Positions 1 to 64,000 of a stretch of 64,000 nucleotides of DNA are shown here, piece after piece (the first letter of the stretch is position 1; every line of letters begins with the position of its first letter). This DNA is from Hyunsoonleella jejuensis. GTDB lineage: Bacteria; Bacteroidota; Bacteroidia; Flavobacteriales; Flavobacteriaceae. The notes under the pieces are model-generated. The model had not been told where the DNA came from. It did not search any database and saw nothing but the letters and a program-made list of their open reading frames with translations. The DNA is taken from contig NZ_FOFN01000002.1 in NCBI RefSeq assembly GCF_900111025.1, positions 186,001 through 250,000 of the forward strand, given 5' to 3'. Made by a program: the position numbers and the translations under genes.

Positions 1-51
1 GACAGATTTATTTAAAGCATTGAATATTTAATATAAGAAAGTTCAAACCAT

Positions 52-79
52 AAAAACCCCTTAGTTTAGAGGGGTTTTT
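52..79. terminator. Intrinsic terminator, probably bidirectional
   Basis: A 10-bp stem (AAAAACCCCT / AGGGGTTTTT) with an 8-nt loop is followed by a T-run on the plus strand and preceded by an A-run, so it can end transcription in both directions. It lies between a gene to the left of the window and the 3' end of the minus-strand nnr gene. Confidence 0.85.
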
Positions 80-150
80 TTATACCTTTTTTTAGGAAGT
101 AAATATGGTTCCATATTGTAATAGAGCGATGAGATGGAAATGTAAGTTCA

Positions 151-1722
151 TTAATTTTGCTGCTCTTTTTGCTGTTGCTCCGTCTCCTTTGCATGTTCTG
201 TTAGTTGCTCGGGTTGCTTAAATAAATCGATAAATGCCTCACCTAAATATTCTATTACATGACTTGCAATTAAACTTTGATACCCAAAATCTTCAACCGC
301 GATATCAGCAGATTTACCATGTAAATACACACCAAAAATGGCAGCTACAGAAGGATGGTAACCTTGAGCTATCAGTCCTGTAATGATTCCAGTAAGTACA
401 TCACCACTACCAGCTGTTGCCAGCCCCGGGTTTCCTGTAGTGTTTATATAAAGTTTTTCATTAAAAACAGTAATGGTGTTTGCACCTTTTATCACAACAA
501 TTAGCCCATACTTCTTTGAAAATGCTTTAACCTTATCTAGCTTATCAAAATCATCTTTCCACGCCCCTATCAAACGTTCTAATTCTTTAGGATGTGGCGT
601 TAAAATAGTGTTTTCGGGCAACAGTTTCAACAATGCTTTCTTTTTAGCTAGTATATTCAAACCATCAGCATCAATTACCAGAGGTACCTTGTTATCTTTT
701 AAGAAATTTTCAAAAGCTGTAATAGTTTGTTTATCAGTTCCCGCTCCAATTCCAAAGCCAATAACTGTTGGTTCTATTTCGAAATTTATAGCAGTAATTT
801 TTTCTTCATCATTATCTGTAATCACCATAGCTTCAGGAAACGATGCTTGTAAAGGCATATAACCGCATTTTGGCACATAAGCAGAGACCAAGCCAGCACC
901 TGCGGATAACGCCGCTCTACTGGTTAGGGTAACTGCTCCAATTTTTCCGTAGCTCCCACCAATAATCAATGCATGACCAAATTGACCTTTATGTGAAAAT
1001 TTATCTCGAGCCTTGTAATTTGGTAACACTTCGTGCTTAGCAATGAGTTGTACTTCAGTTTCTGTGGTGTACAAGTATTCTGGATCTAAGCCAATATCTA
1101 AAATTTCCCATTGCACGGTGTATTTAGCTGTTTCAGGTAGGAAAAACACCAACTTAGGCGAGGCAAAACTTAACGTAAAACCAGCATAAACAACAGCTTC
1201 TGGGTCTTCAACAGCTTTGTCTGTGTATAGTCCCGAGGGAATATCTACAGACATTGTAAAGGCCTTTGTGGTTTTAAAATGCTGGAATAATTGTTTTACC
1301 CAATCGTCCACTGGTCTATTTAAGCCAATACCAAATACAGCATCAACGATAATGTCGTTAGGATGAATCTCTGGAAAATCCTCTGCACATTTTAAAAGCC
1401 TTGGCCATTTTTTAGTGGTATTTTTAATTCTATCGTAATTAATCAAAAAATCTTTAGAACGTTTATCGCTATAGTTCACCACGTATGTGTGTACATTATA
1501 ACCGTGCGTAACTAAATGGCGAGCCAAAACCAAACCATCTCCTCCGTTATTGCCAATACCACAAAACACATGCACTGGTACTTGGGCCCCTTGCATACGC
1601 ATGTGCATCCAATTAAAAATTTGGGTGCCTGCACGCTCCATTAATTCTGTTGAAGTAATATTTTGTCGTTCTGCCGTTAACTTATCACCTAAATAAATCT
1701 GCTCTCTAGAAAATATTTTCAT
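151..1722 (-). CDS. nnr: Bifunctional NAD(P)H-hydrate epimerase / ADP-dependent NAD(P)H-hydrate dehydratase
   Basis: Repairs hydrated NADH and NADPH (NADHX, NADPHX) in the cytoplasm. The N-terminal half (about residues 1-215) is a YjeF_N epimerase domain with the NNGGDGLVLARHL motif near residues 58-70. The C-terminal half is a ribokinase-like dehydratase with HPKE and the conserved AGSGDVLTG loop, which carries the catalytic Asp, around residue 445. The 523-aa length fits the two-domain fusion family. The last dozen residues are a Q/E-rich tail with no obvious role. The ATG at 1722 gives a direct match to the family N-terminus. It stands alone, divergent from the thr operon, and ends at the bidirectional terminator at 52-79. 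Confidence 0.93.
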   Translation of the reverse strand: MKIFSREQIYLGDKLTAERQNITSTELMERAGTQIFNWMHMRMQGAQVPVHVFCGIGNNGGDGLVLARHLVTHGYNVHTYVVNYSDKRSKDFLINYDRIKNTTKKWPRLLKCAEDFPEIHPNDIIVDAVFGIGLNRPVDDWVKQLFQHFKTTKAFTMSVDIPSGLYTDKAVEDPEAVVYAGFTLSFASPKLVFFLPETAKYTVQWEILDIGLDPEYLYTTETEVQLIAKHEVLPNYKARDKFSHKGQFGHALIIGGSYGKIGAVTLTSRAALSAGAGLVSAYVPKCGYMPLQASFPEAMVITDNDEEKITAINFEIEPTVIGFGIGAGTDKQTITAFENFLKDNKVPLVIDADGLNILAKKKALLKLLPENTILTPHPKELERLIGAWKDDFDKLDKVKAFSKKYGLIVVIKGANTITVFNEKLYINTTGNPGLATAGSGDVLTGIITGLIAQGYHPSVAAIFGVYLHGKSADIAVEDFGYQSLIASHVIEYLGEAFIDLFKQPEQLTEHAKETEQQQKEQQN

Positions 1723-1818
1723 AAAAACTGTATTATTGATTTTTCAATTCCTGCCACTTATAGTCGATTATTTTAAACGAAAAATTGGTGATTATAAGAA
1801 TATTGCAAAAAAATAGTT

Positions 1819-1853
1819 TTTGTTTTTTTATTAGGTTAAAAATAATACTTTTG
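1819..1853 (+). promoter_or_regulatory. Promoter of the threonine operon
   Basis: A TTTG at 1819-1822 (-33-like) lies 23 nt before TACTTTTG at 1846-1853, which matches the Bacteroidota -7 consensus TAnnTTTG. Transcription should start near 1858-1862, about 12 nt before the leader-peptide ATG at 1873 and about 195 nt before thrA. The box match is seen; the activity is inferred. Confidence 0.55.
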
Positions 1854-1872
1854 ATGTGTTTATATCACGAAA

Positions 1873-1974
1873 ATGATTCATTTAGGCCAAAATATAAATT
1901 TCAATGCACTTTCTACAAGTGCTGCTTCTATTTTTGCTACAACTACAAATACCACAACCCTTTGGGGTTACTAG
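1873..1974 (+). CDS. thrL: Thr operon leader peptide (33 aa)
   Basis: A 33-codon ORF lies just after the predicted promoter and 82 nt before thrA. Its C-terminal part reads TTTNTTTLWGY: six of seven consecutive codons (23-29) are Thr, and there is a seventh Thr at codon 15. This is the pattern of a threonine attenuation leader such as enterobacterial thrL: scarce charged tRNA-Thr would stall the ribosome there and alter the downstream RNA fold. A short hairpin (AACCC / GGGTT, 1956-1969) overlaps the Thr-Leu-Trp-Gly codons. No Shine-Dalgarno is visible, as is normal for this phylum. The amino-acid pattern is directly seen; the regulatory role is inferred from position and composition. Confidence 0.75.
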   Translation: MIHLGQNINFNALSTSAASIFATTTNTTTLWGY

Positions 1975-1998
1975 TTATATATTTTTCAGGCTTTTCGT

Positions 1999-2022
1999 GT
2001 AATTTTTACAATTACATCTTTT
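1999..2022 (+). terminator. Weak attenuator-like hairpin before thrA
   Basis: A 6-bp perfect stem (GTAATT / AATTAC, loop TTTAC) extends by one A-T and one G-U pair and is followed by CTTTTC. It lies between the thrL stop and the thrA start, where an attenuator would be expected. The stem has no G+C-rich core and the T-run is short, so it would be a weak terminator. The real switch may use another fold or another mechanism. Confidence 0.3.
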
Positions 2023-2056
2023 CAAATTTTACGTTTAAATTTCAATTCATTAGAAA

Positions 2057-4501
2057 ATGAAAGTTTTAAAATTCGGAGGAACTTCGGTAGGTTCCTCAAA
2101 AAATATAAATAAGGTTATTGACATTTTAGATGCTTACGCAAAAGACAGCAAAGTAATTTGTGTGGTATCAGCAATTGGTGGTATAACTGATAAATTATTG
2201 CTTGCAGGTCAGCAGGCGCAAGCGAAGGACAACAGTTTTAAAGATACCTTAAAAGGTATAAAGGATACGCATTTTTCCATTATAAAGAAATTAAATCCCG
2301 ATAACAATGCAGCAATTTTAGCTTATGCGGAAGATAAGCTAAATGCACTAAATAGTTTGCTGGACGGTATTTTTTTAATTAATGAAATCTCTCCAAAGAC
2401 CTCTGATAAATTAGTAAGTTTTGGCGAGTTGCTTTCCTCTTTTATTATTGCCGAAACCATGAAAAACAGAAGGCTTTTAGCAAAAAGAAAAAATACTCAA
2501 GAACTTATTGTAACGAACTCTAATTTTACAAAAGCTGAAGTAGATTACAGCGTTACAAATACTAATCTTAAAGAATATTTTAAAACTGCTGAAGAAAGCA
2601 TCACTATTCTACCTGGATTTATTGCTAATTCAGCACTTGGAGAGCAAACTACTCTTGGACGTGGAGGTTCGGATTTTACTGCTGCAATTGTTGCCGCCGC
2701 GTTAAAAGTAGAACAATTAGAAATTTGGACAGACGTTAGCGGCATGTTTACTACCAATCCAAAATTAGTAAAGCAAGCACGCCCAATCCAAACCATTTCG
2801 TATCGAGAAGCCATGGAGCTATCGCATTTCGGTGCTAAAGTTCTATATCCGCCAACTGTACAACCAGTTTTAGATTTAGACATACCTATTCACATTAAAA
2901 ACACCATGGTGCCCGAAGCTATTGGCACCATTATTTCTAAGGATGCCAGTGGCACTAGTTCTCCTGTAAAAGGCATCAGCAATATTTCAAATATTGCATT
3001 GTTGACGCTTCAGGGCAGTGGTATGGTGGGTATTCCTGGGTTCTCAAAACGTTTGTTTGAAACCCTTTCCAACGAAAAAATAAATGTAATTTTAATTACG
3101 CAAGCATCTTCAGAACATTCTATTTGTTTAGGTATTGAAGCCAAGGACGTAGAAATTGCTAAAACCGCAATAGACATTACATTTGTAAACGAAATTGCGC
3201 TTCATAAAATTGAACCCTTAATTGTTGAAACTGGTTTATCTATTGTCGCACTTGTTGGTGATAACATGAAAAATCATCAAGGGATAAGCGGCAAAATGTT
3301 TTCATCTTTAGGAAAAAACAATATCAATATTAGGGCTATCGCCCAAGGTGCTTCAGAACGAAATATCTCTATTGTTATTGAAGAAGGCGATGTGAAGAAG
3401 GCGTTGAATACGCTGCATGAAACATTTTTTGAAAGTATCACAAAACAGTTAAATGTATTTATTACTGGCGTAGGCAATGTTGGTGAGCGCTTGGTAGAAC
3501 AAATAAAACAACAGAAAAAATATCTCAAGGAAAATCTTAAAATAAACCTTCGGGTGGCTGGATTGTCTAACTCCAGAACTATGATTTTTGATGAAGATGG
3601 TATTAATTTAAAACAGTGGAAGGCTCAATTAGCCAACGGAGAAAAGGCGTCTTTAAATGGTTTTTTTGAAAAGGCCAAAGCGTTAAACCTACGCAACAGC
3701 ATATTTGTGGATGTTACCGCAAATAAGGAGGTTACTAATTTTTACGAAAACTATTTAAGAGAAAGCATTGCGATTGTGGCATGTAATAAAATTGCCTGCT
3801 CTAGTGCATTTGATAATTACAAAGAACTGAAGCGATTATCTTTAAAATACAATGCGCCATTTTTATTTGAAACCAATGTGGGCGCAGGTTTACCAATAAT
3901 TGACACTTTAGGTAATTTAATGGCTTCAGGCGATAAGGTAACATCAATTCAAGCCGTATTATCAGGTAGTTTAAATTTTGTTTTTAATAACTTCGATGAT
4001 TCAACAAAGTTTTATGATATTGTAAAACAGGCTGCTGCAGAGGGCTATACCGAACCAGATCCGAGAATTGATTTAAGCGGTGTTGATGTTGCAAGAAAAA
4101 TTTTAATTTTGGCTAGGGAAAGTGGTTTAGAGATGGATTTAGAAGATATAGAGAATATTCCATTTTTATCCAAAGCAGGGATAGAAAGTGGCTCTGTTGA
4201 TGATTTTTATAAAACCCTAATTGATGACGAAGCACACTACCAAAAGTTATATGCTTCGGCTAAGGCAAATAACTGTCAACTAAAATATGTAGCTAAATTA
4301 GATAAAGGAAAAGCCAGTGTGAGTTTACAGGAAATTCCTGAAGGTCATCCGTTTTACAATTTAAAAGGAAGCGATAATATTGTGATGTTTTATACTGAAC
4401 GCTATTCGCAGCAACCTATGATTATTAAAGGCGCTGGTGCTGGTGCCGATGTTACCGCCTCTGGTTTATTTGCAGATATTATCAGATTAGGAAACAATTA
4501 A
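2057..4501 (+). CDS. thrA: Bifunctional aspartokinase / homoserine dehydrogenase
   Basis: Catalyses the first and third steps from aspartate to threonine and methionine: phosphorylation of aspartate and NAD(P)H-dependent reduction of aspartate semialdehyde to homoserine. The aspartokinase domain starts with KFGGTS (residues 5-10) and has GRGGSDFTA near residue 200. A regulatory ACT-containing region follows (about 305-455). The homoserine dehydrogenase domain starts at the Rossmann motif FITGVGNVGERLV near residue 467. The 814-aa length is normal for ThrA-type fusions. It is the first structural gene of thrABC and is preceded by the Thr-rich leader, which implies control by threonine supply in addition to likely allosteric inhibition. 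Confidence 0.96.
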   Translation: MKVLKFGGTSVGSSKNINKVIDILDAYAKDSKVICVVSAIGGITDKLLLAGQQAQAKDNSFKDTLKGIKDTHFSIIKKLNPDNNAAILAYAEDKLNALNSLLDGIFLINEISPKTSDKLVSFGELLSSFIIAETMKNRRLLAKRKNTQELIVTNSNFTKAEVDYSVTNTNLKEYFKTAEESITILPGFIANSALGEQTTLGRGGSDFTAAIVAAALKVEQLEIWTDVSGMFTTNPKLVKQARPIQTISYREAMELSHFGAKVLYPPTVQPVLDLDIPIHIKNTMVPEAIGTIISKDASGTSSPVKGISNISNIALLTLQGSGMVGIPGFSKRLFETLSNEKINVILITQASSEHSICLGIEAKDVEIAKTAIDITFVNEIALHKIEPLIVETGLSIVALVGDNMKNHQGISGKMFSSLGKNNINIRAIAQGASERNISIVIEEGDVKKALNTLHETFFESITKQLNVFITGVGNVGERLVEQIKQQKKYLKENLKINLRVAGLSNSRTMIFDEDGINLKQWKAQLANGEKASLNGFFEKAKALNLRNSIFVDVTANKEVTNFYENYLRESIAIVACNKIACSSAFDNYKELKRLSLKYNAPFLFETNVGAGLPIIDTLGNLMASGDKVTSIQAVLSGSLNFVFNNFDDSTKFYDIVKQAAAEGYTEPDPRIDLSGVDVARKILILARESGLEMDLEDIENIPFLSKAGIESGSVDDFYKTLIDDEAHYQKLYASAKANNCQLKYVAKLDKGKASVSLQEIPEGHPFYNLKGSDNIVMFYTERYSQQPMIIKGAGAGADVTASGLFADIIRLGNN

Positions 4502-4598
4502 ATTTGGTCTAAGGTAACTTTGATAAATAAAAATGGAATTACACAAAAATAGTGCTATATCTTGCTCAAGTGCCGCCGAAAACTATTTAATAAATAAG

Positions 4599-5522
4599 AT
4601 GAACGAAATAAGAATATTTTCTCCAGCTACCGTGGCAAATGTATCCTGTGGTTTTGATGTTATGGGCTTTTGTTTGGACAATGTTGGCGATGAGATGGTG
4701 ATTCGCAAAATTGACAAGAAAGGCATTTACATATCTCATATTGAAGGGTTTGATTTGCCTTTGGAAGTAAAATTAAATGTTGCTGGGGTTTCCGCTTTAG
4801 CAATGTACGATACGCTTAATGTAGATTTTGGTTTTGAAATTGAAATTTATAAAAACATAAAACCAGGAAGTGGCATTGGCAGTAGCGCAGCAAGCGCAGT
4901 AGGAAGTGTTTTTGGTATGAATGAACTTATAGGAAGGCCGTTTAACAAAACTCAATTAACAGAATTTGCAATTAAAGGTGAAGCCATTGCAAGTAAATGT
5001 GAGCATGCGGACAATCTAGCCCCTGCCCTTTTTGGAGGATTTACATTAGTAAAGAGTGTATCACCATTAGAGGTTTTAGAAATACCAACACCAAAGGATT
5101 TGTTCGCTACCATTATTCATCCGCAAATAGAAATAAAAACCTCTGAGTCTCGAGGCGCATTACCAAAACAAGTAGATTTAAGTGATGCCATTACACAATG
5201 GGCAAACTTAGGAAGTTTTGTACATGCACTCCATACCAGCAATTACGAACTAATAAAAAGATCGTTAAAAGATATTATTATAGAGCCCCATAGGAGCAAA
5301 TTAATTCCACTATTTGCCGAAGTTAAGAGTGCCACTCTAGATGTTGGCGCTTTAGGCTGTGGCATTTCTGGTTCTGGACCTTCCATTTTTGCATTAAGCA
5401 AAGGTTTGGATACTGCAAACAACGTAAAGAAAACTATGGAAAATGTATATTCAGATTTAGTAATAGATTACGATATACATGTTTCAAAAATTAATACTGA
5501 AGGCGTAAAGATTATTACTTAG
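4599..5522 (+). CDS. thrB: Homoserine kinase
   Basis: GHMP-family kinase that phosphorylates homoserine with ATP. It opens with the family-typical SPATVANVSCGFD, and the phosphate loop PGSGIGSSAAS lies near residues 90-100. A C-terminal GHMP region contains GCGISGSGPS. The frame is open upstream to an ATG at 4533, but that 22-residue extension is not family-like, so the ATG at 4599 is preferred, giving 307 aa. A gap of 97 nt follows thrA, and thrC starts 107 nt downstream. The order thrA-thrB-thrC suggests one operon, although these gaps are wider than usual. Confidence 0.95.
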   Translation: MNEIRIFSPATVANVSCGFDVMGFCLDNVGDEMVIRKIDKKGIYISHIEGFDLPLEVKLNVAGVSALAMYDTLNVDFGFEIEIYKNIKPGSGIGSSAASAVGSVFGMNELIGRPFNKTQLTEFAIKGEAIASKCEHADNLAPALFGGFTLVKSVSPLEVLEIPTPKDLFATIIHPQIEIKTSESRGALPKQVDLSDAITQWANLGSFVHALHTSNYELIKRSLKDIIIEPHRSKLIPLFAEVKSATLDVGALGCGISGSGPSIFALSKGLDTANNVKKTMENVYSDLVIDYDIHVSKINTEGVKIIT

Positions 5523-5629
5523 GTTTAGATAAATCTCCTTGAGGCCTTCTAATAGTTCTCGGGACGACCAATCTCAAAAATTTCAATGTATTTAAAATTA
5601 AATGTCTTCTTCTACAGAAATAACAACAC

Positions 5630-6922
5630 ATGAATTACTATTCACTAAATAAAAAAGCACCTAAATCAACATTTAAAAATGCAGTAATAAAAGGTTTAGC
5701 ACCAGATAAAGGCTTATATTTCCCAGAACATATTACGCCTTTACCTAAAGCTTTTTTTGAAAATATTGATAGCCTTTCATACCCTGAAATAGCATTTGAA
5801 GCTATTAAACAATTTATAAGTCCTGAAATCCCCGAAGCACAATTAAAGACGATTGTGGAAGAGACGTTGTCTTTCGATTTTCCAATTGTAAAACTAAATG
5901 ATAGCATTTCCACGCTAGAGTTATTTCATGGGCCAACCATGGCTTTTAAGGACGTTGGTGCGCGATTTATGGCACGATGCTTAGGGTATTTTAATCAGGA
6001 TAATGACAAGGAGGTTACCGTATTAGTTGCAACCTCTGGAGATACTGGTGGCGCTGTGGCTAATGGATTTTTAGGAGTAAAAGGTGTTAAGGTGGTTATA
6101 CTTTATCCTAGCGGAAAAGTGAGCGATATACAAGAAAAACAATTGACCACATTAGGGCAAAATATAACAGCGCTCGAAGTAAATGGTACGTTTGATGATT
6201 GTCAGGCCATGGTAAAAACGGCATTTTTAGATGAAGCTTTAACTAAACAAATGCAATTAACTTCTGCGAACTCCATAAATGTGGCACGTTGGTTACCGCA
6301 ATTATTCTATTTTATGTTTGCTTACAAACAGCTACATAACGATTATGATAATATTGTATTTTCGGTTCCTAGCGGTAATTTTGGCAACATTTGTGCAGGT
6401 ATGATGGCACAACAATTAGGGCTTCCCATTAAGCATTTTGTAGCATCAAATAATGAAAATAATGTTGTAACGCGTTATTTAATATCTCAACTTTATGAGC
6501 CAAAACCGTCCATACAAACCATTAGTAATGCTATGGATGTTGGGGCACCAAGCAACTTTATTCGTATTCAGGAAATTTACAAAAACAAGTTTGAGACACT
6601 AAAAGAGAACATATCGTCGTATAGTTTTACAGATGAAGAAACAAAAGATGCTATGTTAGAAATGTATAACGATTTTGATTATGTAGCAGATCCACATGGC
6701 GCTGTAGGCTATTTAGGATGTAAAGCCTATTTAGAGGAAAATACCAATGCACATTGTGTATTTCTAGAAACTGCACACCCTACTAAGTTTTTAGACGTAG
6801 TTGAAGCGGTTATTGAAGAGAAACAAGCGCTACCAGAACAAATTCAATCCGTTATGGGTAAAGAGAAAGTTGCTACTAAAATTTCGGCATACGAGGATTT
6901 GAAGCGTTTCCTATTACACTAG
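5630..6922 (+). CDS. thrC: Threonine synthase
   Basis: PLP-dependent enzyme that converts O-phosphohomoserine to threonine, the last step of the operon. The N-terminal Thr_synth domain starts YYSLNKKAP. The PLP lysine is K107 in GPTMAFKDVGARF, and the phosphate-binding loop reads TSGDTGGAVANGF near residues 135-147. The PSGNFGN motif lies near residue 245. At 430 aa it is the usual bacterial length. It converges on bshA with only 22 nt between the two stops and no clear terminator. Confidence 0.95.
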   Translation: MNYYSLNKKAPKSTFKNAVIKGLAPDKGLYFPEHITPLPKAFFENIDSLSYPEIAFEAIKQFISPEIPEAQLKTIVEETLSFDFPIVKLNDSISTLELFHGPTMAFKDVGARFMARCLGYFNQDNDKEVTVLVATSGDTGGAVANGFLGVKGVKVVILYPSGKVSDIQEKQLTTLGQNITALEVNGTFDDCQAMVKTAFLDEALTKQMQLTSANSINVARWLPQLFYFMFAYKQLHNDYDNIVFSVPSGNFGNICAGMMAQQLGLPIKHFVASNNENNVVTRYLISQLYEPKPSIQTISNAMDVGAPSNFIRIQEIYKNKFETLKENISSYSFTDEETKDAMLEMYNDFDYVADPHGAVGYLGCKAYLEENTNAHCVFLETAHPTKFLDVVEAVIEEKQALPEQIQSVMGKEKVATKISAYEDLKRFLLH

Positions 6923-6944
6923 AACGCCATAACAGAACTATAAA

Positions 6945-8081
6945 CTATAACACCAGACATTTGGACAATGTATCTTGGTAGATAGCTTCATATTGAGGTA
7001 CTATTGCATGCAAATCAAATCTCAAAGCTTCTGTTCTAGCGTTATGCTTAAATGATTTTAAACGTTTTTCATCCCCTAGGATGTAAAGTGCGTTTTTAAT
7101 CATATCATCAATATCGCCTACATCACTTAAATAACCAGAAACACCATGAGTGTTAACCTCAGGAATACCGCCTGTATTACTTGAAATAACGGCCACACCC
7201 GAGGCCATAGCCTCTAAAGCGGCCAAACCAAAGCTTTCGGTCTGCGATGGCAATAAAAACAAGTCGCTAAAACATAGAATTTTATCAATTTCGTTACTTC
7301 TTCCAAAGAAAATTACCTTATCCAAAATTCCTAAATCCCGACATTGGTTCTCTATATTTTCTTTTTCAGGCCCCTCGCCTATAAACATCAATTTTGCAGG
7401 CATTTCCTTCTGGATACCGTAAAACACCTTGATAACATCTTGAACACGTTTTACAGGTCGCAAATTACTAATATGTGTAATAATTTTTTCGTCATCTTCT
7501 GCCATCATACCTCTTTGGCAATCGGTAAAACTATGATTATATTTATCTAAATCTATAAAATTAGGAACCACATGAATATTGTTCTTAATGTCAAATAAGC
7601 GTAGTGTATCTTCTTTCAAACTTTGTGACACAGCAGTCACCGCATCAGATTTATTAATACTAAAGGTTACTGCGGGCTTGTAGAACGGGTGACTTCCCAC
7701 TAGGGTAATATCTGTACCATGAAGCGTTGTAACTATTGGTAAATGAATACCCTCTTCCTGTAACATTTTTTTAGCCATATAAGCCGCATACGCATGAGGA
7801 ATAGCGTAATGCACATGTAAAATCTCAATTTTATGTAACTTAACCATATCTACCAATTTACTAGACAGTGCTAGTTCATAAGGCTGATAATGAAATAACG
7901 GATACTCAGGAACATTTACTTCATGATAATGCACATGATTGCTTAACAGTTCTAGTCTAACCGGTTGATTATAGGTTATGAAATGAATTTCATGACCACG
8001 TTTAGAAAGTTCTAAACCTAATTCTGTTGCCACAACACCACTACCGCCAAATGTTGGATAACAAACAATTCCTATTTTCAT
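6945..8081 (-). CDS. bshA: N-acetyl-alpha-D-glucosaminyl L-malate synthase
   Basis: First enzyme of bacillithiol synthesis: a GT-B fold, family GT4 glycosyltransferase that joins L-malate to UDP-GlcNAc. Seen: the N-terminal glycine loop in YPTFGGSGVVATELG, the TTLHGTDITLVGSHPF block, HISNLRPVKR at the start of the C-terminal domain, and the retaining-transferase E-x7-E motif in ESFGLAALEAMASG. The 378-aa length matches BshA. The YpdA-type bacillithiol disulfide reductase at 43.9 kb supports this name over a generic glycosyltransferase. It is followed on the same strand (upstream) by the GH3 fusion gene, 97 nt away. Confidence 0.92.
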   Translation of the reverse strand: MKIGIVCYPTFGGSGVVATELGLELSKRGHEIHFITYNQPVRLELLSNHVHYHEVNVPEYPLFHYQPYELALSSKLVDMVKLHKIEILHVHYAIPHAYAAYMAKKMLQEEGIHLPIVTTLHGTDITLVGSHPFYKPAVTFSINKSDAVTAVSQSLKEDTLRLFDIKNNIHVVPNFIDLDKYNHSFTDCQRGMMAEDDEKIITHISNLRPVKRVQDVIKVFYGIQKEMPAKLMFIGEGPEKENIENQCRDLGILDKVIFFGRSNEIDKILCFSDLFLLPSQTESFGLAALEAMASGVAVISSNTGGIPEVNTHGVSGYLSDVGDIDDMIKNALYILGDEKRLKSFKHNARTEALRFDLHAIVPQYEAIYQDTLSKCLVL

Positions 8082-8178
8082 ATATTTTGTTTTAAGTGTA
8101 TTAAGTTACATGTGCCAAAGCTTAGTTGATACTAAACTTTAAACGCGTATAACTTAAAACTTTAAGTACTTTAATTTA

Positions 8179-11091
8179 TCAATCTTCAATTGCTTCATAA
8201 ATAAAGCGCTGAATTTCTGTTCTAATATTTTTCCTAAGCAATAGATTTTTTCCAGCATTTGGATACGTTCTATTTGCTAAAAACACATAAACAATTTCTT
8301 CTTCCGGATCTGCCCAAGCATAGGTTCCTGTGAATCCTGAGTGCCCAAAACTAGTCATTGAAATACAACCGCAAGTTGGACCTTCTTCATCTAATTGTGG
8401 TTTATCAAAACCTACGCCTCTCCTATTATCTTTTTCACAATAGTAACAGGTATTAAACTTATCAATAGTATTAGGACTCAGATACCGTTTTCCTCCATAA
8501 AACCCTTTTTGCAGATACATTTGCATAATTTTGGCAACGTCGTTGGCATTACTGAATATACCTGCATGACCACCAATACCATTCTGCATTGCTGCTCCCA
8601 TATCGTGCACGTAACCTTGTATTTTTTGGTAGCGGTAATAGTCGTCAACCTCAGTAGGCACAATATGTTGATTGCTTATTTTTCGATTGGGATTATACAT
8701 GGTATAATTTGCGCCTAAAGATTGATAAAAATGTGTTTGCACTAACTCATCCAATCTTTTGTCGTAATGCTTCTCAATAAATTTCTTTAAAATATAATAA
8801 GGAAAGTCACTGTAACGATAGCGTAAACGGTCTAAAAGCTCTGACTCGCGAATTATCTTTTGAATAGAATCCTGATAATCAGTTCTTAAATATAAATTTT
8901 TGGCAACTTCAACGTTATAACCTTTACTACGTTTTGTTTTATAGTATTTTCCGCTAGGGCGTTTAGTGACACTGTCTAAAGTGTGATAATAAAATGGTTC
9001 CCAAGGCCGTAAACGTGCATAGTGCGACAACATTTGTTTTATGGTAATATCTGCTTTATTTGAGCCTTTATATTCTGGCAATAATTCAGACAGTGGGCTA
9101 TTAAGTGACACCAAACCCTTTTCTTCCATCTCCATAAGTAATGGTAATGTGGCTAGGATTTTGGTAAGTGAGGCTACATCGTAAATATCATCAAAAGACA
9201 CTTTTTGTTTGCCTTCGTAGGTGTGTTTTCCAAAGTTCTTATTATAAATTACTTTGCCTTTTCTAGCAATAAGCAACTGAATACCCGGTGTCATCATAGA
9301 GTCAACCGCTACTTTTGCTATAGAATCAACACGTTTCAATTTTTCAGAACTCATACCTACACGTTCAGGAAGTGTATACCCCAAGCGCTTTAAACTATTA
9401 ATTTCTAAACCTTCTCCTGCTTTAAAAAACTCACCAACAGACACCGGTAGTTTTCCTTTAGAAGCAATAGCTCCAAATAAAAGTTGGGCAGATTTTTGCT
9501 GTGAAATTTTACTATTTTGATAGCTTACCACAATACTTTCAATATTTTCAATACTTTTCAAATCATTTAATGCGTAAGGCTTTACAAAAACATCTAAAAT
9601 AACATCATGGGTACGGGCAATTTCGTGAAGCCAAACCAATTCCTCGCTTGAAAACTTATACGATTTCCATGGATTTTCATCTGAACGATGAAATCCAATT
9701 ATAACCGTATTGTACGATTGAAGTTTTTTCATAAGTTCATCAAGCTTACCTGCTTCAATCCTATGGACTTTTGTATATTTTTTTAATTCATTATAAAAAT
9801 GACTGCCACTGTCATCACCTAAAGCAACATACGCCAAGGTTTTCGTTTCTAATTGTTTTAATGGTACTAAGTTACTTTGGTTCTTCACTACAGTAATTGC
9901 ATTTTCCAACAATTCTTCATAAAGTACATCATCTTCTAAACGATTCAAATCCTTATCTAAATTATATAAACCAATCGGCTCGTAATTATTTAGCCCCACC
10001 TTATACTTCGCCATTAAAATCTTTTTAACAGAATGTGCTAAACGTTCTTCTGTAACTTCGCCATTATTGTATGCATCCATGATTTTATCAACACCTATTT
10101 CTACATCTTCAGACATCAGCATCACATCGTTCCCTGCTTTAAAGGCAGCCAAATCTATATCGCCCGTATCACTAAAATTCGAAGCACCTTTCATAGTTAA
10201 GGCATCTGTAAATATAAGACCTTTAAAGCCTAAAGAATCTTTTAAAATATCTGTAACTATATGTTTTGATAATGAAGAAGGGAAGCCTTCGCGAGATTCT
10301 AAACTCGGTACGTTTAAATGTGCTACCATAACACTGGATAGCCCCTTACTTATAAGTTTTTTGTAAGGATACAACTCTACGGAATCTATACGTTTCGCAT
10401 CAAAACTTATGGTAGGTAAAGTGTGATGTGAATCTGCTTCGGTATCGCCATGACCTGGAAAATGTTTAGCATTAGCCAAAACACCAGCCCTTTGCATACC
10501 TTCCATAAAAGCCAAAGCTTTTTCTGTGACATTATCTCTATCTTCTCCAAAAGAACGATTGCCAATTATTGGATTTTTGGGATTTGTATTAATATCAACA
10601 ACTGGAGCAAAATTGAAATGAACACCTAAGCGTTTGCAATGTTCCCCTATTTTTCTCCCAGTCTGTTCTACCAATTTGTTGTCTTGAATAGCACCTAAAG
10701 CCATATTGTATGGAAAAGCATAAGTTGAGTCTAAACGCATGCTTAAGCCCCATTCTGCATCCATACCAATAAGCATTGGCAGGTTAGATATAGCTTGTAA
10801 TTCGTTATTTAAACTTGCTTGACGTTTTGGACCTCCATTAGAATAAATAATACCTCCTATATGATTTTCTCGTATCAACTTAATCACCCTATTCTTTATA
10901 ACCGAATTTTGATTAGACATCACTTGAACCATGTATAGCTGTCCCACGCGTTCTTTGAGTGTCATGGAATTATAAACACTATCTACCCATTTTATTTGGG
11001 CTTCTAGGTCTTCAGATTGTAGTGGGTTTATATTGTTTTGTCCACTTATTAAAGCACAAGTAAACAATAGGATATATAAGAAATGGCGCAT
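8179..11091 (-). CDS. GH3 beta-N-acetylglucosaminidase fused to a serine beta-lactamase-like domain
   Basis: A signal peptide (residues 1-17) is followed by a NagZ-like GH3 domain: the His/Asp general-acid motif KHFPGHGDTEADSH at 209-222 and the nucleophile D296 in FTDALTMKGA. A GH3 C-terminal region follows. The last third is a class C beta-lactamase/esterase fold with the nucleophile in SLTK (about 642), a YSD in the place of the Tyr motif, and HSGFTGT in the place of KTG. It is 970 aa long. The NagZ part should remove GlcNAc from muropeptides or other glycans in the periplasm. The second domain probably acts as an esterase or peptidase on cell-wall material rather than in antibiotic resistance (inference). 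This fusion is common in Bacteroidota. Confidence 0.9.
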   Translation of the reverse strand: MRHFLYILLFTCALISGQNNINPLQSEDLEAQIKWVDSVYNSMTLKERVGQLYMVQVMSNQNSVIKNRVIKLIRENHIGGIIYSNGGPKRQASLNNELQAISNLPMLIGMDAEWGLSMRLDSTYAFPYNMALGAIQDNKLVEQTGRKIGEHCKRLGVHFNFAPVVDINTNPKNPIIGNRSFGEDRDNVTEKALAFMEGMQRAGVLANAKHFPGHGDTEADSHHTLPTISFDAKRIDSVELYPYKKLISKGLSSVMVAHLNVPSLESREGFPSSLSKHIVTDILKDSLGFKGLIFTDALTMKGASNFSDTGDIDLAAFKAGNDVMLMSEDVEIGVDKIMDAYNNGEVTEERLAHSVKKILMAKYKVGLNNYEPIGLYNLDKDLNRLEDDVLYEELLENAITVVKNQSNLVPLKQLETKTLAYVALGDDSGSHFYNELKKYTKVHRIEAGKLDELMKKLQSYNTVIIGFHRSDENPWKSYKFSSEELVWLHEIARTHDVILDVFVKPYALNDLKSIENIESIVVSYQNSKISQQKSAQLLFGAIASKGKLPVSVGEFFKAGEGLEINSLKRLGYTLPERVGMSSEKLKRVDSIAKVAVDSMMTPGIQLLIARKGKVIYNKNFGKHTYEGKQKVSFDDIYDVASLTKILATLPLLMEMEEKGLVSLNSPLSELLPEYKGSNKADITIKQMLSHYARLRPWEPFYYHTLDSVTKRPSGKYYKTKRSKGYNVEVAKNLYLRTDYQDSIQKIIRESELLDRLRYRYSDFPYYILKKFIEKHYDKRLDELVQTHFYQSLGANYTMYNPNRKISNQHIVPTEVDDYYRYQKIQGYVHDMGAAMQNGIGGHAGIFSNANDVAKIMQMYLQKGFYGGKRYLSPNTIDKFNTCYYCEKDNRRGVGFDKPQLDEEGPTCGCISMTSFGHSGFTGTYAWADPEEEIVYVFLANRTYPNAGKNLLLRKNIRTEIQRFIYEAIED

Positions 11092-11323
11092 AGGGGATTA
11101 ATTAAGCAAATCAATTAGTTAACTAGTGACTAATAATCATGCCAAAATAACACTTTTAAAAAAAAGAGGAAAACACTTTATGATAGTTTTAAAACTAATC
11201 TGTGAACATCCGATTTAACTGTTCCTTCTTTGACCCAACTTTTACTTTAGTTTAGCCTTATGATTTATTTTTTTATTTTTCGTGTAGCTTTAATAGTCGC
11301 ATACTTATCCCCATAAATTATAA

Positions 11324-11351
11324 AAGTCCTTAACGTTATGGCTAAGGACTT
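11324..11351 (-). terminator. Terminator after the symporter gene
   Basis: A perfect 9-bp stem (AAGTCCTTA / TAAGGACTT) with a 10-nt loop lies 26 nt beyond the stop codon of the minus-strand symporter. The tract after the stem on the minus strand is T-rich but interrupted by A. It is in the right place and orientation. The rest of the 286-bp spacer 11092-11377 shows no gene. Confidence 0.6.
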
Positions 11352-11377
11352 AATTTATTTTAATGTTATAACCAGTT

Positions 11378-13027
11378 TTACCAAAACAACGCGTAAAGCA
11401 CTGTTAAAATTAACAAGACAGCAAACGAACCTATATTAAATAGTGGTGATGTTTTAAATAGTTGTTTTGTAATAGGAATACCTTTTGCATCATCGGCTCC
11501 TTTGTGTTGTACATAACTGAATAAAGCAATTACCCCCATAGTTAACAAAAGTGTATACCCCATTTGATCCATAAAAGGCACATCAACAAAAAATGACGAA
11601 CTAGACCATCCCTTAGGGGCCACTTTAAAGTACATTGCAATAGGAATTGATGCTAATGCCCCAATAATTGCAGCTTTGTTTGTAGTTTTCTTCCAAAACA
11701 AACCTAATAAGAACACAGCTAAAATACCCGGGCTTACAATACCAGTATATTCTTGTATAAATTGGAATGCCTGGTCTAAATTGCCTAATAAGGGAGCGAC
11801 TATACATGCTATCACTAAAGCCACAAAAGCTGAAATTCTTCCAGTATTCACTGTTGCTCTATCACTAGCATCCTTATTAATGTATTGTTTATATATGTCC
11901 ATTGTAAAAATTGTCGATGTAGAATTTAACATTGAAGCCAACGAGGATACAATGGCAGCAGCTAAAGCCGCAAAGGCGACACCTTTTAAACCAACAGGCA
12001 AAAATTGTAATAACCAAGGATATGCCTTATCTGCTTGACTTAATGAAGGTAAATTTTCAGAGGCGCTTACACCTAGTCTTGCCATAATTTCGGGATCATT
12101 TATCATTACATAGGCTGCTATACCAGGAATTACAACAATTAATGGGATAATTAATTTCAAAAACGCAGCAAACAATATACCTTTTTGCGCTTCTTTAAGT
12201 GATTTAGCAGCCAAAGTTCTTTGAATAATATATTGGTTGAACCCCCAATAATATAGGTTGGCAACCCACATACCCCCTACTAATACGCCTAAACCAGGTA
12301 AGTTCTTATATTCTGGATTAGATTCATCTAAGATCATTTCAAAACGCCCAGGAACAGTTTCGAAAACTGTAGTTAAACCAGATATAAAGCCTTCTCCACC
12401 AGATACGGTGTTTAGAGCTAAATACGTGGTAACCAATCCACCTAAAACCAAAAATATGACTTGAATAACATCCGTCCAGGCAACTGCCGAAAGACCACCA
12501 TACAAAGAATAAGCCGCTGCGAATAGCGCTAAACCTATTACGCCATAAATCAGTGGAATGCCCATTATGGTTTCTAAAGCAAGAGCACCCAAATAAAGTA
12601 CGGTAGTTAAGTTTACAAAAACGTATAGTGCTATCCAAAAAACTGCCAATATGGTTTTTAAATTAGTGGAATATCTTTTTTCAACAAATTCAGGTATGGT
12701 GTAAAGCCCTTTTTCTATAAAAATCGGTAAGAAATATTTACCAACAATTATTAAGGTTATGGCCGCCATCCATTCGTAGGAAGCAATAGCTAATCCTGAA
12801 GCAAAGCCAGAGCCAGACATACCAATAAATTGTTCTGCAGAAATATTAGCCGCAATCAAAGAAGCTCCAATAGCCCACCATGGTAAAGATTTACTCGCCA
12901 AAAAATAATCTTCAGCATTTTTTTGATGCCCTTTTTTATCTCGGGACACCCATAAACCTACACCTAAAATTAATATAGCGTAAGCAATAAAAACTACATA
13001 ATCCCAAGTATCAAATCCTGATGTCAT
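11378..13027 (-). CDS. Sodium/solute symporter of the SGLT family (probably galactose)
   Basis: Inner-membrane sodium-coupled sugar transporter (SSS family, 549 aa). Many hydrophobic helices are visible, along with the SSS signature region GGMWVANLYYWGFNQYIIQRTLAAK and a substrate/sodium-site segment AAIVSSLASMLNSTSTIFTMDIY. Sequence alone supports a sugar SGLT; galactose as substrate is inferred from the divergent regulator-galK-galT genes. It starts at the ATG at 13027, and a TATATTTG -7 box lies 28-35 nt upstream. It ends at the hairpin at 11324-11351. Confidence 0.88.
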   Translation of the reverse strand: MTSGFDTWDYVVFIAYAILILGVGLWVSRDKKGHQKNAEDYFLASKSLPWWAIGASLIAANISAEQFIGMSGSGFASGLAIASYEWMAAITLIIVGKYFLPIFIEKGLYTIPEFVEKRYSTNLKTILAVFWIALYVFVNLTTVLYLGALALETIMGIPLIYGVIGLALFAAAYSLYGGLSAVAWTDVIQVIFLVLGGLVTTYLALNTVSGGEGFISGLTTVFETVPGRFEMILDESNPEYKNLPGLGVLVGGMWVANLYYWGFNQYIIQRTLAAKSLKEAQKGILFAAFLKLIIPLIVVIPGIAAYVMINDPEIMARLGVSASENLPSLSQADKAYPWLLQFLPVGLKGVAFAALAAAIVSSLASMLNSTSTIFTMDIYKQYINKDASDRATVNTGRISAFVALVIACIVAPLLGNLDQAFQFIQEYTGIVSPGILAVFLLGLFWKKTTNKAAIIGALASIPIAMYFKVAPKGWSSSSFFVDVPFMDQMGYTLLLTMGVIALFSYVQHKGADDAKGIPITKQLFKTSPLFNIGSFAVLLILTVLYALFW

Positions 13028-13054
13028 AATATTTAGTTTAGTTGTTTAATGCAT

Positions 13055-13062
13055 CAAATATA
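13055..13062 (-). promoter_or_regulatory. -7 box of the symporter promoter, flanked by an inverted repeat
   Basis: TATATTTG on the minus strand matches TAnnTTTG and lies 28 nt before the symporter ATG. No good -33 box is seen. CATCAAA at 13052-13058 and TTTGATG at 13091-13097 form a spaced inverted repeat over this promoter and could be a regulator site. Confidence 0.4.
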
Positions 13063-13130
13063 TATATTTATAATTAAAGATTTTTACGTTTGATGTACAT
13101 TTAAGCAGAACACATTAACATTTTATCATA

Positions 13131-13150
13131 CTAGTAGGGTCTAGTAGGTT
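13131..13150. promoter_or_regulatory. Tandem 10-bp repeat, candidate operator of the gal regulator
   Basis: CTAGTAGGGT is followed directly by CTAGTAGGTT (one mismatch) in the 157-bp divergent spacer, starting 38 bp upstream of the regulator's -7 box. The placement between divergent transporter and regulator genes suggests an operator, perhaps of the GntR-type protein encoded next door. Role inferred only. Confidence 0.35.
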
Positions 13151-13168
13151 TTATGCAGATAAAATTTA

Positions 13169-13176
13169 TATCTTTG
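13169..13176 (+). promoter_or_regulatory. -7 box of the regulator gene; near-leaderless mRNA
   Basis: TATCTTTG matches the consensus exactly and ends only 8 nt before the ATG at 13185, so the transcript should begin within a few bases of the start codon. Confidence 0.55.
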
Positions 13177-13184
13177 TACTAATA

Positions 13185-14177
13185 ATGATTACAATAAATA
13201 AAAAAATAGGAGTTCCTAAATACCAACAAATCGTTTTTTCTATTGAAAAAGCAATTGTACGAGGTAAATTAAATAAAGGAGACCAAATACCTTCCATAAA
13301 CGCAATAAAAAAAAAGCACAACCTATCGCGTGATACAGTCTTAATGGCTTTTAACGAATTAAAGAATAGGGGCATTATTCAATCCGTTGTTGGAAAAGGT
13401 TACTATGTTACTAGTGAAAACATAAGTATTAAACAAAAGGTATTACTACTATTTGACGAATTAAATGCTTTTAAGGAGGATTTATTCAATGCTTTCATTA
13501 GTAATTTAAGTGAAAATATTGAAGTTGACATATACTTTCATCACTTTAACCTAAACGTTTTCAAACGAATAATAGAGGATAATAATGGTAATTACAACAG
13601 TTATATAATTATGCCTGCAAATTTAAAAAATACTGATAAAACAGTTAACAAATTACCAAAAGAGACGGTGTATATTCTCGATCAGATGCCTTGCGAATTG
13701 AAAGATTATTCAGGTATTTATCAAAATTTTAGAAAAGATATTTATAATAATCTAGAGAAAGCCTTTAGTCGCATTGTCAACTATAAAAAGCTATTACTAA
13801 TATTTTCTAATGATAAGCAGCCTCAAAGTATGAAAGATGGATTTATCGCGTTTTGTAAGGACAGAAACATACCTTTTGAAATCTTAAATTCCGTAGATGA
13901 TTATATGATAAAAAAAGGTGATTTATATGTTGTACCTGATGATAAAAGCCTGCTTCAAATTATAAAAAAAATGAAATCTCTCAATTTTACTCTAGCTGAG
14001 GATATTGGCATTATTTCTTATAATGACACATTGCTTAAAGAAATTGTTGAAGGTGGAATCACTACGATTTCTACTGATTTTACAGCTATGGGCAAACGTT
14101 TAGCAGAAATGATTCAAAATGAAGAGCATCAGCATATAGAAAACGTAAATCACCTAATTTTAAGAAATTCCCTTTAA
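13185..14177 (+). CDS. GntR-type HTH regulator with a LacI-like sensor domain
   Basis: Residues 1-75 are a GntR winged helix: KYQQIVFSIEKAIVRGKLNKGDQIPS, then HNLSRDTVLMAFNELKNRGII and a VVGKGYYV wing. Residues 80-330 resemble a periplasmic-binding-protein (LacI/GalR) sensor, including LAEDIGIISYND and a TTISTDFTAMGKRLAEM segment that is typical of LacI-family C-termini. The probable job is sugar-responsive control of the flanking symporter and gal genes. The effector is not readable from sequence; galactose is the inference. The ATG at 13185 sits almost at the predicted transcription start. Only 10 nt separate its stop from the galM remnant, so it likely heads the operon. Confidence 0.85.
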   Translation: MITINKKIGVPKYQQIVFSIEKAIVRGKLNKGDQIPSINAIKKKHNLSRDTVLMAFNELKNRGIIQSVVGKGYYVTSENISIKQKVLLLFDELNAFKEDLFNAFISNLSENIEVDIYFHHFNLNVFKRIIEDNNGNYNSYIIMPANLKNTDKTVNKLPKETVYILDQMPCELKDYSGIYQNFRKDIYNNLEKAFSRIVNYKKLLLIFSNDKQPQSMKDGFIAFCKDRNIPFEILNSVDDYMIKKGDLYVVPDDKSLLQIIKKMKSLNFTLAEDIGIISYNDTLLKEIVEGGITTISTDFTAMGKRLAEMIQNEEHQHIENVNHLILRNSL

Positions 14178-14187
14178 AAATATTCAA

Positions 14188-14703
14188 TTGTATCTAGTAA
14201 AAAACAATAAAGCGCAAAACCTTCTAGAAATTAATAATTCTATAAATTCGGTTTACGGTAAAACCTATTTAGACCGAGGTTTGAGTCTTCAAGAGGTTAC
14301 ACTTGGCGCTCATAAAATTATTCGGAATTTATCACCCCTAGATTATTCAAAGACCTATATGATGAATAGTATTGAAAAAGTGGTTTTAGGAGAGCATCAT
14401 ATTTCTACAAGCACGCAAAGTATTGAAAATGGTAAATCCATTAAAATCAAAAGTCAATTTATTGATGATTGCTGGATTTTATATTCTGATAAAGTTGTTT
14501 TTAAAACACCTCAATACAATTTACAATTAGATACTAACGGGAATAATAATTTTTTACAAGAGCTTTCCCCACCAACAGAAAACACAAAAGCCTTAAGGCT
14601 TACAAAAGGGCTTTAAAGTAGCTTTAACAAAAAAAGATTACAAAAATTAAAACCAAACGAAAGCTACAACATCAATTGGTCACTGAATATTAACAGTAAC
14701 TAA
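14188..14703 (+). pseudogene. Aldose 1-epimerase (galM-like) pseudogene: internal deletion and in-frame stop
   Basis: One frame runs from a TTG at 14188 to a TAA at 14701 and resembles both ends of a flavobacterial aldose 1-epimerase. The N-terminus contains NNKAQNLLEINNSINSVYGK and LSPLDYSKTY. The C-terminal part contains IDDCWILYSD and FKTPQYNLQLDTNG and, beyond an internal TAA at 14614, SSFNKK and KPNESYNINWSLN. Three defects are visible: no ATG at the start, loss of the middle of the protein between about 14360 and 14375 (only about 170 codons remain where about 270-290 are usual, and the catalytic His and HPYF-type regions are absent), and the in-frame stop. It lies between the regulator and galK, where a mutarotase is expected. 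The family call is from remembered motifs. Confidence 0.72.
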
Positions 14704-14715
14704 ACTTCAATTGTA

Positions 14716-15864
14716 ATGAGCGACAAACTGATAAAGGATGTAAAAAAAGCATATATAAAAGCCTTTAAAAAAGAGCCGTTGTTAATATTTTCTCCAGGTA
14801 GAATAAATATTATAGGTGAACACACCGATTACAACGATGGCTTCGTATTTCCGGCCGCTGTTGACAAAGGTATTGCAGCGGCGATTCAGAAAAGTGATAC
14901 TGGTAGCTCTACTGCAATTGCATTAGATTTAGACAGTACTATTGAGTTTGAACTCAATAAATTAAGGCCTTCTAAACAAGGTTGTTGGGAAAATTATGTG
15001 TTTGGTGTTATTGCCGAAATACAAAACAGGAACATTGTTGTGGGTGATTTTAACATCATTTTTAAAGGCAATATTCCTGGAGGTGCTGGTATGTCATCTT
15101 CTGCTGCATTAGAGAACAGTGTGGTATATGGTTTAAATGAGCTTTTTGATTTAGGTCTTACAAAGCATGATATGATTTTAATATCACAGAAAGCAGAACA
15201 TAATTATGTTGGGGTGAAATGTGGTATTATGGACCAGTATGCAAGTATGTTCGGGATAAAGAATAATGCCTTGCATCTAGATTGTCGCACGGTGGAATCC
15301 AAACCTTATAAAATTAATTTTAAGGACCATCAATTGATGTTGATAAATACTAATGTAAAACATAGCTTATCTGATAGTGCATACAATGACAGACGTTCGG
15401 CTTGTGAGCGCATTTCAGAATTACTTGGTATAAAAGCGCTTAGAGATGCTACAGAAGCAGATTTAGAAACTATAATAGACAAAGTTACTCCGGAAAACTA
15501 TCAAAAGGCTTTATTTGTGATTCAAGAGAATTCTCGGACGCTGAAGGCTGCAAAGGCTATTGAAGATGATGATTTGGAAAAATTAGGCGCTTTAATTTAT
15601 CAATCGCATAATGGATTATCAACGCAATATAAAGTGAGTTGTGATGAACTCGATTTTTTAGTAGAACAAGCCAAGAAAAACAAGCATGTTTTAGGTGCAA
15701 GAATGATGGGTGGTGGCTTTGGAGGTTGCACAATTAACTTAATAGCTAAAAATGAAGCTAAAGCATTTGCAGAAACCGCATCTAAGGCTTACAAGAAAAA
15801 ATTTGATAAGGAATGTTCCGTATATTTCGTAAAGTTATCTGATGGAACTCATTTGGTTAAATAA
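14716..15864 (+). CDS. galK: Galactokinase
   Basis: Phosphorylates alpha-D-galactose at O1 with ATP, the first Leloir step. The galactokinase signature GRINIIGEHTDYNDG lies near residues 28-42. The GHMP ATP loop PGGAGMSSSAALE is near 117-129, and the C-terminal GHMP motif GARMMGGGFGGC is near 327-338. The 382-aa length is typical. It starts 12 nt after the end of the galM remnant and is followed 22 nt later by galT. With the mutarotase copy broken, supply of the alpha anomer must be spontaneous or come from another gene. Confidence 0.95.
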   Translation: MSDKLIKDVKKAYIKAFKKEPLLIFSPGRINIIGEHTDYNDGFVFPAAVDKGIAAAIQKSDTGSSTAIALDLDSTIEFELNKLRPSKQGCWENYVFGVIAEIQNRNIVVGDFNIIFKGNIPGGAGMSSSAALENSVVYGLNELFDLGLTKHDMILISQKAEHNYVGVKCGIMDQYASMFGIKNNALHLDCRTVESKPYKINFKDHQLMLINTNVKHSLSDSAYNDRRSACERISELLGIKALRDATEADLETIIDKVTPENYQKALFVIQENSRTLKAAKAIEDDDLEKLGALIYQSHNGLSTQYKVSCDELDFLVEQAKKNKHVLGARMMGGGFGGCTINLIAKNEAKAFAETASKAYKKKFDKECSVYFVKLSDGTHLVK

Positions 15865-15886
15865 ACAATCTATAATGCGTTTTAAA

Positions 15887-16909
15887 ATGGAAGATACCAA
15901 ACTACAAGATTATTCACATAAACGATACAATATATTAACCGGAGAATGGGTGCTCGTATCTCCACATCGCGCAAAACGCCCTTGGCAAGGACAAAATGAG
16001 GCGGTTAATAATGAAAAGAGGCCAACGTACGACGATAAATGTTATTTGTGTGCAGGAAACACGCGTATAAATGGTGAAGTAAACCCCAAATACGAAGATG
16101 TATTTATTTTCACGAATGATTTTGCGGCTTTACAAAGTGATTCTCCAACTTTTTCGGTTAATGACGGACTTTTAGTTGCACAGAGCGAAACAGGTATTTG
16201 TAAAGTGATATGCTTTAGTCCTGATCACTCTAAAAGTCTGGCGGATATGTCTTCTGAAGAAATTCAAAAAGTAGTTTATGCATGGCAAGAACAATATAAA
16301 GAACTAGGCAGCAATCCAAAAATCAATTACGTACAAATTTTTGAAAACAAAGGAGCCGTTATGGGATGTAGTAACCCACACCCACATGGGCAAATATGGA
16401 GCCAATCCACATTACCAAATGAAGTCGATAAAAAAAATACGCAACAATTAAACTATTTTAATAACAACAATAGTAGTTTATTAGGTGATTATTTGACCCA
16501 AGAATTAGAAAAGAATGAACGTATCATTTTTGAAAATGAAGGTTTTGTAGTATTAGTTCCATTTTGGGCAATATGGCCATTTGAAGCTATGATTGTTCCA
16601 AAACGACATATGAGTAATATTTCAGAAATGGTGGATACCGAAACATTGCAATACGCTGAAGCCATCGCTATATTAACTAAAGCCTACGATAAAATCTTTA
16701 ATACATCATTTCCTTATTCAAGTGGTATTCATCAATCACCAACCGATGAAAACAATAATACACACTGGCATTGGCACATGAGTTTTTATCCCCCATTATT
16801 AAGAAGCGCTACAGTTAAAAAATTTATGGTAGGTTATGAAATGTTTGGTTCTCCGCAACGCGATATCACTGCTGAAACTGCTGTAAAAATGATGAAAGCA
16901 TTGCTATAG
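15887..16909 (+). CDS. galT: Galactose-1-phosphate uridylyltransferase
   Basis: Exchanges UMP between UDP-glucose and galactose-1-phosphate, the second Leloir step. Seen: RRYN-like start block HKRYNILTGEWVLVSPHR, zinc site CYLCAGN, and the active-site NPHPHGQIW whose second His takes the uridylyl group. A second His-rich block, THWHWHMSFYPP, lies near the C-terminus. Upstream in-frame ATGs at 15842 and 15875 exist; the one at 15887 best fits the family N-terminus and avoids overlap with galK. It gives 340 aa. galE is not in this window. Confidence 0.93.
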   Translation: MEDTKLQDYSHKRYNILTGEWVLVSPHRAKRPWQGQNEAVNNEKRPTYDDKCYLCAGNTRINGEVNPKYEDVFIFTNDFAALQSDSPTFSVNDGLLVAQSETGICKVICFSPDHSKSLADMSSEEIQKVVYAWQEQYKELGSNPKINYVQIFENKGAVMGCSNPHPHGQIWSQSTLPNEVDKKNTQQLNYFNNNNSSLLGDYLTQELEKNERIIFENEGFVVLVPFWAIWPFEAMIVPKRHMSNISEMVDTETLQYAEAIAILTKAYDKIFNTSFPYSSGIHQSPTDENNNTHWHWHMSFYPPLLRSATVKKFMVGYEMFGSPQRDITAETAVKMMKALL

Positions 16910-16959
16910 TAAATACTTGTAGTCTTCAAAAGTAAATTTAATGACTCACAATAGCACTT

Positions 16960-16979
16960 ATAGCTTAACGATAAGCTAT
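16960..16979. other. Perfect 8-bp stem hairpin after galT
   Basis: ATAGCTTA / TAAGCTAT with loop ACGA, 51 nt after the galT stop. There is no T-run on either strand, so it is not a standard terminator; it may stabilise the 3' end or be a protein site. Confidence 0.35.
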
Positions 16980-17081
16980 TTAGCAGGGCGCTCTTTATAA
17001 TGATAAATTGTTAAAATATTATAAATTACAGGTATTAGTGAGTTAAAAAAGTTTACTTTGAACTTTATAAATTTTGAACTC

Positions 17082-17837
17082 TTGAAATACATCATCTTAC
17101 TTCTGTTTCCTATTATAGGATTTTCGCAAAATATAAAAGGAAAAGTTTACGACAACGAATCCACTGTTAAGGGTATAAAAGTTTATAATGTTAGTAAGAA
17201 AATATTAACATATACCAACGAGGATGGTAATTTTGAAATTTCAGCCATTGTTAGTGACACATTACTTTTTGAATCTTTATTTCATCATTCTAAAATAGTA
17301 AAACTCAAGCAAAGCGATTTTGAAGATGTGAGAGTTTTTGAGTTAAACAAATCAGTGAATGAGCTTGGTGAAGTACTCATAAGCAATGACGATGAAGATT
17401 TTAATCCTTTAGAATATACACAAAATGCTGAGCGTGCGTTAGATAGAGATATGAAAAACAACATGCAATTGTATATTCCTCAATCCTCTTATTCTAGCGG
17501 GCTTAACTTTGTAGAAATAGCAAAAATGATTGGTAAACTCTTTAAAAAGAAAAATAAGAGCGAACACATTGAATATATTACTTACAAAGATTTAGATTCA
17601 CTGTTTAAAGTAGACGAATTGTTTAATTTAAATTTAATTGAAGAAGATTTAAATATACCAGAAAAATATGCACATTTATTTTTGGATTATTGTGAGACCA
17701 AAAACCTGAATAAAGATCTCATTACCGAAAAAAATAAAGTTATTCTTCTAGATTCGATGGTGAGATTCAGTAAAGATTTTATAAAAATTACCGAAACATT
17801 TGAAGCCTCTAAAGATTCGTTGCGCTTAAAAAACTAA
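17082..17837 (+). CDS. Exported protein with a carboxypeptidase-D-regulatory-like domain
   Basis: A signal peptide (KYIILLLFPIIGFSQ) precedes a single beta-sandwich of the CarboxypepD_reg type (about residues 16-95): GKVYDNESTVKGIKVYN, TYTNEDGNFEISA and DTLLFESLFHHSK are typical of the domain found at the N-terminus of TonB-dependent receptors. Here it is followed by about 150 residues of helical, charged sequence with no recognisable fold, so it is not a receptor. No ATG is available. A TTG at 17082 directly before the signal peptide is preferred over the TTG at 17058, which overlaps a promoter-like TTACTTTG. Function unknown; the cell location is periplasm or outer membrane. Confidence 0.6.
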   Translation: MKYIILLLFPIIGFSQNIKGKVYDNESTVKGIKVYNVSKKILTYTNEDGNFEISAIVSDTLLFESLFHHSKIVKLKQSDFEDVRVFELNKSVNELGEVLISNDDEDFNPLEYTQNAERALDRDMKNNMQLYIPQSSYSSGLNFVEIAKMIGKLFKKKNKSEHIEYITYKDLDSLFKVDELFNLNLIEEDLNIPEKYAHLFLDYCETKNLNKDLITEKNKVILLDSMVRFSKDFIKITETFEASKDSLRLKN

Positions 17838-17898
17838 TATCATACTAATTCTTCGTTTCAAAAGTTATATTTTTAGCCATATTTATTTTTGATACCCA

Positions 17899-19470
17899 AT
17901 GAAGAAGTACATCTACATTTTACTAACTATTTGTTTTTTGGTGCTTTGGAGCTCCTGTAGAAAAGATTTTGAATTTTCAGCAAGTACAGGAAGCCTTGAG
18001 TTTTCCAGAGATACTGTGTATTTAGATACCATTTTTACAAATATAGGTTCTAGTACGTATAACTTAAAGGTCTATAACAGAAGTAATGATGATATATTGA
18101 TTCCTACCGTGAGATTAGGTTTAGGAGACGCATCGCAATACCGCTTGAGTGTTGATGGACTTACAGGAAAAACTTTTGAAGATATTGAGCTTTTGGCAAA
18201 TGATAGTCTATTTATTTTTATTGAAACTACAGTTGATATTAATAATTTCCCAAACCCTGATGGCGAGTATTTGTATACAGACCAAATAGAATTTGATTCT
18301 GGCGGAAATTTACAAGAAGTAGAATTGGTTACGCTTATTAAGGATGCAACATTTATATTTCCAGATAGGGATAACACTACAAAAATACAAGAAACTATTA
18401 ATTTAGGCACAGAAGATGACCCTGTAAGAGCAGTAGGTAGAGAGTTAATGAATGATGAACTTATCTTTACCAAGGAAAAACCTTATGTAATTTATGGTTT
18501 TGCGGCTGTACCTGAAGGACAAACACTTACCATTGAGGCTGGAGCAAGATTACATTTTCATGAAAACTCTGGAATTATAGTGCAATCAGGTGCTTCCATT
18601 AATGTAAATGGAGCATTAAGTACAGACCAAGAACTTTTAGAAAACGAAGTTATTTTTGAAGGCGATCGTTTAGAACCTAACTTTTCAGAACGCCCAGGTC
18701 AATGGGCTACTATTTGGTTACTTGATGGTAGCGTAAATAATACATTCAATTACGCAACAATTAAGAATGCTATAGTTGGTATTTTGTGTGATGGTGATGC
18801 TAATGCAACTGACGATAAGCTTACTATTACCAATTCGCAAATATATAATTCTGGTAGTTTTGGTATATTAGGCAGAAACACTTCTATTACAGGAGAAAAT
18901 GTAGTTCTTAATAATGCAGGTCAGTCCGTACTTGCAGTAACATTAGGAGGTAAATACAATTTTACGCATTCTACTATAACAAACTATTGGCAAAATGGTC
19001 CACGCCCATTACCTGCCCTTTTAATAAATAATTTTTTGAGAGTATTAGACGAAAACGAAAATGAAGTTGAAGTTATTGCTGATTTAAGTGAAGCGAATTT
19101 TAATAATTGTATTATTTACGGAAATGATAATCCAGAATTTTTAGTAGATCAATCTGAAGAGCAAACAGTAGATTTCAATTTTAAATTCACGAATTGTTTG
19201 GTGCGTTTTGATGATAGAAACGATAATTTTACAGGACCAAATTTTGATTTTGAAAACATGGGGTTATACGAAAATGTTATTTTCAATGAAGAACCCAACT
19301 TTTTAGAACCCAATGAAAATATGTTAATTATTGGTGATGACTCTGCTGCTAACGGACAAGGAAATACCACCTTTGCAAACCAAGTGCCAACAGATATTTT
19401 AAATGTAAATAGAACAGCTTCTCCTGATATTGGTGCTTATCAGCATATTACGTTTCCAGAAGAGGATTAA
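17899..19470 (+). CDS. Surface lipoprotein with right-handed beta-helix region
   Basis: The lipoprotein signal ends in WSSC at about residue 20. Residues 25-160 look like an Ig-like or abnormal-spindle-type beta-sandwich (LEFSRDTVYLDTIFTNIGSSTYNLKVYNRS). Residues 180-450 contain repeated short strands such as GFAAVPEGQTLTIEAGARL, ASINVNGAL and NSQIYNSGSFGILG, which fit a parallel beta-helix. The C-terminus NRTASPDIGAYQH is a common ending of such proteins. It is a conserved type of flavobacterial lipoprotein; a role in carbohydrate or surface binding is a guess. The 523-aa frame starts with ATG 61 nt after the previous gene, so both may be one transcript. Confidence 0.7.
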   Translation: MKKYIYILLTICFLVLWSSCRKDFEFSASTGSLEFSRDTVYLDTIFTNIGSSTYNLKVYNRSNDDILIPTVRLGLGDASQYRLSVDGLTGKTFEDIELLANDSLFIFIETTVDINNFPNPDGEYLYTDQIEFDSGGNLQEVELVTLIKDATFIFPDRDNTTKIQETINLGTEDDPVRAVGRELMNDELIFTKEKPYVIYGFAAVPEGQTLTIEAGARLHFHENSGIIVQSGASINVNGALSTDQELLENEVIFEGDRLEPNFSERPGQWATIWLLDGSVNNTFNYATIKNAIVGILCDGDANATDDKLTITNSQIYNSGSFGILGRNTSITGENVVLNNAGQSVLAVTLGGKYNFTHSTITNYWQNGPRPLPALLINNFLRVLDENENEVEVIADLSEANFNNCIIYGNDNPEFLVDQSEEQTVDFNFKFTNCLVRFDDRNDNFTGPNFDFENMGLYENVIFNEEPNFLEPNENMLIIGDDSAANGQGNTTFANQVPTDILNVNRTASPDIGAYQHITFPEED

Positions 19471-19540
19471 TATATAATGGTACTAAAAAACTGTAGTATA
19501 AAAAAATCAAATCAGTTCGGCAAAGCGACAACGCGAATGA

Positions 19541-20419
19541 TTACTCACGCTCTAACTGCGCTTTATAAACATCTAAATTAGCTTTAGTTTCCTCATCCAA
19601 TTCAGGTTCTTGTATATCGGTATATTGGCTTAATACATCGTACATAATTTTAGCCACAATATAGCGTGCTGTTGGCTTATCATCGGCTGGAATATTATAC
19701 CATGGGGCATGTTCTTTAGATGTTCTATTCATCACATCTTCATAGCATTTCTGGTATTTATCCCAAAGTTCACGCTCCTTTAAATCACCAGCTGAGAATT
19801 TCCAATTCTTTTCCTGTTTGCGTAAACGTCGTAATAAGCGATACTTTTGTTCATCTTTTGATAAATTCAAGAAGAACTTAAAAATTATTGTGCCATTTTC
19901 AGCAATGTGCTTCTCAAAATTATTAATCTGTTCAAAACGCTTATCCCAAAACGCTTCATTTATGTCTTCAACAGAATTTACATCTGGCAAATTTTCATTT
20001 AAAATATAATTTGGATGTACTCGTGTGACCAAAACATTTTCGTAATGCGTACGGTTAAACACCCCAAATTTCCCACGTTGTGGCAATGCAATATAGTGCC
20101 TCCATAAGTAATCATGACTCAACTCTAAATCTGTTGGCACTTTAAAACTGTGCACCTCTACACCTCTTACATTAAAGCTTTTAAATACTTCGCGCACCAA
20201 ACTATCTTTACCAGAAGTATCCATTCCTTGTAAACATACTAAAACCGCATATTTATCGTGCGCATACATCGTATTTTGTATGTTGCTTAATAATTTACGC
20301 GTTTTTTTTAAGGCACTTTTCACATCATCTTCGGGAACTTCCAAATCATACGACGTTGGTAAATCTTCGATATTTATTTTTGAAATGATTTTAAACTCTG
20401 ATTCTTTAATGTTTTTCAT
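19541..20419 (-). CDS. PPK2-family polyphosphate kinase
   Basis: Transfers phosphate between polyphosphate and nucleotides in the cytoplasm. Walker A-like loop LQGMDTSGKDSLVREVF lies near residues 62-78. The family block FNRTHYENVLVTRVHP and lid arginines in RLLRRLRKQEKNWKFS follow, and the C-terminal HAPWYNIPADDKPTARYIVA is highly typical. The single-domain size (292 aa) and the FNRxHYExVLVxRVH form suggest class III, which can phosphorylate both NMP and NDP (inference). The frame is open upstream to 20518, but the extra 33 residues are not PPK2-like; the ATG at 20419 is preferred. Divergent from the coiled-coil protein at 20536. Confidence 0.9.
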   Translation of the reverse strand: MKNIKESEFKIISKINIEDLPTSYDLEVPEDDVKSALKKTRKLLSNIQNTMYAHDKYAVLVCLQGMDTSGKDSLVREVFKSFNVRGVEVHSFKVPTDLELSHDYLWRHYIALPQRGKFGVFNRTHYENVLVTRVHPNYILNENLPDVNSVEDINEAFWDKRFEQINNFEKHIAENGTIIFKFFLNLSKDEQKYRLLRRLRKQEKNWKFSAGDLKERELWDKYQKCYEDVMNRTSKEHAPWYNIPADDKPTARYIVAKIMYDVLSQYTDIQEPELDEETKANLDVYKAQLERE

Positions 20420-20535
20420 ACTTAAAATGCTACAATATTCGCTGTGGTAAATATAAGACTTTTCATGTTTTCGATGTATTACAATCAGTTTCATAATGAT
20501 TTGATTATGTTTGTACACCTACTTATGTTATAATT

Positions 20536-21300
20536 ATGAATAAATTTTACTTAACCCTACTACCAATTCTCTTAATTTCCTGTAGTATTTTTGCTCAAAA
20601 CGATTGCGAACGTGCTAATTCCCGTATTGTTGCTGCATATTCCCATGTAAAAAAAGCTTATGATTCTAGAAATATTACCGACATAAAATATTTTTCTGTC
20701 CGGTCTAAAGAATCTTTTGAAAACTCTAAGATAGATTTAGAAACCTGTGGTTGTAAAATTGCGCATAAAAAAGCGCTGGATGCTATTAACCTTTTGACTA
20801 AAGTAGCTACAGTAGATATTTATGAAGATGCTAGGTTTTTTGTGAAGCGCACGAGAGATATAGCAAAAGAGGCAATGATTAGTATTGATGAATGTAGTTA
20901 CAAAAGCACAAATAAAGTTTCAGTAAATGAATCGGCAGCAATACTTACTAATAATGATCAGAATATGCTAGATTTACAAAAGCAACAATTAGTACTTAAG
21001 CAACAACAAGATGCCCTAGAGACAAAAGCAGAGGAAATTAAACTACAGCTAATGTCTGAACAACTCAAGAAAAACAGAGCATTAATAGAACGTTATAAAG
21101 CGATAATTACTACAAACATAAAAACATTTAATCATTCTTTATCATCAATGTCATGCAATGCCAAAACTATTGCTCAAACCAACACCAACATTGCCGTAAA
21201 CTTAGATAATAAAAGCTCAAAGGAAATAAGTTTGTTCTATAAAAATAAACTGCAAATGATCACTAACGAATACTTAATGTTGTTGAGTTCGTGTAATTAG
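20536..21300 (+). CDS. Secreted protein with helical N-domain and coiled coil, unknown function
   Basis: A signal peptide (to FAQ at residue 21) precedes a four-Cys helical domain (CERANSRIVAAYSHVKKAYDSRN, CGCKIAHKKALDAINLL, ECSYKS). A long coiled coil follows around residues 140-190 (LDLQKQQLVLKQQQDALETK), and then a C-terminal tail. The protein is 254 aa and recognised only as a conserved-looking flavobacterial type. It converges on the sigma-54 activator with 1 nt between stops. Confidence 0.6.
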   Translation: MNKFYLTLLPILLISCSIFAQNDCERANSRIVAAYSHVKKAYDSRNITDIKYFSVRSKESFENSKIDLETCGCKIAHKKALDAINLLTKVATVDIYEDARFFVKRTRDIAKEAMISIDECSYKSTNKVSVNESAAILTNNDQNMLDLQKQQLVLKQQQDALETKAEEIKLQLMSEQLKKNRALIERYKAIITTNIKTFNHSLSSMSCNAKTIAQTNTNIAVNLDNKSSKEISLFYKNKLQMITNEYLMLLSSCN

Positions 21301-21301
21301 A

Positions 21302-22465
21302 TTATTTACTAGCAAATAGTTTTACATCTTGCTCACTAACTTCTGAACCTCCAAGAATAATTAATCGTTCCACTACATTTCTCAACTCACGGATATTTCC
21401 AGTCCAATCGTAATCCTGTAAAAGTTTTATGGCTTTATCAGAAAAACTTTTTTGGGCTGTTCCTTGCTCATCGGCAATTTTCTTTGCAAAGTGATTTACT
21501 AAAAGTGGAATATCATCACGTCTTTCATTTAAAGCAGGTACTTTTATTAAAATCACGGCAAGTCTGTGATATAAATCCTCACGAAACTTTCCATCTTCAA
21601 TTTCCTTTTTTAAATTCTTATTGGTAGCAGCAACAACGCGAACATCAACTTTAATGTCTTTATCGCTACCTACACGTTGAATTCTACTTTCTTGAAGTGC
21701 TCGCAACACTTTTGCTTGTGCAGACAAACTCATATCCCCAATTTCATCTAGGAAAATAGTACCGCCATTCGCAGCTTCAAATTTACCAGCCCTATCTTTA
21801 TTTGCGCTTGTAAAAGCACCTTTAACATGTCCAAACAGTTCGCTTTCTATCAATTCACTCGGTATTGCAGCACAATTTACTTCTATAATAGGACCTTTAA
21901 CGCGCTCGCTCTTTTCATGCAACCAATGTGCCACTAGCTCCTTTCCTGTGCCATTAGGGCCAGTTATCAAAACTCTAGCATCGGTAGGGGCCACTTTGTC
22001 AATCATATCCTTTATTTGAGAGATGGAATCACTTTCCCCTATCATCTCATATTTCTTGCTTACCTTTTTCTTTAGAATTTTATTTTCTACAACTAATTCT
22101 TTTCTATCTAAGGCAATTCTAACAGTATTTAATAATCTATTTAAATCTGGTGGTTTGGAAATATAATCAAACGCTCCTAAGCGCATCGTATTTACCGCAG
22201 TATCTAAATCGCCATGACCGGATATCATCACAACAGGTGTTTCAGGTTTTAATTTACGGGTAGCTTCTAGCACTTCAACACCATCCATTTTTGGCATTTT
22301 TATATCGCACAGCACCAAATCATAATCCGTTTTTTTAATTTTATCCATTCCAGCCAAACCATCCTCTGCTTCCTCAACTTCATAAGTATCATTTTCCTCA
22401 GAAAGGATTTTCACCAACACACGTCTTATAGCCGCTTCATCTTCAATAATTAATATTTTAGGCAT
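21302..22465 (-). CDS. Sigma-54 activator response regulator lacking a DNA-binding domain
   Basis: Receiver domain at residues 1-115 with acidic pocket E8-D9, phospho-acceptor D54 (LCDIKMPKMDG) and K104. AAA+ sigma-54 interaction domain at about 140-380: Walker A GPNGTGKE 169-176, GAFTSA loop 216-221 and Walker B GTIFLDEIG 235-243. The protein ends at SEQDVKLFASK, residue 387, just where an NtrC-type protein would begin its Fis-type HTH, so there is no DNA-binding domain. The sigma-54 contact loop is GAFTSA rather than GAFTGA. It likely acts from solution or via a partner. No kinase is adjacent. It is the last gene of a tight five-gene operon, 3 nt after the DUF6268-like gene. Confidence 0.9.
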   Translation of the reverse strand: MPKILIIEDEAAIRRVLVKILSEENDTYEVEEAEDGLAGMDKIKKTDYDLVLCDIKMPKMDGVEVLEATRKLKPETPVVMISGHGDLDTAVNTMRLGAFDYISKPPDLNRLLNTVRIALDRKELVVENKILKKKVSKKYEMIGESDSISQIKDMIDKVAPTDARVLITGPNGTGKELVAHWLHEKSERVKGPIIEVNCAAIPSELIESELFGHVKGAFTSANKDRAGKFEAANGGTIFLDEIGDMSLSAQAKVLRALQESRIQRVGSDKDIKVDVRVVAATNKNLKKEIEDGKFREDLYHRLAVILIKVPALNERRDDIPLLVNHFAKKIADEQGTAQKSFSDKAIKLLQDYDWTGNIRELRNVVERLIILGGSEVSEQDVKLFASK

Positions 22466-22468
22466 ATT

Positions 22469-23353
22469 TTATATTTTAAATTTAATTCCTGATCTTAAAT
22501 AAAACGCATTTACCTCGTCTAATTTAAAAACTTCATCTCTATTTTCATTACGCAGTACATTATTTAGTCTAAACGTATATCCTGTATACAAATACCCTAC
22601 CAAATTTTTGGTGAACAAGTATTCGTAACCTAATCCTCCAATAGCCACAGAAAGTGAAATATGATCTACACTTTGTCCGTTTATAACCGACGGTTCTTGT
22701 AAATGCGCTAAATAACCATCTAACCCAACAAAGGCCTGAATATTATTTTTATTATCTATAGCGTACTTTATATTCGATTTTGGCACTCCGGCATTAAAGC
22801 TCCATTTTTCATTTATTTCTCTGTAATAACTCACAAAAGGCAGTGGAAATGGTAATCCTACCGTTGCATTGTAAGTTAAACCCAAAATTAAGCGGTATGG
22901 GCGTTTTAACGTTTCATCATCTCGCCTATCATTAATTACAAAAACACCTCCATTTAAAAAATAATCGTCGGAAACCAAACGCTTAGTAAGTGTTGATGCA
23001 ATTCTAGGATTAAATTTTAAACCTATGCGTATATTTTTATTCCATTTAAAGGTATAACCAATATTGGCATCTATAATATGGATTCGTTTTAAACCTCTAG
23101 TGTCAAACGGATAGTTTTCTTCCAAATCTAAAATTACTTTATTGTATTCAACGCCTAAAACTAGGTAAGTGTCTTTTTTTAATTTTAGTGGATAATTTAA
23201 TAAGGCGCGCAATCTGGTATAATCATCATCAGTATTACTTTGAGGTATAAATGAATATTCCAATCGTGCTAAATCTGTAAGTTGAGCGTGCCCATTTTGT
23301 ATTCCCAATACGCATAGCAAAAATATCATAAAACATGAAAACCTGTGCGACAT
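22469..23353 (-). CDS. Outer-membrane beta-barrel protein, DUF6268-like
   Basis: A signal peptide ending at GHAQ is followed by about 270 residues of alternating amphipathic strands (LARLEYSFIPQSNTDDDY, DTYLVLGVEYNKVI, NIGYTFKWNKNIRIGLKF, YEYLFTKNLVGYLYTGYTF) and a C-terminal aromatic strand. This is the pattern of a small outer-membrane barrel. Assignment to DUF6268 is from memory and tentative; the barrel is the firmer claim. Fourth gene of the operon running from the ABC ATPase to the response regulator. Confidence 0.65.
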   Translation of the reverse strand: MSHRFSCFMIFLLCVLGIQNGHAQLTDLARLEYSFIPQSNTDDDYTRLRALLNYPLKLKKDTYLVLGVEYNKVILDLEENYPFDTRGLKRIHIIDANIGYTFKWNKNIRIGLKFNPRIASTLTKRLVSDDYFLNGGVFVINDRRDDETLKRPYRLILGLTYNATVGLPFPLPFVSYYREINEKWSFNAGVPKSNIKYAIDNKNNIQAFVGLDGYLAHLQEPSVINGQSVDHISLSVAIGGLGYEYLFTKNLVGYLYTGYTFRLNNVLRNENRDEVFKLDEVNAFYLRSGIKFKI

Positions 23354-23365
23354 TTAGTTGCTTCG

Positions 23366-24304
23366 TTATTTGATTTCTGAAAGATTTGATTTAATATGAA
23401 TATCTCTTTGAGGAAATGGAATTGTAATATTATATTCTCTAAAAAGTTTATCTATTTCAAATCTTAGATCACTTTTAGGAACTGCTCCAATAAAACTATT
23501 GTTAAGCGTAAACATCAATCGGAACTCTAAGGAGCTATCTCCAAAATTATCGAAAAACACTTGTGGTGCAGGATGTTTTAGTACCATTTCATGAGATTCT
23601 GCTGCTTGTAACAATAATTTTTTCACCAGTTGTACATCGCTACCATAAGCAACCCCAACATGAACACTTTCCCTAGTTACCGAGCCATTTTGAGTCCAAT
23701 TATATAAACTATTTGTAAGGTATAAATGATTTGGTATAATAAGCACCTTGTTATCGATAGTTACGGCCCTTGTAGTACGTAGTTTAATTTCTTCTACGCG
23801 TCCCACTTTACCTTCTAGCTCAACGATATCGCCAACTTGAACAGATCGGTCAACTAAAATAAAAATACCCGAAATTATATCTTGAAATAGTGTTTGCAAC
23901 GCTAAACCCACACCGATTAACAGGGCTGCAGATGCTGCAAATACCGCGGTAACATTCACACCAATTGAATCGAAAACCACAAGCATTACAATAAAATAAA
24001 TAACCCACCTTGCAAAAGAAAATACAGTGTTAAATTTCACCTTGTCTTCTTTGGGCATTTTTCTTGTAACAAGTTTTTTTACAAATCGTAATACGAAAGA
24101 TGTTATAATAAGAACTAAAACAACCAGCAACACATACCCTACCGTTAATACAACCTGATGTTCGTCGTTACCTTGGCCCACAGGAAAATCTAAAATTTTA
24201 TAATTCAGAAAATCTGAAATAGCCTGTCCTACGGTAGTCTCCTGTAATACTTCACTAATACCGTCAACTTCCTTGTCCTTTATATCTTTTAGTTTCTCTT
24301 GCAT
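23366..24304 (-). CDS. MscS-type mechanosensitive channel
   Basis: A small-conductance channel that releases solutes on osmotic downshock. About three membrane helices are visible at residues 45-155, ending in the Gly/Ala-rich pore helix AASAALLIGVGLALQTLFQDIISGIFIL. The MscS beta-domain follows, with QVGDIVELEGKVGRVEEIKLRTT and IPNHLYLTNSLYNWT, then a C-terminal alpha/beta region. The 312-aa length is normal. It starts 1 nt after the permease stop, so it is translationally close-coupled to an ABC exporter, an unusual partner. Confidence 0.9.
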   Translation of the reverse strand: MQEKLKDIKDKEVDGISEVLQETTVGQAISDFLNYKILDFPVGQGNDEHQVVLTVGYVLLVVLVLIITSFVLRFVKKLVTRKMPKEDKVKFNTVFSFARWVIYFIVMLVVFDSIGVNVTAVFAASAALLIGVGLALQTLFQDIISGIFILVDRSVQVGDIVELEGKVGRVEEIKLRTTRAVTIDNKVLIIPNHLYLTNSLYNWTQNGSVTRESVHVGVAYGSDVQLVKKLLLQAAESHEMVLKHPAPQVFFDNFGDSSLEFRLMFTLNNSFIGAVPKSDLRFEIDKLFREYNITIPFPQRDIHIKSNLSEIK

Positions 24305-24305
24305 T

Positions 24306-25619
24306 TTAATACTTAATCCACTTTAATAATTCTTTATAACTTGGTTTTTTGCCATACATTAAAATACCGACCCTGTATATTTTTGCCGCAATCCAAACGG
24401 TAAACATAAACGTACCAATAAGTAATCCTAAAGATAACAATTGTTGCCAAATTGGAACACCAAACGGTATGCGCATTAACATAACTACTGGAGAAGTAAA
24501 CGGGATAAATGAAAAAACAGTTGATACCGTGCCATGTGGGTCTTCAATTACAGTAAAAATACCAATATATACTGCCAATATTAAGGGCATAATAATAGGA
24601 AGCATAAACTGTTGCGTATCTGTTTCATTATCTACCGCCGCCCCTATTGCAGCATAAAGCGAACTATACAACAAATAACCGCTAATAAAAAACAGAACAA
24701 ATGCCACAATTAAATTAGTAAGCGGTAAATTAAAAAATCCTTGAATTGCCCCTAACAATTGATTGTTTACCTCAGGGTTTTCCATAGCCTGCTGAATGGC
24801 TGCTTGTTGCGGCGTTTGCATTTGCGCCATATCGATCCCAAAAATTGCCGAAACCACAAATAGCAATATACTACCAAGAATTAACCAAATAGCAAACTGT
24901 GTAAGTCCAGCCAAAGATGTGCCAATAATTTTACCAAGCATTAACTGAACAGGTTTTACAGAAGATATTATCACCTCAATAATTCTACTCGTTTTTTCCT
25001 CGATAACACTGCGCATTATCATATTGCCATAAATGATAATAAACATGAATAACAAATAGCCTGCGGCACCACCAAAAATAAGTTTTATTATACTATCCGT
25101 TTTAGAGGACGTTTCTCCTGTAAAGTTTTCTTGAAAAATATCAACATAGACTTTCGAAGATTCTATTTTTTCTACATCAACACCAACCTTTTCATAATTC
25201 ATTAACGTTAAGTGTTTTTCTAGTTTGTTTTCCAATCTGGAAATGACAGTTAAAGATGGGGATTCTTCTGAGTAAAACTTTATGCTATTTGAAATATCTT
25301 CAACGGTAGATTTATCTTGAATATGCAAAAGTCCATACCCTGAAGTTTCAGTAACCAACAATTTAGCATCTTGAAGCGACAGCCCTTCCAGAATATTATA
25401 GGTGGTGTTGTCAGTATTCGTAAAAATAGTTGCAACTTGTCCCGATTCATCTAAGATTGAAATAGTTCTTACTTTATCATTGTTTAACTGCGATAAATAG
25501 GCCACAACGCTAATGAGGGCAATCATGATGATAGGGCTCAAAATCGTCATGATGATAAATGACTTATTTTTAACCTTTGATAAATATTCACGCTTTATAA
25601 TAAGAGGTAAATGATTCAT
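24306..25619 (-). CDS. ABC-2 type transporter permease (NatB-like)
   Basis: Inner-membrane half of an exporter. A first helix near residues 22-42 is followed by a large extracytoplasmic domain of about 140 residues. Five or more helices then follow from about residue 180, including the ABC-2 block MRSVIEEKTSRIIEVIISSVKPVQLMLGKIIG. This layout is that of NatB/YhaP sodium-export-like permeases, and the cargo is not deducible. The 437-aa length is normal. It begins 3 nt after the ATPase stop. Confidence 0.87.
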   Translation of the reverse strand: MNHLPLIIKREYLSKVKNKSFIIMTILSPIIMIALISVVAYLSQLNNDKVRTISILDESGQVATIFTNTDNTTYNILEGLSLQDAKLLVTETSGYGLLHIQDKSTVEDISNSIKFYSEESPSLTVISRLENKLEKHLTLMNYEKVGVDVEKIESSKVYVDIFQENFTGETSSKTDSIIKLIFGGAAGYLLFMFIIIYGNMIMRSVIEEKTSRIIEVIISSVKPVQLMLGKIIGTSLAGLTQFAIWLILGSILLFVVSAIFGIDMAQMQTPQQAAIQQAMENPEVNNQLLGAIQGFFNLPLTNLIVAFVLFFISGYLLYSSLYAAIGAAVDNETDTQQFMLPIIMPLILAVYIGIFTVIEDPHGTVSTVFSFIPFTSPVVMLMRIPFGVPIWQQLLSLGLLIGTFMFTVWIAAKIYRVGILMYGKKPSYKELLKWIKY

Positions 25620-25622
25620 GTT

Positions 25623-26558
25623 TTATTGAAGGTTATTACGAGTTACTGTTTGAATAAAAATATCGTTCACGCTAGGAATTAATTCTACAAAATAAGACAC
25701 TTCTCCTTTTGATGTTAAAAAATTTAGCAAATCGTTAGCGCTTTGGTTTTCATTAAGTTGAATATTTAATTTTAACTCATTATTTAATGTTTTAAAACTA
25801 GCAGGTGTAATTTTAAAAGTATTTGAAAGCTCCTGTTTTAATGTTGAATTATCGGGGACCGTAATTCCTACCTCAAACGTATTTGATTTATAGGCACGTT
25901 TTACGTCCAAAATTCTTCCATCTAAAATTTTGTTGGATTTATGAATAAGCGTAATGTCATCACAAAGTTCTTCAACAGATTCCATTCTATGTGTTGAAAA
26001 AATTACAGTAGCACCGTTTTCGCGTAGCCTTAAAATTTCGTCTTTTATTAAGTTAGCGTTAATTGGGTCGAATCCTGAAAAGGGTTCATCAAAAATCAAC
26101 AATTTAGGTTCGTGTAATACCGTAACCACAAACTGTATTTTTTGGGCCATACCTTTTGAAAGTTCCTGGATTTTTTTATTCCACCAGTCGCCAATTTCCA
26201 AACGTTCAAACCAATATTTTAAGCGTTCTTTAGCAACCGCTTTACTTAAACCCTTTAGTTGTGCCAAATACAACGCCTGCTCACCTACTTTCATAGATTT
26301 GTATAAACCGCGTTCCTCGGGTAAATAACCAATATCGCTAATATGAGATGCTTTTAAAGGCTCACCATCTAGAATTACCTTACCCGTATCGGGTAATGTA
26401 ATTTGGTTTATGATTCGAATTAAAGTAGTTTTTCCTGCTCCATTTGGCCCCAATAGCCCATAAATACTACCTTTAGGAACATTAATAGAAACATTATTTA
26501 AGGCTGTAAAATCCCCGAATTTTTTACTTACACCAATAACTTCCAATAGGTTATCCAT
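25623..26558 (-). CDS. ABC transporter ATP-binding protein (NatA-like)
   Basis: Nucleotide-binding subunit: Walker A GPNGAGKTT near residues 37-45, signature LSKGMAQKIQFVVTVLHEP near 138-156, Walker B LLIFDEPFSGFDP near 158-170, and the switch His in FSTHRM. A C-terminal extension of about 90 residues is typical of NatA/CcmA-like exporters. First gene of the five-gene minus-strand operon. On the minus strand a TATCTTTA, one mismatch from TAnnTTTG, lies a few tens of bases upstream. Confidence 0.92.
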   Translation of the reverse strand: MDNLLEVIGVSKKFGDFTALNNVSINVPKGSIYGLLGPNGAGKTTLIRIINQITLPDTGKVILDGEPLKASHISDIGYLPEERGLYKSMKVGEQALYLAQLKGLSKAVAKERLKYWFERLEIGDWWNKKIQELSKGMAQKIQFVVTVLHEPKLLIFDEPFSGFDPINANLIKDEILRLRENGATVIFSTHRMESVEELCDDITLIHKSNKILDGRILDVKRAYKSNTFEVGITVPDNSTLKQELSNTFKITPASFKTLNNELKLNIQLNENQSANDLLNFLTSKGEVSYFVELIPSVNDIFIQTVTRNNLQ

Positions 26559-26764
26559 TCACAATTTTTAATTATTATTAATCGTAAAGATATTAAATGT
26601 ATATGAGTTGAAAACATGTAAACATTTCAAAATATCTAGGGAAGAATTGACAAGAACTTTTAGATAATATATTCTCCTTGTTACTCTCCCTTTCACCGCA
26701 AATAGTATTGATTTAATACACCCCAACTTTAGTATTTAAATGTAACTTCAAACAAGTAACCTCT

Positions 26765-26850
26765 TAAAAACAAAACCCACCCTCAATCGAAATTAAGGAT
26801 GGGAAAAAAATTGCTATGAAAAAGAAAAATTATCACTAAAGTTATTTAGC
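26765..26850 (-). ncRNA. Candidate small RNA downstream of dnaJ
   Basis: A consensus -7 box (26857-26864) is followed on the minus strand by about 85 nt without an ORF longer than a few codons, ending in a long hairpin (stem arms around CCCATCC / GGGTGGG, 26776-26803) with a T-rich tail TTTTGTTTTT. A small CTAAA / TTTAG stem lies near the predicted 5' end. Promoter plus terminator without a coding frame suggests an sRNA or a short untranslated transcript. The surrounding 539-bp spacer 26559-27097 contains nothing else recognised apart from the dnaJ terminator. No known RNA family is recognised. Confidence 0.4.
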
Positions 26851-26856
26851 GATATT

Positions 26857-26864
26857 CAAAGATA
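26857..26864 (-). promoter_or_regulatory. -7 box for the candidate small RNA
   Basis: TATCTTTG on the minus strand matches TAnnTTTG exactly. A TTTTG-containing stretch about 20-25 nt upstream could serve as the -33 element. Confidence 0.4.
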
Positions 26865-26917
26865 GTTTTTTTTTCTTAACTAATAGCAAAACTATTAAGA
26901 TAAGTTGCTTCTTACGC

Positions 26918-26943
26918 AAAAAAAATTCCGTTTTGCAACGGAA
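26918..26943 (-). terminator. Terminator of the grpE-dnaJ operon
   Basis: On the minus strand TTCCGTT / AACGGAA form a 7-bp stem with loop GCAA followed by at least eight T. It lies about 155 nt after the dnaJ stop. Confidence 0.8.
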
Positions 26944-27097
26944 CTTCTTGTTCTATTAAAGGATGGTAAATCCTTACTATGTTTCGTGAAATAATGATAG
27001 AAAAAATCTATTCTTTTTTTAACAGATTTCACTTCTATTGAAATTAATCTTATTCGAAACCCTATAACTCTGAAGACCTAAATAACTTTGATTTTCA

Positions 27098-28216
27098 CTA
27101 AGAAAACATATCTTTTACCTTTTCAAAGAATGATTTATCTGAACTTTCAGGTTTTGGGGAAAAATGGTCGTCTCCCATCATAGCCTCAAAAAACTCTTTT
27201 TGTTGTTTGTTTAAAGTTTTTGGTGTCCAAACATTTACATGTACCAATAAATCACCTTTGCCATAACCATTTAAACTTGGGATACCTTTACCGCGTAAGC
27301 GTAAAATTTTGCCTGATTGCACTCCAGATTCAATCTTTATGCGCACCTTGCCAGTTACGGTATCTATTTCTTTTGAAGTTCCCAAAACAGCCTCCGGGTA
27401 GCTCACGTACAAATCATAATGTAAATTATCGCCTTCACGTTGTAAGCGTTCGTGATCTATTTCTTCAATAGCTACTAGTAAATCTCCAGAAATCCCATTT
27501 CCTGGCGCCTCATTACCTTTACCAGAAACTTTAAGTTGCATACCATCTACAACACCTGCAGGAATTTTAATAGATACCGTTTCTTCAGTAAGTTTTAAAC
27601 CCTGAGCATCAGCATCCGAAGGTTTTCTGTCTATAGTTTGTCCTGCACCACCACAAACATTACACGGTGCAGAGGTTTGCATTCTTCCTAAAATAGTATT
27701 TGTTATTCTGGTAACCTGTCCTGTGCCTTGGCATGTAGAGCAGGTTTTGTAAGTTGTTCCTGGTGCTTGAACTTTACGTTTTACCTTTATTTTCTTTTCA
27801 ACGCCATTAGCCACTTCTTCTAATGTCAGCTTTACGCGAATACGAAGATTACTACCTTTAACACGACGTTGTCCACCTCCACCGCCGAAGCCAGAGAAGC
27901 CACCGCCACCGAAAGCACCACCAAAAATGTCTCCAAATTGACTAAATATGTCGTCCATATTCATGCCGCCGCCACCAAAACCACCGCCGCCTTCAAAGGC
28001 TTGGTGACCAAATTGGTCGTAACGTGCTTTCTTATCAGGATCGCTTAAAACTTCGTAAGCCTCAGCTGCTTCTTTAAATTTGGCTTCAGCTTCTTTATCA
28101 TCTGGGTTTTTATCTGGGTGAAACTCAATAGCCTTTTTCCTGTAAGCTTTCTTAATTTCACTGGCACTTGCACCTTTGCTTACTCCTAAAACTTCGTAAT
28201 AATCTCTCTTTGCCAT
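27098..28216 (-). CDS. dnaJ: Chaperone DnaJ with a shortened zinc-finger region
   Basis: Co-chaperone that delivers unfolded proteins to DnaK and stimulates its ATPase. The J domain has HPD at residues 33-35. A long Gly/Phe-rich linker spans about 74-116. The Cys-rich region holds only two CxxCxGxG repeats (C159-C162 and C185-C188) where type I DnaJ proteins usually have four, so only one zinc site can form. Two C-terminal substrate-binding domains follow ([31 protein letters not shown]). It is 372 aa and starts 9 nt after grpE. The shortened finger is probably a lineage trait and not a local mutation (inference). Confidence 0.95.
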
Positions 28217-28225
28217 GATTTTGCT

Positions 28226-28789
28226 TTATTGACCAACAACAACTTTTGGAAAACGAATAATAGTATCTCCCAATTTATAACCTTTCTCTACAACATCTAC
28301 AATTTTACCTTTTAAGTCATCGCTTGGAGCAGGTATTTGAGTAATTGCCGTGTGTATTTCGGCATCAAAAGTATCGCCTTGTTTTACTTCACAAATTGAT
28401 AGACCTTTCTTTTCTAACGTAGATAATAGTTTTTGGTAAATTAATAATACACCTTTACGCAACTCTTCTGCCTCTTTATCTTCTTCAATGTGCAAAAGTG
28501 CACGCTCAAAATCGTCAAGAACTGGTAAAAGCTCTAACATAATTTCTTTACCAGCGGTTTTAAACAATTCTACACGCTCTCTTGATGTTCGTTTTTTGTA
28601 GTTCTCAAACTCAGCAAATAAACGTAAAAACTTATCCTTTTCGTTTTGTAGTTCTTCTTTTAACTTATCCTCTGCAGATAATTCATCCGTCAACTCTTGT
28701 TCTTGTTGTTCTTCAACAGCTACAGGCTCTTTTTCTAAACCGTTAGCTTGCTCTTCTTTTATGTCTTTTGCTTTATTTTTTTTACTCAT
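28226..28789 (-). CDS. grpE: Nucleotide exchange factor GrpE
   Basis: Releases ADP from DnaK. A highly charged N-terminal tail (EEQANGLEKEPVAVEEQQEQEL) is followed by a long helix (LKEELQNEKDKFLRLFAEFENYKKRTSRERVE is the typical GrpE dimer helix region) and a C-terminal beta domain ending TIIRFPKVVVGQ. The frame is open to 28879, but the first 30 residues are not GrpE-like and include the promoter. The ATG at 28789 gives 187 aa. First gene of grpE-dnaJ. Confidence 0.94.
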   Translation of the reverse strand: MSKKNKAKDIKEEQANGLEKEPVAVEEQQEQELTDELSAEDKLKEELQNEKDKFLRLFAEFENYKKRTSRERVELFKTAGKEIMLELLPVLDDFERALLHIEEDKEAEELRKGVLLIYQKLLSTLEKKGLSICEVKQGDTFDAEIHTAITQIPAPSDDLKGKIVDVVEKGYKLGDTIIRFPKVVVGQ

Positions 28790-28824
28790 CTTGTATCCAA
28801 TTAATACTGCTATAATTCGGTTGG

Positions 28825-28832
28825 CAAAAGTA
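28825..28832 (-). promoter_or_regulatory. -7 box of the grpE-dnaJ promoter
   Basis: TACTTTTG on the minus strand lies 36 nt upstream of the grpE ATG. No CIRCE-type repeat was seen, so heat control by HrcA is not suggested here. Confidence 0.5.
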
Positions 28833-28897
28833 CTGCCATTATTATTAAAATGCCATATTGTCACTAAAAATTTTAACAAAACTTTTGTTTAACTTTT

Positions 28898-28930
28898 TTT
28901 GCGTTCTGTAAAACAAATTTGTTACTTTTG
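28898..28930 (+). promoter_or_regulatory. Promoter of the YceI gene
   Basis: TTTG at 28898-28901 and TACTTTTG at 28923-28930 are separated by 21 nt, an almost ideal Bacteroidota promoter. Transcription should start near 28936, about 20 nt before the ATG. Confidence 0.65.
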
Positions 28931-28957
28931 ACGTTTTAACACTAAAACTGATTAATT

Positions 28958-29614
28958 ATGAATTCAAAATTTAAAATGATATTGTTTATGAGTGCATTTG
29001 CTCTTGCACTTGTAGGATGTAAGGATAAGGCAAAAGAAGCACAAACTTCTGATGCTGAAGCTGCTGCAGAGGCAAAAGCTACTGCGGTAAAGTATGTAGC
29101 AGATGCGGAATCATCGTCTATTGAATGGAAAGGCTTTAAGCCAACAGGAACACACAATGGAACCATTAAATTATCTTCTGGTGTCGTAAACGTCAGCGAT
29201 GGCGCTGTTGAAAGCGGATCTTTTATAGTAGATATGGGTTCTATTAATGTATTGGACATTCCTGCTGAAGATGAACAAAATGGAAAATTAGCTGGACATT
29301 TAAAAAGTGCTGACTTTTTTGATGTTGAACAGTTTCCAAACGCTGCATTTGAAATCACAGGAATTAGCGAAGTAGAAGGAAAAACTATGCTTTCTGGTAA
29401 CTTAACGCTTAAGGATGTAAAAAATAATATTACATTTCCTGTTACGGTTTCTGAAAATGGAGAAACTATGACATTATCAAGTGAGACGTTTACAATAGAT
29501 CGTTCTAAATGGAACGTGCAATATGGTTCTAAATCGTTTTTTGATAATCTAGGTGATAAGTTTATCAACGATGATATTGAGCTTAAGGTTAATGTAACCG
29601 CAAAAAAAGCTTAA
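28958..29614 (+). CDS. YceI-family lipoprotein
   Basis: A lipoprotein signal ends in LVGC (residue 21), followed by acidic/Lys residues KDKAKEA. The rest is a YceI lipocalin-like beta-barrel: SSIEWKGFKPTGTHNGTIKL, GSFIVDMGSINVLD, HLKSADFFDVEQFPNAAFEITGIS and the closing DRSKWNVQYGSKSFFDNLGD. YceI proteins bind polyisoprenoids or other amphiphiles in the periplasm or outer membrane; the ligand here is unknown. The 218-aa length is normal. Divergent from grpE and ends in a hairpin terminator. Confidence 0.92.
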   Translation: MNSKFKMILFMSAFALALVGCKDKAKEAQTSDAEAAAEAKATAVKYVADAESSSIEWKGFKPTGTHNGTIKLSSGVVNVSDGAVESGSFIVDMGSINVLDIPAEDEQNGKLAGHLKSADFFDVEQFPNAAFEITGISEVEGKTMLSGNLTLKDVKNNITFPVTVSENGETMTLSSETFTIDRSKWNVQYGSKSFFDNLGDKFINDDIELKVNVTAKKA

Positions 29615-29644
29615 AACGAGGAGTGACTAACTCAAACTTTTACA

Positions 29645-29676
29645 AAAACCATCTTATGAAAATGAGGTGGTTTTTT
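29645..29676 (+). terminator. Terminator of the YceI gene
   Basis: A 12-bp stem (AAAACCATCTTA / TGAGGTGGTTTT with two G-U pairs) and T-run lie 30 nt after the stop codon. Confidence 0.75.
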
Positions 29677-29744
29677 ATTTACGTTACATTATTTGAATCA
29701 CTTTTAATTTTATAAAATCGCTTCTAAAGACTGTCAAATAGAAC

Positions 29745-29771
29745 AAAAAAAACGCCCTATAACATAGGGCG
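29745..29771 (-). terminator. Terminator of the fasciclin gene
   Basis: CGCCCTA / TAGGGCG stem with a 5-nt loop, followed on the minus strand by eight T, 30 nt beyond the fasciclin stop codon. Confidence 0.8.
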
Positions 29772-29800
29772 CCTTCCTTTTCATAACAGTTTCTTCCCAA

Positions 29801-30313
29801 TTACTTAGGCATCACTACTGTGTCAATTACATGAATAACACCATTACTTCCCATCACATCTGTCATTATTATTTCACTGTAATTTCCGTTTTGGTCTTTC
29901 AACCATATTTTTCCATCTTTTTGCTTTACGGTTAATTCTTGTCCGTTAAGCGCCTTCAACGTTACCATGCCTTTATTTTTCTTCAAGGCTGCAACTACTG
30001 CCTTAGCATCTAATTTTCCAGATACAACATGATATGTTAAGATATTGGTTAAGGCTTTTTTATTCTCTGGCTTTAATAAAGAGTTTAATGTATTCGCATC
30101 AATTTTTCCAAATGCAGCGTTATTTGGAGCAAATACAGTAAAAGGACCATCACCTTGTAATGCACCTACTAAATCGGCTGCTTTTAAAGCTGCCACTAGG
30201 GTTGAGAAATCTTCATTTCCAACGGCTACATCGACAATTGTTTTTTGAGCAGAGGCGAACTGACTTATTGTTAATGCTACTACCGTGGTTAAAATAAATA
30301 CTAACTTTTTCAT
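29801..30313 (-). CDS. Secreted fasciclin-domain protein
   Basis: A signal peptide (to SAQ, residue 22) precedes one FAS1 domain: the H1 block TLVAALKAADLVGALQGDGPFTVFAPNNAAF, the YHVV motif in LTNILTYHVVSGKLDA and the C-terminal NGVIHVIDTVVMP. FAS1 domains mediate adhesion or protein binding at the cell surface. The 170-aa length is normal for the single-domain form. It is divergent from the ECF sigma/anti-sigma pair and is a plausible target of that pair (inference). Confidence 0.93.
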   Translation of the reverse strand: MKKLVFILTTVVALTISQFASAQKTIVDVAVGNEDFSTLVAALKAADLVGALQGDGPFTVFAPNNAAFGKIDANTLNSLLKPENKKALTNILTYHVVSGKLDAKAVVAALKKNKGMVTLKALNGQELTVKQKDGKIWLKDQNGNYSEIIMTDVMGSNGVIHVIDTVVMPK

Positions 30314-30343
30314 AATAATTTTGTTTTTTGGTTAAACTAAATT

Positions 30344-30368
30344 GCACTTTTTTCGTTTTTTGAAGTGC
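30344..30368. promoter_or_regulatory. Inverted repeat between fasciclin and sigma genes
   Basis: GCACTT and AAGTGC are separated by 13 T-rich bases in the divergent spacer. It could be a regulator site shared by both promoters; no further evidence. Confidence 0.3.
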
Positions 30369-30441
30369 TTTCATTTATATTTACACAGGTTTGTTTCCGC
30401 TGGATGAACCCATCCTGCTTTTTGGGAAATCTTTAACATTT

Positions 30442-30999
30442 ATGCACAATAACGAGATACTTATTTCAAATCTTAAAAACAAGGATGAAGCTGCCTTATC
30501 TCAACTTTATGATGCCTATGCACCTGCTATTTATGGCGTTATTTTTAGAATGTGCAAGGATGAACAGCATGCTCAAAACATTTTACAAGACACGTTTTTA
30601 ACTATTTGGGATAAATCACATCAATATAATCCTGAAAAGGGTAAATTTTACACATGGGCATATAGGATTGCGAAGAATAAAACATTAAATTTTTTAAGAT
30701 CGAAAAAAAAGCTCATCCAAACCGAAGATTTAAGTGTATATAAAGATGAGACCGAAACATTAAAAGATGAAGTTGATACGTTTCAACTTAAAGGATATTT
30801 AAATAAGTTAGAACCGCATCATAAAAAAGCTTTGGAATTAGTCTTTTTTAATGGTTTAACACATAGAGAAGCACATAAAGAAATGGATGTGCCATTAGGA
30901 ACCTTTAAATCTTATATAAAACAAGCCTTAAAAAAGTTAAAGCTAAGTTACGACAAGGCAATTGTATGGTTATTGATTTTAATTGAAGTGATACGATGA
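30442..30999 (+). CDS. ECF RNA polymerase sigma factor
   Basis: Small sigma-70-family factor with region 2 (LYDAYAPAIYGVIFRMCKDEQHAQNILQDTFLTIW, FYTWAYRIAKNKTLNFLRSKKK) and region 4 (LEPHHKKALELVFFNGLTHREAHKEMDVPLGTFKSYIKQALKKLK). It directs transcription of a regulon released by its anti-sigma partner. The frame is open to a TTG at 30391, but the family begins near the ATG at 30442 (185 aa). It overlaps the anti-sigma gene by 4 nt, a sign of translational coupling. Confidence 0.93.
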   Translation: MHNNEILISNLKNKDEAALSQLYDAYAPAIYGVIFRMCKDEQHAQNILQDTFLTIWDKSHQYNPEKGKFYTWAYRIAKNKTLNFLRSKKKLIQTEDLSVYKDETETLKDEVDTFQLKGYLNKLEPHHKKALELVFFNGLTHREAHKEMDVPLGTFKSYIKQALKKLKLSYDKAIVWLLILIEVIR

Positions 31000-31772
31000 T
31001 GGATAAAGCCTACATATTGGAAAACGGAATCATAGAGCAATATCTATTAGGCGAACTCCGTATTGAAGAAGAGTTGGCCCTAGAACGCTTATTGGTTGAA
31101 GATGAAGAATTAAAAGCAAGATTTAAAATTGTTGAAGCCAGTTTTGAAACCATGGCTTTTGATAATGCTATTAATCCTCCAAAAATGGTGAAAGCTAATT
31201 TGATGGACAGCATAAAAGGTACCGATATAAAAGTACTGCCTTTACAAAATAAAACTCCTTTTAAATCTTATTTAGCAATTGCAGCTAGTATTGCAGCTAT
31301 CATGATTATGGGAAGTGTTTGGATGTACTCGCAACTAAATGATACCAAGCAACAATTGCAAATCGCAAAAGAAAAAAATTCTATTTTATTGAAAGATATT
31401 GAAGGCTTAACTACCAACTTAGAAAGTGCATCTACATATTTAGCTATTTTAAATTCAACAGACACAAAACAATACATCCTAGAAGGGAACGCTCTTTCAC
31501 CTGAGGCCAAAGTGGTAAGTTATGTGAATCATAGAGATAAAAAAGTAATCGTAAATGCTGCAGAATTACCACAATTAGATGCAGAACACGACTACCAAAT
31601 GTGGGCAGATGTTGATGGGGAAATGATTAATATGGGTGTTATCAATAAAGATACTCAATTATTAGCCATGAATTATATTAAAGATGCTGCATCTTTGAAC
31701 ATTACTATTGAGCCCGCCGGTGGAAGCGACCATCCTACAGTTTCCAGATTAATTACAAATGTTTATTTGTAA
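30996..31772 (+). CDS. Membrane anti-sigma factor (RskA-like)
   Basis: The N-terminal cytosolic sigma-binding region (residues 1-75, IIEQYLLGELRIEEELALERLL) is followed by a single membrane helix at about 92-113 (YLAIAASIAAIMIMGSVWMYS), a short coiled coil and a C-terminal extracytoplasmic anti-sigma-K-type domain (DYQMWADVDGEMINMGVI, TIEPAGGSDHP). It probably holds the sigma factor inactive at the inner membrane until a signal arrives. 258 aa. Confidence 0.88.
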   Translation: MMDKAYILENGIIEQYLLGELRIEEELALERLLVEDEELKARFKIVEASFETMAFDNAINPPKMVKANLMDSIKGTDIKVLPLQNKTPFKSYLAIAASIAAIMIMGSVWMYSQLNDTKQQLQIAKEKNSILLKDIEGLTTNLESASTYLAILNSTDTKQYILEGNALSPEAKVVSYVNHRDKKVIVNAAELPQLDAEHDYQMWADVDGEMINMGVINKDTQLLAMNYIKDAASLNITIEPAGGSDHPTVSRLITNVYL

Positions 31773-31779
31773 TTTTAAT

Positions 31780-32685
31780 TTAACCTAATAAATCCTTTAA
31801 GGCTTGCTCTAAATAATTATACTCGAACTCAAACCCTTTACTTTCTATTTTTTTAGAGCTCACACGCTGACTTTCAAATAGAATGATATGCATTTCTCCT
31901 AAAACTAATTTCATTAAAAATTTTGGAATGTTTGGTAGAAATAAAGGTCTACAAAGCACTTTTGCCGCTGTTTTTGTAAGCTCTTTGTTCGTAACAGGAT
32001 TAGGTGCAACGCCGTTGTAAACACCTTCTAAATCATTCTCTAAAATAAATACAAATACACGTGATAAATCCTCAATATGAATCCATGACTGCCATTGTTT
32101 TCCACTTCCAAAAGCTGCACCTGCACCAAACTTTATTGGTTTTGTAATTTCTTTTAGCGCACCTCCTTTATCTGACAACACCAAACCAATGCGAACTTTC
32201 GAGACTTTAATATTTACTTTTGAAAAACCATCAACGGCTTGTTCCCAAGCTTGCACTACTTCTCCAAGAAATGAATTGCTAACCTCTTTATGGGTTTGAT
32301 CGTAATAATTAGTCAATGAATCTGGATAAATTCCAATAGCACTTGCTGACACAATTTGTTTTATGTTATGCGATTCACCTTTTAAAGTATCAATAAGTAA
32401 TTGAGTGCTCTCTACTCTACTATTAATAACTTCTTTTTTATAAGCTTCTGTCCACCGTTTTGAGATTGAGGCTCCAGCTAAATGAATAATAGCATCAACA
32501 CCTTTAAAACAGTTTATATCTATTTCTCGAGTATCTACATTCCAGTAGAATCCTTTGTAGTTGTCATCTTGAGAGATTTTAGATTTGCGGGTTGTGAGGT
32601 AATTGACTTGTATGTTTTTTGCATGACAGCGTTTGACAATTTCCTGTCCGACCAATCCCGTAGCTCCTGTAATTAAAACGCGCAT
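31780..32685 (-). CDS. TIGR01777-family NAD(P)-binding epimerase-like protein
   Basis: Extended-SDR Rossmann protein: N-terminal GATGLVGQEIV (residues 7-17), DAIIHLAGASISKRW, then SASAIGIYPD in the place of the usual SDR serine region, and a C-terminal DUF1731-type block (LFLPNIPKFLMKLVLGEMHIILFESQRVSSKKIESKGFEF). This matches the YfcH/TIGR01777 family, whose substrate is not established. The 301-aa length is normal. It converges on the anti-sigma gene with 7 nt between stops. Confidence 0.9.
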   Translation of the reverse strand: MRVLITGATGLVGQEIVKRCHAKNIQVNYLTTRKSKISQDDNYKGFYWNVDTREIDINCFKGVDAIIHLAGASISKRWTEAYKKEVINSRVESTQLLIDTLKGESHNIKQIVSASAIGIYPDSLTNYYDQTHKEVSNSFLGEVVQAWEQAVDGFSKVNIKVSKVRIGLVLSDKGGALKEITKPIKFGAGAAFGSGKQWQSWIHIEDLSRVFVFILENDLEGVYNGVAPNPVTNKELTKTAAKVLCRPLFLPNIPKFLMKLVLGEMHIILFESQRVSSKKIESKGFEFEYNYLEQALKDLLG

Positions 32686-32802
32686 CTTCTTTTTTGTATA
32701 AATTTACGAAATGGTATAGGCTAAGACCGAAAGTTTAAGTTAGGTTTAACAGAAATCGTTTGAAGTTTTTAATTTTCTTGTAAAGGTTTTTAAGACTACA
32801 AT

Positions 32803-33531
32803 TTATTTTGTTGCACGAAGCATTTCTCGCTTTCCTGGAGGCCCTGGTAATCGTTCTACTGTAAAACCTACGGATTGCATTGCGCGACGCACACTACCTT
32901 TTGCTGAATAGGTTACTAAAACACCTTTTGGCTTTAGAGCTACGTACATTTTTTGGAATATAGCCTCAGTCCACAGTTCGGGTTGTACTCTGGCTCCAAA
33001 TGCATCAAAATAAACCAGATTGAATTTATTTTCATCACTTATTTCATCAAACATTTTTTGCTGTTTAGTCAACTGAAAACTTTGACTTAAATTAAACTGC
33101 TTTTCCCAATTTGAATTGTGCATGTTTTGGAATACTTCTGCTCTGCTATCTGCCTTTAATTCTGAAAGGTAATTAAGATGTTTTATTTCATTAGATGCTA
33201 AAGGGTAACCTTCTACTCCAACATAGTCAATATTTAGGTTAAGCTTTTCGGCTTCTAAATAGGTGATGAAAGCGTTGAGACCAGTACCAAAACCTATTTC
33301 TAAAATGGAAATGCTTTGAGACTTCTCGACTGCGCTCGAAGTGACATTGGATTGGTTTTTTTTTATAGATCCTGAAACAAGTTCAGGATGACAAAGCTGA
33401 TGTAACCCATATTTTATAAAAACGTGATATGCTTCTTGTATGGCGCCATGTTTGGAATGATATTGTTCGTTCCATTCTGGAATATGAATGGTTGAAGACC
33501 CATCGGCGGTAATTATAATTTCACGTTTCAT
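32803..33531 (-). CDS. mnmD: tRNA 5-methylaminomethyl-2-thiouridine methyltransferase, with a repeat-derived insert
   Basis: Stand-alone homologue of the MnmC methyltransferase domain. It would convert the wobble nm5s2U34 of tRNA to mnm5s2U using SAM. Seen: DGSSTIHIPEWNEQYHSKHGA at the N-terminus, the SAM motif ILEIGFGTGLNAF near residues 76-88, and FDAFGARVQPELWTEAIFQKMY with GVLVTYSAKGSVRRAMQSVGF in the C-terminal half. Residues 47-73 (from CHPELV to EKSQS) do not look like the family; they translate a REP-like repeat (33313-33393). The reading frame is preserved across 81 nt, so the enzyme may still be made with a 27-residue surface loop ahead of the SAM motif. Confidence 0.88.
   Translation of the reverse strand: MKREIIITADGSSTIHIPEWNEQYHSKHGAIQEAYHVFIKYGLHQLCHPELVSGSIKKNQSNVTSSAVEKSQSISILEIGFGTGLNAFITYLEAEKLNLNIDYVGVEGYPLASNEIKHLNYLSELKADSRAEVFQNMHNSNWEKQFNLSQSFQLTKQQKMFDEISDENKFNLVYFDAFGARVQPELWTEAIFQKMYVALKPKGVLVTYSAKGSVRRAMQSVGFTVERLPGPPGKREMLRATK
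33313..33393. repeat. REP-like double palindrome inside mnmD
   Basis: Two short palindromes with a T-rich spacer: CTTCTCGACTGCGCTCGAAG around 33322-33341 and ATCCTGAA / TTCAGGAT at 33369-33389. Each is followed or preceded by TGACA. Similar palindromes are widespread between genes in Bacteroidota genomes; here the unit is translated in frame as part of mnmD and encodes the peptide HPELVSGS. Confidence 0.7.
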
Positions 33532-33561
33532 GTTATACTACAAATGCAAAATGTTTCTTTT

Positions 33562-33638
33562 GCGTTAGGGATTGAACGGTCTGTTTGAGCTCCTCGCAGA
33601 GAGCGAGTAGTGAAAGCCCGACCCTTGTGGTAACGCCC
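33562..33638. repeat. Modular repeat, copy A (77 bp)
   Basis: It begins GCGTTAGGGATTGAA, has a CTCGC / GCGAG hairpin core, then GAAAGCCCGACCC and ends GGTAACGCCC, so the ends GCGTTA and TAACGC are inverted. It lies 30 bp upstream of the mnmD start. It shares both end blocks with copies at 41735-41822 and 63633-63760. Confidence 0.7.
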
Positions 33639-33688
33639 GCCTTTTGATACAATTCTTCATACTTCAGAATCCCTCAAGGCCACAAAAT

Positions 33689-34192
33689 TTATTGAGCCAC
33701 TAAAACACCATCGGCTTCGAAAGAATAGGTGCGCTTAGGTTCTGTTATTTCTGCAATTTCTTCGGCAGACTTACCTGCATCTTCAGCGTAATGGCGCTGT
33801 TCATCAACTGAAACTTCTTTTATATAAGCTTTACCGTTTATCACAACTTCTTTACCGGCAATATCTTTTGGTACGAAAAAGCCATAATCTTTAAATTTCA
33901 CCATGACTTCTTTGTCTTCGCCTAAATCTAAAGTCATCCAACATCCTTTGGCTTGACAAACTTTATTCACCTTTGCTTTCATCTTAGTATCGATACTATC
34001 GCCTTCTGCCATTGAAGCATAATGCGCTGCCATAGATTTGGCGATAACAGCATCGTTAGAAACGATTTCTTTACCGAAAGATACATACGCAATATCGCTA
34101 TTTTGGTTAGTTTCAGTATTGGTTTCGGTTGATTTCTTTTTGCAAGAACTTAGTGTTAAACCACAGATTATCAATAGTATTACGAATCTCAT
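33689..34192 (-). CDS. DUF4920-like lipoprotein
   Basis: The lipoprotein signal ends LSSC at residue 16. A low-complexity Thr/Lys/Glu linker is followed by an OB-like beta domain: AKVNKVCQAKGCWMTLDLGE with two Cys, FKDYGFFVPKDIAGKEVVINGKAY and YSFEADGVLVAQ. This matches the DUF4920 family as remembered. The VCxxxGCW pair suggests metal or redox binding, unproven. 167 aa, probably anchored in the outer membrane facing the periplasm. Confidence 0.75.
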   Translation of the reverse strand: MRFVILLIICGLTLSSCKKKSTETNTETNQNSDIAYVSFGKEIVSNDAVIAKSMAAHYASMAEGDSIDTKMKAKVNKVCQAKGCWMTLDLGEDKEVMVKFKDYGFFVPKDIAGKEVVINGKAYIKEVSVDEQRHYAEDAGKSAEEIAEITEPKRTYSFEADGVLVAQ

Positions 34193-34256
34193 AATATGAA
34201 AATTTTAATTTTAAAGCATTTATGTAAATATACCGCTTTTTTGAGAATGAATTTTA

Positions 34257-34264
34257 TAAATTTG
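34257..34264 (+). promoter_or_regulatory. -7 box of ilvE
   Basis: TAAATTTG matches TAnnTTTG and lies 19 nt before the ATG; the -33 element is unclear. Confidence 0.45.
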
Positions 34265-34283
34265 TAAGCTAAATTAGCAAGAT

Positions 34284-35348
34284 ATGAGTACTATAATCAA
34301 CGACATTGAGATTATAAAAACGAAATCCAGCAAAATAAATGCCGTGGATTTTGACGATTTGAAGTTTGGGAGTGTATTTTCAGACCACATGCTCGTATGC
34401 GATTATAAAGATGGTAAATGGCATAAGCCTAAAATTATGCCTTACGCACCATTAACTTTAGATCCATCGGCTAAGATTTTCCACTACGGACAATCTATTT
34501 TTGAAGGTATGAAAGCTTACAAAGATGATGCTGACAATGTCTGGTTGTTTAGACCTGAGGATAACTGTAAACGTTTAAATATATCAGCGAAACGTTTGGC
34601 AATTCCAGAGTTACCTGAAGCATATTTTATGGAAGGTTTAGTTGCATTATTACAATTAGATAAAGATTGGATTCCAACAAAAGATGGAAGCTCGCTATAT
34701 ATTCGTCCGTTTATGTTTGCGTCAGGGCAAGGGTTTCATGCCTCTCCTGCCGACGAATACAAGTTTATTATTTGTACAGCGCCTTCAGGTTCTTATTTTT
34801 CAGGAGAAGTAAAGGTTTTAATTGAAGAAAAATATTCAAGGTCTGCAGATGGTGGTGTTGGTTTTGCTAAGGCTGGTGGAAATTATGCGGGTCAGTTTTA
34901 CCCAACACAACTAGCAAAGGAAAAGGGTTACCAGCAAGTCATCTGGACAGACGACCATAAACACGAATATATAGAAGAGGCTGGTGCGATGAACATTTTT
35001 GTTCGTATAGGTGATACGTTAATTACTGGACCAACAAGCGATAGAATTTTGGACGGAATTACACGTAAAAGTATTATACAGCTAGCTGAAAGTGAAAATA
35101 TTCCTGTAGAAGTTAGAAAGTTAACGGTATCTGAAGTTGTTGATGCCGCTAAAAATGGTTCATTAAAAGAAATGTTTGGTGCAGGTACTGCTGCCGTAAT
35201 TTCGCCTATTTCTGGTTTTGGTTATAAAGGTGTAGATTACGACTTACCTAAGCTAGAAAGTACTTATGCGGAATATTTAAAGAAACGTATTACGGATATT
35301 CAAACTAATAAAGCTGAAGATCCATTTGGATGGAGATATAAGGTATAA
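34284..35348 (+). CDS. ilvE: Branched-chain amino acid aminotransferase
   Basis: PLP fold-type IV transaminase that interconverts Leu, Ile or Val with their 2-oxo acids. Seen: FHYGQSIFEGMKAYKDDADNVWLFRPEDN near residues 70-98, LYIRPFMFASG, KAGGNYAGQFYPTQLAKEKGYQQVIWTD with the PLP Lys in the KAGGNY context, and EEAGAMNIFV, followed by TSDRILDGITRKSI. The 354-aa length fits the eukaryote-like IlvE group II. It stands alone with its own promoter and a strong terminator, so it is probably monocistronic. Confidence 0.95.
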   Translation: MSTIINDIEIIKTKSSKINAVDFDDLKFGSVFSDHMLVCDYKDGKWHKPKIMPYAPLTLDPSAKIFHYGQSIFEGMKAYKDDADNVWLFRPEDNCKRLNISAKRLAIPELPEAYFMEGLVALLQLDKDWIPTKDGSSLYIRPFMFASGQGFHASPADEYKFIICTAPSGSYFSGEVKVLIEEKYSRSADGGVGFAKAGGNYAGQFYPTQLAKEKGYQQVIWTDDHKHEYIEEAGAMNIFVRIGDTLITGPTSDRILDGITRKSIIQLAESENIPVEVRKLTVSEVVDAAKNGSLKEMFGAGTAAVISPISGFGYKGVDYDLPKLESTYAEYLKKRITDIQTNKAEDPFGWRYKV

Positions 35349-35394
35349 CAGCCCTCTCCTATCCTCTCCCAAAGGAAGAGTGATACTCAAACTT
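35349..35394. repeat. C/T-rich palindromic repeat, copy R1
   Basis: It starts AGCCCTCTCCTATCC, has a palindromic centre TCTCCCAAAGGAAGA and ends GATACTCAAACTT, starting right at the ilvE stop codon. Copies at 61997-62045 and 62104-62146 share the same order of blocks. Confidence 0.6.
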
Positions 35395-35400
35395 ATAAAA

Positions 35401-35430
35401 AAGAGGAGCAAATTGCTCCTCTTTTTTTTT
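35401..35430. terminator. Bidirectional terminator between ilvE and the MazG-like gene
   Basis: An 11-bp arm AAGAGGAGCAA and its complement with a minimal centre are flanked by T-runs on both strands. It serves the two convergent genes. Confidence 0.85.
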
Positions 35431-35446
35431 ATTCTAAATGACAAAG

Positions 35447-35833
35447 TTATTTCTCTAAAATAGCTTTAATATTTGGCTTGAAATAATTTGGACCTTTAAG
35501 GACTTTACCGTCCTCACGGTAAATAGGTTGTCCGTCTTCCCCAAGTTTACTCATGTTACTGCGTTGAATTTCATCAAACACTTCTTCTATTTTATGTTGC
35601 AATCCGTGCTCTATGATAGTACCGCACAGTATATAAAGCATATCACCTAAAGCATCAGCAACCTCTACCAAATCATTATTATTTGCAGCATCAAAATACT
35701 CTTCGTTTTCCTCTCGCATCAATTTATAGCGTAGTACATTTTTTGCTAATCCTAAATCTGCTTTTGGTGTTTCCCTATGTCCTATTTTAAAAGCTGCATG
35801 AAATGCTTTTACCGCTTCAATTTTGTTTTTCAT
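35447..35833 (-). CDS. MazG-like nucleoside triphosphate pyrophosphohydrolase
   Basis: All-alpha NTP-PPase fold of the MazG/HisE type. The metal-binding carboxylates are seen in MREENEEYFDAANNNDLVEVADALGDMLYILCG (EExxE plus ExxD pattern, residues about 35-67). The C-terminal NMSKLGEDGQPIYREDGKVLKGPNYFKP is typical of this group of small phosphoribosyl-ATP-pyrophosphohydrolase-like enzymes. It probably cleaves non-canonical or excess dNTPs; the substrate is not known. 128 aa. Divergent from the small membrane protein at 35872. Confidence 0.85.
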   Translation of the reverse strand: MKNKIEAVKAFHAAFKIGHRETPKADLGLAKNVLRYKLMREENEEYFDAANNNDLVEVADALGDMLYILCGTIIEHGLQHKIEEVFDEIQRSNMSKLGEDGQPIYREDGKVLKGPNYFKPNIKAILEK

Positions 35834-35848
35834 CTGTTGTATTTTACT

Positions 35849-35856
35849 TAAATTTG
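35849..35856 (+). promoter_or_regulatory. -7 box of the small membrane protein gene
   Basis: TAAATTTG matches the consensus and lies 15 nt before the ATG at 35872. Confidence 0.45.
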
Positions 35857-35871
35857 CATAAAAGTAAATAT

Positions 35872-36057
35872 ATGTTCAGTAACGGTCAAATCATTTTCGG
35901 AATTATATTTTTTGTGGTCTTTGCCATTATTATTGGTTTCACTTACCGCAAGGATTTAAAGTTACATAAACGTTTTTACGCTGGTAGCATTTGGATACTT
36001 ATCGCCTTTATTTCGTTTATTTTATTTATTGCCGCTATCAAGTTTTTGTTTAAATAA
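35872..36057 (+). CDS. Small two-helix membrane protein (61 aa), unknown function
   Basis: Two hydrophobic helices, IIFGIIFFVVFAIIIGFTY (about 7-25) and SIWILIAFISFILFIAAIKF (about 39-58), are joined by a basic loop RKDLKLHKRFYAG, which places the loop in the cytoplasm. A promoter-like TAAATTTG lies just upstream and supports the ATG at 35872 rather than the open frame before it. No family recognised beyond similar small flavobacterial proteins. Confidence 0.65.
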   Translation: MFSNGQIIFGIIFFVVFAIIIGFTYRKDLKLHKRFYAGSIWILIAFISFILFIAAIKFLFK

Positions 36058-36207
36058 ACTCCATCTTACTGGGAATTTCTTCTGCTCACTTGTTATATAA
36101 CAAAAGAGAATTGTGATTTTTTCTAGTATTTATTAAAATATAGAATGATTTCACGCAACCTTTTTTAAAAAATTACATCCTAATAATAACATCAGCAGCA
36201 AATCAAC

Positions 36208-36294
36208 ATGAAGATATTACTAATAATTAGCTTACTCATTGTTGTGAACTTAATACTTTTAGCTTTTAGTGTTAATAAAAAAACAGAACCTTAA
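36208..36294 (+). CDS. Possible 28-aa single-helix membrane peptide
   Basis: ATG at 36208 opens 28 codons reading MKILLIISLLIVVNLILLAF and then SVNKKTEP: one membrane helix with a basic end. Its stop codon lies in the first arm of the terminator at 36279-36311, which gives a complete gene-terminator unit. No clear promoter or homologue is known to me, so it may be a chance ORF. Confidence 0.35.
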   Translation: MKILLIISLLIVVNLILLAFSVNKKTEP

Positions 36295-36311
36295 TTTAGG
36301 TTCTGTTTTTT
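36279..36311. terminator. Bidirectional terminator before the M49 peptidase 3' end
   Basis: AAAAACAGAACCT / AGGTTCTGTTTTT stem with T-runs on both strands, 21 nt from the peptidase stop codon. Confidence 0.85.
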
Positions 36312-36331
36312 GATTTTATAGCGGTTAAATC

Positions 36332-38365
36332 TTAATTCACTTCTGGCAAATAGCTGTAGTTTTCACTGTAGTTTAGCATTTGTTCAGCAAATGTTTTAGG
36401 TTGCTCAATACGAATTGTAGTAATTTCACCATTTTCATTATCTGCTTCCAAAATAGGGTTTACAAAACCACTATAGGGCGCAGAGGTAAACTGCTTGTTA
36501 CGTTCTAGAACTTCTGCATGAATTTCTTGATCTACTTTTACACCGTAAGTCTCAACCAATGCTTCAACAGCTGCATAATCACCTTCCGATTTGATACGCT
36601 GTGTCTCGCGTAACAATTGTCCAAATAGATTGTGTAACTTATCGTAGTCCTTAATATTAAAATAGGTTTTACCATCCTTGGTTACCTTTTCAATAACATT
36701 ATCTTTTTGTCCTTTTTCAAACACCCAAGCAGATACCCATTGTCTATTTCGCATGTGTGCTTCTTCAACATCATCGCCTAAATTTAGTCTTATCAATTGA
36801 GTCATTAAGCCATTTCTTATGTAACCATCATAAGCTGCCATTCCAACCTTTTTCCAATCGTCAACTAAACCTAGTTCCTGTAATTTAGGATTATACAAGT
36901 AATAGAGCCCCACTAAATCTGCACGACCTTCCTCTAAAGTTGAGGCATAATTTTTTAATGTTTCTTTGGTCTCTCCTACTCCAGGATTTAACTGTCCAGA
37001 AGCGTGACCAATAACCTCATGTAAAGCTGTATGCAATTTATCTGCCAATTGACCATATTTCTTTTCTAATTCATACTCTTCTTCATCATGCACAAACTCC
37101 TTTAAACGTCCTGTGCTTCCGGCATTATTATAAGCGTTAATAATATTTCCAAGGGAAACAGATTTACTACCTACTGCGGCACGAATCCAGTTGGCATTTG
37201 GTAAATTAACGCCTATTGGCGTACTTGGAGATGCATCACCAGCTTCTCCAGCCACGTTTACAACTTTGTACGTTACACCAACAACATTTTTCTTTTTGTG
37301 CTCATCCATCAATGTTGAATTATCCTCAAACCACTGTGCGTTATCCGATAACACTTTCATTTTTTGGGACATGTCAAAATCATTAATCTGTACGATGGTT
37401 TCGTAAGAGCCTCTATATCCAAGCGGATCATTATATACTTCAATAAAAGAGTTTATATAGTCAATATTACCCTTAGTAGCAGCAGTCCAAGCTACGTTAT
37501 AATCATCCCAAGTTTGTAGATCTCCTGTTTTGTAATAATCTATCAACAAACCAAGCGCATCACCTTGTGCCTTGTTTTCGGCAACACCTTCTGCCAATTC
37601 CAGCCATTTAATGATTTCGTCTATGGCTTCACCATACAACCCACCAGATTTATATACACGTTCTTTTAAAACACCATTTTCTTTAACCAATTTGGAGTTT
37701 AGGCCAAAAGACAAAGGCTTCTTTGGATTTGGTGATTTTTTCTGCTTGTAGTAATTAATAACATCAGCATTCGTAACATTTGGTCCATAAAAATTTACCG
37801 CAGATAAGGCTACGTTATCCACCCCTTTCGCTTGATTTACTTTTTTAGCGTCTTTGTCATTAAAGATCACATCGAAAGGTTCACCTTCTAACGTTGTATT
37901 TGTTGCTACTAATAACTCATTTAAATACTCTGCAGAAAATCCTGGTTTCAGCTTGTCATTCGAGTAATGGTGATGAATGCCATTACTAAACCACACACGC
38001 TTTAAATAGGTTTCGAAAGCAGCCCAATCTTCTGATATTTTATCGCCATTATAGTTTTTATAAATGTTCTCTAAAGCATTTCTGATTTTAAGGTTATGAC
38101 GATAATTTTGGTCCCACATGATATCACGACCAGCTAATCCAGCTTGCGTTAAATAATACACCAATTTTTGCTCTTTTAAGCTTAATTGTTCCCAACCAGG
38201 AATTTGGTAACGCAATATTTTAATATCGGCAAATTGCTCTACATTGTAATCGAAATCTTTGGTGACTTCAGTGTCGCTATTAATTACCTTAGTAGCTGTT
38301 TTGTCATTTCCGCAAGACAAAACCAGTAATGCTACCATAAACAGTAGTAAAGATTTTAGTTTCAT
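36332..38365 (-). CDS. Dipeptidyl-peptidase III-like zinc peptidase (family M49), lipoprotein
   Basis: The lipobox LSCG ends the signal near residue 18. The zinc site is the M49 form HEVIGH (in TALHEVIGHASGQLNPG), with the third ligand region EEGRADLVGLYYLYNP downstream. The domain between contains GVNLPNANWIRAAVGSKSVSLGNI and the YGPNVTNADVINYY stretch typical of bacterial DPP III. It would remove dipeptides from peptide N-termini in the periplasm. The open frame extends to 38407, but the ATG at 38365 starts directly at the signal peptide (677 aa). Confidence 0.9.
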   Translation of the reverse strand: MKLKSLLLFMVALLVLSCGNDKTATKVINSDTEVTKDFDYNVEQFADIKILRYQIPGWEQLSLKEQKLVYYLTQAGLAGRDIMWDQNYRHNLKIRNALENIYKNYNGDKISEDWAAFETYLKRVWFSNGIHHHYSNDKLKPGFSAEYLNELLVATNTTLEGEPFDVIFNDKDAKKVNQAKGVDNVALSAVNFYGPNVTNADVINYYKQKKSPNPKKPLSFGLNSKLVKENGVLKERVYKSGGLYGEAIDEIIKWLELAEGVAENKAQGDALGLLIDYYKTGDLQTWDDYNVAWTAATKGNIDYINSFIEVYNDPLGYRGSYETIVQINDFDMSQKMKVLSDNAQWFEDNSTLMDEHKKKNVVGVTYKVVNVAGEAGDASPSTPIGVNLPNANWIRAAVGSKSVSLGNIINAYNNAGSTGRLKEFVHDEEEYELEKKYGQLADKLHTALHEVIGHASGQLNPGVGETKETLKNYASTLEEGRADLVGLYYLYNPKLQELGLVDDWKKVGMAAYDGYIRNGLMTQLIRLNLGDDVEEAHMRNRQWVSAWVFEKGQKDNVIEKVTKDGKTYFNIKDYDKLHNLFGQLLRETQRIKSEGDYAAVEALVETYGVKVDQEIHAEVLERNKQFTSAPYSGFVNPILEADNENGEITTIRIEQPKTFAEQMLNYSENYSYLPEVN

Positions 38366-38517
38366 ATAATTATGTTTGTTTTGAATTATTTTCAGAATTT
38401 GAGTCAATTATCCGATTTTGATTATTGATTAAAGTAAAAATTCAATATTTAGTTATTGAAAATCTAATTTTAGGATAACAAATGTAATAATTTATTAATC
38501 GAAATTTTAAAAATAAC

Positions 38518-38525
38518 TATATTTG
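38518..38525 (+). promoter_or_regulatory. -7 box of the SRPBCC-crcB operon
   Basis: TATATTTG matches TAnnTTTG and lies 25 nt before the ATG at 38551. Confidence 0.5.
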
Positions 38526-38550
38526 TTTTAAACAAACTAAACCTATAAAA

Positions 38551-39570
38551 ATGAAAGCATTAAAGTACATTTTCTTTTTGCTACTCATTGGAATAATTGG
38601 GTTGGCAATATATATTGCAGTACAACCAAATTCTTTTGAAGTTACCCGAACTAAAACCATAAATGCACCCGCCCCTGTTGTATATGATAATGTGATTGAT
38701 TATAAAAATTGGGAAGCTTGGTCTTCTTGGGCTGAAGAAGACCCTGACATGACGATAACACTCCCCGAAAAAACCTCAGGGATTGGAGGTTCCTACAAAT
38801 GGGAGGATAAAGATGGTGTTGGCACAATGACAACCATAAAGGCTATTCCTAACGAATCCATACACCAAGAAATGCAATTTGCAGATTTTCCGGGATCTGA
38901 TATAACTTGGAAGTTTATGCCCAATACAGATGGCACTACCGAAACTACATGGACTATTTCTGGTAAAGATTTACCGTTTGCGTTTAAAGCGTTTTCAACG
39001 TTTATGGGAGGCATGGAACAACAAATTGGGCCTCATTATGAACGTAGTTTAGAAAAATTAGACAGTATTTTGGTAGCGGATATGAAAAAATACAGCATTA
39101 CTGTTAATGGTGTTACCGAACACAGTGGTGGATTTTACATTTACAATACCATATCGTGTAAAATTCCTGATATGCCTAAACACATTCAGCAAATGATGCC
39201 AAAATTGGGCGATTATGCCATGAAGCATAATATTAAAATGGCTGGTGCACCGTTTAACTACTATCATAAGTGGGATGAAGTTCATAATACCGTGATGTTC
39301 TCATGCTGTATCCCAACAACCTCGAGAATTATTTCTACAGAACCTGATATTTTAACAGGACAATTAAAATCATTTAAAGCTTTAAAAACAACGCTTACTG
39401 GGAATTATGATAACTTAAAAGAGGCATGGGAAACGGCAATGCAATATATTGCAGACAACGGGCTGCAAACCGATGAAAACGGGCCAATGCTTGAAGCTTA
39501 TACCAACGACCCCATGGAACATCCAAATCCTGCAGATTGGTTAACTGAAATTTATATTGCCTTAAAATAG
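38551..39570 (+). CDS. Membrane-anchored SRPBCC / GyrI-like effector-binding protein
   Basis: One N-terminal membrane helix (FFLLLIGIIGLAIYIAVQP, about 8-26) is followed by a Polyketide_cyc2/SRPBCC domain (about 30-175; TINAPAPVVYDNVIDYKNWEAWSSW, ETTWTISGKDLPFAFKAF). A C-terminal GyrI/AraC-effector-like domain (about 180-339) ends DEVHNTVMFSCCIPTT ... LTEIYIALK. This two-domain lipid- or small-molecule-binding layout is common in Bacteroidota. The ligand is unknown. crcB starts 3 nt after its stop, so they share a transcript. Confidence 0.8.
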   Translation: MKALKYIFFLLLIGIIGLAIYIAVQPNSFEVTRTKTINAPAPVVYDNVIDYKNWEAWSSWAEEDPDMTITLPEKTSGIGGSYKWEDKDGVGTMTTIKAIPNESIHQEMQFADFPGSDITWKFMPNTDGTTETTWTISGKDLPFAFKAFSTFMGGMEQQIGPHYERSLEKLDSILVADMKKYSITVNGVTEHSGGFYIYNTISCKIPDMPKHIQQMMPKLGDYAMKHNIKMAGAPFNYYHKWDEVHNTVMFSCCIPTTSRIISTEPDILTGQLKSFKALKTTLTGNYDNLKEAWETAMQYIADNGLQTDENGPMLEAYTNDPMEHPNPADWLTEIYIALK

Positions 39571-39573
39571 CTT

Positions 39574-39939
39574 ATGAAGCAATTGTTGTTTGTGTTTTTA
39601 GGAGGTGGCATTGGAAGTGTGCTGCGTTATGTTATTGGTAAGTATTTAAATAGTACAGAGAGTGGTATACCGTACGGAACATTTTTAGCTAATATTTTAG
39701 GTAGTTTACTTATTGGGATTATTTTGGGATTAGCTGCTAAAAACGATTCGTTAACCCAAAACCAAACCTTACTTTTAGCCACTGGCTTTTGTGGTGGTTT
39801 CACTACATTCTCTACGTTTGCTTATGAAAACCACGTGTTTTTAAGATCTGGAGATTTTACAAGTTTTGCTATATATACTATTGCGAGTTTTATTGTAGGT
39901 TTTTTGGCGGTTTTTGCGGGGATGTATCTGGTGGAGTAA
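39574..39939 (+). CDS. crcB: Fluoride channel CrcB/FluC
   Basis: Small four-helix dual-topology fluoride exporter of the inner membrane. Seen: GGGIGSVLRYVIGKYL at the N-terminus, YGTFLANILGSLLIG with the conserved Asn, and GFCGGFTTFSTFAYE with the Phe-box and sodium-site region. The 121-aa length is normal. No fluoride riboswitch was recognised upstream; it depends on the promoter of the SRPBCC gene. Confidence 0.94.
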   Translation: MKQLLFVFLGGGIGSVLRYVIGKYLNSTESGIPYGTFLANILGSLLIGIILGLAAKNDSLTQNQTLLLATGFCGGFTTFSTFAYENHVFLRSGDFTSFAIYTIASFIVGFLAVFAGMYLVE

Positions 39940-40056
39940 AGTTTGATTAAGTCTTAAACGCATTAATTATCCTGAAAAAAGCTTAACTTAGAATCTATTA
40001 ATATTTAGAACTAGCTATATCTAGCTAGCCCACAAACAAACTAATTTATCTATTCC

Positions 40057-41082
40057 ATGAAAACCATGAAAAAGCTAATTTCACTTTTATCATTTGTAAT
40101 AATAGCAGTTTGTCTTATCAGTTTAAACAAAACCAATGAAACGACCAAGTTTTTAGATACCCTCGATGAAAATCAGTTAAGCCAAGTACTAATGCCATTT
40201 GATGACGCCTCTAGAAAAAAATGGCATTATTTACCTGCTGCATCATGGCCAAGAAAAGGTTTAAAAATTGGTGAATTAAACGATATCCAAAAAAAAGCAT
40301 TTTCTAATATGCTCAAATCCTTCCTAAGCAAGTCTGGTTATGAAAAAACTCAGGACATTATAGCGTTAGAAAATGTTTTGGTAGAATTAGGCGGCGATCC
40401 CGCTTATAGGAATACTGGGGCTTATTTTTTCTCTGTTTATGGCAATCCTAAAACAGATAATTTATGGGCATGGTCTTTTGAAGGGCATCATTTATCATTA
40501 AATTTTACAGTAGCGAATGGAACCTTAGCAACAACTCCACGGTTTTTCGGAGCCAACCCTGGAACTATTCCAAAAGGGAAAAGAAAGGGTGAACGAGTGC
40601 TTGGAAAAGAAGAAGATTTAGCTTTTGAACTTTTAAATACACTTACAGACAGTCAAAAAAATGAGGTGATTTTTGAAAACGTTGCTTTTCCGGATGTTTT
40701 AACTCGTAATGAGACTGAAGTAAAGCCTTTGGAGCCTTTCGGAATTGAGGCAAACAAATTGGATTCAAGACAAAAAGATTTATTGCGAGATATACTGAGA
40801 TTGTATTTAAGTTCAATTCCTAAAGATTTAGCTGTAGCACGTGAACAAAAAATTAATAAAGAAGAGTTTGAATATATCAAGTTTGCTTGGGCCGGTGCAC
40901 AAGTTAAAGGCATTGGACATTATTATAGAATTCAAGGAAAATCATTTTTAATTGAATTCGATAATACGCAAAGTGGCGCAAATCATATTCATACGGTGTG
41001 GCGAGATTTTGATGGCGATTTTGGGAAAGATTTAATAAGAGCGCATTATCATAATGCTGAGCACCATCACAAAAAAAAATAG
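40057..41082 (+). CDS. DUF3500-like secreted protein
   Basis: A signal or anchor helix (residues 5-22) precedes about 310 residues matching the DUF3500 pattern: LMPFDDASRKKWHYLPAASW, YFFSVYGNPKTDNLWAWSFEGHHLSLNFT, PRFFGANPGTIP and a C-terminal IEFDNTQSGANHIHTVWRDFDGDFG. His-rich ends (HYHNAEHHHKKK) and GHHLSLN suggest metal binding. The function of the family is unknown to me. It starts at ATG 40057; a second ATG at 40066 is equally possible. Confidence 0.8.
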   Translation: MKTMKKLISLLSFVIIAVCLISLNKTNETTKFLDTLDENQLSQVLMPFDDASRKKWHYLPAASWPRKGLKIGELNDIQKKAFSNMLKSFLSKSGYEKTQDIIALENVLVELGGDPAYRNTGAYFFSVYGNPKTDNLWAWSFEGHHLSLNFTVANGTLATTPRFFGANPGTIPKGKRKGERVLGKEEDLAFELLNTLTDSQKNEVIFENVAFPDVLTRNETEVKPLEPFGIEANKLDSRQKDLLRDILRLYLSSIPKDLAVAREQKINKEEFEYIKFAWAGAQVKGIGHYYRIQGKSFLIEFDNTQSGANHIHTVWRDFDGDFGKDLIRAHYHNAEHHHKKK

Positions 41083-41105
41083 AGTTTATAAACTATTCCA
41101 ATAAA

Positions 41106-41717
41106 TTAATGTTTCTCAAAATCCCTAACACCTGCCTCTACTCTAGTTTTTAAATAGTTTTGTCGTGGCACGATTGGGCAAGAATATTTATCGTTATACG
41201 CACAATACGGGTTGTAGGCGCGATTAAAATCAATGGTTAATGCGTTGCCTTTTGGCATTTTGGTATCTATATAGCGTCCGCCGCCGTAGCTTTCTAGTCC
41301 GTTAGTTTCATCTAAAAATGGCAGAAAAAGGAATGGTTCATAATCTTCCTCTGCCTTATAATCAAGATTTTCAAATACATCCAAGGTAAAGGTCTCTCCT
41401 TTTAACTGGAATGTGACTTCGCCATATTTTATATACATTGGTCTGCGGTCGGTAGTGGTTTTCATTTCAAAAGGTTGCTCTTCTGGCGTTCTTTTAAAAC
41501 GAGCATCGACTACATACGCTGAGTCGAACTTAAAGAAGTCTAAACCTTCAAAATTCTTTCTGTCTTTTTTCTTTAATGGGGATGTGGATGCATCTTTAAA
41601 AAAGGCGTTAAGTTCTTTTTGAAATTCGGTGTCTCCCTGTATGGGTCGTTTTTTTTGCGAGCAACTGCTACAGAATAAAGTCAATCCAAACATTAATAAT
41701 ATTAGGGCTTTGCTCAT
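41106..41717 (-). CDS. DUF1684-like lipoprotein
   Basis: The lipobox FCSSC ends the signal near residue 19. A DUF1684 domain follows: FGLDFFKFD-like start region EGLDFFKFDSAYVVDARF, then YGEVTFQLKGETFTLDVF, EDYEPFLFLPFLDETNG, YGGGRYIDTKMPKGNALTIDFNRAYNPYCAYN and CPIVPRQN, with a possible Cys pair. Function unknown. The frame runs on to 41858, but that extension is the translation of modular repeat copy B, so the ATG at 41717 is taken (203 aa). Confidence 0.85.
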   Translation of the reverse strand: MSKALILLMFGLTLFCSSCSQKKRPIQGDTEFQKELNAFFKDASTSPLKKKDRKNFEGLDFFKFDSAYVVDARFKRTPEEQPFEMKTTTDRRPMYIKYGEVTFQLKGETFTLDVFENLDYKAEEDYEPFLFLPFLDETNGLESYGGGRYIDTKMPKGNALTIDFNRAYNPYCAYNDKYSCPIVPRQNYLKTRVEAGVRDFEKH

Positions 41718-41734
41718 TGCTGGCTGGTATGCCC

Positions 41735-41822
41735 GCGTTAGGGATTGCAGCAAGCTACCGTGTAGCGCGGAAAGCCCGACCCCGCGCTTTGAGAGCCACA
41801 GCGAACGTGCGGGGTAACGCCC
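41735..41822. repeat. Modular repeat, copy B (88 bp)
   Basis: It begins GCGTTAGGGATTGCAGC, has a GCTAC / GTAGC hairpin, then GAAAGCCCGACCCCG, a second long imperfect hairpin and the end GGGGTAACGCCC. It lies 17 bp upstream of the DUF1684 start and creates a false N-terminal extension of that reading frame. Confidence 0.75.
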
Positions 41823-41857
41823 AAATAATTTTACCACTAAAATATTTCCTGTTTCCA

Positions 41858-42385
41858 TTAATTTCCTGGATTAAATGATGGATTTAGGTTTGTATTATAG
41901 TTCTGTAGTAAATCGCTAGAAAATGCATTGAAGGTATCCTCATCAGCAAAGGATTTAATCTTTTCTGGATTAAAATTGCCTTGTAGATAATAGGCAGTGG
42001 TTTCGGATGCTGAACTATTGAAAATAATAACATCTGTAACGACTGCTCCGGCTTCGCGAACTGAAATAATTCTTGTATGGTCTGGATCATTTTTCCTGTA
42101 AACATCTAAATAGCCGCTGTTGGTCACAGCATTCATTTCGGTAATCAAAGTTTGACGTTTTAAAACATTTGTATCCTTAAAGGTGATGTATTTAAAATCA
42201 TAAATATTCCCAATGGCGTGTTTTACTCCTGGTGAAATATTGCTTAAAACGGCTTTCATAAAATTGGGTACTTGAAAAGATGTTGCGCCCAAATCTGACT
42301 TATGATTGTTATAAAAGCCTTGAAAACTACTGCCGCAGGCCGTTAATAAAACACAAAGGCACATTGCTAAAACTGATTGTTTCAT
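41858..42385 (-). CDS. Small lipoprotein, possibly DUF4252-like
   Basis: The lipobox LTAC ends the signal near residue 16. The remainder (175 aa in total) is an alpha/beta domain: ATSFQVPNFMKAVLSNI, YLDVYRKNDPDHTRIISVREAGAVVTDVIIFNSS and YLQGNFNPEKIKSFADE. The last two blocks resemble DUF4252 proteins but the match is from memory and weak. The ATG at 42385 sits at the signal peptide; the frame is open to 42490. Confidence 0.6.
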   Translation of the reverse strand: MKQSVLAMCLCVLLTACGSSFQGFYNNHKSDLGATSFQVPNFMKAVLSNISPGVKHAIGNIYDFKYITFKDTNVLKRQTLITEMNAVTNSGYLDVYRKNDPDHTRIISVREAGAVVTDVIIFNSSASETTAYYLQGNFNPEKIKSFADEDTFNAFSSDLLQNYNTNLNPSFNPGN

Positions 42386-42567
42386 TCTAAAAATTCTTAT
42401 GGTAAAAATACAACTTACAAATATTTTATCTAGATTTGAACTTTCAAATGAAATAAAATGCGTTACAACGTCACAATTTTTAGAAAACAATGGACCTCTT
42501 CTTTAAAGAAAGGAAGACGGATTTATTATGTTTTGTGATGCTATAGATAAACGCTTACAGATATTAT

Positions 42568-42598
42568 AAAAGTCCGACTTCATAAAGTCGGACTTTTT
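42568..42598 (+). terminator. Strong hairpin terminator without an assigned upstream gene
   Basis: A 12-bp arm (AAAGTCCGACTT) with loop CATA and its full complement, then five T, ends 64 nt before the MFS start. No plus-strand gene lies upstream. TAGATTTG at 42431-42438 could start a transcript of about 150 nt that ends here, or the hairpin could attenuate the MFS operon. Confidence 0.7.
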
Positions 42599-42661
42599 GT
42601 TTTTATGAACATTTCAACCTTACAAAAATCAATTTATGTAGAAAAATTACACTTAGAATTA

Positions 42662-43873
42662 ATGAAAACACTATTTAACAATTACCTAAATACCTTTAAA
42701 GGTTTATCAATAGAAGTTTGGTGGCTTGCTTTAATAACTCTAATTAATAGAGCTGGTACCATGGTAATTCCGTTCTTGTCTTTGTATTTAACCGAAGATT
42801 TAAATTTTACGTTTAGCAATGTAGGAACTGTAATGGCCTGTTTTGGCTTAGGTTCAGTTGCCGGATCTTGGCTAGGAGGCAAATTGACTGACCAAATTGG
42901 TTATTACAAAGTAATGGTAAGAAGTTTATTGAGTACAGGTGTTTTATTCATTGCCTTGCAATTTTTACATACATTTTATAGTATGTGTTTGGGCATATTT
43001 TTGGTGATGCTAGTCGCAGACATGTTTCGACCTGCAATGTTTGTTGCCATGAGTGCCTACAGCAAACCAGAAAATAAAACCCGCAGTGTTACCCTTATTA
43101 GGTTGGCTATTAACTTGGGGTTTTCGGCAGGACCCGCTGTTGGCGGATTAATCATCGCTTCAATAGGTTATGGCGGCTTGTTTTGGGTTGATGGCATTAC
43201 CTGTATTTTAGCTACTATTTTATTGGTTATGGTTTTGAATCCGAAGAAATCTAGAGTTCATGATGACGTAAAAGTTGACCATCCAGAATCGGCTTACAGC
43301 GACAAAGCCTTTATTTTATTTCTGGGTGCCATGTTCTTATTCGGGTTTGTCTTTTTGCAATACTTCTCTACAATGCCGCTTTATTATAGAGATAGACATA
43401 TTTTAACCGAAATTGAAATAGGACTACTTTTAGGTATGAATGGTTTCGTGATTTTTCTTTTGGAAATGCCGTTAATTAGCTGGTTAGAAAACACAGGTTT
43501 ATCTAAAATATTCTTTGTATTACTAGGAGCTTTCTTAACAGCATTAAGTTTTCTAGTGCTAAATTTTACAAGCTGGAGTGGCGTACTCATTATCGGTATG
43601 TTGCTTATGACCATTGGCGAGATGATTGCTTTCCCGTTTTCTAATGCACTTGCGTATGATAGGGCAAGCAAGGGTAACCAAGGAGAATATATGGCGCTGT
43701 ACACCATTGCGTTTTCATTGTCGCATATTTTTAGCCATAAAACAGGCATGGAACTGGTTGCAAGGTTAGACTATGATAATACTTGGTACATTATTACTGC
43801 AATAGGCGGTATTTGTGTATTTTTATTGTTCATTTTAAAACTATATTTAAGTAGAAAAAGAAAGACGGTGTAA
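42662..43873 (+). CDS. MFS transporter
   Basis: Twelve-helix major facilitator (403 aa from the ATG at 42662). Seen: VPFLSLYLTEDLNFTFSNVGTVMACFGLGSVAGSWLGGKLTDQIG with the loop 2-3 motif GGKLTDQIGYYKV, RLAINLGFSAGPAVGGLII in helix 5, and EYMALYTIAFSLSHIF in the C-terminal half. The substrate is unknown; it resembles YfcJ/MdtH-type drug or metabolite exporters. An upstream ATG at 42605 follows the terminator directly but adds non-family residues. Its stop overlaps the ypdA start by 1 nt. Confidence 0.87.
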   Translation: MKTLFNNYLNTFKGLSIEVWWLALITLINRAGTMVIPFLSLYLTEDLNFTFSNVGTVMACFGLGSVAGSWLGGKLTDQIGYYKVMVRSLLSTGVLFIALQFLHTFYSMCLGIFLVMLVADMFRPAMFVAMSAYSKPENKTRSVTLIRLAINLGFSAGPAVGGLIIASIGYGGLFWVDGITCILATILLVMVLNPKKSRVHDDVKVDHPESAYSDKAFILFLGAMFLFGFVFLQYFSTMPLYYRDRHILTEIEIGLLLGMNGFVIFLLEMPLISWLENTGLSKIFFVLLGAFLTALSFLVLNFTSWSGVLIIGMLLMTIGEMIAFPFSNALAYDRASKGNQGEYMALYTIAFSLSHIFSHKTGMELVARLDYDNTWYIITAIGGICVFLLFILKLYLSRKRKTV

Positions 43874-44838
43874 TGAAAGATGTTATCATAATCGGCGGTG
43901 GGCCTATAGGAATTGCTTGTGCCTTAGAATGTAAAAAACGAAACTGGAATTATGTAATTATAGAAAAGGGAGCGCTTACCAACTCCCTTTTTAATTACCC
44001 TAAGAATATGACGTTTTTTTCCACATCTGAAAAGTTAGAAATTGATGGTACTCCATTTATAAGCAAAAATCCCAAGCCAAATCGTGATGAGGCTTTGGAA
44101 TATTACCGTCGTGTTGCAACTTCAAACCATATTAATATTAACCTCTTTGAAACTGTCGAAGCCATTTCTAAAGTTGGTGCTCATTTTAAAGTTGCAACAG
44201 ACAAAAACAGTTATGAAACCCAAAACATTATTTTAGCCACAGGTTTTTATGATATTCCTAACTTACTAAATGTACCAGGTGAAGATTTGCCAAAAGTAAC
44301 ACATTATTATAAGGAAGCACATCCTTACGCCATGCAGGATGTTGTAGTAGTTGGAGCAAGTAACTCTTCTGTGGATGCTGCATTAGAAATTTATAGAAAG
44401 GGCGGCAATGTTACGATGATTATCCGGGGTGAAGGCATTGGAAAGCGTGTAAAATATTGGGTACGACCCGATATAATAAATCGCATTGAAGAAGGCAGTA
44501 TAAAAGCCTATTTTAACGCTGAAATTTCCGAAATAAAAGAAAATGAAGTAACCTTCACATCTCCCGAGGGCATAAAAACTATTCCTAATGATTTTGTAAT
44601 AGCCCTCACAGGTTATAAACCTAATTTTGAATTGCTAAATCAACTAGGGGTTAAGCAATCTATTGATGAAAAGCGCCTCCCCGTTTATAACGATAAAACC
44701 ATGGAAACCAATATTAAAGGTGTGTATCTCGCTGGTGTAATTTGTGGCGGTATGGAAACGCACAAATGGTTTATTGAGAACAGCCGAATACATGCAAAAC
44801 AGATTGCAGAACATATTGAAACAACTCTAGCTCTTTAA
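43873..44838 (+). CDS. ypdA: YpdA-type bacillithiol disulfide reductase
   Basis: NADPH-dependent flavoprotein expected to reduce bacillithiol disulfide (Bdr). FAD-binding GGGPIGIACALE (residues 8-19) and NADPH-binding VVGASNSSVDAALEIYRKGG (about 157-176) frame the two nucleotide sites. The segment NYPKNMTFFSTSEKLEIDGTPF is typical of YpdA, and the thioredoxin-reductase CxxC is absent. 321 aa. Co-transcribed with the MFS gene (1-nt overlap) and a VOC protein (3 nt). bshA at 6.9 kb makes the bacillithiol assignment consistent. Confidence 0.9.
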   Translation: MKDVIIIGGGPIGIACALECKKRNWNYVIIEKGALTNSLFNYPKNMTFFSTSEKLEIDGTPFISKNPKPNRDEALEYYRRVATSNHININLFETVEAISKVGAHFKVATDKNSYETQNIILATGFYDIPNLLNVPGEDLPKVTHYYKEAHPYAMQDVVVVGASNSSVDAALEIYRKGGNVTMIIRGEGIGKRVKYWVRPDIINRIEEGSIKAYFNAEISEIKENEVTFTSPEGIKTIPNDFVIALTGYKPNFELLNQLGVKQSIDEKRLPVYNDKTMETNIKGVYLAGVICGGMETHKWFIENSRIHAKQIAEHIETTLAL

Positions 44839-44841
44839 ATT

Positions 44842-45219
44842 ATGGATTTGAATCAAATTACTGTGCCTTCTTTAGATGTTGAGAAAGCTATTGATTTTTA
44901 TGAAACACTGGGCTTAAAATTAATAGTTAAAACATTACCAAAATATGCACGTTTTGAATGTACAAACGGCAATAGCACCTTTTCAATCCATCACGTAGAA
45001 GAATTATATAGAGGAACTGGTATTACCATTTATTTTGAAGATACCAATTTAGACGACTTAGTTGCTCAACTTCAAGCAAAGGGTATCAGTTTTGAACGTT
45101 TACCAGAAAATAAACCATGGTTATGGCGAGAAGCTCATTTAAGAGATTTAGATGGAAATCTTATCATCTTATACAAAGCAGGTGAAAATAGAAAAAATCC
45201 ACCTTGGCGCATTAGTTGA
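44842..45219 (+). CDS. VOC-family (glyoxalase-like) protein
   Basis: Single vicinal-oxygen-chelate module of 125 aa: ITVPSLDVEKAIDFYETLGLKLIV, FECTNGNSTFSIHHVEE, GITIYFEDTNLDDLVAQLQAKG and WREAHLRDLDGNLIILYKAGE. The His/Glu metal ligands are plausible at SIHH and near the DGN loop. Being 3 nt after ypdA it may handle a bacillithiol-linked substrate (inference); the substrate is unknown. Confidence 0.85.
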   Translation: MDLNQITVPSLDVEKAIDFYETLGLKLIVKTLPKYARFECTNGNSTFSIHHVEELYRGTGITIYFEDTNLDDLVAQLQAKGISFERLPENKPWLWREAHLRDLDGNLIILYKAGENRKNPPWRIS

Positions 45220-45273
45220 TTTTCAGGTATTCAGAGTATTCCCTATAGTAATCGGGGTTTTAAAAACAACTCA

Positions 45274-45717
45274 TTATTTAATTGGAATGATTTCCTTTTG
45301 CTTAACGACTCTGGACAGCACAATTTGTGTTTTAGATTCGCCATAAATGATTAAGTTATCAATAAATGACTCCAAGTGCTTATTATCTTTTAGCACAACT
45401 TCCATCACAATATTTTCATCTCCTGTTATTCTGTAACAATTAACAACTTCATCAAGAGATTTTACTTTATCCAAAAATGGTTTTAATTTTCCCATAAATG
45501 CCCTTAGCGTAATAATTGCTCTTAGCTGATAGCCAATTTCAAATGGAGAAACAAGCGCTTTATAGCCTTCAATAATTCCCATATCTTCCATTTTTTTAAT
45601 ACGTTCAGATACGGCTGGCGAACTTATACCAACTTGCCTTCCAATTTCAGCGTTGGACTGTCTAGCGTTTTCTTGTAAACACTTTAAAATCTTTTTATTA
45701 AGAGTGTCAATGTGCAT
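45274..45717 (-). CDS. Lrp/AsnC-family regulator
   Basis: N-terminal HTH (residues 1-60: LNKKILKCLQENARQSNAEIGRQVGISSPAVSERIKKMEDMGIIEGY) and C-terminal RAM/ACT-like effector domain (VVNCYRITGDENIVMEVVLKD, TQIVLSRVVKQKEIIP). The 147-aa length is typical. Divergent from the hypothetical gene at 45827; target and effector are not known. It converges on the VOC gene. Confidence 0.92.
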   Translation of the reverse strand: MHIDTLNKKILKCLQENARQSNAEIGRQVGISSPAVSERIKKMEDMGIIEGYKALVSPFEIGYQLRAIITLRAFMGKLKPFLDKVKSLDEVVNCYRITGDENIVMEVVLKDNKHLESFIDNLIIYGESKTQIVLSRVVKQKEIIPIK

Positions 45718-45806
45718 TTAAAGATATTTAACCAATAAAACATAACAATTAAAGCAAATATACACTTTTACTTTAAATATTAAAGTTGAATCTCAATCCT
45801 AGTGAC

Positions 45807-45814
45807 TAATTTTG
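45807..45814 (+). promoter_or_regulatory. -7 box before the 136-aa protein gene
   Basis: TAATTTTG matches TAnnTTTG, 12 nt before the ATG at 45827. Confidence 0.4.
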
Positions 45815-45826
45815 GTGTAATTGCTA

Positions 45827-46234
45827 ATGAAAATAAATAAAATGCATAATACCCCAGTAAATCTATCGGAATTGCCGATTTATCAAAAAGCCATTGAGAT
45901 TTTTGCATTGTCTCAAAGCATTTCTTCATATTTAAATCAAGACCTATCTTCTTTGAATGATGATGGTTCTGAAGACATCAATATTTACTTTTCTGGTGAT
46001 ATTGTACAGCAGTCTGTTTCATTAGCACCAGAAATTGAAAATGCAGAACGCGAGCGTTATTCAGATCGTAAACACAGGCATGTGGCGTCTTTGAGAAGAT
46101 TGACTAACATGCTTTATAAAAACTCATATCGTTTAGAAAAAAGCAACAGCAACGGAAAAGACTTTTTACCTGTTTTAAGACGAGAACTAAAGAAATTTAA
46201 AAAGTTACAACATCATTGGATGTTAACACTCTAA
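45827..46234 (+). CDS. Conserved-looking hypothetical protein (about 135 aa)
   Basis: Mostly helical cytoplasmic protein: LPIYQKAIEIFALSQSISSYLNQDL, then an acidic segment SSLNDDGSEDINIYFSGDIVQQSVSLAPEI and a basic helical C-terminus HRHVASLRRLTNMLYKN with RRELKKFKKLQHHWMLTL. No known family. The start could be 45827 or the ATG at 45842. Its stop overlaps that of the next minus-strand gene by 4 nt. Confidence 0.6.
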   Translation: MKINKMHNTPVNLSELPIYQKAIEIFALSQSISSYLNQDLSSLNDDGSEDINIYFSGDIVQQSVSLAPEIENAERERYSDRKHRHVASLRRLTNMLYKNSYRLEKSNSNGKDFLPVLRRELKKFKKLQHHWMLTL

Positions 46235-46662
46235 TCTAATTTTACGAACTTTTGCCCGCAAGATTCAATACACTGGTACCACAAAATTAAATCACCGTTT
46301 AAGGGTAAATCAAAATATAACTTTACAGAACGAGAGTTGCATGTATTGGGTATAATTTCGCCATCATAGGTAGTATCTGCTTTGGGGTTACTTGTTATTT
46401 GGTATGTTCCCATTTCCACATCTCCTACAGCAGTAGACATCACACAGAGCTTTCCATTCATTGTCACACTGCCATCACTAAAAAACTCTATAGTTCTTTG
46501 ACTATCTAGAGGTTGAAATGTGCCACTACCATCGCCGGGGTCTGATAGCTGCTCTATAAGTTGCCACTTTCCTAAAACCCCAATTTCATTTAATGGATTA
46601 GCCTCATCTGATACACAACTAAATATAGCAACCCCAAAAAACACAAAGACTAAATACCTCAT
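46231..46662 (-). CDS. Lipocalin-like small lipoprotein
   Basis: The lipobox IFSC ends the signal near residue 16. The remaining 127 residues open with GVLGKWQLIEQLSDPGDGSGTF, the pattern of lipocalin-like domains (a single Gly-x-Trp strand), with later Cys residues (C84-type LCVMS, NTCNSRS, QCIESCGQKF) that could form disulfides. Function unknown. Upstream of icmF's 3' end on the same strand, 54 nt away. Confidence 0.65.
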   Translation of the reverse strand: MRYLVFVFFGVAIFSCVSDEANPLNEIGVLGKWQLIEQLSDPGDGSGTFQPLDSQRTIEFFSDGSVTMNGKLCVMSTAVGDVEMGTYQITSNPKADTTYDGEIIPNTCNSRSVKLYFDLPLNGDLILWYQCIESCGQKFVKLD

Positions 46663-46716
46663 TACAATTACATTTATATCATTAGATGTTGAAACGCAGC
46701 AATGGTTGCTTAGAAA

Positions 46717-49700
46717 CTACATATTTCTTCGATATTGTCCGCCTACTTCAAACAGTGTTTTTGTAATTTGACCCAAAGAGCAGACTTTACAAACTTCCAT
46801 CAATGCTTCAAATAGGTTTTCATTATTTATGGCAGTTTGTTGCAGGGTTTTGAGTAACGATTCTGTATTATTCCTATCATGAAGATTTTCTAAGGTTTTA
46901 ATTTGAAGTTGCTTTTCTTCCTCCGTGGCTCGTATTACTTCCAGAGGTAAAATTGTTGGAGACCCTTTACTGCTTAAAAATGTATTTACACCAATTATTG
47001 GAAATTTTCCATTGTGCTTCAAGGTTTCGTAATACAGGCTTTCCTCTTGTATTTTACTGCGTTGATACATAGTTTCCATAGCACCTAAAACACCGCCACG
47101 TTCCGTAATTCTATCAAATTCCAATAATACCGCTTCTTCTACCAAATCGGTTAATTCTTCAATAATAAATGCGCCTTGTATTGGGTTTTCGTTTTTAGCT
47201 AATCCTAACTCTTTATTAATAATCAGTTGAATAGCCATAGCACGACGAACCGATTCCTCCGTTGGTGTAGTTATGGCTTCATCATAAGCATTGGTGTGCA
47301 ATGAATTACAATTATCATAAATGGCGTAAAGCGCTTGAAGCGTTGTTCTTATATCATTAAAATCAATTTCTTGAGCGTGTAAGCTGCGTCCAGAAGTTTG
47401 TATATGATACTTCAACATTTGCGCTCTAGGATTTGCACCATATTTATCTTTCAGCGCTTTAGCCCATATTTTTCTAGCAACACGACCAATAACGGCATAT
47501 TCAGGATCGATACCATTTGAGAAAAAGAAAGACAAATTAGGCCCAAATTTATTAATATCCATGCCTCTGCTTAAATAGTATTCTACATACGTAAAACCGT
47601 TGGATAAGGTTAATGCCAATTGTGTAATTGGGTTGGCCCCTGCTTCAGCAATATGATACCCTGAAATGGAAACAGAATAAAAGTTTCTAATGTTATTTTC
47701 GATAAAATATTCCTGGACATCGCCCATTAAGCGCAACGCAAACTCGGTAGAAAAAATACAGGTATTTTGTGCTTGGTCTTCTTTTAATATATCGGCTTGA
47801 ACAGTTCCTCTAACTTGAGCGATGGTACTTTTTTTGATTTTATCATACACCGCTTTTGGAAGTACTTGATCTCCAGTAACCCCTAAAAGCATTAAGCCTA
47901 AACCATCATTTCCTTCCGGTAATTCACCATTGTATCTAGGACGTTCCTTGTTTTTATAAATATTTTGAATTTTGGATTCTACTTCTTTCTCCAACCCGTG
48001 CTCTTTGATATAAATCTCACACTGTTGATCGATGGCTGCGTTCATAAAAAACCCTAGTAGCATAGGTGCTGGACCATTAATCGTCATACTTACCGAGGTC
48101 ATTGGATCTGCTAAATTAAAGCCCGAGTAGAGCTTTTTGGCATCATCTAAACAACATATGGATACACCTGCATTTCCTATTTTCCCATATATGTCTGGAC
48201 GCATATCTGGGTCGTTACCATAAAGCGTTACACTGTCAAAAGCTGTAGATAAGCGTTTTGCTGGCATACCTGCACTCACGTAATGAAAACGTTTGTTTGT
48301 GCGTTCTGGACCACCTTCACCAGCAAACATTCGGGCAGGATCCTCCCCAGTACGCTTAAAAGGATATAGCCCCGCAGTATAAGGAAACTCCCCAGGTACA
48401 TTTTCTTGTAAACACCATCTTAAAATATCACCCCACGCTGTGTATTTTGGGAGCGCCACTTTAGGAATCTGGGTATGCGATAAAGATTCAGTATGTGTAT
48501 TAATTTTTATCTCCTTATCTCTTACTTTAAAACTATAGATGGGATTTTTGTATGTATTTACTTTGTCTTCCCAATGTATTAATAATTCCCAATTGTGCGG
48601 ATTGAGATTCATTTTTACTTTATCAAATTCAGCGATTAATAACTCTAAAAAGTGTTGGTCGTCTTTGTGAACTTTATCTAAGATTTCATCAGTATTTAAA
48701 CCTGTTTTTACTAAAAAAGACTTCTCGATTGCCCTTGATGACACGTTAACAACAGAACACATCGTTTTAAAAATACCAAACAACTTTTGGGCAACTTCTA
48801 CCTGTTCATCCACATTTTTATTGTACGCCCTGTTGCTTTCCGCTATTTCAGAAAGATAACGTGTTCTGGATGGAGGAATAACAAATATTTTTTCACTCAT
48901 TTCTTCCGAAATAGAAAATGAGGATTTTAAATTCGCATTGGCTTTTTCAACCAGTGTGTTCATAACCGCTTTATAGAGTGTATTCATCCCTGGGTCATTA
49001 AACTGGGAAGCAATGGTGCCAAATACTGGTAATTCATCTTGAGGTGTATCCCAAAGATTATTATTGCGCATGTACTGTTTTTTAACGTCTCGCAATGCGT
49101 CTAGCGCGCCACGTTTATCAAACTTATTTATTGCTACAATGTCTGCAAAATCTAGCATATCAATTTTTTCTAGTTGCGTAGCAGCTCCAAATTCTGGAGT
49201 CATTACATATAGTGACACATTAGAATGTTCAATAATTTCGGTATCACTCTGCCCTATCCCTGAAGTTTCCAATATTATTAAATCAAATTCCGCTGCTTTT
49301 AAAACTTCAACAGCTTCGTTTACATGTTTAGATAATGCCAAATTAGATTGACGTGTAGCCAAACTACGCATATAAACTCTTGAGTTATTGATGGAATTCA
49401 TTCTGATTCTATCCCCTAATAAAGCACCTCCTGTTTTTCGTTTCGATGGATCAACAGAAATAATACCAACGGTTTTTTCTGGGAAATCAGTTAAAAATCG
49501 TCGTACTAATTCATCAACTAAACTCGACTTTCCAGCACCACCGGTTCCTGTAATTCCTAAAACAGGGATATTAGAATTTTCATTCTTTGATTTAATTTTA
49601 GCCAATGTACTTTTTGCTACATCAGGAAAGTTTTCAGCAGAAGATATAACTCTTGCAATGTCCTTGTTATCCTTTTTATTAAGATTTTCAATTTCAACAT

Positions 49701-50154
49701 TTAATTCATCACCAATTGCGAAATCAGACTTTTCAACCAAATCATTTATCATACCCTGTAATCCCATTTCCCTACCATCATCTGGAGAATAAATACGGGT
49801 GATACCATGATCCATCAAATCCTTGATTTCAGATGGTAAAATAACACCACCGCCACCGCCAAAAATTTTAATATGATCCGCACCTTTTTCTTTCAGAAGA
49901 TCAAACATGTACTTAAAATACTCGTTATGTCCGCCTTGATAAGAGGTTAAACATATCGCGTTAACATCTTCTTGAATTGCAGTATTTACAACTTCCTCAA
50001 CACTCCTATCATGCCCTAAATGAATCACTTCCACACCAGTAGCTTGAATAATACGACGCATAATATTTATGGAGGCATCGTGACCATCAAAAAGTGATGC
50101 TGCTGTAACAACTCTTATTTTATGCTTTGGTTTATAGGGCGTTTGCTGATTCAT
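46717..50154 (-). CDS. icmF: Fused isobutyryl-CoA mutase (B12-binding, G-protein chaperone and mutase in one chain)
   Basis: Coenzyme B12-dependent mutase that interconverts isobutyryl-CoA and butyryl-CoA, with its own GTPase chaperone. The B12 domain is N-terminal with D23-x-H25 in FDGHDAS. A MeaB-like GTPase follows (about 190-430: Walker [13 protein letters not shown], base motif NKFD). The mutase barrel fills the C-terminal half. The substrate-selecting positions read Phe in [14 protein letters not shown] and Gln in [14 protein letters not shown], where methylmalonyl-CoA mutase has Tyr and Arg, which supports isobutyryl-type specificity. 1145 aa. It stands alone and is divergent from purU. 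Confidence 0.94.
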
Positions 50155-50269
50155 TATTGAAAAATAATTAGTTTATTCACCGCAATTTACGGATAATTCA
50201 AAAAAAACAAGAGTTTAAGATACATATTGCAAAATTTATTTGAAAACTAGTCTCGAATTTGTTTTTATT

Positions 50270-50277
50270 TATTTTTG
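50270..50277 (+). promoter_or_regulatory. -7 box of purU
   Basis: TATTTTTG matches TAnnTTTG, 19 nt before the ATG. The nearest TTTG is 27 nt upstream, slightly far. Confidence 0.45.
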
Positions 50278-50296
50278 AGGCGCTAAATAACGCCTC

Positions 50297-51151
50297 ATGA
50301 AGAAAATAATTATTTTAATTCATTGTAAAGATCGTCCAAATATAGTGGCCTCCGTTACCAATTTCATAGCGAAAAAAAATGGCAATATTGTATATCTAGA
50401 CCAGCATGTGGATAGACAACAAGATATTTTCTTTATGCGCATTGAGAGTGAATTTTTGAATGACGACTTTTCTACCGATATCTTCAAAACGTGTTTTAAA
50501 AAAGAGTTGGCCGATATATTTGAAATGAAGTGGCGTATTTATTCTTCGGATAAAAAACCTAAAATGGCTTTATTTATTTCGAAGTACGACCATTGTTTAT
50601 ACGATATTTTAGGACGATATAATTCAGGTGAACTCAATTTGCAGATCGCATTTATTATTAGCAACCATATTGATTTAAAGCCTATCGCAGATAGCTTTAA
50701 TATTCCATTTTATCATATTCCCGTTACTCAAGACACCAAGGACAACGCAGAGAAAAAACAGTTAGAATTGCTGGAATCAAATAGCATTGACTTTATCGTT
50801 TTAGCACGATACATGCAAATAGTATCTTCTAAACTCATCGATAAGTATCCCAATAAAATTATAAATATTCACCATTCGTTCCTTCCTGCATTTGTTGGCG
50901 CCAAACCCTACCACTCTGCCTATGAACGTGGTGTGAAAATTATAGGGGCCACAAGCCATTATGTTACTGAGGAATTAGATGCAGGTCCAATTATAGAACA
51001 AGACGTCTCTAGAGTTACCCATGCCTATACCATAAAAGACCTTATAGCAAAGGGTAGAGACCTAGAAAAAATTGTTCTAGCCAATGCCATAAAGTTACAT
51101 TCCGAACGAAAAGTAATGGTTTATAATAACAAGACTGTAATTTTTTCTTAA
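50297..51151 (+). CDS. purU: Formyltetrahydrofolate deformylase
   Basis: Hydrolyses 10-formyl-THF to formate and THF. The N-terminal ACT domain (about 1-80: IILIHCKDRPNIVASVTNFIAKKNGNI) is followed by a formyltransferase domain. The active site is INIHHSFLPAFVGAKPYHSAYERGVKIIGATSHYVTEELDAGPIIEQD, with catalytic Asn-His-Asp arrangement recognisable. 284 aa, normal length. Monocistronic by context. Confidence 0.95.
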   Translation: MKKIIILIHCKDRPNIVASVTNFIAKKNGNIVYLDQHVDRQQDIFFMRIESEFLNDDFSTDIFKTCFKKELADIFEMKWRIYSSDKKPKMALFISKYDHCLYDILGRYNSGELNLQIAFIISNHIDLKPIADSFNIPFYHIPVTQDTKDNAEKKQLELLESNSIDFIVLARYMQIVSSKLIDKYPNKIINIHHSFLPAFVGAKPYHSAYERGVKIIGATSHYVTEELDAGPIIEQDVSRVTHAYTIKDLIAKGRDLEKIVLANAIKLHSERKVMVYNNKTVIFS

Positions 51152-51272
51152 TTTTCCATTAGAACCTCATTACCAAATAATAGTCTAATTAATTGAAGCG
51201 TGAATTCAGTCTTTACTGGAGAAGGTTCTAACTTTATATTGGATGTCTTTATCTTCTTTTAATACAGAAATG

Positions 51273-51280
51273 TATCTTTG
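51273..51280 (+). promoter_or_regulatory. -7 box of the DUF4197-like gene
   Basis: TATCTTTG matches the consensus exactly and lies 20 nt before the ATG at 51301. Confidence 0.5.
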
Positions 51281-51300
51281 AAGCACAAAACCCAAATATC

Positions 51301-52008
51301 ATGATACGAAAAATTCTTTCTGTTTTTTTAATTTTCAACGTAATGGCGTGTGCTGAACTGCAAGGTGTAATAGATCAATTACCTCAAGGCGGTGTGCTTA
51401 CAAATACTGAAATAAGCTCAGGTTTGCGACAAGCCTTAGATTTTGGAATAGATAAGCAAGTAACCAAACTCACCCAAAAAGATGGATTCTATAAAAATGA
51501 ATTGGTTAAAATTCTTTTGCCCGAAGAGCTAAGAAAAGTAGATAAAGCATTGAGAGATATTGGTTTGAGCAAATTAGCCGACGAAGGTTTAAAGGTATTA
51601 AATAGAGCCGCTGAGGACGCTGTAAAAGAAGCAACGCCAATTTTTGTAAATGCTGTAAAAGGTATTACGTTTAACGATGCTAAAAATATTTTGCTGGGTA
51701 ATGACGATGCCGCTACCCAATATTTAACGGTAAAAACACAAACTGCACTTTACGATAAATTTAATCCAGTAATTAAAAACTCCTTTAATAAAGTTGGCGC
51801 CGATGACATTTGGAATAATTTGATTAACAAATACAACACTCTTCCTTTTACAAATGATGTAAATCCAGATTTGACAGACTACGTTACAAACGAAGCCCTA
51901 AAAGGTGTTTATACCATGATTGCAGTGGAAGAAAAAGAGATTAGAACTAAAATTGGCTCTAGAACTACAGATTTATTAAAACGTGTTTTCGCGCTTCAGG
52001 ATAATTAA
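51301..52008 (+). CDS. DUF4197-like lipoprotein
   Basis: The lipobox VMAC ends the signal at residue 17. The rest is an all-helical DUF4197-type domain: SSGLRQALDFGIDKQVTKLTQKDGFYKNELVKILLPEELRKVDKALRDIG, then FVNAVKGITFNDAKNILLGNDDAATQYL, and a C-terminal VTNEALKGVYTMIAVEEKEIRT. It is a periplasmic or outer-membrane-attached protein of unknown function. 235 aa. Confidence 0.85.
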   Translation: MIRKILSVFLIFNVMACAELQGVIDQLPQGGVLTNTEISSGLRQALDFGIDKQVTKLTQKDGFYKNELVKILLPEELRKVDKALRDIGLSKLADEGLKVLNRAAEDAVKEATPIFVNAVKGITFNDAKNILLGNDDAATQYLTVKTQTALYDKFNPVIKNSFNKVGADDIWNNLINKYNTLPFTNDVNPDLTDYVTNEALKGVYTMIAVEEKEIRTKIGSRTTDLLKRVFALQDN

Positions 52009-52083
52009 ATTCTAATTGAGTGTCATTCCGATGTTCTTTCAAAAACTATAACAAGTTCAGATCAACAGGGAACTTTACTTTTA

Positions 52084-52599
52084 TTATTCGGTTTTTTTGT
52101 ACAAGCCGTCAAATGCTACTGTTTTTAATGTGTCGTTTGTAACTGTCTCCCAATATTGGTGCACAGAGCCATCGTTATTTAATGTCCAAGTCACTTTATG
52201 ATAGTAAGATTCGCCTTTTGCGTTTTTGGCTACATCAGTCTTTAAAATCATTTGGTTACCCACCCTATTTCCTTTTAAGTGTAAACTCCCACCTTGATTA
52301 TCAATCCATATTTGCTCCCAACGCTTTTTAGCTAGGTTATAGAAATTATTACTAGTACCGGTATATTTACCTTTAGCACTAGTCCAATTCTCTCTTAAAA
52401 TGCAGTTGTCCTGAATTTTCTCAATGACGTTAGTACCTGCCAAAGACCCATCAGGATTTGTTACCGACCAATTGCCAATCCAAAAATCAAATTCAGCATG
52501 GGCTTCAGTACAGCATTTACAATTATTAACTTCAGGAGTTTGCCCGTATGATGCAATTGTAATCAATAGAAAAAAGAAGAGTTTTGGTAAATGTTTCAT
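52084..52599 (-). CDS. Secreted lipocalin-like protein (DUF1579-like)
   Basis: A signal peptide (to YGQ) precedes a beta-rich domain opening AEFDFWIGNWSVTNPDG, then IEKIQDNCILRENWTSAKGKYTGTSNNFYN and WEQIWIDNQGGSLHLKG. This motif string recurs in small secreted proteins often annotated as DUF1579-like. A CKCC cluster near residue 30 is unusual for an otherwise Cys-poor protein. Function unknown. The ATG at 52599 is preferred over one 12 nt upstream. Confidence 0.6.
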   Translation of the reverse strand: MKHLPKLFFFLLITIASYGQTPEVNNCKCCTEAHAEFDFWIGNWSVTNPDGSLAGTNVIEKIQDNCILRENWTSAKGKYTGTSNNFYNLAKKRWEQIWIDNQGGSLHLKGNRVGNQMILKTDVAKNAKGESYYHKVTWTLNNDGSVHQYWETVTNDTLKTVAFDGLYKKTE

Positions 52600-52776
52600 T
52601 AAAAAACACACAAGTAAATATTAAATTAGTTATAAAATTGATAAATTACATTATTATACATTACATTATTAACAAAAAATTATGCTTTTATATAAATTTT
52701 TATAAGCGTTCAATCCAATACATTTTTTATTCAACAAAAAATAATTTATATTGCCTTACTCTCGTTAACCATCAAG

Positions 52777-52974
52777 ATGAAAAAAGAAGATTCTATTCAA
52801 GAGCATCAAGTTAAACTCAATAAAAAGTATAAGAAACTAATTGAAGAAGCTTATAATTTTAGGCAAACGGATGCTTCATTGAGTGATGTTTCCGAGTATA
52901 AAGCCATAAAACTTCTTAACAAGTTAAATAAGTTAAAATATCTTACTAGAGATTATCATCGTACGGCTATGTGA
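52777..52974 (+). CDS. Small helical protein (65 aa), Lacal_2735-like
   Basis: A short cytoplasmic protein with two charged helices: HQVKLNKKYKKLIEEAYNFRQTD and DVSEYKAIKLLNKLNKLKYL. This resembles the flavobacterial small-protein family named after Lacal_2735, from memory. Function unknown; starts at ATG 52777. Confidence 0.55.
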   Translation: MKKEDSIQEHQVKLNKKYKKLIEEAYNFRQTDASLSDVSEYKAIKLLNKLNKLKYLTRDYHRTAM

Positions 52975-53019
52975 CATTTAGCGTTTATTTAACGTTACCA
53001 TTACATCCAAATCAAGTAA

Positions 53020-53196
53020 ATGCTCGTAATTTATAGTAAAGAGAAGATTATGAGTCCACATTTCTGTAAGGTTGGCAAAATTAAGGTCAACAACAAAAAG
53101 ATTATTAATTTAAAGGAAATTGAAAAGCGCATATCAAACTTTGTAGACGATATGAGTAAGGTTGAATTTTCTAAAGATGTTCATGGAGCTGTTTAA
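53020..53196 (+). CDS. Possible 58-aa protein, unknown
   Basis: The ATG at 53020 opens 58 codons with coding-like composition: SPHFCKVGKIKVNNKKIINL, then KEIEKRISNFVDDMSKVEF. A second ATG lies at 53050. It fills an otherwise empty 196-bp gap and overlaps the 3' end of the convergent minus-strand gene by 26 bp. No family recognised. Confidence 0.45.
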   Translation: MLVIYSKEKIMSPHFCKVGKIKVNNKKIINLKEIEKRISNFVDDMSKVEFSKDVHGAV

Positions 53197-53944
53197 AATA
53201 GCCGAAGGCTTTTGTTAATCTAGATCCGTACCAGGAAAACATTTCCCCATCCACTAAAAGTATTCTTGCTTTTGGGTAGTATTTTTTTAGCTCTTTTTTA
53301 TGCGTTTCAGTAAATGGATATGGCTCACTGGATAACAGCACAAGTTCTATAGTGTTATCTTTTTTTAAGCTAATTTCAGGATAACGTATTTCCTCCATGC
53401 CATTTTTAAATTTGTTTAATTGTAACAAATAATCCACAAAAGTATGTTTGCCAACCACCATCCAAGGCAATCTCCAAATAAAATATAAGGTTTTCAAGCT
53501 GTTCTTTTCCTGTATGAATGTTTTGAAACTGTTAAATTCAGTTTTTAGTTCAGCAATTAAATTTGCAGATTTCTCTTCTACATTAAACAACATTCCATAT
53601 TGTGCTATAAGTTCAAAACTATCTTCTAAAGTAAAAATATTAGAAACGTGAACTTCACATACTTTTTCACATGCTTCAACAATGTTCTTTGTGTTTTCCT
53701 CCTTATTACAAAGAATAATGTCTGGTTGCAACGCTTTTATTCTATCAATATGCACGAGCTTTGTACCACCGACAATAGTGGCGTTTAATCCTATATTATT
53801 AGGGTGGACACAAAATTTGGTAACCCCTACAATATTTTCCTTTAAACCTAAATCGCACAACAATTCTGTTTGACTTGGTACTAATGAAACAATACGTTTC
53901 GGAACTGCTTTTATTTTTAGGGTTCTATTTAGTTGGTCTTGCAT
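53171..53944 (-). CDS. BtuF-like helical-backbone metal/corrinoid-binding protein without signal peptide
   Basis: Resembles class III substrate-binding proteins (BtuF/FhuD type): RIVSLVPSQTELLCDLGLKENIVGVTKFCVHP, KLVHIDRIKALQPDIILCNKEENT, then a helical backbone and LPWMVVGKHTFVDYLLQLNKF. No signal peptide is visible from the ATG at 53944, nor in the open frame to 54004, so a periplasmic role is uncertain; cytoplasmic members of this group exist. Cobalamin is a plausible ligand because icmF needs B12, but haem or iron are alternatives. 257 aa. Confidence 0.72.
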   Translation of the reverse strand: MQDQLNRTLKIKAVPKRIVSLVPSQTELLCDLGLKENIVGVTKFCVHPNNIGLNATIVGGTKLVHIDRIKALQPDIILCNKEENTKNIVEACEKVCEVHVSNIFTLEDSFELIAQYGMLFNVEEKSANLIAELKTEFNSFKTFIQEKNSLKTLYFIWRLPWMVVGKHTFVDYLLQLNKFKNGMEEIRYPEISLKKDNTIELVLLSSEPYPFTETHKKELKKYYPKARILLVDGEMFSWYGSRLTKAFGYFKQLHEHL

Positions 53945-54026
53945 ACTACAAAATAAATCTAAACATTTTTTTGTGTGAAATAAAGTAAAATCGCATAATG
54001 TCATATCTTCGCGATAAACATTTTAC

Positions 54027-54701
54027 ATGCTAAAAGCAGTTATTTTCGACATGGATGGGGTGATTATTGATAGTGAACCTATGCACCGTAAAGCCTATCT
54101 TGATATGTTCGACGAAGTAGGAATTGAGGTAAGTAATGAGATGTATGAATCTTTCACTGGACAATCTACTTTAAATATTTGCAGAAGACTTTGTGATCAT
54201 TTTAGTTTAAAAGAAACTCCCGAGACTTTAGTGACCCTAAAACGCAAGCATTATAAACAGTTTTTTAATACAAATTCTGATTTAGCATTAATTGATGGGG
54301 TTTTAGACCTAATTAAAAATTATTATGAAAATGGGTTGACACTAATTTTAGGGTCATCAGCTTCCATGAGTGGTATAAATATGATTTTTGAGCGTTTTGA
54401 CTTAAACCAATATTTTAAAACGAAATTAAGTGGCGCTGACTTGAAACAATCTAAACCACATCCTGAAATTTTTGAAAAAGCTGCAGAAGCCTCTGGATAT
54501 GGCAGAAATGAATGCATAGTAATTGAAGATTCTACCAATGGTATTGCAGCAGCAAAATCAGCAGGAATCTACTGTGTTGGTTATGATAGTTTTCACTCTA
54601 AAAATCAGGATTACTCTAAAGCCGATAAGGTTATAAATGATTTTAAGGAGATTTTCTTTGAAAAAATATCAGAAGATTTCAAGAAAGTATCCCCGCAATA
54701 A
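54027..54701 (+). CDS. HAD-superfamily phosphatase, beta-phosphoglucomutase-like
   Basis: HAD motif I FDMDGVIIDSEP (residues 7-18), cap domain with FTGQSTLNICRRL, motif II GSSASMSGI, motif III Lys in LKQSKPHPEIFEKAA and motif IV IEDSTNGIAAAKSAG. It would dephosphorylate or isomerise a small sugar phosphate; the exact substrate is open. The 224-aa length is normal. Confidence 0.88.
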   Translation: MLKAVIFDMDGVIIDSEPMHRKAYLDMFDEVGIEVSNEMYESFTGQSTLNICRRLCDHFSLKETPETLVTLKRKHYKQFFNTNSDLALIDGVLDLIKNYYENGLTLILGSSASMSGINMIFERFDLNQYFKTKLSGADLKQSKPHPEIFEKAAEASGYGRNECIVIEDSTNGIAAAKSAGIYCVGYDSFHSKNQDYSKADKVINDFKEIFFEKISEDFKKVSPQ

Positions 54702-54703
54702 AC

Positions 54704-55165
54704 TTAAAAATGGTATTCGGTGGTAGTTTTTATCTCTTTTAAAACGAAGTAACTTTCTAAAACACCAATATTTTCAATTTTAGAAAGTTTCAACCGTACA
54801 AACTCATGATATTCCTCAAGACTTCCAAGATTTATTTTTAAAACGAAATCCACCTTACCAGCCATGTGGTAACATTCCTGAACTTCAAGTAAACTCTTAA
54901 TTTGCCTATCAAATTTATCAATAAAACCTTCATCATGATAGCGCAGTGATACCATACAAATAGCTGTTACGGGACAATTAATCAGTTTTTTATCAATTAG
55001 TGCAACATATTTTTTAATATATCCCTTTTTCTCCAAACGCCTAATACGTTCGTAGACGGGACTTGCAGTAAGATGCAGCACTTTGGCAATATCTTTGGTT
55101 GTTTTTTTTGCATCCTTTTGAAGGATTCTTAGTATTTTAAGATCAATATCATCTAATCGCTCCAT
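54704..55165 (-). CDS. Lrp/AsnC-family regulator, likely controls tdh-kbl
   Basis: HTH (LDDIDLKILRILQKDAKKTTKDIAKVLHLTASPVYERIRRLEKKGYI) plus RAM domain (VQECYHMAGKVDFVLKINLGSLEEYHEFVRLKLSKIENIGVLESYFVLKEIK). 153 aa. It is divergent from the threonine-degradation pair, and a perfect inverted repeat at 55290-55307 lies in between. Amino-acid-responsive control of threonine breakdown is a reasonable inference, since Lrp also controls tdh-kbl in Escherichia coli. Confidence 0.9.
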   Translation of the reverse strand: MERLDDIDLKILRILQKDAKKTTKDIAKVLHLTASPVYERIRRLEKKGYIKKYVALIDKKLINCPVTAICMVSLRYHDEGFIDKFDRQIKSLLEVQECYHMAGKVDFVLKINLGSLEEYHEFVRLKLSKIENIGVLESYFVLKEIKTTTEYHF

Positions 55166-55289
55166 TTCCAGTAAAAATCACTTAAGAAGTATAAAAATAT
55201 TCATAACAAAAGCAAATATATGTTTAAATTATAATATTTACAGAATAAAACACTTTTTTATGTGCTATTAACAGTTTTTTTAATTGTGT

Positions 55290-55307
55290 TTACTAAGATA
55301 TTAGTAA
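55290..55307. promoter_or_regulatory. Inverted repeat, candidate Lrp-type operator for tdh-kbl
   Basis: TTACTAA, 4-nt spacer GATA, TTAGTAA: a perfect 7-bp inverted repeat 28 bp before the tdh ATG. A partial extra half-site (TTAGTACTAA) follows. Placement over the tdh promoter suggests an operator. Confidence 0.45.
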
Positions 55308-55334
55308 TTTAGTACTAAGCATATTTCTATTAAA

Positions 55335-56288
55335 ATGAATGAAAAGATATTAATTACAGGAGCCAATGGACAATTGGGTTCTGTATTGACGAACACATTA
55401 CAAGAGAAATACGGCGTTGAAAATATCATTGCGACAGATATAAAATTCAATGCCTCTTTTCAAGGTAACTTTGAGTTTTTAGATGCTACTGATTTTAATA
55501 GCATTCAATATGTTGTTCAAGAACATAGTATTACACAAATCTATCATATGGCGGCAATTCTATCTGCCAAAGGCGAAAAACAACCACTTAAAACTTGGGA
55601 TATAAACAATAAAACATTGCTAAACGTTTTAGAGGTAGCACGGTTAAATAAAATAAGCAAAGTGTTTTTTCCAAGTTCCATTGCAGTTTATGGTGAAAAC
55701 GCCCCAAAAAAGGATACACCACAAGATTTCTTTTTAACCCCTACTACAGTGTATGGCATGAGTAAAGCCGCCGGAGAACATTGGGCTAATTATTACTTTT
55801 TGAAGTATGATTTAGATGTCCGCTCTTTACGATATCCAGGTGTTATTGGTTACCAAACCGCTCCTGGTGGCGGTACTACAGATTATGCAGTTGATGCCTA
55901 CCATTATGCTATAAAAGAAGAAACATATGTTTGCTTTTTAAATGAGACTTCTAGCTTACCTATGATTTATATGGATGATGCTATTCGTGCTACTATTGAA
56001 TTGATGGATGCACCTATAGAACAAATTAAAACACGTACGTCTTACAATCTTGCTAGTATGAGTTTTAATCCTTACGAATTAAAGCAAGCCATATCTGAAA
56101 TTTTTCCTAACTTTAAAATGGTATATAAACCTGATTTTAGGCAAGGTATCGCCGATTCATGGCCTGATAGTATAGATGATAAAGAAGCTAGAACAGACTG
56201 GAATTGGAGTCCGAAATACGACTTAAAAGCAATGACCAAAGCCATGATAGAAAATTTAAAAGAAAAATATAAAACTGAAAACGCATAA
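55335..56288 (+). CDS. tdh: L-threonine 3-dehydrogenase, short-chain (epimerase-like) type
   Basis: Oxidises L-threonine to 2-amino-3-oxobutyrate with NAD. It belongs to the extended-SDR type and not the zinc-dependent type: GANGQLGSVL (7-16), IYHMAAILSAKGE, the catalytic Tyr/Lys in VYGMSKAAGEHW, and the TDH-typical LRYPGVIGYQTAPGGGTTDYAVDAYHYA. 317 aa. kbl starts 3 nt after the stop, which confirms the assignment. Confidence 0.93.
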   Translation: MNEKILITGANGQLGSVLTNTLQEKYGVENIIATDIKFNASFQGNFEFLDATDFNSIQYVVQEHSITQIYHMAAILSAKGEKQPLKTWDINNKTLLNVLEVARLNKISKVFFPSSIAVYGENAPKKDTPQDFFLTPTTVYGMSKAAGEHWANYYFLKYDLDVRSLRYPGVIGYQTAPGGGTTDYAVDAYHYAIKEETYVCFLNETSSLPMIYMDDAIRATIELMDAPIEQIKTRTSYNLASMSFNPYELKQAISEIFPNFKMVYKPDFRQGIADSWPDSIDDKEARTDWNWSPKYDLKAMTKAMIENLKEKYKTENA

Positions 56289-56291
56289 GCT

Positions 56292-57479
56292 ATGTACGGA
56301 GCTATAAAAGAACAATTTAAAGCAGATTTAAACACCATTAAAGAAAGTGGTTTATATAAAAATGAGCGTGTTATCACTTCAAAACAAGGCGCAGAAATAG
56401 ATACTTTGACCAATCTTGACGTATTAAACTTCTGCGCAAATAATTATTTGGGGCTATCATCTAATGATGACGTTATTAAAGCCGGAATTGATACATTGAA
56501 TACTCATGGCTTTGGCTTATCCTCTGTGAGGTTTATCTGTGGTACACAAGATATACACAAAGAGCTGGAACGAAAAACTGCAGAGTTTCTAGGTATGGAA
56601 GATTGTATTTTATACGCTGCCGCTTTTGATGCCAATGGTGGTTTGTTTGAGCCTATTCTCTCAAAAGAAGATGCCATTATTTCCGACGAATTAAATCATG
56701 CTTCTATCATAGATGGTGTTCGCTTGTGTAAAGCACAGCGCTTTAGATATAAGAATTGTGACATGGTTGATTTAGAAGCGCAACTTAAAGCTGCGTCTTC
56801 TGCAAGGAGAAAATTAATTGTTACCGATGGCTCATTTTCCATGGACGGGAAAATCGCACCGTTAGATAAAATTTGTGACTTAGCTGATAAATATGAGGCT
56901 TTAGTAATGATTGATGAATGCCATTCTACAGGTTTTATTGGTAAAACTGGTAGAGGCGTGCACGAATACCATAATGTTATGGATCGTGTAGACATTATTA
57001 CGGGAACCTATGGGAAAGCTCTTGGTGGTGCATCTGGTGGTTTTACTGCTGCTAGAAAAGAAATTGTTGATATCTTAAGACAACATTCAAGACCTTACTT
57101 ATTCTCTAACACCCTTGCACCTGCTATTGTTGGTGCTACGTTAAAAGTATTTGACCTTATCGCGGAGGACACGTCCTTAAGAGACAAATTGGAAGACAAT
57201 ACCAAATTTTTTAGAACCGAAATGACCAAAGCTGGGTTTGATATTATTCCAGGGATTCACCCTATTGTTCCAATTATGCTTTACGATGCAAATCTTGCAC
57301 AAACTTTTGCCAAAATGCTTTTAGACGAAGGTATTTACGTTATTGGATTCTTCTATCCTGTTGTACCTAAAGGAAAAGCCAGAATACGCGTACAGTTGTC
57401 TGCAGCTCATAATAAGGCGCATATACAAAAAGCCATTGATGCTTTTGTTAAGGTTGGTAAAAAGCTGGAAGTTATCTAG
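56292..57479 (+). CDS. kbl: Glycine C-acetyltransferase (2-amino-3-ketobutyrate CoA ligase)
   Basis: PLP enzyme of the alpha-oxoamine synthase family that splits 2-amino-3-oxobutyrate with CoA to glycine and acetyl-CoA. Seen: [33 protein letters not shown], the Asp-His site [18 protein letters not shown] and the PLP lysine in [14 protein letters not shown]. 395 aa, normal. Follows tdh directly. Confidence 0.96.
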
Positions 57480-57511
57480 AAATCCTAATATCACTCAAAA
57501 GGATATTTTTT

Positions 57512-57958
57512 TTATTTTGATTTTAGGAGTGCATTTTGCTCTTCCATAAGCTGCGTAAGCTTATCCAATAATTCGATGTCCTTTGGTGTTGTTACAGTAG
57601 TATCCTTCGTGTCCTGTGCTTTCTTTTTAAGGCGATTCATGAATTTAACAACAATAAACACTGTGAAACCAATAATAATAAAGTCTAAAAACGCTTCACC
57701 TAAAGCACCGTAACCAATAGCTATTTCTTCTGTAAGTATAGAGCCATCAGCAGCTATAGCCGCCTCCTTTAAAATGATTTTTCTATTTTGAAAATGCACA
57801 CCGTCAGTAAGAAGCGATAGTGGTGGCAACATCACCTTTTTTACCAATACATCTATAACCTTGTTAAATGCGGCTCCGATAATTATACCGATAGCCATAT
57901 CCATCATATTACCTTTTACAGCAAACTCCTTAAATTCTTTAAATAATTGCATACCCAT
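57512..57958 (-). CDS. mscL: Large-conductance mechanosensitive channel MscL
   Basis: Pentameric emergency valve of the inner membrane. N-terminal amphipathic helix FKEFKEFAVKGNMMDMAIGIIIGAAFNKVIDVLVKKVMLPP with the glycine-rich first membrane helix, a periplasmic loop (about 45-95), second helix FLDFIIIGFTVFIVVKFMNRLKK and a cytoplasmic helix at the end. 148 aa. The 214-bp spacer 57959-58172 behind it shows no gene. Confidence 0.94.
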   Translation of the reverse strand: MGMQLFKEFKEFAVKGNMMDMAIGIIIGAAFNKVIDVLVKKVMLPPLSLLTDGVHFQNRKIILKEAAIAADGSILTEEIAIGYGALGEAFLDFIIIGFTVFIVVKFMNRLKKKAQDTKDTTVTTPKDIELLDKLTQLMEEQNALLKSK

Positions 57959-58172
57959 GTTTAATTTTTGTTCTGAACAAAATTATGAGTTTAGCCGCAA
58001 AATGCGACATTCTAAAAAGAGAAAAATTAACTTATATGATGTGAATTAGAAGTTAGATTCACATAATTATCCGCAAAATCCAATAAATTAATTTGGTTGC
58101 CTTAACGGTGGCCAAAAAGCCTAGAGACTTTTTTACCCCTAGTTATATCTCACTTAAATTGAATTAAAGCAA

Positions 58173-61100
58173 TTACTTTTTATAATACCTTGCGTAGCCC
58201 CGATACCCAAAAAACCCTAAAATCGCGATACACACACAAGCAATTGCAATAAATTTCAAACTAACTATTTGATCGCCACTGGCGTAAGAATGCAATCCAG
58301 CTAAGTAGAAATTTACACCAAAGTAGGTCATTAAAATACTTCCAAAAGCCACAATAGACATTAAGTTATAAAACCAACGCCCACGAAGCCCAGGAACTAA
58401 TCTCATATGTATTACAAAGGCGTATACCATAATACTAATAAGCGCCCATGTTTCTTTGGGGTCCCAGCCCCAATAGCGCCCCCAACTTTCATTCGCCCAC
58501 ATGCCTCCAAGAAAGTTTCCAATGGTAAGCATTACTAAGCCAACGGTAAGTGCCAATTCATTAATTATGGTTAATTCTTGAATGTTAAGCCCCATAACTT
58601 TTTTGTTCTTATTTGTTGTGAAGGCCATTAGAATGAGTGCCACAACCCCTAAAATCATTCCTAAAGTGAAGGGTCCGTAACTTGCTACAATAACAGCAAC
58701 GTGAATCATTAACCAATAGCTATTTAATACAGGTTGTAGGTTTGCAATTGCAGGGTCCATCCAATTCCAATGGGCTATCATTAAAATCATAGACGTTACA
58801 AATGCTGTGGAAGCAATAGTTAAATCACTTTTTCTTCCAAATGCCAGTCCAAAAAACATCGTAGCCCAAGCTACATATATCATAGATTCGTAAGCATCAC
58901 TCCAAGGTGCGTGACCAGAGATATACCAACGCACAATTAAACCTGCTGTATGTAATAAGAACAACCCAAGAATGATGAACTTAAACACATTTACCGAGAT
59001 ATTAACAAATCTGTTTTTACTATTAAAAATTTGAATTATTAAAAACACGAACATCAAACTTCCAGCATACATAAACCATTTGTAAAGCTTTTTAAAAATA
59101 TCATACTTGTTATATAGTACTTCGGTTTTAACCTTTTTATCACTAAGCATCACCTCAGCACCATATTTATGCTGTGTTTTCTTAAAAGCTTCTAATAATT
59201 TATTGGCTTGAGAATAATCCCCAGATTGTTTGGCATTATTCAACGTAAACAAATAGGTTGAAAATCCGTTTTTCACAAAGTTATTGTAAAGCGAATCTTT
59301 AACAACAGTAGGATCTAGGCGGTATTCATAATTTGAAATCCACTTGTTATTTTCATCATCTGGAATTGGGAATATTTTTAACGAAAGCCCTTCAATAGTG
59401 TTAGATAATAGCGAAACACGCTCGTGCGTTTCCTTTAATTTTTTTTGATATCCATTGGGCACTTGAGTATTATAGGCATCATTCAAATATGGTGATAATT
59501 TATAAGACCCATCTTCGTTTAAAAAATCCACTAATGCAAAGTGCTTACCTTCTTTAGAAACACCAATAATATTTCGTAAAGAATCCGTTTCCTTAGGCCG
59601 CAAATATATAATTGGCACGCTGTACCATAACCTTGGGCTCTCTTGCATGGATAAAAACACTTGGTTTGCATCAAAATCCTCATACGAATCACTTTTACTT
59701 AGTTTTCGTAATAATTCAGAAGCATAGGTGTTTACCGGCATCATACGGCCGCTTATATCCTGAATTACCAAATGCCCAAATTTATCAGCATGTGTTTTTG
59801 GTGTGATATTCGCTTTTAAGACCGAATCAATTTGTGCTTTAGTAGGCTTTTCAAATTTATGCCCATGATCATGACCGTCATCTGGTGTATGTTGTGTTTC
59901 CTGAGCAATACCAAACAAACTAAAACATAATAGAAAAACAGTTAATAATTTTCCTTTTTTGGCTTTTACCTTTTCTAAATACTCTTTTAAATCACTAAAG
60001 CGGGAACCTTTACTAAACATAATCGCCATGAGTCCGAAATACAGCATAATATAGCCAATGTATGTAATTAAAGTACCCCAATAGTCATGGTTTACAGAAA
60101 GCACCGTCCCTTTTTCATCTGGATCATAACTCGCCTGAAAGAAGCGATATCCACGATGGTCCAAAATGTTATTCATAAATATTTTATAGTCAAAACTTCC
60201 TTCTTGCTCATCAACCACGGTAACTTCACTGGAATAAGCTGAATTTACTTCAGAACCAGGATATTTTTCGGCTTCAAAATCATTCAATTTTAATGCAAAT
60301 GGCAGTTCAAGTACTTTAGAACCATATTTTAAGGCAATCTCCAAACCACCTACATTTACTTCCTTAAAATTTCTATCAGTTCCCTTACCTCCTAATACAC
60401 CTACAAGTTTGGTTTCTCCATTAGAAGTTACTTTTAAGACTAGCCCATCATCATCATTTTTTAGGATTTTTGATTTTTGAACTATATCAAAAACGCCTTT
60501 CACCACAGGTTTCGGGAATACCAACTGCATATTGCCAATAACGTACCGAGAACGTAAATATAAAGGCTGTATGCTATCTTTAACCAATTTACCCTGTGCC
60601 CTTGTTGCCATGGTCATATATTCACCTTCAAACGGCGATTTGATACTTAACGAATCGCCCTGAAACGTAATGTTAACTGCCCCGTCTGTAGGTTTATTTA
60701 ATGCAAACAAAACATTATGAATGCTCGCCACCTGCCCTACTTTTAAAAAGTGATTATGAGGCCCGTTTGTCCCAGCTTCTACTAATTTTAGGTAGGATTC
60801 CCCATTCTCGTCTGGAATAATATCTTCCTCCGCTCCTGCAATAAATTTCTCTAACTCAATGGTTACAGGCTGTCCGCCATATTCTGTTTCAATTTTTAAG
60901 CTATTATTCAATCTGGGAGAAAAATCAACTTCTTCCTCTATGGTACGCATTTGGCTCACACCGTTTATTTTATAGTCACCAAAAATCCTACCCGTGAGGT
61001 ATGTTTTCTGTGATAAAAATTGATTTTCCGTAGCACCTTCACGAATGGCCATCATGCCTTCATAACCTATATATCGCGTAATAAACGCACCTAACAAAAT

Positions 61101-61373
61101 AAAAATGAATGAAATATGAAGAATAAACGTAGCCCACTTTTCCTTTTTATACAACCTGAACCTAAAAATATTACCTACAAAATTCACAACGAACATCCCC
61201 ATAATAGCCTCAAACCACCAAGCGTTGTAAATTAAATTTCTAGTGTATGGTGTTGGTGAGGTGTCTTGTCCTGCATCCATAAACGTTCCTGTTGCCATAG
61301 CAGCAGCAAAAGCAATGAATAAAACAGCGGTAAGTCTTGTAGAAAAAAGAATTCTAGCGAGTTTGTCTAACAT
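58173..61373 (-). CDS. ccsBA: Cytochrome c biogenesis CcsBA fusion (ResB + CcsA)
   Basis: System II haem lyase that exports haem and attaches it to apocytochromes c in the periplasm. The N-terminal third is ResB/CcsB-like: helices at RLTAVLFIAFAAAMATGTF and MFVVNFVGNIFRF, with a large periplasmic domain, then a second ResB part with a His-rich stretch DGHDHGHKF near residue 510. The C-terminal part is CcsA: helices around the WWD motif WGRYWGWDPKETW and flanking His residues (IAHWNW, MIHVAVIVASYGP, FVIHMRL). The ATG at 61373 removes 16 non-family residues (1066 aa). Confidence 0.93.
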   Translation of the reverse strand: MLDKLARILFSTRLTAVLFIAFAAAMATGTFMDAGQDTSPTPYTRNLIYNAWWFEAIMGMFVVNFVGNIFRFRLYKKEKWATFILHISFIFILLGAFITRYIGYEGMMAIREGATENQFLSQKTYLTGRIFGDYKINGVSQMRTIEEEVDFSPRLNNSLKIETEYGGQPVTIELEKFIAGAEEDIIPDENGESYLKLVEAGTNGPHNHFLKVGQVASIHNVLFALNKPTDGAVNITFQGDSLSIKSPFEGEYMTMATRAQGKLVKDSIQPLYLRSRYVIGNMQLVFPKPVVKGVFDIVQKSKILKNDDDGLVLKVTSNGETKLVGVLGGKGTDRNFKEVNVGGLEIALKYGSKVLELPFALKLNDFEAEKYPGSEVNSAYSSEVTVVDEQEGSFDYKIFMNNILDHRGYRFFQASYDPDEKGTVLSVNHDYWGTLITYIGYIMLYFGLMAIMFSKGSRFSDLKEYLEKVKAKKGKLLTVFLLCFSLFGIAQETQHTPDDGHDHGHKFEKPTKAQIDSVLKANITPKTHADKFGHLVIQDISGRMMPVNTYASELLRKLSKSDSYEDFDANQVFLSMQESPRLWYSVPIIYLRPKETDSLRNIIGVSKEGKHFALVDFLNEDGSYKLSPYLNDAYNTQVPNGYQKKLKETHERVSLLSNTIEGLSLKIFPIPDDENNKWISNYEYRLDPTVVKDSLYNNFVKNGFSTYLFTLNNAKQSGDYSQANKLLEAFKKTQHKYGAEVMLSDKKVKTEVLYNKYDIFKKLYKWFMYAGSLMFVFLIIQIFNSKNRFVNISVNVFKFIILGLFLLHTAGLIVRWYISGHAPWSDAYESMIYVAWATMFFGLAFGRKSDLTIASTAFVTSMILMIAHWNWMDPAIANLQPVLNSYWLMIHVAVIVASYGPFTLGMILGVVALILMAFTTNKNKKVMGLNIQELTIINELALTVGLVMLTIGNFLGGMWANESWGRYWGWDPKETWALISIMVYAFVIHMRLVPGLRGRWFYNLMSIVAFGSILMTYFGVNFYLAGLHSYASGDQIVSLKFIAIACVCIAILGFFGYRGYARYYKK

Positions 61374-61565
61374 AACAATTTGCACTTTTTTTGCTCGGGC
61401 AAAAATACGGATTATTACCAATTAAAAATGGCATTTTAACACGCTTTAATACTTTGTGATTGTTTAAACTAATTCTTAATTAGAATAAGTTTATATACTA
61501 GAAACGCAGCAATAAATTGTTGATTCTATAATCTTTCCTTTTTTCAAATGAAAACTTATCAGTTG

Positions 61566-61994
61566 TCATCCCTCAATAACCTCCTTGTATTCGACGAAAA
61601 ATGCTTCGAACAAATTCATCGTCTCATTAAAGAATACCATCACATCTTGCCATGTATTTTTATTATGAATGGACACTTTTTGCGCTAAGGGCACATAAAT
61701 TCTAGAAATCTCTTTGTGGTTTTCCAAAAAACACTCCTCTTCATAAATAGCGTGGGGTAAATATTCATCTATTAAAATAGACTTTAAGGCTTCTAGTTTT
61801 TCCCAGTATTTAATGCGATGTTCTAAATCGTCTTCTAAATCCAAGGCTACCAATGCTTGTTTCGTATCAAAATGAAATTTAAAACTTAAACCTTTCAATT
61901 TTGTGTTATACAAAATCCATTTTCTGGGAAAGGACTTCCCAAAACTGGTCCAAAACTCTTGGCGTAATATGCGAGATTCTTCTTTGCTAAACAT
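61566..61994 (-). CDS. DUF4268-like protein
   Basis: Cytoplasmic protein of 142 aa that opens FSKEESRILRQEFWTSFGK and contains LSFKFHFDTKQALVALDLEDDLEHRIKYWEKLEALKSIL and a C-terminal helix WQDVMVFFNETMNLFEAFFVEYKEVI. This matches DUF4268, a small domain sometimes attached to nucleases but here stand-alone. Function unknown. Repeat copy R2 begins right at its start codon. Confidence 0.8.
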   Translation of the reverse strand: MFSKEESRILRQEFWTSFGKSFPRKWILYNTKLKGLSFKFHFDTKQALVALDLEDDLEHRIKYWEKLEALKSILIDEYLPHAIYEEECFLENHKEISRIYVPLAQKVSIHNKNTWQDVMVFFNETMNLFEAFFVEYKEVIEG

Positions 61995-61996
61995 AA

Positions 61997-62045
61997 CAGC
62001 TGCCCCTCCTTAATCCTCCCCAAGTGGGGAGGAAATACTCAAACT
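61997..62045. repeat. C/T-rich palindromic repeat, copy R2
   Basis: It reads AGCTGCCCCTCCTTAATCC, with palindromic centre TCCTCCCCAAGTGGGGAGGA, and ends AATACTCAAACT. It lies directly upstream of the DUF4268-like start codon, facing copy R3 about 60 bp away in opposite orientation. Confidence 0.65.
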
Positions 62046-62103
62046 CTTTATAACCTATAATACCTTTTATTTTTTAGTTAAAAAAACATCTAATCTCTAT
62101 TCC

Positions 62104-62146
62104 ACAAAAGTATTCCCTTTCCTTTGGAAAGGGTTAGGGAAAGGCT
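62104..62146. repeat. C/T-rich palindromic repeat, copy R3 (inverted)
   Basis: On the minus strand it begins AGCCTTTCCCTAACCC, has the centre CCTTTCCAAAGGAAAGG and ends GAATACTTTTGT. It lies 4 bp from the ZIP gene stop codon and could also act as its 3' hairpin. Confidence 0.6.
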
Positions 62147-62150
62147 TTTT

Positions 62151-62825
62151 TTATATAAAATACGCAATCCCAACACCTAAAATTATTGCAATAAACTTGC
62201 TTAGATTAAATTTATGTCCTTCTCCACTTTCAAACAAAATCGTTGTAGAGATATGGAAAAAGATACCTATAACAATTGCGTTAATAATATGTGCCAGTTG
62301 TTCATTAATATCAACAGTATTAGATATTAGCGTTCCTAAAGGTGTCATTATAGTAAACACCGTTAAAAATGTGATGATTTGAGTAGTACTAAATTTCGAT
62401 TTAAATAAAAACATACTTACCAAAGCTGCAATTGGAATTTTATGTACTAAAACACCATAAACCATATCATTATGCTCATGTATGGGGAAGCCCTCTAAAA
62501 AACTATGAATACATAAACTTATAAACAATAGCCACGGAAAGGCTGTTGAGTGGTTATGCACATGTACATGCCCGTGTTCTGCACCTTTAGAGAATAGCTC
62601 TAAAACAATCTGCAGTAAAATGCCGCACATAATAAAGAGCCCTGTCAATTTGGTATCTAAATGATTATAAACTTCAGGTAACAGCTCAAAAAGGGTTAAA
62701 GCCAATAAAAATGCACCACTAAACGAAAGTAACAACTTCGTATTCCAAGTGGTTTTATTCTTGGTAAGTTTTGCAATCACCAAACCAATTAAAACAGCGT
62801 AAACAGGAAAAAGAAATTTATTCAT
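62151..62825 (-). CDS. ZIP-family metal transporter
   Basis: Inner-membrane divalent-metal (zinc or similar) importer of 224 aa with about seven or eight helices. Metal-site motifs HSFLEGFPIHEHNDMVYGVLVHKIP (helices 4-5 His/Glu pattern) and a His-rich loop HGHVHVHNHS are visible, as is a second EGHKFN near the C-terminus. Direction and metal are by family; no regulator is adjacent. Confidence 0.88.
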   Translation of the reverse strand: MNKFLFPVYAVLIGLVIAKLTKNKTTWNTKLLLSFSGAFLLALTLFELLPEVYNHLDTKLTGLFIMCGILLQIVLELFSKGAEHGHVHVHNHSTAFPWLLFISLCIHSFLEGFPIHEHNDMVYGVLVHKIPIAALVSMFLFKSKFSTTQIITFLTVFTIMTPLGTLISNTVDINEQLAHIINAIVIGIFFHISTTILFESGEGHKFNLSKFIAIILGVGIAYFI

Positions 62826-62889
62826 TAAAATTTTAATTCAATTTAGTTTAGTTTCCACAAGAGTGAAATACTTAAATGTCGATTATCGA

Positions 62890-63621
62890 TTATTTAAAAA
62901 TCATTACCAAACGGTCTGAAGTTGCTGTATGATACTTTTGCAATCTATAATCACCAAACACATCAAGTAAATGCACACCAGCCGCCTCAAATAGCACTTC
63001 AAAATCTGCTAAAGTAAATGCTTTTACCCGTTCCTGAAAATTAAACACTTTTCCATCCGCCTCAAAACTAATATCCTTCACAATATACCCATTGGCAACA
63101 TAACGCTTTTGGTAAAACGTTATACCATCCACAGTCTTAGTGTCTTCTGGTACCAAATTGGCAATTACGTGCTCTGTATTCATAAAGTCAATTACCGCGA
63201 AACCCGTGTCTTTCAAGTCGGCTTTAATCGCTTTAATGGTGTTTAAGTTGTCTTCATCATTTTCAAAATAACCGAAACTTGTAAACAAATTAAATACAGC
63301 ATCAAACTTTTTAGGGTAAGGCTTGCACATATCGTGCACCTCAAAACGCAACCTGTGGTTTTCAAATTGCTTCGCATAAGCAATACTGTTCGTGCTTAAA
63401 TCAATGCCAGTTACATCATATCCAATTTTGTTCAAATACCGCGAATGCCGGCCTTTACCACAAGCCAAATCTAAAATAGTACCATTCTCGGGTAGATTTA
63501 AATAATTTGTAAGATTATCCATAAATACTTGTGCCTCAGTAGCATCCCTGTCTCTGTATAAAATATGGTAAAAGCGCGTATCAAACCACGATTTAAACCA
63601 TTTAGCTGTATCTTCCGTCAT
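62890..63621 (-). CDS. Class I SAM-dependent methyltransferase, substrate unknown
   Basis: Rossmann methyltransferase with SAM motif ILDLACGKGRHSRYLNKIGYDVTGIDLS near residues 45-72, motif II KFDAVFNLFTSFGYF, and a C-terminal strand region FTLADFEVLFEAAGVHLLDVFGDY. The 243-aa length fits Methyltransf_25 proteins. Repeat copy C lies 11 bp upstream of its start. Confidence 0.87.
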   Translation of the reverse strand: MTEDTAKWFKSWFDTRFYHILYRDRDATEAQVFMDNLTNYLNLPENGTILDLACGKGRHSRYLNKIGYDVTGIDLSTNSIAYAKQFENHRLRFEVHDMCKPYPKKFDAVFNLFTSFGYFENDEDNLNTIKAIKADLKDTGFAVIDFMNTEHVIANLVPEDTKTVDGITFYQKRYVANGYIVKDISFEADGKVFNFQERVKAFTLADFEVLFEAAGVHLLDVFGDYRLQKYHTATSDRLVMIFK

Positions 63622-63632
63622 ATATTCTTTTG

Positions 63633-63760
63633 GGGGTTACCCTTTCGGGTCGGGCTTTACGCTATATCTTTTAGTATTGGTGGCTTCGAGAACACTTCGA
63701 TAAACTAAGTAACCACCTCAGCCACCAACACTAAAAGGATGCCGCTGCAATCCCTAACCC
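63633..63760. repeat. Modular repeat, copy C (128 bp)
   Basis: On the minus strand it begins GGGTTAGGGATTGCAGC, contains a long imperfect hairpin (outer arms AGTGTTGGTGGCT / AGCCACCAATACT), then AAAGCCCGACCCG and ends GGGTAACCCC. The hairpin loop holds a CTTCGAGAACACTTCGA segment that resembles a REP palindrome. It lies between two divergent methyltransferase genes. Confidence 0.75.
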
Positions 63761-63844
63761 ACTTATTTGCTATGGTCATTCATTTGCCGCAAAATTACAC
63801 TATTTTTGCAATCTTATCGGACATAATTTCATTGAGCGAAAACT

Positions 63845-64000
63845 ATGGGAGAAAATTTTAATATGGTAGCCAAAACCCTTTATGGTTTTGAAGAATTGCT
63901 AGAAAAAGAACTCACACAACTCGGAGCGATGCACGTAAAAAAAGGTGTGCGTGTTGTAGAATTTGTAGGAGACAAAGGGTTTATGTACAAAGCAAATTTA
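63845..64000 (+). CDS. THUMP-domain RNA methyltransferase, 5' part only
   Basis: The first 52 codons of a gene that runs off the window: ENFNMVAKTLYGFEELLEKEL, then LGAMHVKKGVRVVEFVGD. This is the typical N-terminus of the RlmL/YcbY-like group (ferredoxin-like plus THUMP domain ahead of a methyltransferase), which methylates 23S rRNA guanine. Only the N-terminal part is visible. Confidence 0.75.
   Translation, partial: MGENFNMVAKTLYGFEELLEKELTQLGAMHVKKGVRVVEFVGDKGFMYKANL

Follow-up and report, generated by a model that had tools for sequence, protein, structure and literature searches.

Several described systems resemble the element that we analyze here. The sites for primosome assembly (ssi sites), which are of the phiX174 and plasmid types, are structured sites on single-stranded DNA (ssDNA) phages and conjugative plasmids, as our element is. 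Integron attC sites, also considered here, have the motif RYYYAAC at their 5' end and GTTRRRY at their 3' end. REP elements are short, palindromic, intergenic, and multi-copy, as are the copies of our element. Passages of one report on the GTAG and CGTC families of REP sequences and their RAYTs (REP-associated tyrosine transposases) describe the CGTC repeats as lacking a dedicated transposase and as occurring in Bacteroidetes and Spirochaetes (PMC3733652). On plasmid F, Frpo is a single-strand promoter, according to excerpts from two papers (PMC9849209, PMC11541004), and one of these describes Frpo2 and Frpo1 regions that lie upstream of ssb and ygeA (PMC9849209). Finally, the Flavo-1 RNA motif (Rfam RF01705) was introduced by Weinberg et al. 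in 2010, in the part of that paper used here (PMC2864571). The portions of the literature on Flavo-1 or RF01705 that our searches returned contain no link to plasmids, phages, or ssDNA.

The window (the whole stretch of 64,000 nucleotides from Hyunsoonleella jejuensis that was analyzed) contains three copies of a GTTAGGG-type relative of Flavo-1 (Table 1). The earlier note had reported three copies with shared end blocks and inverted ends, and we confirmed the coordinates, the inverted ends, and the blocks (GCGTTAGGGATTG, AAAGCCCGACC, and GGTAACGCCC). More precisely, the three copies have GCGTTAGGGATTG.A (with GGGTTAGGG instead in copy 3), AAAGCCCGACC, and GG.AAC.CCC in common, the position following GGGATTG is a variable base, and the two hairpin arms are what differs. 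A three-block descriptor, built from 102 copies outside the window, matched the window exactly three times and the reversed window not at all. Across loci that total 1.65 Mb, and that in many cases had been picked because they carry the element, the descriptor gave 212 matches at scores of 30 or above, and reversed sequences gave none (top score 29.5). As to the borders of element 1, many blastn alignments to other copies start at 33562, or within a few bases of it, and end at 33638, and other alignments end short of P3. All three copies lie 11-30 bp before a gene start, as had been proposed (30, 17, and 11 bp), if the second gene starts at ATG 41717. (The open reading frame at 41106-41858 on the minus strand overlaps element 2; judged by eye, ATG 41717, with a signal peptide, is the likelier start.)

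Table 1. Positions of the three elements in the window and of their parts.
Feature	Position	Strand	Basis
Element 1, GTTAGGG-type Flavo-1 relative	33562..33638	+	Descriptor and blastn borders
Element 1, 5' block	33562-33576	+	
Element 1, arm P2	33577-33612	+	
Element 1, block AAAGCCCGACCC	33613-33624	+	
Element 1, short arm P3, then end TAACGCCC	up to 33638	+	
Element 2, GTTAGGG type, long P3 arm	41735..41822	+	Descriptor
Element 2, block AAAGCCCGACCC	41771-41782	+	
Element 3, GTTAGGG type, P1 variant GGGTTA/TAACCC	63633..63760	-	Descriptor and Rfam Flavo-1 match

The three copies form a subfamily of Flavo-1, and one of the three passes the Rfam cut-off (a gathering threshold of 42 bits). This is copy 3, whose cmscan match covers 63644-63775 at 51 bits; copies 1 and 2 had no Flavo-1 match at E up to 5. 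A copy from an inovirus (L302) and one from Leptospirales (L164) also reach the cut-off. The hallmark of Flavo-1, a hairpin with an inner helix, internal loops, and the core AGCGG..AGCGGA, is present in our element: the cores were recognized by eye and the inner stem covaries. The two types share the inner stem and the core sequences. They differ in that the GTTAGGG type adds an outer stem (P1) and an arm (P3), which was lacking in the canonical Flavo-1 copies that we read, and in that the inner stem is GGG/CCC instead of CCC(C)G/CGGG.

The family is not confined to the window. Its genome has 34 exact copies of the 5' block GTTAGGGATTGNA, where about 0.4 would be expected (calculated by hand from the 34% G+C of the window). 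The reversed pattern had no matches, but this control is weak because GTTAGGGATTG is a mirror palindrome, and at least one of the 34 blocks (at locus L029) lacks the 3' block by eye. With the Flavo-1 model, the genome has 31 matches at E up to 1, of which 14 are above the cut-off, and 78 of 149 genomes (the source genome and its relatives) have matches. In a collection of 84,980 species, the exact two-block pattern occurs at 117 loci at least; the titles among the matches listed include Flavobacteriaceae, Chitinophagaceae, Sphingobacteriales, Treponema, Leptospirales, and one Bacteroides plasmid.

We then examined the fold. On the written strand, the outer stem P1 (GCGTTA/TAACGC) is followed by the inner stem (GGG/CCC, then T-A pairs), the variable arm P2, and the small junction arm P3, which is closed by CC/GG. 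Among 226 unique elements, one P1 pair is C-G in 204, T-A in 4, G-C in 4, and A-T in 3; one inner pair is T-A in 203 and A-T in 18; and one base pair of P2 is G-C in 140, A-T in 32, and C-G in 22. (Invariant columns carry no weight because many of these elements were picked by fixed letters.) Pairing is preserved in the P1 variants GTGTTA/GAACAC, GGGTTA/TAACCC, GAGTTA/GAACTC, GGCTTA/GAAGCC, and GCGCTA/TAGCGC, and some other variants are unpaired. The proposal that structure is kept while arm sequence varies was borne out, for a structured repeat with exact borders that is found across the genome. The cores are not random: by eye, a small number of classes can be told apart, and these are found again in different genera.

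The fold is better on the written strand. In comparisons of whole elements, in which the shared blocks weigh every time, the written strand folds better in 179 cases and the complement in 25, of 217, with DNA energies; with RNA energies the counts are 170 and 33. For the P2 arm alone, the written strand is better by 96 to 48 of 218 (DNA) or 127 to 76 (RNA), and for the P3 arm alone by 58 to 8 of 88 (DNA) or 39 to 29 (RNA). For the chromosomal copies of the genus and family, the counts are 34 versus 4 of 41 (DNA energies). Individual elements vary. The z-scores for the folds of window copies 1-3 are -2.1, -1.9, and -4.9, versus -2.7, -0.6, and -3.5 for their complements, and the complement of copy 1 folds slightly better than copy 1. 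In three microvirus copies, the z-scores are -3.9 (L309; complement -1.6), 0.3 (L315), and -0.5 (L387). A caveat, which counts against the ssDNA explanation given below, is that G-U pairs are not commoner in the folds of the written strand (204/2863) than in those of the complement (246/2751), although tolerance of wobble pairs would predict more of them there. GNA triloops, which are stable in DNA, number 87 on the written strand and 40 on the complement, and are about threefold denser than in the flanks.

The element occurs on ssDNA phages. A pattern search gave 26 viral contigs. From 9 of these, we searched 18 proteins, which identified one microvirus (L309), one inovirus (L302), three tailed-phage-like contigs (L292, L300, and L306), and four contigs without a name. 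Seven further viral contigs carry the GCGTCAGGG type. Among 21 microvirus loci, the descriptor found the element in 6, on the coding strand and after the capsid gene in each, with differing cores, and found none in 14; a seventh microvirus (L390) has a similar element elsewhere, by eye. (These loci were L309, 11 GenBank records taken non-randomly from the top of a similarity list, and 9 IMG/VR contigs, one of them weakly related; the searches for relatives gave 10 microvirus loci and 1 inovirus locus, counting the query.) In the four microviruses with an annotated next coding sequence, the element lies 30-36 bp before it, and in L386 the last part of a small annotated reading frame extends into the element. 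In microvirus L388, we attributed to chance a score of 21.5 within coding sequence, because 20 rounds of shuffled sets gave 4 matches at 20 or above. In the inovirus, too, the element is on the coding strand. We take the coding strand to be the virion strand in these microviruses. The ssi-type site of phiX174 and G4 also lies after the capsid gene, which matches the position of the microvirus elements. A difference is that we saw no homologous unit by eye in the F-G gap of phiX174, and the element has no clear sequence homology to it.

The element is also found on plasmids. Searching with the 151-bp copy from a B. fragilis plasmid gave matches in 90 plasmid records (E up to 0.01), of which 87 are from Bacteroidales by name, and the unit or part of it is also on plasmids of the gammaproteobacteria Vibrio, Acinetobacter, Shewanella, and Moraxella. 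Five plasmids have two or three exact copies, always on one strand; a sixth (W01, 74 kb, with two identical regions) has one copy per strand. (The reversed-pattern control for this count is void, as the search word is a mirror palindrome.) In 9 of the 12 plasmids that we read, a named gene of an early type (ArdC or zincin-like, JAB, PcfK, or ParB) starts 5' of the element on the other strand and diverges from it. In the other 3, the neighbors are unnamed genes or an insertion sequence. From the arrangement of genes and element on pBF9343 and p5482, with oriT placed according to the mob genes, we infer that the element is on the transferred strand of these plasmids, with the same polarity as in F. 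(An inverted repeat beside the Bacteroides plasmid copies was considered as oriT and dropped because the mob genes are about 6.5-7.5 kb away.) On the Vibrio plasmid, the copies are on the traI side, which is not clearly the leading region.

On F itself, the descriptor scored 38.9 at 58092-58172 on the minus strand; the reversed control gave no match, and the best of 100 shuffles scored 31.2. The match is at the end of a leading-region block of about 555 bp that is 89% identical to a second block. In the second block, the same sequence has a few changes, its inner stem has lost one base, and there is no descriptor score. The element shares with Frpo the leading region, the transferred strand, and these duplicated blocks, which fit the published Frpo2 and Frpo1 regions. 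(The F record that we used to match positions does not name ygeA.) If Frpo is the A+T-rich hairpin of these regions, the two differ in place: the element lies about 240 nt beyond that hairpin on the transferred strand. As a further apparent difference, the family has no excess of sigma70-like promoter pairs in a linear search (67 on the written strand, 78 on the complement, and 56 in shuffled sequences, of 228). A linear search with a consensus for Bacteroidetes-type promoter pairs gave 10, 5, and 1 of 228. AAGCGG, the PriA word, was found in 21, 10, and 8 of 228. Of 5426 complete E. coli genomes, 2245 have the F element, and 4742 of its 4802 places are on plasmids. Among plasmid records, 4382 match it at E up to 0.01, and in 3743 of these the match covers 80% or more of the element. 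Matches on E. coli IncX4 plasmids (E of 1-5) were left out of the counts; their likeness to the element is limited to a portion of one arm. The ssi sites of F have been treated in older papers, and the F copy may be an ssi site that was already described or is known under another name.

Our best explanation, which we hold tentatively and give a chance just short of even, is that the element is a structure that acts as folded ssDNA, as a priming or promoter site, and is also kept in chromosomes. We favor it because fold, strand, and place are kept on ssDNA phages and on the transferred strands proposed above. In the microviruses, the inovirus, pBF9343, p5482, and F, the element is on the strand that is single-stranded in the virion or during transfer (given the oriT positions assigned to the Bacteroides plasmids). 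The selected feature of the family would be the fold, with P1, the inner stem, a variable P2, and a small P3 at the junction, and its active form would be ssDNA at which the host machinery starts synthesis. We consider a role in priming or as a promoter likely. The element might direct primer synthesis for the complementary strand, as at sites of the ssi or primosome-assembly type, or it might be a single-strand promoter like the neighboring Frpo of F. The chromosomal copies would be structurally maintained relatives of the form on mobile DNA. Several observations stand against this explanation: the chromosomal copies have no replication-strand bias (described below), 14 of the 21 microvirus loci lack the element, plasmid W01 has copies on both strands, the copy in the second F block has lost a base of its inner stem, and the three tailed-phage-like carriers have double-stranded DNA and no obvious need for such a site. 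A wider claim is possible and more doubtful: that Flavo-1 belongs to an ancient, cross-phylum signal for starts on ssDNA and is not an RNA family, that conjugative plasmids (F, pBF9343, and p5482), ssDNA phages, and tailed phages carry this signal, and that copies by the dozen persist in Bacteroidota chromosomes and exchange their arms in place. For Flavo-1, an orphan "sRNA" since 2010, the tie to the leading region of F and to ssDNA phages gives a function that is testable in a laboratory organism. The early steps of conjugation could also gain a common element, and the case would be a warning that DNA structures are filed among the "RNA" families. Exchange of arms at shared sites is, moreover, an unusual mode of repeat evolution.

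Alternatively, the element could be a REP- or MITE-like non-autonomous element that is moved in trans by a Y1 transposase (a RAYT or an IS200-type protein) or by another transposase, with its palindromic ends as signals. We consider this unlikely, even though several observations favor it. Many class-i copies are 92-98% identical at unrelated sites and have like borders. Of 128 copies on named contigs, 104 are intergenic, 5 are inside open reading frames (5 of the 109 that could be placed), and 19 are unplaced. Also, RAYTs and Flavo-1 are associated across 149 genomes (34/44/4/67; odds ratio 12.9, uncorrected for kinship and genome size), and this co-occurrence, which is strong, speaks against a structure that works as ssDNA.

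On the other hand, the earlier note's suggestion that a RAYT moves the element was not supported: none of 30 RAYT loci, examined up to 1.5 kb on each side, carries it, and cmscan of 14 of these loci found no Flavo-1 at E up to 0.5. Nor did we find, at these loci or at IS200-type loci, a Y1 gene flanked by the ends of the element, as had been envisaged. For IS200, no locus among the 30 from L069 to L098 has the two blocks together when one mismatch is allowed, and in the 9 of them that were run through cmscan there is no Flavo-1 at E up to 1. Among 32 genomes with at least 10 Flavo-1 matches, 16 lack the RAYT at E of 1e-5, and 11 lack any match to the Pfam Y1 family at E of 0.001. The Y1 matches in the source genome comprise a broken gene in two pieces, a frame of 530 amino acids, and a RAYT of 188 amino acids that is bounded by its own 28-bp inverted repeat, which differs from the ends of the element. 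The claim that the window contains no transposase held for the Y1 kind, which is what the scan covered. The gene family that most often adjoins the element does so at 4 of the 117 loci listed. And unlike REP sequences, the element is three-armed and mostly about 60-150 nt long, has no single tagged stem of 8-9 bp, and is not beside a RAYT.

Comparisons of chromosomal sites bear on movement as well. At site 1, we aligned nine genomes of the genus, and five, including the source genome, have the element. G007 has a degenerate element, G001 has another hairpin without a descriptor score, and G009 and G004 have nothing. The five carriers have different cores and P3 arms, and in G003 and G008 P1 is altered on both sides. 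Site 2 is filled in all three congeners that cover it (G010, G005, and G003), and site 3, which G005 alone covers, is filled there too, each time with different arms; the choice of congeners for these two sites leans towards sharing because all four (with G008) have the site-1 element. Against G005, over about 420-440 kb that is partly collinear, the source genome has 8 elements and G005 has 11. Three sites are shared, one element is in the source genome only, and two are in G005 only (one of them degenerate and one within an 870-bp insertion); the remaining elements are outside the collinear stretches. Thus, some element sites are old, copies are gained or lost, and arms are exchanged in place. 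The elements present in only one of the two genomes are a point in favor of a mobile element. The arms might be replaced by exchange between copies, by insertion of small hairpins, or by template switching. Mapping of empty and filled sites, which the earlier note had proposed, did yield these polymorphic sites, with no clean empty site or target duplication; their spacers are too diverged from G005 to read a junction. The sharing of window sites with congeners argues against a mobile element, as does the lack of a replication-strand bias in five complete genomes (59 of 107 copies are co-directional, with dnaA taken as the origin), which also led us to reject a lagging-strand signal for the chromosomal copies.

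Another alternative is that the element is a transcribed small RNA or a cis-regulatory RNA, as Flavo-1 is filed in Rfam. We regard this as quite improbable. Paired positions do covary, the advantage of the written strand in folding also holds with RNA energies, and the microvirus unit is in the sense of the genes. But both flanking genes are antisense for 47 of the 104 intergenic copies and both are sense for 23, and the plasmid copies are antisense to the nearby early-type genes in 9 of 12 plasmids. GNRA tetraloops (18 on the written strand and 7 on the complement) are barely denser than in the flanks, and a count of loops found no UUCG in the elements of the family. In the part of the Flavobacterium psychrophilum transcriptome study considered here, Flavo-1 matches are sense or antisense to transcribed regions, many are outside them, and the map shows no strand link to transcripts (PMC9723704). 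Present evidence points towards DNA, in contrast to the Rfam entry. Of the proposal that this is a mobile or RNA-level unit, its presence on mobile DNA stands and action at the RNA level is disfavored. The least probable alternative, a site for chromosome maintenance, nucleoid organization, or replication restart that acts as an extruded hairpin in double-stranded DNA and was copied from hosts onto mobile DNA, would account for sites common within the genus, the lack of an orientation bias, and the tailed-phage-like contigs, but not for the single strand used on six microviruses and five of six multi-copy plasmids or for the strand asymmetry of the fold.

A reading of the element as an integron attC site was rejected by eye because the order is reversed, with GTTA first and TAAC last.

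We also made several minor observations. The RAYT of the source genome is in locus L039 (C2:206942-210127), where the frame of 188 amino acids is between 28-bp inverted repeats GCTAGCGCTCGTTTGTAACGAGTGCCGT (positions 1190-1900). These repeats are a separate REP-like family, and similar ones are in L103, L110, L114, and L115. Matches to another Rfam family, Acido-Lenti-1 (RF01687), adjoin IS200-type tnpA genes (L088, 1893-1938 and 1357-1401; L079, 1944-1988; L077, 1965-2010), one of them at the cut-off and the others below it. Because of this proximity, Acido-Lenti-1 may be another "RNA" that is in fact the end of a transposon. Inside P2 and P3 arms, small hairpins of the CTGAGCTTGTCGAAG type were seen by eye (as in L004, L008, and L013), as if other short palindromes insert there. 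A TTAGCRGATA-like motif is about 8-20 bp 5' of some copies (such as those in L017, L137, L145, and L177, by eye) and before some canonical Flavo-1 copies, and it resembles the element's own 3' arm. Finally, canonical Flavo-1 is at seemingly the same place before the start of a sufS-like gene in L031, L047, L049, L055, L060, and L063 (by eye), which looks like long-term conservation of one Flavo-1 site across six genomes from five genera.
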